A stretch of 33,000 nucleotides of DNA from Breznakibacter sp. (GTDB taxonomy: Bacteria > Bacteroidota > Bacteroidia > Bacteroidales > Marinilabiliaceae): positions 1 to 33,000 of the forward strand of contig JAGPIS010000002.1 of assembly GCA_018054835.1 (NCBI GenBank), read 5' to 3'. Every line of letters begins with the position of its first letter. Positions within the stretch are counted from its first letter, which is position 1. A model generated the notes under the pieces. The model was not told where the DNA came from. It saw only the letters and a list, made by a program, of their open reading frames with translations, and did no database searches. Shown one piece after another: positions 1 to 33,000 of this stretch. Made by a program: the position numbers and the translations under genes.

Positions 1-1
1 C

Positions 2-1717
2 GTGATTGGCGAGGCCTTTATCCCGGGAACCTATACCGTTCCGGGGACAGCTACTTTGTTCAACGTGCTTTACCTCTCGGGTGGACCCTCTAAGAATGGC
101 TCTTTCCGCGATATTCAACTGATCCGTTCCGGCAAAGTGGTGTCGCATCTCGATGTTTACGATTTTCTCATCAATGGCAATACTGCAGTTAATGTGCCAT
201 TGCGCGACGATGATATTGTGATGATACCAACCTACATCCATCGGGTACACCTGAATGGCCACTTCAAGCGCACGGGTATTTTTGAAGCCAAGGATGGTGA
301 AACGGTGGCCGACATGGTAGGTTTTGCCGGTGGCTTCTCCGAAAATGCCAACCGAAGTCGCATCGAGCTATACCGCAAGGTGGGTTTTGAGCGCGAATTT
401 CGCGATGTCAATCCCGAAAATATGGCTGGCATGACCATGGCCAATGGCGACAGCCTTTTTGTTGGGAAAATACTCGATCGTTTCTGCAACATGGTCACCA
501 TCAAGGGGGCGGTATTTATGCCGGGCAACTACGAGTACAACGAAGGCTTGACCTTGTCGGCTCTCTTGGCAAAAAGTGGCGGGGTGGTTGAAAATGCTTT
601 CCTGAACCGTGGTTTTATAGAACGGCTCAAACCCGATTACACCAAAGAAAACATCTCCTTCAATGTGCAGGAGATTTTGAATAAAACATCCGATATCTCG
701 TTGAATGCAGGCGATGTGGTGTTTCTCAATCGAATTGACGACATGCAGGAGCGGCAATTTGTGGCCATCACCGGCATGGTGCAGGCTGTAGGGCAATATC
801 CATTTCGTGAGAATATGCGTTTGGGCGACCTGATCCTTTTGGCGGGTGGTCTCAAGGAGGCCGCATCGGGTTCTTCCATCGAAGTGATGCGCAAGTTGCC
901 CTACGAGGAGGCTGATAAAGCCACCAACCGCACCTCGGAGCTTTTCCGTTTCTCTGTCTCGCGGCAATTGGAACTATCCGATGCCGGCGCTGACTTCATC
1001 CTAAATCCATTCGACCAGGTGTCGGTGCGCAAAATGCCGGGCTACCGCGAGAGCGGTCAGGCAACCGTTTCCGGACAGGTGTTTTATGCCGGCAATTATG
1101 GGCTCTCTTCCTATACCGAGCGCATCAGCGACCTGATCAAGCGGGCTGGAGGTATCACCCCAAATGCCTATCTGCCTGGAGCCCGTTTGGTGCGCAAGCT
1201 AAAGCTCAGCGAGGAGATGATTGAAGCCCGCAAGGAGATGGCCCGCAAGGACAGTACCTTGGATTTTACGTTACAGGATTTTGAGGTGATCAGCATCGAT
1301 ATGGAAAAGATCCTGAAGAATCCGGGGAGTCGCGAGGATATCTATTTGGAAGCCAACGATGAGTTGGAGATTCCCGGATATCTCTCCACCGTCAAGATGA
1401 GCGGGCAAGTTTTGAGCCCATCCTCAACTGTTTTTGTCAATGGGAATTCGGTTAAGGACTATATTTATATGAGTGGCGGGTTTGCCAACGATGCCCGCAA
1501 AGGACGCATCTACGTCATTTACCCCAACGGGGCTTCCGCTTCCACCAAAGGAAATTTCCTATTCCGAAGATACCCCAATGTCCTGCCTGGTTCCGAAATT
1601 GTGGTGCCACGCCGTCCACAACGTGAACGGATGAGTGCCCAGGCCTGGGTTGGCATAGGAAGTGCCATGGCCTCCATCGGCCTGACCATTGCCACTATTG
1701 CGACGTTGAATAAATAA
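2..1717 (+). CDS. SLBB-domain polysaccharide export protein (5' partial)
   Basis: Outer-membrane/periplasmic export component of the Wza class, which carries finished polysaccharide out of the cell. The frame is open at the left window edge, so the N-terminus, including any signal peptide and poly-export domain, lies outside. The visible 571 residues are a string of about six SLBB-like beta-grasp units beginning near residues 3, 88, 172, 254, 357 and 465. Each has a G-x-V/F-x-x-P/A-G-x-Y-like strand followed by an L-x-x-L-I-x-x-A-G-G-like helix. The C-terminus has a hydrophobic helix (about residues 545-567) that could cross the outer membrane, as in Wza. The number of SLBB units exceeds that of classical Wza and resembles the long Bacteroidota forms. 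The wzz gene follows after an inserted IVP gene. The GTG at position 2 is probably internal. Confidence 0.9.
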   Translation: MIGEAFIPGTYTVPGTATLFNVLYLSGGPSKNGSFRDIQLIRSGKVVSHLDVYDFLINGNTAVNVPLRDDDIVMIPTYIHRVHLNGHFKRTGIFEAKDGETVADMVGFAGGFSENANRSRIELYRKVGFEREFRDVNPENMAGMTMANGDSLFVGKILDRFCNMVTIKGAVFMPGNYEYNEGLTLSALLAKSGGVVENAFLNRGFIERLKPDYTKENISFNVQEILNKTSDISLNAGDVVFLNRIDDMQERQFVAITGMVQAVGQYPFRENMRLGDLILLAGGLKEAASGSSIEVMRKLPYEEADKATNRTSELFRFSVSRQLELSDAGADFILNPFDQVSVRKMPGYRESGQATVSGQVFYAGNYGLSSYTERISDLIKRAGGITPNAYLPGARLVRKLKLSEEMIEARKEMARKDSTLDFTLQDFEVISIDMEKILKNPGSREDIYLEANDELEIPGYLSTVKMSGQVLSPSSTVFVNGNSVKDYIYMSGGFANDARKGRIYVIYPNGASASTKGNFLFRRYPNVLPGSEIVVPRRPQRERMSAQAWVGIGSAMASIGLTIATIATLNK

Positions 1718-1723
1718 AACATC

Positions 1724-1817
1724 AGTTCAATAGTTTAATAGTTCAATGGTTTAAATGAACTCAACTCTTTAACCCTTTAACTCTTCAACTCATTAACTCT
1801 ACTAATTCATCATTCTT
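1724..1817 (+). repeat. Octad repeat array A, abutting the ATG at 1818
   Basis: Four 8-nt units of one orientation (AGTTCAAT-like, 1724-1755) are followed by seven consecutive 8-nt units of the opposite sense (CAACTCTT/TAACCCTT-like, 1762-1817). The last unit ends exactly at the ATG of the next gene. No purine-rich ribosome-binding site is visible. The function is unknown. Confidence 0.8.
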
Positions 1818-2186
1818 ATGAAAAGTGAACGATATGAAGAGCTGTTTATTTGGCAGAAAGCACGAGAGGTTGCTAATGAGGTTTATTTGTGCATGAAGGA
1901 GTGTAAGGACTATGGTTTTCGCGACCAGTTTCAACGAGCTGCCGTTTCAATCATGAACAATATTGCAGAAGGCTTTGAACGGAATTCAAATAAGGACTTT
2001 ATTCTTTTTTTAAGATATGCCAAAGGATCGTGCGGAGAGGTAAGGAGCATGAGCTATTTGGCAGAAGATTTTAGTTATATTGCTACTGAAAAAGCGGAAG
2101 ACCTTAGGAGCAATTGTCGAAAAATATCATCTGGAATCTCATCCTTACAGAGATACCTGGCTCAATCAAAAAACAACAAGGCTTAA
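1818..2186 (+). CDS. Four-helix-bundle protein (23S rRNA intervening-sequence protein family)
   Basis: A small (122 aa) all-alpha protein of the IVP/S23 four-helix-bundle family. Family hallmarks are visible: an N-terminal 'LFIWQKARE' helix, the conserved N-N-I-A-E-G-F-E-R segment at about residues 47-55, and a basic C-terminal helix. Members occur as free-standing genes throughout Bacteroidota and inside 23S rRNA intervening sequences. Their molecular role is unsettled. Here the gene lies between the SLBB and wzz genes of a polysaccharide operon, with octad repeats on both sides. Its stop codon (2184-2186) falls inside the right-hand array and its ATG directly follows the left-hand one. This arrangement suggests an inserted cassette rather than a polysaccharide gene. 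The fold resembles the Avd protein of diversity-generating retroelements, but no reverse transcriptase is present. Confidence 0.85.
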   Translation: MKSERYEELFIWQKAREVANEVYLCMKECKDYGFRDQFQRAAVSIMNNIAEGFERNSNKDFILFLRYAKGSCGEVRSMSYLAEDFSYIATEKAEDLRSNCRKISSGISSLQRYLAQSKNNKA

Positions 2187-2254
2187 CTCTTCAACCCTTT
2201 AACCTTTTAACTCTTCCACTCTTCAACTTTCTAACTCCTCAACTCTCTAGCATC
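2184..2254 (+). repeat. Octad repeat array B, upstream of wzz
   Basis: Eight 8-nt units of the type TAACTCTT/CAACCCTT run without interruption from 2184 to 2247. Seven further bases separate them from the wzz ATG at 2255. The first unit contains the IVP stop codon. Confidence 0.8.
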
Positions 2255-3358
2255 ATGAACTCAACCCCAATAGGCCCCATCATCAAGGACGATGAAATCG
2301 ACTTGGTTGCCCTGGTAAAGACCATCTGGGCTGGCCGCAAACTAATTTACTATTCGGTGGGGATCGCCATCCTTATCGGGTTGATCATAGCCTTCACCAG
2401 TCCGGTGAAATATTCCGCTCAGGCCACCCTGCTGCCCTCTGCGGAGAAAAAGGGAGGCGGACTTGGTAACCTGAGTGCCCTTGCTGGTATGGCTGGGATT
2501 AATTTGGGAGGCATGATGGGCGATGCATCTGGCATCCCATCAGAACTCTACCCGCAGGTAATGGGTAGTTACCCCTTTTTGAAGGAGTTGATCCACCAAA
2601 AGTTCCATTTTGAAAAATATGCTGAACCCCGATCGTTATACGATTATAGGATGGCAGACTCCATTCCATCTATAGGTGGCACCATCTTGAAATATACCAT
2701 CGGTTTGCCTTGGACATTGAAGAATGCCATCTTTTCAGGTAAAAAAGAGGGGATTGCTCAAACGATCGATTATGGGGTATTGAGCCCCAGCGAAGAGGAG
2801 CTTGGTATTTTGTTGGAAGCGCAAGGGATGTTGACCGCCGAAGTGGACAAGAAGAGTGGTTTGGTCTCTATTACGGCAGAGGCTTCAGAGCCTGTCCTAG
2901 CCGCCCAATATGTTCAAAAAGGTGTTGAGCTACTTCAGAAATACGTGATTGATTACAAGACCCAGCAGGCCCGACAGAATCTTGATTTTGTGCAGCAGCG
3001 CTTCGATGAGAAAAAGGTTGAGTATGAAAACGCACAGCAGGCATTTTTCGATTTCAAGGATGGCCACCGCAATATGGTAACAGAACGGGTTGATTTGGAG
3101 TACCAGCGCCTGAGCGATGCCTACGATATGGCTTCGGCCGTTTACAAAGGGTTAGCGCAACAGTTGGAGCAGTCTAGGATAGCCGTCAAAGAGGAGACCC
3201 CTGTCTTTTCAGTTTTGGAGCCGGTGAAAGTGCCACAGGAGAAGAGTGCTCCTAAGAAAAGCATCATCCTGGTGGTGAGTATTTTCTTGGGTGGATTTTT
3301 GGGATTGGGTTGGATTTTCGGTCGGTTGGTGTGGGCGAACTTTAAGGCAAAAGAATGA
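2255..3358 (+). CDS. wzz: Wzz/chain-length determinant protein
   Basis: Inner-membrane polysaccharide co-polymerase that sets the modal chain length of the Wzy-made polymer. The ATG at 2255 gives 367 residues. An upstream frame extension to 2114 only translates the IVP gene and the octad array, so it is rejected. The N-terminal cytoplasmic segment contains 'DDEIDLVALVKTIW', typical of Wzz. TM1 spans about residues 30-50. A periplasmic domain with a long helical part follows (about 235-300, with Q/E-rich heptads), then TM2 at about 335-358 (ILVVSIFLGGF). The LEPVKVPQEKSAPKK-type proline-rich stretch before TM2 is characteristic. No C-terminal tyrosine kinase domain is fused, so this is a Wzz rather than a Wzc protein. 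Confidence 0.9.
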   Translation: MNSTPIGPIIKDDEIDLVALVKTIWAGRKLIYYSVGIAILIGLIIAFTSPVKYSAQATLLPSAEKKGGGLGNLSALAGMAGINLGGMMGDASGIPSELYPQVMGSYPFLKELIHQKFHFEKYAEPRSLYDYRMADSIPSIGGTILKYTIGLPWTLKNAIFSGKKEGIAQTIDYGVLSPSEEELGILLEAQGMLTAEVDKKSGLVSITAEASEPVLAAQYVQKGVELLQKYVIDYKTQQARQNLDFVQQRFDEKKVEYENAQQAFFDFKDGHRNMVTERVDLEYQRLSDAYDMASAVYKGLAQQLEQSRIAVKEETPVFSVLEPVKVPQEKSAPKKSIILVVSIFLGGFLGLGWIFGRLVWANFKAKE

Positions 3359-3394
3359 GTCTACGAGTCATTCTGTCGTGAAGTCTACGAGTCA
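3358..3394. repeat. 13-bp direct repeat pair after wzz
   Basis: AGTCTACGAGTCA occurs at 3358-3370 and again at 3382-3394, with further degenerate GAGTC/AAGTCAATGAGT words following. It overlaps the wzz stop region. The function is unknown. Confidence 0.75.
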
Positions 3395-3455
3395 GTATTC
3401 AAGTCAATGAGTACCACTCGGAATGACTTTGCACTCTGAATTACAAACTTTTTTC

Positions 3456-3597
3456 CATTAACCATTATCCATTGTAGGCTGGTTCCTGTTCCCTGCTCCC
3501 TGTACACTGTTCCCTGATCATTGATAACTGTCCGCTGATCCCTGATTTTCAGACTATTTGACTTTTAAACTCCCAAACTCTTTAACTCCTCAACCTC
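3456..3597 (+). repeat. Stacked heptad and octad arrays (array C) before hepT
   Basis: CATTAAC-type 7-nt units (3456-3469) lead into nine consecutive 7-nt units ending in CTG/TTG (3482-3544, NNNCCTG-like). Five 8-nt units (AAACTCTT-like, 3551-3590) and a shortened 7-nt unit (3591-3597) follow and abut the ATG at 3598. Confidence 0.8.
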
Positions 3598-3993
3598 ATG
3601 GACGATATACGCTGGATACAACGATTTTCCAATTATAAAAAAGCATTTGCCCAATTGGAACGTATTGTGCAAATACCCCATCTCAACGATATTGAGGAAC
3701 AAGGCTTGATTAAAGCCTTTGAATATACCTATGAGCTGAGCTGGAAGGTGTTGCAGGATCTTCTTAGGGAGAGAGGTTATACCGGTGCACCAGGCCCACG
3801 ACCAGTCATTGAGCAGAGTTTTCAGGATGGATACATCGACGATGGGCAGAAGTGGATGACGATGTTGAAAGATCGAAATCTCACTACCCATACCTACGAC
3901 GAGGAGACAGCCAAGGATGTGATCTCTGAGATACGTTACGTCTTCTATCCGTTGTTTTTGGCGTTGCGCGATCGTTTGGAAAAAGAGATGTGA
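3598..3993 (+). CDS. hepT: HepT-like HEPN toxin / nucleotidyltransferase substrate-binding protein (HI0074 family)
   Basis: A 131-residue HEPN-domain protein of the HI0074 family. The R-x4-H-x-Y motif is intact at R93, H98 and Y100 (RNLTTHTY). In characterised HepT/MntA systems this is the ribonuclease active site, and its tyrosine is AMPylated by the partner. The N-terminal part has the expected helical 'FEYTYELSWKVLQDLL' segment. The gene is followed immediately by an MNT nucleotidyltransferase, the usual toxin-then-antitoxin order. It sits inside the polysaccharide operon between wzz and the remnant of a second wzz, with heptad and octad arrays on both sides. This marks it as an inserted module. 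Toxin activity is inferred from family and motif only. Confidence 0.85.
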   Translation: MDDIRWIQRFSNYKKAFAQLERIVQIPHLNDIEEQGLIKAFEYTYELSWKVLQDLLRERGYTGAPGPRPVIEQSFQDGYIDDGQKWMTMLKDRNLTTHTYDEETAKDVISEIRYVFYPLFLALRDRLEKEM

Positions 3994-3995
3994 TC

Positions 3996-4298
3996 ATGCC
4001 ATACGGATTGACTGAAGAAGAGATAAAGGGTATTGTTGATATTTTGGCTGATGACCCGAAGGTTGAAGCACTCATCTTGTTTGGTAGCCGTGCCAAGGGC
4101 AACTATTCAATCGGTTCCGATATTGATATTGCTATGATAGGAAAGGATTTGAAATTGAATGATATCAGTAAAGCTTTGGTGCTGCTTGATGAACTGTATC
4201 TGCCTTACAAACTTGATTTGGTTATTTATCACCGCATCCAGGAACCTGCTTTGATTGAGCATATCTGCAAAGTGGGAATACCGCTTTTTAAACGATAG
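3996..4298 (+). CDS. mntA: MntA-like minimal nucleotidyltransferase antitoxin
   Basis: A 100-residue minimal nucleotidyltransferase. The G-S-x10-D-x-D motif is complete (G30, S31, D42, D44), which is the metal/NTP site used by MntA antitoxins to AMPylate HepT. The ATG at 3996 lies 2 nt after the hepT stop. An in-frame GTG at 3990 would overlap that stop (GTGA) and is the alternative start. The tight spacing implies translational coupling with hepT. The module ends at 4298 and is followed by a short CCCTT/AAGGG hairpin (4312-4327) and another heptad/octad array. Confidence 0.85.
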   Translation: MPYGLTEEEIKGIVDILADDPKVEALILFGSRAKGNYSIGSDIDIAMIGKDLKLNDISKALVLLDELYLPYKLDLVIYHRIQEPALIEHICKVGIPLFKR

Positions 4299-4358
4299 GA
4301 AGCCCACCCCACCCTTCCAAACAAGGGAGGGAGACGAAATTTTGGATGCGTGGTTATG

Positions 4359-4477
4359 TTTACTGGTTCACTGATTGCTGATAATTGCTCACTGATCCCT
4401 GAACACTGTTTCCTGATCCCTGTCTTAACGACTAATAGACTTGTAGACTTTACGACTCTTCAACTTTTCTACTCTTA
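4359..4477 (+). repeat. Heptad and octad array D after mntA
   Basis: Ten roughly 7-nt units ending in CTG/TTG (4359-4429, one of them 8 nt) are followed by six exact 8-nt units (GACTAATA to TACTCTTA, 4430-4477). This mirrors array C on the other side of the hepT-mntA pair. Unlike the other forward arrays it is not followed by an intact start codon. Downstream lie a candidate promoter and the wzz remnant. Confidence 0.8.
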
Positions 4478-4503
4478 ATTTTCGTTACTTTTCTTCTCCT
4501 ATT

Positions 4504-4533
4504 GTTGCACTCTTGTAGGACTATTTAACTTTG
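4504..4533 (+). promoter_or_regulatory. Candidate Bacteroidota-type promoter
   Basis: A perfect TAnnTTTG -7 element (TAACTTTG, 4526-4533) has a GTTG at 4504-4507, 18 nt upstream. This is close to the Bacteroidota sigma factor consensus TTTG-N19-TAnnTTTG. It would transcribe the remnant and the fdtA/fdtB-type genes. Confidence 0.45.
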
Positions 4534-4599
4534 TGCGAAGGAAAATTATATTAAATTTTCCACCCTTTAAAGGTTTATTTAAATTGAGGAATTAAATAG

Positions 4600-4734
4600 G
4601 ATTATACCAATCTCGAAACGAGAGCAGAAAAGTACCCCAAACGCACCTTGATTTTGGTAGTTAGTGTTTTTCTGGGTGGCTTTGCGGGAATTGGCTTGAT
4701 ATTTTGGATGTTGATAGGAACTTGGTTTGGATAA
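4600..4734 (+). pseudogene. Remnant of a second Wzz: C-terminal tail and TM2 only
   Basis: An open stretch between an upstream TAG (4597) and a TAA (4732-4734) encodes a proline/lysine segment followed by 'LILVVSVFLGGFAGIGLIF'. This aligns with the end of the intact Wzz at 2255-3358 (ILVVSIFLGGFLGLGWIF). There is no start codon and none of the N-terminal or periplasmic parts. At DNA level the two copies differ at many positions, so this is an old paralogue or a recombination scar rather than a fresh duplication. It abuts the sugar-specific part of the locus, where serotype exchange breakpoints are expected. Confidence 0.7.
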
Positions 4735-4794
4735 TTTATGGTGTAATTAGTTGGTTTCGAATTTGTTATTTGAATTATAGAGATAAATAGTTTC

Positions 4795-5205
4795 ATGAGA
4801 ATGAATATTGATGGTATGGGTTTAGTTGAGCTACCTAAAATACTGGATGAACGAGGAAATCTTAGCGTGATTGAAGCGCAGCAACACATTCCTTTTGACA
4901 TACAACGTGTTTACTGGATTTACGATGTACCAGGCGGTGAATTGCGTGGCAGCCATGCCTTTAAGGCGACTAGCGAGCTGATTGTAGCTCTCTCGGGCAG
5001 TTTCGATGTGGTGTTGCACGATGGCGTACAGGAGCATCGTTTCACCCTCAACCGATCCTACAACGGGGTGTTGGTGCCTAAGATGGTGTGGCGGCGATTG
5101 GAGAATTTCTCCACCAACTCCCTAGCCTTGATCCTGGCCGACACGACCTATTGCGATGCCGATTACATCCGTAGTTTCGACGAATTCAAAGCTCTTTTGC
5201 CATGA
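4795..5205 (+). CDS. FdtA/QdtA-like cupin (sugar 3,4-ketoisomerase family), first copy
   Basis: A 136-residue single-domain cupin of the WxcM-C/FdtA/QdtA family. These enzymes convert dTDP-4-keto-6-deoxyglucose to the 3-keto isomer on the way to dTDP-Fuc3NAc or dTDP-Qui3NAc. The family motif R-G-x-H-A-H-K appears here as R-G-S-H-A-F-K (residues 51-57), so the second histidine of the usual H-x-H pair is replaced by Phe56. The tail has the typical D-A-D-Y-I-R-S-F-D-E-F ending. The stop overlaps the next start (ATGA, 5202-5205), and the next gene is an intact-motif paralogue. The altered active site makes it uncertain whether this copy isomerises the same substrate, another one, or acts as a partner subunit. 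Confidence 0.8.
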   Translation: MRMNIDGMGLVELPKILDERGNLSVIEAQQHIPFDIQRVYWIYDVPGGELRGSHAFKATSELIVALSGSFDVVLHDGVQEHRFTLNRSYNGVLVPKMVWRRLENFSTNSLALILADTTYCDADYIRSFDEFKALLP

Positions 5206-5627
5206 CCAGACTACCTAAAGTTTACGATTGTTCGGTGATTGAACTGCCCACGGTGAAAAACCGCAGTGGCAACATCTCCATCGCTCAAGGCAGCGACCAT
5301 CTCCCTTTTGATGTGAAACGGGTCTTTTACCTTTACGATATACCTGCCGGGGAGGAGCGAGGAGCCCATGCCCATAAGGAGTGCCACCAGTTTTTGATTG
5401 CTGCCGGCGGCAGCTTCGATGTGTTGCTCGACGATGGGGTCAATAAAAAGATTGTCAATCTCAACCGACCCTATTATGGCATCCATATCCCCCCAGGTAT
5501 CTGGGCGCATGAGCTTAATTTCTCCTCGGGAGCCATTTGCTTGGTGTTGACTTCCCATGGTTACGATGCCAATGATTATATTAGGCGTTACGACGAGTAC
5601 TTGAATTATATCCAAAGCAATAAATGA
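5202..5627 (+). CDS. fdtA: dTDP-4-oxo-6-deoxyglucose 3,4-ketoisomerase (FdtA/QdtA type), second copy
   Basis: A 141-residue cupin with the complete R-G-A-H-A-H-K motif (residues 53-59, H56 and H58). It is therefore the better candidate for the active isomerase of the 3-amino-3,6-dideoxyhexose pathway. Sequence alone does not separate FdtA (product leading to Fuc3NAc) from QdtA (leading to Qui3NAc). Start and stop overlap both neighbours by 4 nt (ATGA), so it is translationally coupled. Substrate would come from RmlA (16441) and RmlB (22246), both encoded in the window. The pathway continues with the aminotransferase at 6183 and the acyltransferase at 5624. Confidence 0.85.
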   Translation: MTRLPKVYDCSVIELPTVKNRSGNISIAQGSDHLPFDVKRVFYLYDIPAGEERGAHAHKECHQFLIAAGGSFDVLLDDGVNKKIVNLNRPYYGIHIPPGIWAHELNFSSGAICLVLTSHGYDANDYIRRYDEYLNYIQSNK

Positions 5628-6172
5628 TCCACCCATTATCCGATACCCAATCGACCCAGATTGGCGAAAACACTTATGTTTGGCAATATACCGTTGTGCT
5701 GAAGAATGCCATCATTGGCTCCAACTGCAACATCAACGCCCACTGTTTCATCGAAAACGATGTAGTGATTGGGAATTCGGTTACCGTGAAATGCGGTGTT
5801 TACCTTTGGGACGGCATCACGGTGGAAGATCGCGTATTCATCGGCCCCAACGTGACTTTTACCAACGACAAGTATCCCCGTTCCAAGCAATACCCTCACG
5901 CATTCCAACGCACGGTGTTGCAGCAGGGGTGTTCCATCGGGGCAGGAGCCATCATCACTGGAGGTGTCACCATAGGGAGGGGTGCCTTGGTTGGGGCAGG
6001 TAGTCTGGTGACCAAAGACATTCCCCCGTTCCAGTTGTGGTATGGATCGCCCGCATGTCATCGAGGATATGTACTTCCCTCGGGAGAAAAGTTAAGTTTG
6101 GATTTGCTAGACGCTCAAGACCGTCAATATGAGTACAAGGGAGGGGATTTGATTTTAGTTAATAAAGAATAA
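5624..6172 (+). CDS. Left-handed beta-helix N-acyltransferase (FdtC/QdtC/WxcM-N type)
   Basis: A 182-residue hexapeptide-repeat acyltransferase, predicted to acetylate the 3-amino group of dTDP-Fuc3N or dTDP-Qui3N. Hexapeptide turns run through about residues 15-140 (for example IGSNCNI, IGNSVTV, IGAGAII, IGRGALV). An external loop '[13 protein letters not shown]' is typical of the FdtC/QdtC and WxcM N-terminal domains. A C-terminal 'G-S-P-A' turn precedes the tail. In other bacteria this domain and the ketoisomerase are fused as WxcM. Here they are separate but overlap by 4 nt. The acyl group is inferred from family, not shown. Confidence 0.85.
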
Positions 6173-6182
6173 ATTGCATACG

Positions 6183-7337
6183 ATGATAAAATTTTTGGAT
6201 CTGAAAAAGATCAACGATCAATATGCTGATGAAATAAATGAAGCCATAAAGCGTGTTTTAGACAGTGGCTGGTACCTGTTGGGCAACGAGAATAAGAACT
6301 TTGAAGCCAACTACGCTAAATATTGTGGTTCCAAGTATTGCATTGGCGTGGCCAACGGGCTCGATGCCCTGCGTCTGATCCTTAAAGCCTACATGGAGAT
6401 GGGCGTGATGCAGGAAGGCGACGAGGTGATTGTGCCTGCCAATACCTACATTGCTTCTATACTGGCCATCACAGACAACCGGTTGACCCCTATACTGGTG
6501 GAACCCGACCTCACCACCTACAACATCGATCCCTTTAAGATCGAGCAGCAGATTACGCCGCGCACCAAGGCCATCATGATCGTGCACCTCTATGGGCAAT
6601 GCGCCATGCACCCCGAGATTGCCCGTTTGGTGGAGAAATACAACCTGAAGCTGGTGGAGGACTCGGCACAGGCTCAAGGAGCCCGTTATGGCGAACTGGT
6701 GGCAGGAGGGATAGGCCATGCCAGTGGCCACAGCTTCTACCCGGGCAAGAACCTGGGCGCATTGGGCGATGCCGGTGCCGTTACCACCAACGACGACGAG
6801 CTGGCCTCTGTGGTGCGTACCTTGGCCAACTATGGCAGCCAGGTGAAGTACCACAACCAGTACCAGGGGCTCAACAGCCGCCTCGATGAGCTGCAGGCCG
6901 CCGTGCTCGATGCCAAGTTGCAGCACCTCGATGCCGACAACCAAAAGCGGCGCGACATTGCCAATTATTATTTGCAAAATATCCAGCACCCCGACTTGGT
7001 ATTGCCCACGTTGCACGAAGTTGACCTTCGACTTCCGACTTTCGATTCTCGACTTTCGCATGTCTGGCACGTTTTCATCGTCCGCACCCAACGCCGCGAC
7101 GAGCTGCAAAAACACCTGGCCGACCAAGGCGTACAGACACTCATCCATTACCCAATCCCGCCGCACCAACAGGCATGTTACCGCGATTGGAACGGGCTTT
7201 CTTTTCCCATTACCGAACAGATCCACAAAGAAGTGCTAAGCCTGCCTATTAGCCCGGTGATGACCAATGAAGAGGTTGAAAAAGTGGTGAAAATTTTAAA
7301 CAATTTCACAGTGTCACTCAGTGTTTACTCAGTGTAA
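6183..7337 (+). CDS. fdtB: PLP-dependent sugar 3-aminotransferase (DegT/DnrJ/EryC1, FdtB/QdtB type)
   Basis: Aminates C3 of dTDP-3-keto-6-deoxyhexose to give dTDP-Fuc3N or dTDP-Qui3N. With the ATG at 6183 it has 384 residues (an in-frame TTG at 6174 is less likely). The PLP-binding lysine is K189 in 'SFYPGKNLG', with D160 in V-E-D-S-A-Q-A-Q-G contacting the pyridine nitrogen. There are two oddities. Residues about 279-292, just before the conserved H-V-W-H-V-F strand, are encoded by a run of 7-nt repeats (7022-7056). The last dozen residues ([10 protein letters not shown]) are encoded by a CAGTGT repeat array that starts inside the gene. Neither touches the active site. The usual family end would be near '...KILNNF'. 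Confidence 0.9.
7022..7056 (+). repeat. Heptad repeat inside the aminotransferase gene
   Basis: Five consecutive 7-nt units (TGACCTT, CGACTTC, CGACTTT, CGATTCT, CGACTTT) lie within coding sequence, in the same word family as the intergenic octads near 27817-27856. They encode a [11 protein letters not shown] stretch that looks like an insertion relative to the family. Confidence 0.7.
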
Positions 7338-7408
7338 CACAGTGAAATAAAAAATAAAAAACACAGCGTAACTCTGTGCTTACACTGTGTAACACTGTGA
7401 AACAAAAA
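7306..7408 (+). repeat. CACAGTGT-type periodic repeat, left flank of the GxxExxY gene
   Basis: CAGTG/CTGTG words recur every 10-11 nt from 7307 to 7399, beginning inside the aminotransferase gene. The array ends with ACACTGTGAAACAAAAA (7392-7408), which recurs perfectly at 7809-7825 on the other side of the GxxExxY gene. Confidence 0.85.
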
Positions 7409-7409
7409 A

Positions 7410-7781
7410 ATGGAAACAAACCAAATCACCCACGAGATAATCGACTCAGCCTACAAAGTCCATACAGCCCTTGGTCCCGGCCTACTTGAATCGGCCTATC
7501 GTGCATGCTTAGCTTATGAACTACGCAAAAAAGGTTTGAAAGTCGAAGAGGAAAAGCCCATCTCACTCATCTACGAAGAAGTAAAACTCGATTGCGGTTA
7601 CCGGTTGGATTTATTGGTGGAAAACGAAGTCGTTGTCGAATTAAAAACCGTTGATTTGTTCAATGATGTGCATTTCGCACAGGTATTAACTTATTTACGG
7701 TTCTCAAATAACCAAATTGGGTTACTCATCAATTTTAATGTTAAAAGCTTAAAGGATGGCATAAAGAGGTTTATTCTTTAA
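7410..7781 (+). CDS. GxxExxY protein (predicted PD-(D/E)XK nuclease-like)
   Basis: A 123-residue member of the GxxExxY family. The signature is at G24-L-L-E27-S-A-Y30. A D-L-L-V-E-N-E-V-V-V-E-L-K core (about residues 66-78) resembles the D...E-x-K active site of PD-(D/E)XK nucleases. The family is common and multicopy in Bacteroidota and its function is not established. Here it separates the dideoxyaminosugar genes from the acetyltransferase/flippase genes and is bracketed by a 17-bp perfect direct repeat (7392-7408 and 7809-7825). The gene plus one repeat copy forms a 417-bp unit. It is probably cargo inserted in the operon rather than a polysaccharide gene. Confidence 0.85.
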   Translation: METNQITHEIIDSAYKVHTALGPGLLESAYRACLAYELRKKGLKVEEEKPISLIYEEVKLDCGYRLDLLVENEVVVELKTVDLFNDVHFAQVLTYLRFSNNQIGLLINFNVKSLKDGIKRFIL

Positions 7782-7786
7782 AATTA

Positions 7787-7825
7787 TTTCACATTTTCAC
7801 ACAGAGTTACACTGTGAAACAAAAA
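7787..7825 (+). repeat. CACAGTGT-type repeat, right flank of the GxxExxY gene
   Basis: TTTCACA and ACACAG words end in ACACTGTGAAACAAAAA (7809-7825), identical over 17 bp to 7392-7408. It lies 9 nt before the ATG of the following acetyltransferase. Confidence 0.85.
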
Positions 7826-7834
7826 TACACGTTA

Positions 7835-8422
7835 ATGCAGCTTCGCAACAAAATACAAAGAAGGCTTGCCCATTACGCCAGACAGTGGCATGTCTGGTTT
7901 CGAATCAAACAATTTCATTTGATGTCCGACCCTATATTATCGGGGCATCAGCCACACTATTATCAACCTGTATTATTCAAAGGATTTGGCACGGTGGAAT
8001 TGAGTAAAAATGTTACCTTGGGCTACAATCCTTCACCCTTTGTTTTTTCGGGATATTGCCACATAGAAGCTCGGCAAAAAAGCGCCAAAATTTCTATTGG
8101 TGAAGGAACCTATATCAACAACAACGCCACCCTTATTGGCGATCAATCGGAAATACGAATTGGGAAAAAGTGTTTGATCGGCCCCAATTTTACCATTTTT
8201 GATTCTGATTTTCACGGCACTCACCCGCAAGCCCGCGACCAATACAAGGTTTTGCCAGTTATAATAGGGGACAATGTGTTTATTGGAGCTAACGTTACAA
8301 TCACCAAGGGAGTTACCATTGGTGATGGTTGTACCATTGCAGCAGGTGCCGTTGTCAACCAATCGTTTGAGAGCAATTGTATCATTGGCGGAAATCCTGC
8401 AGCCCTAATTAAGCACGTTTGA
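7835..8422 (+). CDS. Hexapeptide-repeat O-acetyltransferase (LacA/CysE-like)
   Basis: Sugar O-acetyltransferase of the left-handed beta-helix class, probably decorating the repeat unit in the cytoplasm. It has 195 residues from the ATG at 7835. A GTG at 7814 in the same frame lies inside the 17-bp repeat and is disfavoured. Hexapeptide coils (IGEGTYI, IGKKCLI, IGDNVFI, IGDGCTI) occupy the C-terminal two thirds. A 'DSDFHGTHP' loop carries the histidine typical of catalysis in this class. The C-terminus has the usual G-G-N-P-A turn. The acceptor sugar cannot be told from sequence. Confidence 0.8.
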   Translation: MQLRNKIQRRLAHYARQWHVWFRIKQFHLMSDPILSGHQPHYYQPVLFKGFGTVELSKNVTLGYNPSPFVFSGYCHIEARQKSAKISIGEGTYINNNATLIGDQSEIRIGKKCLIGPNFTIFDSDFHGTHPQARDQYKVLPVIIGDNVFIGANVTITKGVTIGDGCTIAAGAVVNQSFESNCIIGGNPAALIKHV

Positions 8423-8451
8423 ATACATTATCAGACGGAACAATTTATTGA

Positions 8452-9939
8452 ATGGAAGAAACACAAAAGCACAAATACCGACAGGTTTTTAAAGCCACCA
8501 GCATATTTGGGGGAGTTCAGGTATTTAGCATTATCATTGGCCTCGTGCGATCCAAATTTGTGGCAATACTGCTTGGCACCAGCGGATACGGATTAAACGG
8601 ATTACTGAGCGCCCCGCTGGGGTTGATCGGAAACCTCACCGGCATGGGAATCGGTTACAGCGCCGTACGCGACATTTCACTAGCTAACGAATCGGGCGAC
8701 ACCCAAAAACTCGCACGGGCATTAACCGTGCTGCGCCAATGGGCGTGGGTGACCGGACTGCTGGGAATGGTAGTTACCCTTGTCATGTCCCCCTGGCTCA
8801 GCCAATGGTCGTTTGGCAACCGCAACTACACCTGGTCATTTATCTGGCTGTCGGTGACGCTTTTGCTCGCAGCCATCAGCAGCGGACAAACGGCTGTTTT
8901 ACGAGGTACGCGTCGCATTAAAGAAACAGCAACGGCGGGCGTCATTGGCTCTGTATTAGGATTGTTTACTGCCATCCCCTTGTTTTATCTTTATGGTATC
9001 GACGGCATTGTCCCTTCGTTAATTTTAAGCGCTACCACTACCCTGTTGCTTTCGTGGTGGTTTTCGCGAAAGGTTGTTGTTCCATCGGTTGAGATCACTT
9101 TCAAGGAATCGTTTCATGCCGGCAAGCAAATGGCACAGATGGGCATTATGATCACCCTTAGCGGTATGATCACCCAACTGGTGACCAGTGGTGTTAACAT
9201 CTTTATCAGCCGGTACGGCTCAATGGACGATGTGGGGTTGTACAACGCCGGTTGGGGCATCACCAATCAATACGTTGGGCTGGTATTTGCGGCCATGGGT
9301 GCCGACTACTACCCCCGACTATCGGGCTTGAGCAACGACCTCAAAAAGATGGCAGAAGCAGTTAATCAACAAGCCGAAATTGCCTTACTGATACTCGGCC
9401 CTGTGATGATCCTTTATCTGACATCCCTCCCCTTGCTGATCCGTTTGCTATACACCCCTGCATTTTTGCCAATCCTCTTGTTTGCGCAATGGGTGGTGCT
9501 GGGTATGTTATTCAAAGCTCAAACTTGGGCAATGGGATTTATGTTTTTGGCCAAAGGTGATTCAAAACTCTTTTTATATTCCGAAATCGCAGCCAACATT
9601 CTTATTCTATCGTTAAACATTGGCTGCTATGCCCTGTGGGGGCTCGAAGGAATGGGCATCAGCTTCACCCTTTCATACGGTTTGTATGCGTTCATCGTTT
9701 ATTTATTGGTTCGCACAAAATACAATTACCTACCCGGCAAACCGCTGATCACCATATTTGCAGTGCAACAAACCATGGCAATAGTGGCTTTTTTGGTGGC
9801 TTGGAAATTTGGATTTCCGGTAGCTTATTATTCTGGTGCGATATGCCTGGCAGTATCAGTAGTTTATTCGCTTTACGAAATGAATAAACGAATTGATCTA
9901 AAATCATTTGCACAAAACAAACTAAGTAAATTCAAATAA
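8452..9939 (+). CDS. wzx: Wzx-type O-unit flippase
   Basis: A 495-residue polytopic membrane protein of the MATE-like/polysaccharide transporter superfamily with about 12-14 hydrophobic helices. It is predicted to flip the undecaprenyl-linked repeat unit across the inner membrane. The N-terminus (FKATSIFGGVQVFSIIIGLV, then a K-F-V-A-I-L-L-G-T-S-G-Y-G-L motif) is typical of Wzx proteins. Base composition here is still like the upstream genes. The change to AT-rich DNA comes in the next gene. Two nt separate its stop from the next ATG. Confidence 0.9.
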   Translation: MEETQKHKYRQVFKATSIFGGVQVFSIIIGLVRSKFVAILLGTSGYGLNGLLSAPLGLIGNLTGMGIGYSAVRDISLANESGDTQKLARALTVLRQWAWVTGLLGMVVTLVMSPWLSQWSFGNRNYTWSFIWLSVTLLLAAISSGQTAVLRGTRRIKETATAGVIGSVLGLFTAIPLFYLYGIDGIVPSLILSATTTLLLSWWFSRKVVVPSVEITFKESFHAGKQMAQMGIMITLSGMITQLVTSGVNIFISRYGSMDDVGLYNAGWGITNQYVGLVFAAMGADYYPRLSGLSNDLKKMAEAVNQQAEIALLILGPVMILYLTSLPLLIRLLYTPAFLPILLFAQWVVLGMLFKAQTWAMGFMFLAKGDSKLFLYSEIAANILILSLNIGCYALWGLEGMGISFTLSYGLYAFIVYLLVRTKYNYLPGKPLITIFAVQQTMAIVAFLVAWKFGFPVAYYSGAICLAVSVVYSLYEMNKRIDLKSFAQNKLSKFK

Positions 9940-9941
9940 AA

Positions 9942-10823
9942 ATGGAGCAAAACCCATTGGTTTCGATCATCGTCATCACCTACAACAGTTCCAAATATGT
10001 TTTGGAAACCCTCGAAAGCACCAAAAATCAGACGTACCAAAATATTGAGTTGATTGTTAGCGACGACTGCTCAACCGACAATACGTTTGAAATCTGTAGG
10101 AGCTGGATTGAACAAAACAAAGAGCGATTTGTACGAACCCAACTGGTTACCTCCAATAAAAATACGGGTATTGCACCCAATTGCAATCGTGGCTTGAAAA
10201 TGGCTCAAGGTGAATGGGTCAAATTAATTGCTGGGGATGATATTTTACTAGCTCACTGTATTAAAAAGAATGTTGGCTACACTATGTTGTGTGAAAATGT
10301 TCAATTTTTAGTTTCATTATGTCAACCCTTTAAAATATTAAACGGAGAATTAGAATTACTTCCTACCTTTCCAGGGAGTACATTTTTTAATGAGCAAATG
10401 TCTTCGAGAGAGCAGCTGTATGCCTTTTCAAAAAGCAATTTTGTTCCTGCTCCCTCTACATTTCTAAAGAAAGGCACACTAATTCAATTAGGGCGATTTG
10501 ATGAAAAGTTTCCTTTTGTAGAAGATTATGCTTTGTGGGTCAAGTACTTGAGTGTTGGATATAAATTTGAGTTTATGGATGAAATTACGGTTCTATATAG
10601 GCTACATGAAAGTCAATATACAAATAGATCTAATACAATGATAAATAAAATTGAATTTGTACGATATAAAATAGATAGGGAATTGCTTTTTCCTTACGTA
10701 GATCTAAAAACAAAAATTCGTAAGGTTTTTCAATATGGAGCAAAAATGGCCATCTTTAAGTTAGGTAATAAGAAAACGATTTTAAATAGGATTTTATATA
10801 TTCTTTTTGTAGGGAAATATTGA
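9942..10823 (+). CDS. Family 2 glycosyltransferase
   Basis: A GT-A fold glycosyltransferase of 293 residues. The N-terminus V-S-I-I-V-I-T-Y-N-S has the donor-binding strand. 'IVSDDCSTDNT' supplies the first acidic pair and 'LIAGDDILL' the D-x-D-type metal site. A later 'FVEDYALWVKYL' segment matches the acceptor-side E-D motif of GT2 enzymes. The first 250 bp or so have composition like the upstream genes, and the rest is distinctly AT-rich, so the composition boundary falls inside or near the start of this gene. Sugar specificity cannot be inferred. Confidence 0.85.
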   Translation: MEQNPLVSIIVITYNSSKYVLETLESTKNQTYQNIELIVSDDCSTDNTFEICRSWIEQNKERFVRTQLVTSNKNTGIAPNCNRGLKMAQGEWVKLIAGDDILLAHCIKKNVGYTMLCENVQFLVSLCQPFKILNGELELLPTFPGSTFFNEQMSSREQLYAFSKSNFVPAPSTFLKKGTLIQLGRFDEKFPFVEDYALWVKYLSVGYKFEFMDEITVLYRLHESQYTNRSNTMINKIEFVRYKIDRELLFPYVDLKTKIRKVFQYGAKMAIFKLGNKKTILNRILYILFVGKY

Positions 10824-10837
10824 AAAACTAGAATGGC

Positions 10838-11611
10838 ATGAAAAAAGTTGCAATTTTATACATCTGTACAGGTAGATATAAAATCTTCTGGAAAGATTTT
10901 TTTGATTCTTGTGAACAATTCTTTCTGAACGAATTTCGCAAAGAGTATTTTGTTTTTTCTGATTCTGATGATTTAAATGATCAAGGATGTGTACGAATTC
11001 ATCTTATACCAGAGAATCAAAAAGAGTGGCCCTTTGCTACCTTGTATCGTTTTAAAATGTTTGCAAGCATTAAAGAACAATTAAAAAATTTTGATTATAT
11101 CTTTTTCTTTAATGCAAACATGAGGTTTTTGGAGGTAATTGGTAGTGAGATACTTCCGTCAAAGGAAGAAGGACTTCTAGTGGTAAAACACCCAGGATAC
11201 TACAATAAGAGTCGTGAAGAGTTTACATATGAGAAAAACCCTGAATCATTAGCGTTTATTCCTGAAGATAGAGGCGAGGCTTATTTTATGGGAGGCTTTA
11301 ATGGAGGAAGAGCTGATGATTATCTAAAGATGATACTTAGCCTGGATGTCAATATAGACAAAGATTATGAAAAAGGAATTATTGCAGTGTGGCATGATGA
11401 ATCGCACTTAAATAGGTATATTCTTGATTATAATCCAAAGGTTTTAGGAGCTGCATATGGTTGTCCAGAAGGTCAATGTGTTGATGAATTAGCAAAGATT
11501 ATTATTTTAGATAAAAGAAAATTTGGAGGGCACGAATTTCTTAGGAGTCAATCTGAAGTTAAAAACTACTCGCAGTTATTTGTCAATAAATTAAGAAGTT
11601 TTTTCAAATGA
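10838..11611 (+). CDS. Family 6 glycosyltransferase (bacterial ABO-like alpha-1,3-GalNAc/Gal transferase)
   Basis: A 257-residue homologue of the catalytic domain of the human ABO transferases and of bacterial GT6 enzymes. Landmarks in order are a W-P-F-A-T-L-Y-R-F-K-M-F segment (about 64-75), N-A-N at 92-94, S-R-E-E-F-T-Y-E (about 125-132), and the donor-pocket segment Y-F-M-G-G-F-N-G-G (about 149-157). W-H-D-E-S-H-L-N follows at 185-192 and carries the family's essential Glu (E188). N-A-N replaces the D-x-D metal site, as in known bacterial GT6 enzymes, which work without a metal. At positions equivalent to human 266/268 it has Met and Gly, a mixture of the B-type and A-type residues. It overlaps the next gene, an alpha-1,2-fucosyltransferase, by 4 nt. 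Confidence 0.9.
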   Translation: MKKVAILYICTGRYKIFWKDFFDSCEQFFLNEFRKEYFVFSDSDDLNDQGCVRIHLIPENQKEWPFATLYRFKMFASIKEQLKNFDYIFFFNANMRFLEVIGSEILPSKEEGLLVVKHPGYYNKSREEFTYEKNPESLAFIPEDRGEAYFMGGFNGGRADDYLKMILSLDVNIDKDYEKGIIAVWHDESHLNRYILDYNPKVLGAAYGCPEGQCVDELAKIIILDKRKFGGHEFLRSQSEVKNYSQLFVNKLRSFFK

Positions 11612-12513
11612 TTATAGTTTGTTTGAAAGGTGGTTTAGGAAATCAACTTTTTCAGTTAGCAACAGGTATCTCTCTTTCTTTAATGTATGAAACAGATCTA
11701 TTTTTGGATACTTCGTTTGTTGATAAGAGTATAAGCCATAAAACGTTTACTCAGAGAGATAGTTCATTACGTATTTTCCAACATAAATTTAATGTACTCC
11801 CAGCAAAGTATTACTCATTGTATGGAATTGGGTATTCAATTTCAAGAGTAAAGCGTTTGATTAATTGGATTAAATTTAAACAGCATAGTTTGACGTATTT
11901 TCACGAAAGTGAAATTCAATGCTATCGGCCTGAATTGCTAAATGATGAGGTTCGATTCCCTGTTGTCTTGGATGGTTATTTTCAAACCGAAAAGTACTTT
12001 AGACATATCCGTCCTATTATTTGTGAAATGCTTGATATAAAGCTTAGTGATAATGAATATATAGTAGAATTAAAAAATAGTATTGATAAGTCAAACTCTG
12101 TTAGTATTCATTTTCGCAGAGGTGATTATGTTAATAACGATTTTGTCAATAAAATTCATGGAACTTGTTCTCTTGATTATTACTACAAAGCGTGTAGAGA
12201 AATTGCGGAGGAAGTAGAAAATCCTTGTTTTTTTATTTTCTCTGATGATATTCAGTGGGTTAAAGAAAACTTTAATACTAGTTTCCTTACGTCATTTTCT
12301 TATGTAGAAAACATTCCTAATTACTATGAAGAGTTAAAGTTAATGAGTTGTTGTAAGTATAATATTATTGCAAATAGCACCTTTAGTTGGTGGGGAGCAT
12401 GGCTTAATAATAATCCAGATAAAATTGTGATATCCCCTTCTAAATGGTTTAATTCTGCTTTATTGCAAGAGAACACTAAGGATTTAATTCCCGATTCATG
12501 GATAAGGATATGA
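11608..12513 (+). CDS. Family 11 glycosyltransferase (alpha-1,2-fucosyltransferase)
   Basis: A 301-residue GT11 enzyme predicted to transfer L-fucose from GDP-fucose onto a terminal galactose. The N-terminal 'LKGGLGNQLFQLATG' motif is intact. H-F-R-R-G-D (residues 168-173) is the GDP-binding H-x-R-R-x-D motif. 'FIFSDDIQW' and 'NSTFSWWGAWL' are the further conserved GT11 motifs. It follows the GT6 gene with a 4-nt overlap, the pairing expected for making Fuc-alpha-1,2-Gal and then adding GalNAc or Gal. GDP-fucose would need Fcl in addition to ManC and Gmd; Fcl is not in this window. Confidence 0.9.
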   Translation: MIIVCLKGGLGNQLFQLATGISLSLMYETDLFLDTSFVDKSISHKTFTQRDSSLRIFQHKFNVLPAKYYSLYGIGYSISRVKRLINWIKFKQHSLTYFHESEIQCYRPELLNDEVRFPVVLDGYFQTEKYFRHIRPIICEMLDIKLSDNEYIVELKNSIDKSNSVSIHFRRGDYVNNDFVNKIHGTCSLDYYYKACREIAEEVENPCFFIFSDDIQWVKENFNTSFLTSFSYVENIPNYYEELKLMSCCKYNIIANSTFSWWGAWLNNNPDKIVISPSKWFNSALLQENTKDLIPDSWIRI

Positions 12514-13565
12514 TAAAAGAAAAATTAGTTTCGATAATATTGCCTGTATACAATGCAGATAAGTATTTACATGAATGTATAGAAAGTCTATTAAAACAAA
12601 CTCACAGTAGGCTTGAATTGGTTATAATTAATGATGGATCAACCGATAAAAGTGAAGATGTTATTCTAAGTTTTGAAGACCCTAGGATTATATATTTTAG
12701 GAATGAAAGTAACCTAAAGTTAATAAGGACTTTAAATCTTGGATTGACTTTAGCTTCTGGTGAATTTATAGCGCGAATGGATGCAGATGATATCGCAATG
12801 CCCTATAGAATTGAAGAACAACTAAAGTATATGGTTTCTACAAATTATGATTTGTGCTCTTCAAATATTAATTTTGTTTCACTTAATGGGAAATTTCATA
12901 GTTTCAAAAAATTTTATTGCACCTTGCCATCCTCGGTTAAGTTCTATGCATTTTTTGAAAACCCATTAGTTCACCCCGGAGTCATGTTTCATCGCAGGCT
13001 TTTGATTGATTACAAATATATAGATGAATCCGAAGCTTTTGCCATAGAAGATTATTATTTATGGATTAATCTACTTCGTAAAGGCTATTCCTTTGGAGTT
13101 GTTCCTAAATCATTATTAAAGTATAGACTCAATCCTTCAGGTGAGTCTTTTATTCATAGACAGACTCAAAAAAATAACCACATTCAATTAGGATATAGTT
13201 ATCTGAAAGAGCAGTTGAAGCTTCCTGATAATATTGAGTTATATAAAGTGATTACCCTGATGGAAGATAAACTGATAACACTATGGCAGCTAAAGGAAGC
13301 ATATAGTTATTTGATGTTGGTTAAATCGAATTATGCTAAACAGAATTCATTAGGGAAGTTAGAGGCCGTTGAGATTGAGAAATGGTGTCAAATAAGATTT
13401 ATTGAGATGGTAATCCTTTTTATTAAAAATGGCAACAAAAAAGAACTTATAAAGGGTGTTGTGTTTGGTTTAAAGAAAAGTAAGTGTGTTTTTAAAGGTT
13501 ATGTTTTTTTTTATTTTATTAATCGTTTGTTTTGGTTGATTAATACCTATCCTTTTAGGAAATGA
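12510..13565 (+). CDS. Family 2 glycosyltransferase
   Basis: A GT2 enzyme of about 351 residues. The ATG at 12510 makes an ATGA overlap with the upstream stop and is preferred over the in-frame ATG at 12498, which would overlap by 16 nt. Motifs are V-S-I-I-L-P-V-Y-N-A, 'VIINDGSTDKS', and 'ARMDADDIAMP' with the D-A-D metal site. 'FAIEDYYLWINLL' lies on the acceptor side. The C-terminal 40 residues are hydrophobic and basic and may associate with the membrane. It is strongly AT-rich like its neighbours. Confidence 0.85.
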   Translation: MIKEKLVSIILPVYNADKYLHECIESLLKQTHSRLELVIINDGSTDKSEDVILSFEDPRIIYFRNESNLKLIRTLNLGLTLASGEFIARMDADDIAMPYRIEEQLKYMVSTNYDLCSSNINFVSLNGKFHSFKKFYCTLPSSVKFYAFFENPLVHPGVMFHRRLLIDYKYIDESEAFAIEDYYLWINLLRKGYSFGVVPKSLLKYRLNPSGESFIHRQTQKNNHIQLGYSYLKEQLKLPDNIELYKVITLMEDKLITLWQLKEAYSYLMLVKSNYAKQNSLGKLEAVEIEKWCQIRFIEMVILFIKNGNKKELIKGVVFGLKKSKCVFKGYVFFYFINRLFWLINTYPFRK

Positions 13566-14818
13566 GAGCTTCATTGTTTTTTGTTTTTTTGTTTTTTTTC
13601 ATTTATCCTGTACAGTTCTCTTTTATGCCCAAGATTACCTCCTGGTTGACGGTGATTGGGTTTTTTTGTTATTTTTTTTTAAAGAAAAAGCTAACGGTAG
13701 ATAAATGCTTTTTAAGAATAATTGGGTCATATTTATTAATAGCAATTTGGACTTTTATATGTTCTACTATAAACGGAACGAGTGATTTTTTCTTTGTCAG
13801 TCAAGTAAAGTATAATATTTTCGATCTATTTGCTATTTTTAGTATAATTTTGATCGGTGGAACTAGTTTAGATTATCGACAGTTGTTAATAACTATCATG
13901 TTGATCGTTGTTGTGCAATGCTTAATTGCTGTTGGTAACTTTCTTTTACCTAGTTTTCGTGAAATTTTATATTCAATACAACTGCATAGTGAGATAGAGG
14001 AAGGAATGCTATCAAGTACAATTGAGCATAGATTAGTTGGTTTTGGCGCGTCTTTCTTCTATGCCGGTATTATAAATGGGATTGCGATTATTATAATTGG
14101 TTTTTACTTGTCTAATTATTCAATACAATTAAAAGAGATGTTGCTGATTGTAATTTCTTTTGGATTGATATTAGCGATAGGCACTATGATGGCAAGAACC
14201 ACTTTGACCGGTTTAACCCTAGTAATACTATTCTTTTTTAGGAGGCATATTAAGATTTTTGAAATACGAGGATTAATTTATTTTTTTTTATCATTTATAG
14301 TTTTTGGTTTTCTGGTATATGTTTTGCTCCTTTTCAATCCTAAGATTTTTGAGGGTTTTTATTATGTTGTTCAATGGGCGTTTGAATTTCTTTTTAATTA
14401 TTTAGATGGGAGTGGACTGGAAACTGCCTCCACAAATCAGCTTAAAGAGATGTATGTTTGGCCATCAACGCTAAAAACCTTTTTTATTGGGGATAGTTAC
14501 TTTATGGATCCATTTGATGATACTTCATATTATATGAGAACTGATGTGGGGTATAGTCGTCTGATATTTTTCTTTGGCATTCCTGGTTTAATATTTTATT
14601 TCTTACCATCAATAGTCATTTTACAAGAATTAGCTAAATTAAAACCAAATGGGAGAGTTTTAGTATTGGGGAGAGTTCTTTTTTTATATGGACTTATTCT
14701 CAATTTTAAAGGATTGTATGATATTAGTCCAATAATCCTTATAATATACGTGTTTTACTACATGAAATCAATAAACGTTAAAGATGCGAATATCATTAAT
14801 TGTAGCTACAGTAAATAG
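13562..14818 (+). CDS. wzy: Wzy-type polysaccharide polymerase
   Basis: A 418-residue inner-membrane protein with about 10-12 predicted hydrophobic helices and a large hydrophilic loop in the C-terminal half (about residues 270-320). This is the standard layout of Wzy, which joins repeat units in the periplasm. Wzy proteins share little sequence, so the call rests on topology, position among glycosyltransferases and the presence of Wzx and Wzz. It overlaps the upstream gene by ATGA and the downstream one by 35 nt. It contains several T8-T9 runs, unremarkable in this AT-rich setting. Confidence 0.8.
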   Translation: MRASLFFVFLFFFIYPVQFSFMPKITSWLTVIGFFCYFFLKKKLTVDKCFLRIIGSYLLIAIWTFICSTINGTSDFFFVSQVKYNIFDLFAIFSIILIGGTSLDYRQLLITIMLIVVVQCLIAVGNFLLPSFREILYSIQLHSEIEEGMLSSTIEHRLVGFGASFFYAGIINGIAIIIIGFYLSNYSIQLKEMLLIVISFGLILAIGTMMARTTLTGLTLVILFFFRRHIKIFEIRGLIYFFLSFIVFGFLVYVLLLFNPKIFEGFYYVVQWAFEFLFNYLDGSGLETASTNQLKEMYVWPSTLKTFFIGDSYFMDPFDDTSYYMRTDVGYSRLIFFFGIPGLIFYFLPSIVILQELAKLKPNGRVLVLGRVLFLYGLILNFKGLYDISPIILIIYVFYYMKSINVKDANIINCSYSK

Positions 14819-15623
14819 AACTTCAGAACTTGCGGAGTTATTTAAAAGCCTTTCAGAGCAAGAGTTCAAGGACTTCGAAGTTCTGATAATTGATCAAAAT
14901 CAAGCAGGTTTTTTAGATGATATTATTAATGAGTATAATTCGAAGTTTGCGATCAAGCATTTTTTGGTGGATTTCAAGCATCTCGCTAAGGCAAGGAATT
15001 ATGGTTTAGATAGATCCACCGGTGATATTGTTTGTTTTCCTGATGATGATTGTAAGTTTTATAAGGATACCTTACAAACAGTACATGATTTTTTATGCTC
15101 CACCAATAATAATTTCTTATTAGGTAGGATTGTTAATCCAGATGGTAGTCCTGTGCTAAAGAACTGGAAAACAAAAGCATTTTACGTTAGCAAATTCAAG
15201 CTTTATAGAAACCTGTCTGCAATAACTTATTTTGGCTATAATAATGATACTCGCTTTGATGAAAGGTTAGGTGTCGGTGGGAGCTTTGGTAGTTGTGAGG
15301 ATGTTGACTATGTATATAGGATATTGAAAAGCATACCACGTAAGATTTATTATTGTCCTCAAGTTAAAGTGTGGCATCCAGATGAAAAGATAGAAGGTCT
15401 TGATCTTCATAAGATTGAAAAATATGGTAGGGGCTTTGGAGCATTTTGCCGTAAAAATTTTGATTGGCCATTGTTTGTTTTATTCTTTGGAATTATAATC
15501 TATCATTTCGTGTTTGGTTTTTTTAGCCTACTTAAGTTGGATTTTAGTAATTATAAAAAGCGGATGAAGTATGTTACTTCTAGAGCTGAAGGATTTTGTC
15601 AATTTAAAGGAGGAATTAGGTGA
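14784..15623 (+). CDS. Family 2 glycosyltransferase
   Basis: A GT2 protein of 279 residues beginning I-S-L-I-V-A-T-V-N-R. Acidic motifs are 'LIIDQNQ' (the usual second Asp is replaced by Gln) and 'CFPDDDCKF', which supplies the metal site. A K-A-R-N-Y-G-L segment precedes it, as in many rhamnosyl- or galactosyl-type GT2 enzymes. A G-V-G-G-S-F-G-S-C-E-D-V-D-Y segment is the acceptor-side E-D motif. A hydrophobic helix near the C-terminus (about 232-252) may anchor it. The 35-nt overlap with wzy is unusually long, but no later ATG gives a complete N-terminal strand. Confidence 0.85.
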   Translation: MRISLIVATVNRTSELAELFKSLSEQEFKDFEVLIIDQNQAGFLDDIINEYNSKFAIKHFLVDFKHLAKARNYGLDRSTGDIVCFPDDDCKFYKDTLQTVHDFLCSTNNNFLLGRIVNPDGSPVLKNWKTKAFYVSKFKLYRNLSAITYFGYNNDTRFDERLGVGGSFGSCEDVDYVYRILKSIPRKIYYCPQVKVWHPDEKIEGLDLHKIEKYGRGFGAFCRKNFDWPLFVLFFGIIIYHFVFGFFSLLKLDFSNYKKRMKYVTSRAEGFCQFKGGIR

Positions 15624-16444
15624 TGAAGTTAATAACGATATCGGTTGTGTTATATAATACATCATTGTTCGATATTGAGGCTGTTATAAATTCAGTTGAT
15701 TTTACAATATGTGATTTAGTCTTTTTTGATAATTCAAATTCTGCATCTATCAAGGAATATGTTGAAAGATTTGCTGAGGTTTCTTACGTGTCCATAGGTA
15801 AAAATATAGGTTTTGGTGCTGCGCATAATATTGTTCTAAAGAATACATCGTTAGATACTAGATATGTACTTGTCTTAAATCCTGATGTGTTTTTTGAGAA
15901 ATCTCTTCTAAAGAATCTTTTGAGTATTTATAATGTGAAAAAAAATGTGGGTATTGTAGCCCCAAAAGTTGTTTATCCCAATGGAGATTTACAGTATACT
16001 TGCAGATTACTTCCTAGTATAAAGGATTTACTTATCCGCAAATTTGTCATTATGACTAAAGGTGAGAATTCGTTAGAATTAGGCGATCTTAGATTTACGG
16101 GATATTCCAAGGAAATGAATGTTCCTTTTGTATTAGGTTGTTTTTTATTATTAGAAAGATCTCTATACAATGCTATTGGTGGTTTTGATGAAAGATTCTT
16201 TATGTACATGGAAGATTTGGATTTATGTAGAAAGGTATTGTGTGCTGAAAAGGATATTTTATTTATCCCGGATGTCTCAATTACCCACCGATATGGGAAA
16301 GGTTCTAGAAGATATTTTAAGCTAATGCGGTATCATTTTGTTAGTATGATGAAATACTATAATAAGTGGGGATGGCTTTTTGATGAAGACCGGAAAAGAA
16401 TTAATAATAAAGTGTTATTAGAATTAGGAAAACTACACCAATGA
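15623..16444 (+). CDS. Family 2 glycosyltransferase (rhamnosyltransferase-like)
   Basis: A 273-residue GT2 enzyme of the WbbL/RfbF-like group, many of which transfer rhamnose. The ATG at 15623 overlaps the previous stop (TGATG) and is preceded by an AAAGGAGG stretch, the clearest Shine-Dalgarno-like sequence noticed in the cluster. Motifs are 'SVVLYNT', 'VFFDNSNS', 'NIGFGAAHN', 'LVLNPDVFF' and '[17 protein letters not shown]', which together are typical of this group. A rhamnose donor is plausible because rmlA, rmlC and rmlD begin directly downstream. This is the last gene of the AT-rich block; composition changes sharply at rmlA. Confidence 0.85.
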
Positions 16445-17319
16445 AAGGCATTATCCTAGCCGGCGGTTCCGGCACGCGCTTGCATCCCATCACATTGGCC
16501 ACCAGCAAGCAGCTGTTGCCGGTTTACGATAAGCCAATGATTTACTATCCGTTGTCGGTTTTGATGCTGTCAGGGATAAGGGAAATTTTGATCATCACCA
16601 CACCCGAAGACCAACCTGGATTTAAGAGGTTGTTGGGCGATGGTTCGCAGTTTGGCATTGAGCTGTCGTATGTGGTGCAGCCATCACCCGATGGTTTGGC
16701 GCAGGCCTTCATCTTAGGGGAGGAGTTTATTGGAGGCGATGATGTTTGCTTGGTATTGAGCGATAATATCTTCTATGGACATGGCTTCACCAACCTGCTT
16801 TCCAGTGCCGTGCGTACTGTTGCAGAGGAGTCCAAAGCGGCTGTGTTTGGTTATTACGTAACTGATCCTGAACGGTATGGCGTTTGCACTTTTGATGCCG
16901 ATGGCAATGTTACCACCATAGAGGAGAAGCCATCCGTCCCCAAAAGCAATTATGCGGTTGTAGGCTTGTACTTCTACCCCAATGATGTGATTCAGGTTGC
17001 AAAGGGAATAAAACCCAGTGAGCGAGGAGAACTTGAGATCACCACGGTGAATCAAGTCTATCTCGATAACCAACGCCTAAAAGTAGAATTGATGGGGCGT
17101 GGTTTTGCCTGGTTGGATACCGGAACCCACGAATCTTTATTGGAAGCTAGTCACTTTGTGGAGACTTTGGAAAAGCGGATAGGTTTAAAGGTCGCTTGTC
17201 CCGAGGAGATTGCCTATTATCAAAAGTGGATTAGCAAAGCAGAGTTAAAGGTGCTTGGCGAAAAGTTGAATAAGAATCAATATGGGCAATACCTATTGTG
17301 CTTGGTAAATCGAATGTAA
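16441..17319 (+). CDS. rmlA: Glucose-1-phosphate thymidylyltransferase
   Basis: Makes dTDP-glucose from glucose-1-phosphate and dTTP, the entry to both dTDP-rhamnose and the dTDP-3-amino-sugar pathway here. Its 292 residues match the family length. The nucleotide-binding signature G-G-S-G-T-R-L-H-P is at the N-terminus, followed by '[15 protein letters not shown]'. '[10 protein letters not shown]' holds the metal-binding Asp, and E-K-P and '[13 protein letters not shown]' follow. ATGA overlap couples it to the upstream glycosyltransferase. GC content rises abruptly at its first codon. Confidence 0.97.
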
Positions 17320-17868
17320 ATGAAATTTATAAAAACGAAGCTTGACGGGTGCGTGATTATCGAACCCAAGGTGTTTGGCGACCAGCGGGGGTATTTCTTC
17401 GAGTCCTTCAATCAAAAGCAGTTTGAGGAGAATGTGGGTCAAGTAAATTTTGTTCAGGATAATGAATCTCGTTCAAGTTATGGTGTTCTTAGAGGATTAC
17501 ACTTTCAATTGCCACCCTTTAATCAGGCCAAATTAGTCCGCTGCATTGAGGGGCAAGTATTGGATGTGGCGGTTGATTTGCGGAAAAACTCCCCAACCTA
17601 CAAACAACATATCACGGTGCTTCTTTCCTATGAAAATAAGCGGCAATTGTTTGTGCCAAGAGGCTTCGCCCACGGTTTTGTCGTATTGAGTCAATCGGCC
17701 ATTTTTTCTTATAAGGTGGACAATTGGTATGCCCCGGAGCAGGACTCCGGCATTGCCTGGAACGATCCGGAGTTAAATATTGATTGGCAAATAGAGGAAG
17801 AGTCCATTCTCCTTTCGGGTAAGGATAAATTGCTAAAATTATTATCGGAAACAGAAATACCCTTTTGA
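17320..17868 (+). CDS. rmlC: dTDP-4-dehydrorhamnose 3,5-epimerase
   Basis: Epimerises C3 and C5 of dTDP-4-keto-6-deoxyglucose. It is a 182-residue cupin of normal length. The catalytic-base histidine is in 'GVLRGLHFQ' (H61). R-G-Y-F-F-E-S-F near the N-terminus and 'VPRGFAHGF' are conserved family motifs. 'YKVDNWYAPEQD' carries the conserved active-site Tyr region. It starts immediately after the rmlA stop and ends 1 nt before rmlD, so the three genes form one translational unit. Confidence 0.97.
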   Translation: MKFIKTKLDGCVIIEPKVFGDQRGYFFESFNQKQFEENVGQVNFVQDNESRSSYGVLRGLHFQLPPFNQAKLVRCIEGQVLDVAVDLRKNSPTYKQHITVLLSYENKRQLFVPRGFAHGFVVLSQSAIFSYKVDNWYAPEQDSGIAWNDPELNIDWQIEEESILLSGKDKLLKLLSETEIPF

Positions 17869-17869
17869 T

Positions 17870-18724
17870 ATGCAAATTCTAGTCACAGGAGTAAATGGCC
17901 AGCTAGGCTCCGAATTGCGTGAGTTATCGGTGAATAGTAAATATGATTTTCTTTTTACCGATGTCAATGAGCTTGACTTGTGCAATAAAACTGAACTTTT
18001 TACCTTTTTTGAGAAGAATCAGATTGATGTCATGATCAATTGTGCTGCCTATACCGCTGTTGATAAGGCCGAAACAGATGTCGAGATGGCGAGAAGCGTC
18101 AACGCCATAGCCGTGAAAAATTTGGTGGAGGTAGCTCAAACGCATGCAGTCAAACTGATCCATGTGTCAACTGATTACGTGTTCAATGGGAATCATTATC
18201 AACCGCTACAAGAAGAGGATGCTGTGTCGCCATTAGGGATCTATGGTGAAACCAAGCGGGAGGGGGAGAATTATGTGTTGGAATCCGACATTGATGGTAC
18301 TGTGATCCGAACCTCTTGGTTGTATTCCTCGCATGGTAATAATTTTGTCAAGACGATGATGCGTTTGGGAAAAGAACGCAGTGAGTTGGGGGTGATTTTC
18401 GATCAAATCGGCACACCCACCTATGCACGTGACTTGGCTAAAGCTATTTTAATTATGGTTAAGGCAGGAGAGCCATTCCGCAACAAGCTCTACCATTTTT
18501 CCAACGAAGGGGTGGCTTCCTGGTACGACTTTGCCAAGGCCATCATGGAGATCGCCGAGATTGATTGTCAAGTGAAGCCCATTGGAACAGCCGATTATCC
18601 AACACCTGCCAAGCGGCCGCATTACTCAGTGATGAGCAAGACACGGATCAAACAGGATTATGGGTTGGAGATTCCCTATTGGAGGGATTCGTTGAAGGAG
18701 TGTATTGGGATTATGAAGTTATAA
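17870..18724 (+). CDS. rmlD: dTDP-4-dehydrorhamnose reductase
   Basis: An NADPH-dependent reductase completing dTDP-L-rhamnose. It is an extended SDR of 284 residues with an N-terminal G-V-N-G-Q-L-G Rossmann motif. 'NCAAYTAVDKAE' and 'HVSTDYVFNG' are RmlD signatures, and Y-G-E-T-K is the catalytic Y-x3-K. I considered GDP-fucose synthase because that enzyme is otherwise missing here, but the motifs and the position after rmlC identify RmlD. Confidence 0.95.
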   Translation: MQILVTGVNGQLGSELRELSVNSKYDFLFTDVNELDLCNKTELFTFFEKNQIDVMINCAAYTAVDKAETDVEMARSVNAIAVKNLVEVAQTHAVKLIHVSTDYVFNGNHYQPLQEEDAVSPLGIYGETKREGENYVLESDIDGTVIRTSWLYSSHGNNFVKTMMRLGKERSELGVIFDQIGTPTYARDLAKAILIMVKAGEPFRNKLYHFSNEGVASWYDFAKAIMEIAEIDCQVKPIGTADYPTPAKRPHYSVMSKTRIKQDYGLEIPYWRDSLKECIGIMKL

Positions 18725-18802
18725 TAGTTGTTGAAACTATTTCATCAATACCTCGGTTTTTGAAATTTGTAATATCAATAATAATATTGTTTTGATTTTT
18801 CT

Positions 18803-19918
18803 ATGCAAAAAATCGCATTAATCACCGGTATCACCGGTCAGGATGGCGCCTATCTAGCGGAATTTTTATTGAAGAAGGGATATATGGTGCATGGCATCAA
18901 GCGTCGCGCTTCGTTGTTTAACACCGACCGGATTGATCACCTCTACCAGGATCCTCATGTGGAGAACCGAAACTTGATACTTCATTATGGGGATTTGACG
19001 GACTCCATGAATTTGACCCGCATCATCCAGGAGGTTCAACCCGATGAGATTTACAACCTGGCGGCCATGAGCCATGTGAAGGTCAGTTTCGATACCCCCG
19101 AATATACGGCCAATGCCGATGGGATTGGTACCTTGCGCATCCTGGAGGCTGTCCGGCTGCTTGGTTTGACGCACAAGACGCGTGTTTACCAGGCTTCCAC
19201 ATCTGAGTTGTATGGCTTGGTGCAGGCGGTGCCACAAAGCGAGACGACACCTTTTTATCCCAGGAGCCCTTATGCTGTGGCAAAAATGTATGGCTACTGG
19301 ATCACGGTGAATTACCGCGAGGCTTATGATATGTTTGCCTGCAACGGCATCCTGTTCAACCACGAGAGTCCATTGCGGGGTGAGACGTTTGTCACCCGCA
19401 AGATCACGCGTGCCGTTTCACGCATCGGTCTGGGCTTGCAGGACTGCCTCTATCTGGGTAATCTCGATGCCAAACGCGATTGGGGGCATGCCAAGGATTA
19501 CATCAAAGCCATGTGGTTGATCCTCCAGCAAGAAAAAGCAGAGGATTATGTGATTGCCACCGGCATCACCACCAAGGTGCGCGATTTCGTTAAGATGGCC
19601 TTTGGTGAGGTGGGCATTGAAGTGGCCTTTTCTGGTGAGGGGGTGGATGAAGTTGGTACGGTGGTCAAGTGCAACCTGCCGGAGTTTCAAGTGGCCGAAA
19701 GTACTGTGGTGGTTCGTGTCGATCCCCGCTATTTTCGCCCCACTGAGGTGGATCTGCTGATTGGTGACCCTACCAAATCGAAGACCAAGCTGGGTTGGGA
19801 GCCTGAGTACGATCTGCCTGCCTTGGTGAAGGACATGATGGAAAACGATGTGCGGTTGGTCAAGAAAGATCGATATTTGAAAGCGGGTGGTTTCGAGACG
19901 TTGAATTATTTTGAATAA
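18803..19918 (+). CDS. gmd: GDP-mannose 4,6-dehydratase
   Basis: Converts GDP-mannose to GDP-4-keto-6-deoxymannose, the precursor of GDP-L-fucose and of several other 6-deoxysugars. It has 371 residues, the usual length. [10 protein letters not shown] is the cofactor motif, followed by '[17 protein letters not shown]'. 'QASTSELYG' has the catalytic Thr/Ser-Glu pair and '[12 protein letters not shown]' the Y-x3-K. '[17 protein letters not shown]' is diagnostic. ManC, encoded 1.1 kb downstream, would supply GDP-mannose. No fcl reductase gene is present, so the end product depends on genes elsewhere. Confidence 0.97.
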
Positions 19919-19933
19919 TCTTGACCTCAAATG

Positions 19934-20471
19934 GAAGCCCCCTCCGGCTCCCCCCGAGGGGGAGTGGCTGAACGCGCGGGATGGTATGCGAAAAAGTATG
20001 CGAACAATATTGCGCGCCGCTGCCGCTTGGAAGTCTGAAAGACTCGACCTTCATAACCACAGGTAAGCGTAGCGCAACCTTTGGTAGCCAGTAACAAATG
20101 GACTTTGCCTGAAAGGCAAGACCTATGTGGTGGGTTCTGCCTTACAGGCAGTGGTTTTATACTGGTGGTAACACCACCGGTCAGTGACCTGCTCTAATTA
20201 ATGGTGGGATTTATTTGGTTTTCTAATCCCGATTAACCCTTTCAGGGTATTCACCACTTCGCGGTTTAAATCTCAACTCTTAATTTGCATATTTAAGATA
20301 CATCCTGTTTATCAAGGGTCAGCGATCCGAAATATGAATTGGCACAAGAAAAGGAGTGTTCCAGTGCTCTGCACCTTAGGGATCATGAGGAACGACATCT
20401 TTCTTCAAATATTTCGCGGCGCTGCCGCTAAATGAAAGTCCCCTCCGGCTCCCCCATGGGGGAGTGACGGA
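19934..20471. repeat. Pair of CCTCCGGCTCCCCC hairpin repeats
   Basis: A unit with CCCCTCCGGCTCCCCC, a 2-nt loop and GGGGGAGTGRCKGAA occurs at about 19938-19972 (loop GA) and again at about 20440-20472 (loop AT). A GCTGCCGCT word lies nearby in each case (20010-20018 and 20422-20429). A degenerate third copy lies at 23404-23443. It looks like a dispersed REP-type element. Confidence 0.65.
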
Positions 20472-20830
20472 ATGTGCCTCCTGAAAGCTTCTAAACTTCA
20501 AGATTTTGGGGCTCTTTTTACACGACCGGAGGTCGTCATGTGATTAACCGCGGATGGAATCCGCGGGTTCAGGGGCTCAGCGGAATACCAACCCCGAAGC
20601 GGGTTGAACTGGAAATAACCATTAATGGCTGACAGCCATATTTATTTCAGCCCGGGGCAACGTCCCTGGATAGATTGAAATAATGAGGAATGAACCCTAG
20701 ATGGGCGGCTTAATCCATCAGTATCAAATCTTACCTAACAAATATAAGCTGCCATGCTAGGGCTATGAGATATTGGAGTACACATGCCCGAGGCGATGCC
20801 TCGGGCTGAATTAAGCTGTCCCTGCGGGAC
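20105..20830. repeat. Array of unlike short hairpins
   Basis: Perfect small stem-loops follow one another with different stem sequences. They are TTGCC/GGCAA (20105-20119), CTGCC/GGCAG (20137-20151), GGTGG/CCACC (20164-20178), ACCC/GGGT (20236-20248), ACGACC/GGTCGT (20522-20536) and CCGCGGAT/ATCCGCGG (20548-20566). Then come AACCC/GGGTT (20590-20605), ATGGCT/AGCCAT (20625-20639), GCCCGAGGC/GCCTCGGGC (20786-20806) and GTCCC/GGGAC (20818-20830). Loops are 5-6 nt in some units and exactly 3 nt in others. The function is unknown. Confidence 0.75.
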
Positions 20831-20964
20831 GATTTTACTGTTTGGCAATCAATGTTTTTTGCGACTTCTTGGTTTCTGAATATTTCAACTTCAAAACACT
20901 TGATTAACCAGCAGACCATAGGCTTTGGGACGCCAAAACTCAGAACCTAAAACTCCCAACTCTG

Positions 20965-21049
20965 TTTCCTGATCATTGTTCCCTGTTTAACTTTTTAACT
21001 CTTCAACTCTTCAACTCTTCAACTCTTCAACTCTCAAAACTCATATCTC
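20965..21049 (+). repeat. Heptad and octad array E, abutting manC
   Basis: Three 7-nt units (TTTCCTG, ATCATTG, TTCCCTG; 20965-20985) are followed without a gap by 64 nt. This divides into eight 8-nt units, including four identical TTCAACTC units in a row (21002-21033), and ends exactly at the manC ATG at 21050. No purine-rich ribosome-binding site is visible. Confidence 0.85.
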
Positions 21050-22120
21050 ATGACTAACCACCTAATCATTATGGCCGGCGGTGTGGGCAGCCGCTTTTGG
21101 CCCATGAGCACGCCCGAAAAGCCCAAGCAGTTCATCGATGTGTTGGGGGTGGGTCGCAGCCTGCTGCAACTGACGGTGGATCGTTTTGGCGACCTTTTCA
21201 CACCCGACCGCATCTGGATTGTCACTTCGGCAGCTTACCGCTCTGTGGTGATGGAGCAACTGCCTGGTGTTCCCGAAGAAAATATTTTATTGGAGCCTTG
21301 CATGCGCAATACGGCCCCTTGCATCGGCTATGTGGCCTGGAAAATCAAGCAGCGCCATCCCGAGGCCACGCTGGTGGTGTCGCCGGCCGACCATTTCATC
21401 CTCGATGCCCCTGCTTTCCGGTCGGTGATACAGTCAGGACTTGACTTTGTGAAGGGTACCGGCCGGGTTTTGACCCTCGGCATGGCACCCACCCGTCCCG
21501 ACACGGGTTATGGCTACATCCACTCAGGTGTGCCAGTTGCAGGCTCCCCTGTGATGGCCGTGCAGGCTTTTAAGGAGAAGCCGGTGTTGGAGGTGGCGCA
21601 ACGTTACCTATCCGAAGGGGGTTATTATTGGAATGCCGGCATCTTCCTGTGGGAGGTTGCCACGGTGGAGAAGGCCATCAGGCGCTTTGAGCCGGAAATG
21701 GCCGCCATACTCGATGAGATGGGCAAAAGCTTTTATAGTTCCCAGGAACAAGAGAGGGTGAACCGTCTTTTCCCAACCTGCAAGAGCATCTCCATAGACT
21801 ATGCCGTGATGGAGCGACTGAGTGGGCAGGATGGCACGGGCACCGATGGGTTGTATGTGTTACCGGGTGACTTCGGGTGGAGTGATCTGGGGACTTGGGG
21901 TTCGCTCTATGCGCGCTTGGAGAAGGATGAAGAAGGAAATGCCGTGGTTGGTGATGGCGTCACCATGATTGAAAGTCGTGGTTGCGTGGTGCGGGCACCC
22001 CATGGAAAAAAGATGGTGCTGCAAGGCATGGACGATTACATCGTGGCCGAAGACCAAGGCACCCTGCTGATCTGCAAGAAAGACCAGGAGCAACGTATCA
22101 AAGAGTTTAGTAGTCGATAA
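21050..22120 (+). CDS. manC: Mannose-1-phosphate guanylyltransferase
   Basis: Makes GDP-mannose from mannose-1-phosphate and GTP. Its 356 residues correspond to the GMP pyrophosphorylase domain only, without a fused phosphomannose isomerase domain. Signature motifs are 'IMAGGVGSRFWP', P-K-Q-F-I-D, 'EPCMRNTAPCIGY', 'SPADHFI', F-K-E-K-P and 'YYWNAGIFLW'. 'SIDYAVMER' and 'PGDFGWSDLGTW' follow. The product feeds Gmd. The only sequence directly before its ATG is the octad array, so translation may not use a classical Shine-Dalgarno interaction. Confidence 0.97.
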   Translation: MTNHLIIMAGGVGSRFWPMSTPEKPKQFIDVLGVGRSLLQLTVDRFGDLFTPDRIWIVTSAAYRSVVMEQLPGVPEENILLEPCMRNTAPCIGYVAWKIKQRHPEATLVVSPADHFILDAPAFRSVIQSGLDFVKGTGRVLTLGMAPTRPDTGYGYIHSGVPVAGSPVMAVQAFKEKPVLEVAQRYLSEGGYYWNAGIFLWEVATVEKAIRRFEPEMAAILDEMGKSFYSSQEQERVNRLFPTCKSISIDYAVMERLSGQDGTGTDGLYVLPGDFGWSDLGTWGSLYARLEKDEEGNAVVGDGVTMIESRGCVVRAPHGKKMVLQGMDDYIVAEDQGTLLICKKDQEQRIKEFSSR

Positions 22121-22128
22121 AAAAGGAT

Positions 22129-22158
22129 CCACAGATTCGCACAGATTTTACACGGATT
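22129..22158 (+). repeat. CACAGATT-type periodic repeat
   Basis: CACAGATT, CACAGATT and CACGGATT words are spaced 10-11 nt apart just after manC, with AATCAGTGTAATTAGTGG further on (about 22211-22228). It is related in style to the CACAGTGT array around the GxxExxY gene. Confidence 0.6.
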
Positions 22159-22167
22159 ACTCTTTCT

Positions 22168-22197
22168 ATTGATTAACAATATTTTATTGTAATTTTG
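22168..22197 (+). promoter_or_regulatory. Candidate promoter for rmlB
   Basis: A TAATTTTG -7 element (22190-22197) matches TAnnTTTG exactly. ATTG at 22168-22171 is a weak -33 element 18 nt upstream. It lies about 50 nt before the rmlB ATG. Confidence 0.45.
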
Positions 22198-22245
22198 AGA
22201 AATCATTTATAATCAGTGTAATTAGTGGAGAAAACCAGTTGAGTT

Positions 22246-23256
22246 ATGAAAAGCATTCTTGTTACCGGGGGCGCCGGGTTTATCGGTGCCAATTTTGTGC
22301 CCTATTTTGTGGCAAAGTATCCCGATTACCGGGTCATCAATTTGGATAAGCTGACTTATGCCGGCAACCTCGACAACCTTCAGGAGGTAATTGGTGCTGG
22401 CAACTATGAGTTTGTGAAAGGAGATATCTGCAACCGCGAATTGGTGGAGTATCTCTTCGAAAAGTATGATATTCGCGGGGTGGTGCACTTCGCCGCCGAG
22501 AGCCATGTGGATAACTCCATCAGTGGCCCCGAGGTGTTTATCAAGACCAACCTGAATGGCACCTTCACCTTGCTCGATGTGGCGCGCCGCTACTGGATGA
22601 GCGCCCCCTTCACCTTCAAGCCTGGTTACGAAGGGTGCCGCTTCCATCACATCTCCACCGATGAGGTGTATGGCACCTTGGGTGAGACAGGCCTCTTCCG
22701 CGAGGACACCCCCTATGCCCCCAATAGTCCTTACTCATCGTCAAAGGCAGGGTCGGACATGCTGGTGCGGGCTTATCATCACACCTACGGCATGGATGTC
22801 ACCACCTCCAACTGCAGCAACAATTACGGACCCAAGCAGCACCACGAGAAGCTGATTCCCACCATCATCCGCAAGGCCATCTCGGGTGCGAACATACCCA
22901 TTTATGGCGACGGCAAAAATATTCGTGACTGGTTGTATGTGTTGGACCATTGCACCGGCATCGACTTGGTGTACCACAAAGGGAAATTGGGCGAGACTTA
23001 CAACATTGGAGGACGCAACGAGCGCGACAACCTTTTTATTGTGAACCACATCTGCGAGATCTTGGATCGGAAACAGCCTCGTAACGATGGGCAATCGTAC
23101 AAGTCGCAAATCACCTTTGTTCAGGATCGTGCCGGTCACGACCGCCGTTATGCCATCGATGCTACCAAGATTGAGACTGAGTTGGGCTGGAAGGCCGCCG
23201 AGAATTTCGAAACCGGCATTGAGAAGACCATTGATTGGTATTTGAAGATGATGTGA
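22246..23256 (+). CDS. rmlB: dTDP-glucose 4,6-dehydratase
   Basis: Converts dTDP-glucose to dTDP-4-keto-6-deoxyglucose, the branch point between the rhamnose pathway (RmlC/D) and the 3-amino-sugar pathway (FdtA/B/C type). It has 336 residues. Motifs are G-G-A-G-F-I-G, 'LDKLTYAGNLDNL', 'HFAAESHVDNSI', 'HISTDEVYG', 'YSSSKAGSDMLVRAYHHTYG' (catalytic Y-x3-K) and 'NIRDWLYVLDHC'. It is separated from rmlA, rmlC and rmlD by gmd and manC. A candidate promoter precedes it, so it may be transcribed independently. Confidence 0.97.
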   Translation: MKSILVTGGAGFIGANFVPYFVAKYPDYRVINLDKLTYAGNLDNLQEVIGAGNYEFVKGDICNRELVEYLFEKYDIRGVVHFAAESHVDNSISGPEVFIKTNLNGTFTLLDVARRYWMSAPFTFKPGYEGCRFHHISTDEVYGTLGETGLFREDTPYAPNSPYSSSKAGSDMLVRAYHHTYGMDVTTSNCSNNYGPKQHHEKLIPTIIRKAISGANIPIYGDGKNIRDWLYVLDHCTGIDLVYHKGKLGETYNIGGRNERDNLFIVNHICEILDRKQPRNDGQSYKSQITFVQDRAGHDRRYAIDATKIETELGWKAAENFETGIEKTIDWYLKMM

Positions 23257-23284
23257 TAATTAACTGATGTGCTTATTTGAAAAT

Positions 23285-23443
23285 CCGATAATTACGCTAA
23301 TCGGCTGAATTGGCTAAAGCCCATAGATGGGGGTTGACTTTTTAACCACGGCCTTAAGGTCGTGGTAATTCATTTCACTCATATTATTGGGTTATATACT
23401 CATACCGGAGGCCTTCTCCGGTTTCCCGATGGGAGTGATGGAA
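23285..23443. repeat. Second hairpin cluster, before wzi
   Basis: Stem-loops are CCGAT/ATCGG (23285-23304), GGCT/AGCC (23312-23321), ACCACGGCC/GGTCGTGGT with a TTAA loop and one G-T pair (23345-23366), and ACCGGAG/CTCCGGT (23404-23422). The last is part of a degenerate copy of the repeat seen at 19938 and 20440 (continuing to GATGGGAGTGATGGAATG). Confidence 0.65.
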
Positions 23444-23462
23444 TGGATGACTTTAAAACCTT

Positions 23463-23530
23463 TGACCTCTCAACTCCTCGACTTAGGGACTCCTCCGACT
23501 TTTCAACTCTTCATCTTTTCAACTCTTCGC
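23463..23530 (+). repeat. Octad array F, before wzi
   Basis: Eight CAACTCTT/CGACTTTT-type units (one of them 9 nt) run from 23463 to 23527. Three bases then separate them from the wzi ATG at 23531. Confidence 0.75.
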
Positions 23531-25141
23531 ATGCTACAACGACAAACTCTCCTTTTCTGTTTCTTATTGTTTTTTGGCGGGCAACTGATGGCTCAGGGGC
23601 GCAACGATTCACTTCAGATTAATCTCGAGTGGACTGGCGTAGCTGGCAACCGTTCTTTACAGCCTTTGTGGAATTATGCCAACCAGTGGGGCATCTATTC
23701 GGCATTCGATAAAAATGAGAGTGTGCTGGTGATGCGCGCCAAATACACTGTTTTCAACCATAAGGATTTTTCCCTCGAAGCCGGTGTGGCCAGTGTGACG
23801 AAAGGTCTTTCCGACGATGGTTTTCTGCATGAAGGGTATCTGAAGGGGCGCTGGAAGATGATTGAATTGCAGGCAGGGCTGATGGCTTTTACCCCCATCG
23901 AGGTTAACGATCGGCTCACCAGCGGCAGCTTCCTGATGTCGTCGAACGCGCGTCCCATTCCAAGGATAGGATTAGGGATTTTTGACTATTACGCCTTGCC
24001 ATTTACTGGCAACCGGGTGGCCATCCGTGGCGGCATGTACCAGGGGTGGCCCATGGACGATGTCAACCCCAACAGCACCCGCGATGTGTTGCTGCATGAG
24101 AAGTTTGCCTATGTGAGGTTGAATCATTATCGATTGAAGCCTTACGCAGGTTTGACGCACAGTGCCTTTTATGGCGGAGTGCTACCCAATGGGACGAGGA
24201 TCAAGACCGACTTTTGGGCTACCTTTACCGCTTCCGGCTCTGCTGAAGTTGGGGGGGGGGAGGCCACCAATGCTGCCGGAGGTCACATGGGGTTGTGGGA
24301 TTTTGGTTTGGATTACGATGGGAATGATTTTGTTATGAAGCTCTATTACCAGAAACCCTTTGCCGATGGGTCGGGTATGCGTCTGCTGGATGGCCGGAAC
24401 CATGACCATGTGTTGGGGCTCTATTACGAACATCAGGAGAAGAAACTCCTCTCCGCCTGGAGTCTGGAGTGGTTTAAAACCGATCATCAGAGTGGTTATG
24501 GCACTGCCGATCCTGTTGATCTCCAAACGGGGCAAGGAGTGTGGCCTGGCACCATCACCGATTCGAACTATAAAGAGTGGATGAACAACCGGTTTCCCGG
24601 TGTGGATACCCAAGGATGGGATCGCGATGATGTTTTCGAATTTTTGAAGCAAGAATGGAATCATGGCCAGGATTTTGGTGGTCGTGATCCGTATATGAAC
24701 AATGGAATGTACAGTCAAGGCTGGATCCACAGGGGGCTGTCAACCTGCACGCCATTGTTCCACACCACGCAAATGGCAAGGGCTTATGCGCCCAATGGCG
24801 TGTTTGTTGAAGGTATGAATTTTGTCAACAACCGGGTGGTGGCACTTCATGTTGGTGGCGAAGGGTATTTCAACGACCGGTTGTCCTACCGGCTGAAATA
24901 TACTTGCTCGTGGAACAAAGGGAGTTATGAGGGCACTTATCGTGCTTTCTATAGCTGGGAAAAGACGCCGGGGTATTATTTTGCCGACACCAAGGTGGAG
25001 CATTACACCTTTTACCGGATGGATTACCGGGTGGGGTTGCGGAAAAATTTAACTATTTTTGGTTCCGTGGCATACGATTTTGGAGATTTATACCGTTCTT
25101 TGGGCGGGCATTTGGGGATTAAATTTGATTTGAAGATATAA
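23531..25141 (+). CDS. wzi: Capsule assembly Wzi family outer-membrane protein
   Basis: A beta-barrel protein that holds capsular or exopolysaccharide at the cell surface. From the ATG at 23531 it has 536 residues with a clear signal peptide (hydrophobic LLFCFLLFFGG core, then LMAQ cleavage region). The in-frame extension to 23387 merely reads through hairpins and octads. The mature part alternates short amphipathic strands and aromatic turns, with the Wzi-typical 'MSSNARPIPRIGLGI' segment and repeated Y/W-rich strands to the C-terminal 'GGHLGIKFDL' strand. It contains a run of ten G residues (24251-24260) in the coding sequence, a potential slippage site that would truncate the protein. Confidence 0.85.
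   Translation: MLQRQTLLFCFLLFFGGQLMAQGRNDSLQINLEWTGVAGNRSLQPLWNYANQWGIYSAFDKNESVLVMRAKYTVFNHKDFSLEAGVASVTKGLSDDGFLHEGYLKGRWKMIELQAGLMAFTPIEVNDRLTSGSFLMSSNARPIPRIGLGIFDYYALPFTGNRVAIRGGMYQGWPMDDVNPNSTRDVLLHEKFAYVRLNHYRLKPYAGLTHSAFYGGVLPNGTRIKTDFWATFTASGSAEVGGGEATNAAGGHMGLWDFGLDYDGNDFVMKLYYQKPFADGSGMRLLDGRNHDHVLGLYYEHQEKKLLSAWSLEWFKTDHQSGYGTADPVDLQTGQGVWPGTITDSNYKEWMNNRFPGVDTQGWDRDDVFEFLKQEWNHGQDFGGRDPYMNNGMYSQGWIHRGLSTCTPLFHTTQMARAYAPNGVFVEGMNFVNNRVVALHVGGEGYFNDRLSYRLKYTCSWNKGSYEGTYRAFYSWEKTPGYYFADTKVEHYTFYRMDYRVGLRKNLTIFGSVAYDFGDLYRSLGGHLGIKFDLKI
24251..24260 (+). repeat. Poly-G tract (G10) inside wzi
   Basis: Ten consecutive G residues encode part of E-V-G-G-G-E. Gain or loss of one base would shift the frame in the middle of the barrel. 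Such tracts mediate phase variation in other bacteria; here it is only a candidate. Confidence 0.8.
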
Positions 25142-25186
25142 GCAATCATTTTGCTGGTAATGTTTTATTTAGATTGTTAATTGTTT

Positions 25187-26587
25187 ATGCTCAAGGAAAA
25201 AGAAGGCTACATCCGTAATTTCATGGGTTTTCTGGATGTGTGGATGGCTTGGTTGGCTTATCACATCACTTTGTCGGTATTGTACAGCGGGTTGGCTTTT
25301 GTGGTCAATAAAGACCTTTTGATCACCAACATCTTTATTTTTATCGTTTGGTATGGGTTGTCCAAACTCTTCCATCTCAACGAGATATACCGGAGCCGTC
25401 CCTTCAGCGTCATCCTCTACAATTGTTTGGCCCAGGGTTTGGTGGGGGCTGCCATCTTGGCATTCCTATTGGTGATGTTCAACCTCTATTATCCCGGACT
25501 CAAGATATTTGCTGTGTTTGCCGCATTGAGCATATTGTTTTGTTTTGCATTAAAGGTTCTCATATACAGTGGGTTGAAATTGATCCGCAAGCGGGGCATG
25601 AATACCCGCAACCTCTTGTTTGTGGGTGATAAAAGCGGAGTCAATTTACTTCAGCTGATTCACGAGCGTTACGAGTGGGGTTACCGCATAATTGGTGTGG
25701 TGGGTGATGAAACGATTAAACAACGCTTTGGCGATCTCTATCCGGTTTTCGATCACAACGATGTGGATTTTGACACCTTGATATCGGGCAAGAGCATCGA
25801 TGAGGTGGTTTATGCCTGCGAATACGACAGCATGAAGGAAGTCAAAGCGTTGATGGACAGTTGTCATGAAATAGGGGTGACCTTCAGGCTCTACTCCCCA
25901 TTCCTGAATATGTTGACCTCCAATACGAACATCCATTATTACGACACACACGCCGTGTTGACGGTTGCTAATACGCCCAACGATTTTCTGAGGATGAAGT
26001 TGAAGCGGCTGATCGACATCCTGATCTCGGGGTGTGCCATCTTGGCGCTGTTGCCCGTTTTCCTGCTGATTGCCTTGGTGATCAAGTTGGGTAGCAACGG
26101 GCCTGTGCTCTTTTCGCAGAAACGGGTTGGATTACGTGGACGAAGGTTTATGGTTCATAAGTTCCGCACCATGGTGGTGGATGCCGAGGCCAAGAAACAG
26201 GATCTGATGGAGCATAATGAGATGGATGGCCCCGTGTTCAAAATAGCCAATGACCCGCGTATCACCCAATGCGGTCGGTTCCTGCGTAAGACCAGCCTTG
26301 ACGAATTGCCACAGTTCTTCAATGTTCTGTTTGGCGATATGTCCATCGTGGGGCCAAGGCCACCGGTACCCAATGAGGTGGTTCAGTATGAGCGTTGGCA
26401 GTTGCGGCGGTTGTCCATGCGCCCGGGCATAACCTGTTTGTGGCAGATTGCCCCCAGTCGTAACGACATCAGCTTTGAGGATTGGATGCGCCTCGATATG
26501 GAGTACATCGACAACTGGTCGTTGCGCCTCGACTTTATCATCATCCTCAAGACCATACGCACTGTTTTGAGGGCAGATGGGAAATAG
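25187..26587 (+). CDS. Polyprenyl glycosylphosphotransferase (WcaJ/WbaP-like initiating transferase)
   Basis: Transfers the first sugar-phosphate to undecaprenyl phosphate at the inner membrane. The ATG at 25187 gives about 466 residues (an in-frame TTG at 25181 is less likely). The N-terminal third has four to five hydrophobic helices. A Rossmann-like middle domain begins near 'LLFVGDKSGVN'. The C-terminal catalytic domain starts with a membrane segment (RLIDILISGCAILALLPVFL). It continues with 'SQKRVGLRGRRFMVHKFRTM', 'LRKTSLDELPQFFNVL', 'GDMSIVGPRPP' and 'RPGITCLWQI', all diagnostic of this family. The sugar cannot be told from sequence. It closes the polysaccharide cluster. Confidence 0.93.
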   Translation: MLKEKEGYIRNFMGFLDVWMAWLAYHITLSVLYSGLAFVVNKDLLITNIFIFIVWYGLSKLFHLNEIYRSRPFSVILYNCLAQGLVGAAILAFLLVMFNLYYPGLKIFAVFAALSILFCFALKVLIYSGLKLIRKRGMNTRNLLFVGDKSGVNLLQLIHERYEWGYRIIGVVGDETIKQRFGDLYPVFDHNDVDFDTLISGKSIDEVVYACEYDSMKEVKALMDSCHEIGVTFRLYSPFLNMLTSNTNIHYYDTHAVLTVANTPNDFLRMKLKRLIDILISGCAILALLPVFLLIALVIKLGSNGPVLFSQKRVGLRGRRFMVHKFRTMVVDAEAKKQDLMEHNEMDGPVFKIANDPRITQCGRFLRKTSLDELPQFFNVLFGDMSIVGPRPPVPNEVVQYERWQLRRLSMRPGITCLWQIAPSRNDISFEDWMRLDMEYIDNWSLRLDFIIILKTIRTVLRADGK

Positions 26588-26612
26588 TGCAAGGACTGGA
26601 AAAACTGTAAAA

Positions 26613-26660
26613 GAGTTTTCGAGTTGAAAAGTTAAATGGTTGAATAGTTAAATAGGTCAA
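26613..26660 (-). repeat. Reverse-oriented octad array
   Basis: Six 8-nt units (GAGTTGAA, AAGTTAAA and similar) are reverse complements of the forward octads. They lie just after the glycosylphosphotransferase gene and before an antitoxin-like remnant. Confidence 0.7.
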
Positions 26661-26755
26661 GAGCCTCAAAAACTGAGGAAATGGCTCGCAATGGTGATGA
26701 CCAGCTTTTGATGGATGACCTATTTGATGATGAAAATTTAGAAGAATGGAAATAA
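26648..26755 (+). pseudogene. Possible AbrB/MazE-type antitoxin C-terminal remnant
   Basis: An open stretch ending at TAA 26753-26755 encodes a short acidic tail, E-M-A-R-N-G-D-D-Q-L-L-M-D-D-L-F-D-D-E, ending L-E-E-W-K. This resembles C-termini of AbrB/MazE-family antitoxins. No DNA-binding domain is encoded upstream, where the frame runs into reverse octads and stops at TAG 26645-26647. If translated from the ATG at 26681 it would give only 24 residues. The family assignment rests on a recalled tail pattern and is tentative. Confidence 0.4.
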
Positions 26756-26770
26756 GCCAATTTCATATCA

Positions 26771-26817
26771 TTTATTGATTGATACGTTTTATTAATTTTG
26801 AATACGTTTTTATTAAT
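26771..26817 (+). promoter_or_regulatory. Candidate promoter with a direct repeat upstream of the DUF4296 gene
   Basis: TAATTTTG (26793-26800) matches the TAnnTTTG -7 element, with TTTA at 26771-26774 as a weak -33. ATACGTTTTATTAAT (26782-26796) recurs almost exactly at 26802-26817 (one extra T), so the repeat straddles the -7 region and could be an operator. Confidence 0.4.
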
Positions 26818-26849
26818 ATTTCGTCATCAACCCATTATCCTATTGATTA

Positions 26850-27683
26850 ATGAATTCTATAATGCGATATTTTTGGCCGTTCGCGGTTTCTGTTTTTTTG
26901 ATTTTGGGCGCTTGCTCCAACCAACCCGACATCCCCAAGGGATTTCCCGAGGAAGAGGCTATGGCTACTATTCTGGCCGACCTTTACCTGGCTGAGGCCA
27001 CCATGAACTCCTACCCCTACGGGTATAAGGAGAATCTTGATTTCAAGTCGGCGGGTTATTACAAGGATATTTTGGCGAAACACCAGCTGTCCAAGCAGGA
27101 TTTCGACACCATCCTGTCGTGGTACACTTCGGAGCCTTATTTGTATGCCAAGGTTTACGACCGGGTAATTTCCATTCTGGGAACCAAAGAGGCCGAGTTG
27201 AAAAATGCCTTGATGATGGCCGACTCCATGAAAAAGCAGTTGTTGGAGCTTGATCAGCAAAAGGCCATAAAGGATAATCTTTGGGCTGGAGCGGCACGCG
27301 TAGTGCTGCCAAAAAAAGATACGCTCTCCACGGAGGTGGCTTTCGACTTACCCTTGGATTCCTTATCGGGAGGAGTTCTTAATCTTGAGGCTCGTTACCG
27401 CTTCGGACGGGAGAATCAGATAAGCAAAGCCATGCTGTTGATGATGGTCTGTTATGCCGATTCTTCCTGCGATTCCACGCGGTTTGAGCTGGAACGGTCG
27501 TTCAATGAGAAAATCAGCAAAGTCACCATAGCCCTTCCCGAGGCGAAGCAGGCGGTTTTGGTTAAAGGCTCGTTGCTGGAGTTCGATACCCTTAAAAAAG
27601 TCTCGGTCGAAATTGATGAAATCAAACTCAACCACTTGCCCTCCAAGCGAGTTCCTACGGAGATGATGTTGAGTGCGGAATGA
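26850..27683 (+). CDS. DUF4296 domain lipoprotein
   Basis: A 277-residue predicted lipoprotein. The N-terminus is a lipoprotein signal (hydrophobic VSVFLILGAC, lipobox L-G-A-C with the Cys at about residue 22). The next hundred residues contain the DUF4296 pattern: P-E-E-E-A-M-A-T-I-L-A-D-L-Y-L-A-E-A, then Y-Y-K-D-I-L-A-K-H-Q-L-S-K-Q-D-F-D, then S-W-Y-T-S-E-P-Y-L-Y-A-K-V-Y-D-R-V. The family is common in Bacteroidota and its role is unknown. The C-terminal 170 residues look like a beta-rich domain I do not recognise. An alternative start at 26862 would also keep a functional signal. It has its own candidate promoter and is outside the polysaccharide operon. Confidence 0.85.
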   Translation: MNSIMRYFWPFAVSVFLILGACSNQPDIPKGFPEEEAMATILADLYLAEATMNSYPYGYKENLDFKSAGYYKDILAKHQLSKQDFDTILSWYTSEPYLYAKVYDRVISILGTKEAELKNALMMADSMKKQLLELDQQKAIKDNLWAGAARVVLPKKDTLSTEVAFDLPLDSLSGGVLNLEARYRFGRENQISKAMLLMMVCYADSSCDSTRFELERSFNEKISKVTIALPEAKQAVLVKGSLLEFDTLKKVSVEIDEIKLNHLPSKRVPTEMMLSAE

Positions 27684-27690
27684 TTTTTTA

Positions 27691-27735
27691 ATGTGCTGAT
27701 GTGCTAATGTGCTCATTTGTCGGAATGCTGATTGG
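27691..27735 (+). repeat. ATGTGCTN octad repeat
   Basis: Three exact 8-nt units (ATGTGCTG, ATGTGCTA, ATGTGCTC; 27691-27714) are followed by degenerate copies. A single ATGTGCTT with the same TTATTTG-like continuation occurs near 23268. Confidence 0.65.
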
Positions 27736-27776
27736 ATAATTATTCAAAATCGTTGATAGCTGAATTCGTACCACTG

Positions 27777-27880
27777 TTTACTGAATCCTGTACCCTGATC
27801 CAATTCCTCAACTTTCCGACTCCACGACTCTTCGACTCCACGACTCTCCGACTTTTTGACCTGTCAACTCTTCAACTCCC
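27777..27880 (+). repeat. Heptad and octad array G, abutting the ATG at 27881
   Basis: Three 7-nt units (TTTACTG, AATCCTG, TACCCTG; 27777-27797) are followed by ten 8-nt units in perfect register (27801-27880, CGACTCCA/CGACTCTT/CAACTCCC-like). These end exactly at the start codon. It is the cleanest array in the window. Confidence 0.85.
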
Positions 27881-28420
27881 ATGACTACCAAACGTTTTGC
27901 CTCCCACTATTTTCTTCGAGCCGATGGCACATTGGGACAATTTCCTGTTGTGACGGTGGCTGGCGATGGTTCCATCCTTTCGGTGGAGGAGCATGGCCGT
28001 GCGTTTACCGAAACCGCCGGTGTCTCCTTTTTTGGTGGGATTATGCTACCCGGTTTTATTGCCTATGCTGCCGATGGCACTGTTTTCAATGCCGCCAGTA
28101 TCCGGCAGTTGGGCACGGCTGGGTTTCTTCGTTTTGTATGTAACAGCCACTTAGGCTGTTTGGTTGAAAACCGTTTTGCTTGTGTTGCAGATGTGGGGGT
28201 GGCCGATGGGTGCGAGGCGTTACCTGCTTTCAATGGGTCGGATGATTTTACCGCAAGAGTCAATCATTTGACCCTTCAACGCGCACACGAACTGGAGGTT
28301 TATCCCCGGTGGGGAGCTTTACAGGCTGGTGCATCACCGGGCATCATGGTTTTAGAGGGCATCGATTTGAGAAATTTCTCCGCAATCGCTGCAGTAAAAT
28401 TTCGAATTCTTATACCTTAA
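27881..28420 (+). CDS. Barrel-less amidohydrolase-like protein
   Basis: A 179-residue protein that looks like the two ends of a metal-dependent amidohydrolase joined together. Residues 1-57 resemble the N-terminal beta-sandwich half and end in 'GGIMLPGFIAYAADG', where family members read P-G-F-(I/V)-(D/N)-x-H-x-H. The metal-binding histidines are absent. Residues about 140-179 contain W-G-A-L-Q-A-G-A-S-P-G-I-M-V-L-E-G, the G-x-L-x-x-G-x-x-P-G-I motif of the C-terminal beta-sandwich half. The roughly 250-residue TIM barrel expected between them is missing. Without it no hydrolase activity is expected. It could be a decayed deletion product or a repurposed beta-sandwich. The intact frame and tidy spacing to cysQ (12 nt) argue against recent decay. 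Confidence 0.55.
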   Translation: MTTKRFASHYFLRADGTLGQFPVVTVAGDGSILSVEEHGRAFTETAGVSFFGGIMLPGFIAYAADGTVFNAASIRQLGTAGFLRFVCNSHLGCLVENRFACVADVGVADGCEALPAFNGSDDFTARVNHLTLQRAHELEVYPRWGALQAGASPGIMVLEGIDLRNFSAIAAVKFRILIP

Positions 28421-28432
28421 ATATCTATTGAA

Positions 28433-29284
28433 ATGTATTTGTCCGATCACGGCATTGGCCGTTTGTTGGCATTGGCCATCGAAGCTGCCATCGGTGGCGG
28501 GCGAGAAATCATGGCGGTGTATCAGAAAGTTGATGTGGGCATTCGGATCAAGGATGACCAGTCGCCGGTGACCGAAGCCGACATGCGTAGCCACCATTTG
28601 ATTGTGGATAAGCTTCAGCAAACCGGTATTCAGGTGCTGAGCGAAGAGGGTGTCGAAATCCCTTTTACAGAACGCAGTGGTTGGCAATCCCTTTGGGTGG
28701 TCGATCCACTGGATGGCACCAAAGAGTTTATCAAGCGCAACGGGGAGTTTACCGTCAATATTGCCTTGGTGGAAAACCAGCAACCGATGTTGGGGATCAT
28801 TTTTGTTCCTGTGAAAGGTTGGCTCTATATTGGATATGGACAAACCGCCCGTAAATATATTTGTAGTGACTGGTTGCACCATCCCGATGGAGCGTTTTTG
28901 AAACATGCCAGTTATGAGGTGCTTCCATGCCAGAAGGATGTACCGTTGACCGCAGTGGCCAGTATCAGCCATCCCAACCGGGAAACTATGGATTACATTG
29001 AAGGGGTGCGTCAACGTAATGGTTCTATAGCGATTCGTTCGGTGGGTAGCAGCCTTAAGTTTTGCCTGCTGGCCGAGGGGGTCGCCCATCTTTACCCACG
29101 TTTTGGACGCATCATGGAGTGGGATACGGCTGCCGGTCAAGCCATACTGGAAGCTACCGGTGGTGTGGTGTTAACGATTCCGGATATGGAGCCAATGCAA
29201 TACAACCGCGAGGATCTTCGAAATCCTTTCTTCATCGCGCTCGGGGCTGGGGTGGATCGTGAGTTGTTGAGTTCTGGGTTCTGA
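28433..29284 (+). CDS. cysQ: 3'(2'),5'-bisphosphate nucleotidase CysQ
   Basis: An inositol-monophosphatase-fold enzyme that removes the 3'-phosphate from PAP/PAPS, recycling the by-product of sulfate assimilation. It has 283 residues. Motifs are 'DDQSPVTEADMRSH', L-S-E-E-G (metal ligand Glu), 'WVVDPLDGTKEFIKRNGEFTVNIALV' in two halves (the D-P-L-D-G-T metal site and the CysQ-specific K-E-F-I), and 'EWDTAAGQAILEATGG'. The last few codons (E-L-L-S-S-G-F) are embedded in GAGTTGTT-type reverse octads (29260-29289), so the natural C-terminus may have been replaced by repeat sequence. Confidence 0.92.
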   Translation: MYLSDHGIGRLLALAIEAAIGGGREIMAVYQKVDVGIRIKDDQSPVTEADMRSHHLIVDKLQQTGIQVLSEEGVEIPFTERSGWQSLWVVDPLDGTKEFIKRNGEFTVNIALVENQQPMLGIIFVPVKGWLYIGYGQTARKYICSDWLHHPDGAFLKHASYEVLPCQKDVPLTAVASISHPNRETMDYIEGVRQRNGSIAIRSVGSSLKFCLLAEGVAHLYPRFGRIMEWDTAAGQAILEATGGVVLTIPDMEPMQYNREDLRNPFFIALGAGVDRELLSSGF

Positions 29285-29299
29285 GTTGTTGTGTATTGG

Positions 29300-29361
29300 G
29301 TTTGATAAAAATGTGATAATTGTCAGATTATTTCTCCCTGATATTTGGGATTTTATCAAAC
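29300..29361. promoter_or_regulatory. 11-bp inverted repeat overlapping the pgk promoter
   Basis: GTTTGATAAAA (29300-29310) and its exact reverse complement TTTTATCAAAC (29351-29361) are separated by 40 nt. The right arm lies in the spacer of the pgk promoter. It could be a regulator site or an RNA hairpin ending cysQ transcription. Confidence 0.5.
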
Positions 29362-29375
29362 GAGCATTAATTTTG
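29344..29375 (+). promoter_or_regulatory. Promoter for pgk
   Basis: TTTG (29344-29347), a 20-nt spacer and TAATTTTG (29368-29375) match the Bacteroidota consensus closely. It lies about 90 nt upstream of the pgk ATG. Confidence 0.65.
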
Positions 29376-29463
29376 GGATAGTTTTTTCTGAAACAGTCAA
29401 TTACCCGATTTTTGGGTGTTGGATTCTCGGATTTTATTCAAAACCATTTAAATAAAATAAACC

Positions 29464-30726
29464 ATGGCTGCAATCGACAGTTATAACTTTAAGGGGAAAA
29501 AAGCGATTATTCGCGTGGATTTCAATGTGCCGTTAGACAAGCAGACTTTTGCTGTCACCGACGACACCCGCATCAGAGGTGCATTGCCAACCATCAAAAA
29601 AATATTGGCCGATGGTGGTTCCGTTATTTTGATGTCACACTTAGGTCGTCCCAATGGTGTGGTTCAGGAAAAGTACTCCATGAAACATATCCTGTCAACC
29701 GTTGAAAAACATGTTGGCGTGCCTGTGAAGTTCGCTGGTTTGGCCACTTCGGAAGAGGCTCAAAAAATGGCTTCAGAATTGAAGGCTGGCGAAGTGATGA
29801 TGTTGGACAACCTTCGTTTCCACGAGGAAGAGGAAGGAAAAGCATACCACCTGGCCGACGATGTTTCCGAAGAGGAGAAAAAAGCAGGCAAGGCTAAAGT
29901 GAAAGAGAGCCAGAAAGGGTTTGTTAAAACGTTGGCAAGCATGGCCGACTGTTATGTGAACGATGCCTTTGGTACGGCACACCGCGCACACGCTTCCACA
30001 GCTTTGATCGCCGAGCATTTCCCCGGTAACAGCATGTTTGGTTACTTGATTGAAGCCGAATTGAAAGCCATGGATTTGGTGTTGTTGGCACCTCAAAAGC
30101 CATTTACTGCCATTATGGGCGGTGCTAAGGTTTCAGACAAGATCTTGATCATCGAAAATCTGCTCGACCGCGTTGACAACTTGATTATTGGTGGTGGTAT
30201 GACTTACACTTTCGTGAAAGCGATGGGTGGAAATATCGGCAAGTCGCTTTGCGAAGCCGATAAGTTGGATTTGGCTCTTGAGATTCTGAAGAAAGCCGAA
30301 GCCAAAGGTGTTAAGGTTTATTTGCCAACTGATGCCATCAATGCCGATGCTTTTGATGCCAATGCCAACACCTGCGTGTCGAATGTGGCTGAAACGCCTG
30401 ATGGGTGGATGGGGTTGGACATTGCTGATGAGTCAATCAAGACTTTTAGTGATGTGATTGCCAACTCAAAAACAGTTCTTTGGAATGGTCCTATGGGTGT
30501 GTTTGAGATGGAGAAATTCTCCAAAGGCACCTCAGCCGTGGCACACGCCGTTGCCACAGCTACTGCTAATGGCGCATTCAGCCTGATTGGCGGTGGTGAC
30601 TCGGTTGCTGCCATCAACAAAAACAACTTGGCCGATAAAGTATCGTACGTATCTACCGGTGGCGGTGCCATGCTGGAGTATATGGAAGGTAAAGAATTGC
30701 CAGGAATCAAGGCTATCCGCAAATAA
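29464..30726 (+). CDS. pgk: Phosphoglycerate kinase
   Basis: Glycolytic and gluconeogenic enzyme interconverting 1,3-bisphosphoglycerate and 3-phosphoglycerate with ADP/ATP. Its 420 residues include a short charged insertion ([13 protein letters not shown]) in the N-domain. Motifs are '[11 protein letters not shown]', 'ILMSHLGRP', '[17 protein letters not shown]', '[12 protein letters not shown]', '[11 protein letters not shown]', '[11 protein letters not shown]' and '[18 protein letters not shown]'. It is monocistronic, with its own promoter and a strong terminator directly after it. Confidence 0.98.
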
Positions 30727-30747
30727 TAGCAATAAAAATAAAAAAGA

Positions 30748-30777
30748 GCCTGCCGCTATCGTGTGGCAGGCTTTTTT
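30748..30777 (+). terminator. Rho-independent terminator after pgk
   Basis: GCCTGCC (30748-30754) pairs with GGCAGGC (30765-30771) across a 10-nt loop, and a T-run follows. Confidence 0.92.
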
Positions 30778-30842
30778 GCGTTAATTTAGAACCGTTTTTT
30801 AGAGGTCTAATAGCCTGTCGCCGGCTTTAATTTTTTGTTGAA

Positions 30843-32069
30843 ATGATAACGCTCTTCTATTCTTTAGGAATTTTTCTGTATGGTTTAGCCATCCTATTGG
30901 CGGTACCTTTTAATGCCAAGGCGCGCTTGCTTTGGACTGGGCGCCGCCGGGTGTGGAACGACCTGAGGCATTACATCAATAACAACCGTTGCATCTGGAT
31001 TCATGCTGCTTCATTGGGCGAGTTTGAGCAGGGACGGCCCTTGATTGAGGCGTTGCGCAGTCAATATCCCAACCGCAAGATTGTGCTTACCTTCTTTTCC
31101 CCTTCTGGATTTGAGGTGCGTAAGAATTATCCATTGGCCGACTTGGTTTGCTACCTGCCTGCAGACTCCTTTTTCAATGCCCGCCGGTTTATTCGGTTGT
31201 TGAATCCCGAAATGGTCTTTTTTGTGAAATATGAGTTCTGGTACTTCTATTTGACAGAACTAAAACGGCAAAACATTCCGGTTTATGGTGTGTCGGTCAT
31301 TTTCCGGGCCGATCAGATGTTTTTTAAATGGTATGGAGGTTGGTTTCGCAAAATATTGAACAGTTTCACCCATTTCTACTTACAGGACCAGGTTTCTGCC
31401 GATCTTCTTAAGAGCAGGGGCTATTCCAATTATACTGTGTCCGGGGACACGCGCTTCGACCGGGTAGCCAAAATTGCCGCTTCATCGGGCGATGATGAGC
31501 TCACGCAACGTTTTGCAAAGGGGGCACGGGTGATTGTGGCGGGTAGTTCTTGGGAGCCTGATGAAGCTCTTTTGATCGACTACATCAACCGGGCTCCTGA
31601 GGATGTGAAGCTGATCCTGGTGCCACACGAGATAGGGGAGGAACACATCCGGCAAATATCAAAACAATTGGATGTTCCCTATTTTCTCTATAAAAAGGCG
31701 CCTTTCGATCCTGAAAATTACCGGGTGATGGTGGTCAACACCATTGGGCTACTTTCCTCCATCTACAAATATGGACAGGTGGCTTACATCGGTGGTGGTT
31801 TCGGCAAGGGCATCCATAATACCCTGGAGGCCGCCACTTATGGGATGCCGGTTTTGTGGGGCCCAAACTACCATAAGTTTAAAGAGGCGCGCGACCTCTT
31901 AAGTTGTGGTGCCGGATTTGTGGTGGCCGATCAGGAAGCCTTGGACACCCAATTGGATGCCTTGTTGAACAATCAGGATTTGTGTGCCCAGGCCGGTAAT
32001 AAAGCCAAACAGTATGTTGCTGGAATGTGTGGAGCCACTGATCAAATTATTTCAGATCTTTTCAAGTAA
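30843..32069 (+). CDS. waaA: 3-deoxy-D-manno-octulosonic acid (Kdo) transferase
   Basis: An inner-membrane-associated GT-B enzyme that adds Kdo to lipid A precursor, showing that the organism makes lipopolysaccharide. It has 408 residues with one N-terminal hydrophobic anchor (about residues 3-22). 'IWIHAASLGEFEQGRPLIEAL' (in its two halves) carries the catalytic Glu of the family. 'VKYEFWYFYL', S-G-D-T-R-F-D-R and 'GGGFGKGIHNTLEAATYGMPVLWGP' (in halves) are diagnostic. It stands alone between two terminators. Confidence 0.95.
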   Translation: MITLFYSLGIFLYGLAILLAVPFNAKARLLWTGRRRVWNDLRHYINNNRCIWIHAASLGEFEQGRPLIEALRSQYPNRKIVLTFFSPSGFEVRKNYPLADLVCYLPADSFFNARRFIRLLNPEMVFFVKYEFWYFYLTELKRQNIPVYGVSVIFRADQMFFKWYGGWFRKILNSFTHFYLQDQVSADLLKSRGYSNYTVSGDTRFDRVAKIAASSGDDELTQRFAKGARVIVAGSSWEPDEALLIDYINRAPEDVKLILVPHEIGEEHIRQISKQLDVPYFLYKKAPFDPENYRVMVVNTIGLLSSIYKYGQVAYIGGGFGKGIHNTLEAATYGMPVLWGPNYHKFKEARDLLSCGAGFVVADQEALDTQLDALLNNQDLCAQAGNKAKQYVAGMCGATDQIISDLFK

Positions 32070-32090
32070 GTGTAACGATGATTATGATAC

Positions 32091-32120
32091 AAAAAACTCC
32101 GTTATCCACGGAGTTTTTTT
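32091..32120. terminator. Rho-independent (possibly bidirectional) terminator after waaA
   Basis: AAAAAACTCCGT (32091-32102), loop TATCC, then ACGGAGTTTTTTT (32108-32120). The symmetric A and T tracts would serve both strands. Confidence 0.9.
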
Positions 32121-32271
32121 GTGTCTGATTTCTTTTCCATATTTTGGAAAAGCCCTCCTTTGATTCTTCTTTTTGATCCGTTCCCTGCCTTAGGTTTCAG
32201 TTGGTAGATGGTCATTGGCAGTTGGTTCCATGGTTTGGATATTTTGCAACTAAAAAAGTATAAAATATTCT

Positions 32272-32351
32272 AATTGGATAACTTTTCCGATTTTCAAAAA
32301 AAATATAGTGTTGAAATATAGGTGTTTGAGTGTTTGAATTGGATAACTTTT
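32272..32351. promoter_or_regulatory. 15-bp direct repeat upstream of nrdJ
   Basis: AATTGGATAACTTTT occurs at 32272-32286 and 32337-32351, 65 bp apart (about six helical turns), just upstream of the candidate nrdJ promoter. This placement suits a pair of regulator binding sites. Confidence 0.5.
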
Positions 32352-32372
32352 TGGGTGTGTTGAAAAAAAAAC

Positions 32373-32403
32373 TTTGACACAAATTCTTCTTGCCGTATCT
32401 TAG
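32373..32403 (+). promoter_or_regulatory. Candidate promoter for nrdJ
   Basis: TTTG (32373-32376), a 19-nt spacer and TATCTTAG (32396-32403, one mismatch to TAnnTTTG). The leader to the ATG would be about 60 nt. Confidence 0.55.
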
Positions 32404-32473
32404 TGATATGAAAAATTGAGTGTCGGAAAAAATCTAACCTCTATATAATCAATCAAAAAACAGCTTAACTGCC

Positions 32474-33000
32474 ATGTCAAAAGTAGAAACCGTTTTAGAG
32501 CCTCAAACTATGAAAAAGACCTTTAGTAATGAGGAGGCATTTAACTCTGCATTAAATTATTTTAATGGTGATGAGTTGGCCGCACGTGTGTGGGTGAATA
32601 AATACGCATTGAAGGATTCGGATGGTCACTTGTATGAGTTGACGCCCGATGATATGCATTGGCGTTTGGCGCGGGAGATTGCCCGCATCGAGCAACGCTA
32701 TGAGCAGCCAATGTCGGAAATTGAATTGTTTGAGCTTTTTGCACGCTTTAAATATATCATCCCTCAGGGTGGCCCTATGACAGGGATTGGCAACGGTTTC
32801 CAGGTGGCTTCCCTATCCAACTGTTTTGTCATTGGTAATGAAGGCAACTCCGACTCCTATGGCGGCATCATGAAAATTGACCAAGAGCAGGTTCAGCTGA
32901 TGAAACGCCGTGGTGGTGTGGGGCATGACCTTTCGCACATCCGTCCCAAAGGTTCGCCTGTGAAGAATTCGGCTCTGACATCTACCGGCATTGTGCCTTT
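32474..33000 (+). CDS. nrdJ: Adenosylcobalamin-dependent ribonucleotide reductase (3' partial)
   Basis: Class II ribonucleotide reductase, which makes deoxyribonucleotides with a B12 radical cofactor. The ATG at 32474 opens a frame that continues past the window end, with 175 codons visible. After a short N-terminal extension comes A-A-R-V-W-V-N-K-Y-A-L-K-D, then 'FKYIIPQGGPMTGIGNGFQ', then 'ASLSNCFVIGN' with the first redox cysteine of the catalytic barrel. 'DSYGGIMKIDQEQVQLMKRR', 'GGVGHDLSHIRPKGSPV' and S-A-L-T-S-T-G-I-V follow. These match the NrdJ type found in Bacteroidota better than class I NrdA. The cofactor-binding region lies outside the window. Confidence 0.9.
   Translation, partial: MSKVETVLEPQTMKKTFSNEEAFNSALNYFNGDELAARVWVNKYALKDSDGHLYELTPDDMHWRLAREIARIEQRYEQPMSEIELFELFARFKYIIPQGGPMTGIGNGFQVASLSNCFVIGNEGNSDSYGGIMKIDQEQVQLMKRRGGVGHDLSHIRPKGSPVKNSALTSTGIVP

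Follow-up and report, generated by a model that had tools for sequence, protein, structure and literature searches.

Does a GT6 glycosyltransferase encoded directly beside a GT11 fucosyltransferase in a Bacteroidales polysaccharide locus build a surface sugar that resembles the human A and B blood-group antigens? The question is raised by a gene pair in a 33,000-nucleotide stretch of a Breznakibacter sp. metagenome-assembled genome, hereafter called the window. One proposed origin of natural anti-A and anti-B antibodies is bacteria that display A/B-like sugars, and the GT6 enzymes of such bacteria serve in blood-group glycan synthesis. A reliable signature, such as GT11 located beside or fused to GT6, would allow A/B-like producers to be listed from sequence. 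The pair belongs to a known kind (WbnK/WbnI of E. coli O86, BoGT6a, BgtA) and the system itself is not new. New here are the statistical and fusion support for the coupling of GT6 and GT11, its occurrence on viral contigs, the Met-Gly-Gly motif, the low-GC cassette and the gap in place of fcl.

The GT6 and GT11 genes

The GT6 gene is intact and encodes a protein of 257 aa. Profile searches assign it to CAZy family GT6 (PF03414, E 2.9e-34), and the match to the family 6 glycosyltransferase model NF041524 lies above the cut-off of 250 (299.7 bits, E 1.3e-89). Its closest solved relative is BoGT6a (PDB 4AYJ), with 49% identity in an end-to-end alignment, followed by the human ABO transferases (E about 3e-32). 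The latter share the catalytic core and the motifs SREAFTYE and WHDESHLN, but are metal-dependent DxD enzymes that are membrane-anchored and carry LGG or MGA as donor motif. In the window protein, SREEFTYE, WHDESHLN and NAN are all found. NAN replaces DxD at residues 92-94 and represents the NxN signature of metal-independent bacterial GT6 members, from which the enzyme is predicted to be of the metal-independent type. According to the alignments, the catalytic Glu of WHDE and the Lys close to the C terminus (K231 in BoGT6a) are kept, as is characteristic of GT6. The residues of BoGT6a that are reported to contact UDP-GalNAc were mapped as well: R73, N95, A96, H122, T134, G157, WHDE 189-192 and K231 are kept, while Ala155, which corresponds to position 266 of the human enzyme, is replaced by Met.

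The GT11 gene encodes 301 aa. PF01531 (Glyco_transf_11) covers nearly the full length of the protein, which falls into CAZy family GT11 and carries HFRRGD, a form of the HxRRGD motif, and ANSTFSWWGAW. The two genes overlap by 4 bp, the stop codon of GT6 and the start codon of GT11 sharing ATGA. An earlier note on this DNA had described a GT6 protein with S-R-E-x-F-T-Y-E, W-H-D-E-S-H-L-N and N-A-N that is close to the catalytic domain of the human A/B transferases and directly coupled to a GT11 enzyme. All of these statements are borne out: gene positions and motifs were recovered identically, human ABO transferases are among the matches, and the two genes overlap.

Genomic context of the gene pair

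The gene pair is located in a Wzx/Wzz-type polysaccharide locus of a Bacteroidales genome (Table 1). The order was assigned through another of its genomes, L002, which over 600 bp is identical to the Paludibacteraceae record L081. It is part of a seven-gene cassette in which consecutive genes overlap or almost touch and all ORFs are intact. Because the GC content of the cassette is clearly below that of the flanking genes, it is probably an exchanged variable cassette that was acquired horizontally. The membrane protein designated as putative polymerase yielded no Pfam match in the profile search. The GT2 enzyme encoded directly downstream of GT11 is the best candidate for adding the acceptor galactose, since its closest homologues adjoin GT6/GT11 genes in four other loci (L018, L074, L031 and L006); as GT2 is a large family, this assignment is a lead only.

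Table 1 Features of the polysaccharide locus in the window
Feature	Position	Strand	Evidence
Wzz chain-length determinant	2114..3358	+	PF02706, PF13807
Wzx-type flippase	8452..9939	+	PF13440/PF01943
Low-GC seven-gene cassette	9942..16444	+	GC 0.30-0.34 vs about 0.47 in flanking genes
GT2 glycosyltransferase, 14 bp upstream of GT6	9942..10823	+	PF00535
GT6 glycosyltransferase, NxN (metal-independent type), donor motif Met-Gly-Gly	10838..11611	+	PF03414, NF041524, 49% identity to BoGT6a
GT11 fucosyltransferase (predicted alpha-1,2)	11608..12513	+	PF01531 (E 5.9e-30); HFRRGD, ANSTFSWWGAW
GT2 glycosyltransferase, 16-bp overlap with GT11	12498..13565	+	PF00535
Putative O-unit polymerase (Wzy-like), about 9 hydrophobic segments	13562..14818	+	Cassette position and hydrophobic segments
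GT2 glycosyltransferase	14784..15623	+	PF00535
GT2/rhamnosyltransferase-like	15620..16444	+	PF00535; TIGR01556 below cut-off
gmd, GDP-mannose 4,6-dehydratase	18803..19918	+	PF16363 (E 1e-152)
manC-type mannose-1-phosphate guanylyltransferase (GDP-mannose supply)	21050..22120	+	PF00483, PF22640
Undecaprenyl-phosphate sugar phosphotransferase (initiating enzyme)	25181..26587	+	PF02397 (E 4.5e-69)

The locus further encodes an SLBB-domain export protein and rml genes for dTDP-rhamnose, the latter identified by sequence. Between 4795 and 7337, a tandem pair of FdtA-type ketoisomerases is found together with an acetyltransferase and a DegT aminotransferase. This set is probably responsible for the synthesis of a dTDP-3-amino-3,6-dideoxyhexose, dTDP-Fuc3NAc or Qui3NAc. 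A nucleotidyltransferase and substrate-binding-protein pair (PF18765, PF08780) at 3598-4298 resembles HEPN/MNT toxin-antitoxin systems.

Coupling of GT6 and GT11 in bacteria and viruses

To characterize the association of the two families, one genome per species in GTDB was surveyed, yielding 80 GT6 loci; GT11 was detected with profiles built for this survey. The GT6 loci are spread over phyla that include Bacteroidota, Proteobacteria, Campylobacterota, Bacillota, Chlorobi, Planctomycetota and Patescibacteria. GT6 and GT11 usually travel together, both in these 80 bacterial loci and in 14 viral contigs. A GT11 gene lies within 10 kb of GT6 in 60 of the 80 loci, in 35 of them on the same strand within 300 bp and in 3 more on the opposite strand within 110 bp. 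Relative to GT6, GT11 occupies position +1 in 37%, -1 in 11% and +2 in 20% of the loci, and any other position in 0-4%. Direct neighbours are found in 37 of the 57 loci with a separate GT11, compared to 9.0 expected under random placement; since the surveyed loci are partly non-independent, no exact probability is claimed for this adjacency. GT2 genes, used as a control in the same loci, form a broad hump without a peak like that of GT11, and this comparison of positional profiles rules out chance adjacency. In a sample of 393 genomes from the order, GT6 was found in 4 and GT11 in 34, with GT11 present in all four GT6 genomes.

Two Planctomycetota loci, L078 and L082 (a Kuenenia bin), carry GT6 and GT11 as in-frame single ORFs (L078:9995-11626 and L082:2008-3738). 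Each matches both Pfam families, and the two are 58% identical to each other. By their domain content, they are candidate natural bifunctional A/B-antigen synthases. Among viral contigs in IMG/VR, all 14 that encode GT6 (L108-L121) have a GT11 within about 5 kb, often with one gene in between. The viral GT6 proteins carry DxD (DAD or DVD) and not NxN in 13 of the 13 contigs with a readable motif, and contig L114 also has a GDP-fucose-synthase-like gene.

A single inherited cassette was rejected as the sole cause of the coupling: GT11 is found upstream, downstream, convergent or fused, and the tree of GT6 is only weakly congruent with that of GT11 (Mantel r 0.22; 9 of 2000 permutations as high). 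The weak agreement suggests that partners were exchanged while their adjacency was maintained or remade, which points to a shared task.

Variants of the arrangement were also observed. GT11 and a GT2-like domain share one ORF, adjoining or near GT6, in four loci (L022:8226-9986, L025:8169-9995, L030:9235-11112 and L053:5583-7670; Pfam-confirmed for L022). In L013, L061 and L075, an FkbM-type methyltransferase gene lies between GT6 and GT11, which suggests a methylated variant of the antigen.

Supply of GDP-fucose

The window encodes manC and gmd, and galE is found elsewhere in the genome. The gene expected after gmd is fcl: the window gmd is 77-82% identical to that of seven relatives from the family, all of which (7/7) carry fcl directly downstream. 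In the source genome, which is 72% complete in 249 contigs, fcl was found neither beside gmd nor elsewhere, and the salvage enzyme Fkp was likewise not found; given the state of this assembly, the absence of fcl is not proven. A clear Fcl is encoded by 29 of 30 other genomes of the family. The E. coli Fcl sequence used as a query may contain small errors. The interval between gmd and manC (19919-21049) corresponds to the fcl site of the relatives and spans 1.13 kb without genes. An fcl concealed in this interval was considered and dismissed, as no remnant was found. Within it, GC-rich direct repeats lie at a distance of 500 bp from each other, and there is also a tandem run of CTCTTCAA.

Alternative readings

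The assignment of fucose to GT11 has to be weighed against the diversity of the family, which is not uniform. It includes HhFT2, an alpha-1,3 enzyme, and WbgN of E. coli O55, which we take to be a GT11 member, is an alpha-1,2 enzyme that uses colitose. Together with the absence of fcl beside gmd, these examples would fit a GT11 that uses colitose or a similar 6-deoxy sugar, or that links alpha-1,3, so that the product merely resembles a blood-group structure. This is improbable, since none of the annotated window genes was recognised as colitose-type, the GT6/GT11 pair adjoins both gmd and fcl in other loci (e.g., L009 and L016), and Fcl is nearly universal among the other genomes of the family. 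The same gap could also mean that fcl has been lost from a decaying cassette, so that the strain makes no GDP-fucose and GT6 and GT11 are idle. The stretch without genes after gmd and the lack of both fcl and Fkp in the available genome fit such a loss, but the intact, overlapping ORFs of the cassette and the incompleteness of the genome speak against it, and we consider decay very unlikely.

A further possibility is that GT6 acts without an acceptor fucosylated by GT11. Among 19 genomes without GT11 near GT6 that were examined, 9 encode GT11 elsewhere and 10, including four Paenibacillus, have no GT11 match at all, several of these genomes being incomplete. GT6 genomes such as those of Paenibacillus thus indicate that the enzyme does not always need GT11. 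For the window, independent action is nonetheless unlikely: the strong adjacency and the fusions argue for consecutive steps, and BoGT6a, with which the window GT6 shares its active-site residues, acts on a fucosylated acceptor.

Donor specificity of GT6

The residues corresponding to human positions 266-268 are MGG in the window GT6, LGG in human A transferase, MGA in human B transferase and AGG in BoGT6a. For this comparison, the BoGT6a sequence was taken from an alignment, and small errors are possible in the human A transferase sequence used; the human numbering was checked (LGG 266-268, DVD 211-213, E303). The window motif is thus mixed, with M266 as in B and G268 as in A. In an alignment of bacterial GT6 proteins, MGG occurs in 28 and AGG in 20 of 83 rows, two of which are duplicates. 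For the human enzyme, a severe clash between GalNAc and Met266 is reported (PMC4692239), and a clash with Met at this position is also described elsewhere (PMC4202792), whereas Gly268 leaves space for GalNAc (PMC4692239). No characterised bacterial GT6 with MGG was found in the literature searched.

Because of the clash of Met266 with GalNAc, galactose is favoured as donor, yet not established as no tested MGG enzyme was found; the choice is uncertain because Gly at position 268 permits GalNAc in the human A enzyme. From the motif, the window GT6 more probably uses Gal and is B-like, and GalNAc or dual use is a lesser, though sizeable, possibility. With Met-Gly-Gly enzymes, the way in which bacterial GT6 proteins choose between Gal and GalNAc could be tested directly. 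A broader reading, which we regard as nearly balanced and offer tentatively, is that GT6/GT11 may be a mobile two-step 'blood-group cap' module that occurs across phyla and viral contigs, is kept by selection and in Planctomycetota is sometimes fused into a bifunctional A/B synthase; the residue at position 266 would then separate B-like from A-like producers.

Proposed pathway and known relatives

The preferred reading is that GT11 and GT6 act in succession to build an A/B-like capped H structure that is displayed on the cell surface. We consider this likely, and infer linkage, donor, acceptor, order and display. On a lipid-linked oligosaccharide repeat unit, GT11 would transfer L-fucose in alpha-1,2 linkage to a beta-galactosyl residue, giving an H-like disaccharide; placing this galactose would be the task of a GT2 enzyme of the locus. 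GT6 would then draw on a UDP donor, independently of metal, to attach a sugar in alpha-1,3 linkage, yielding Gal (or GalNAc)-alpha-1,3-[Fuc-alpha-1,2]-Gal. That GT6 caps the GT11 product is proposed because its active site is akin to that of BoGT6a, an enzyme for 2'-fucosylated galactose. The capped unit may be flipped by Wzx, polymerised and displayed as O antigen, capsule or exopolysaccharide.

The earlier note had predicted such a structure, with GalNAc or Gal as alpha-1,3 sugar, and had likened it to enterobacterial O antigens. Homology, recurrent coupling and fusions strongly support the A/B-like cap, with the reservation that no fcl was found for GDP-fucose. Either sugar is compatible with the sequence, although Met at position 266 somewhat favours Gal. 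The O-antigen likeness holds in that E. coli O86 is an analogue, but the locus belongs to Bacteroidales and not to an enterobacterium.

In E. coli O86, WbnK (GT11) and WbnI (GT6) are involved in a blood-group B-like O antigen, a known precedent for both steps in one O-unit. As in the window, GT11 and GT6 steps build a lipid-linked O-unit; lineage and other sugars differ, the window locus adding genes for rhamnose and a 3-amino-3,6-dideoxyhexose, and the likeness is drawn by description. A distant DNA search with the GT6 genes of L079 and L074 gave no match to WbnI. The pair Hm2FT and BgtA of Helicobacter mustelae likewise combines an alpha-1,2-fucosyltransferase with a GT6 enzyme that makes the A antigen. 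In contrast, four other Helicobacter GT6 loci (L032, L036, L064 and L072) have no GT11 within 10 kb. BgtA and WbnI both use an H type 1 acceptor (PMC12723683).

BoGT6a of Bacteroides ovatus makes an A-type product from 2'-fucosyllactose (PDB 4AYJ, 4CJB). It shares with the window GT6 the family, the NAN motif, the catalytic and UDP-contact residues and an origin in Bacteroidota, and differs in its donor motif AGG (GalNAc). In two Bacteroides relatives that carry AGG like BoGT6a (L056 and L059), GT11 is convergent with GT6, whereas the genes of the window pair are co-directional and overlapping.
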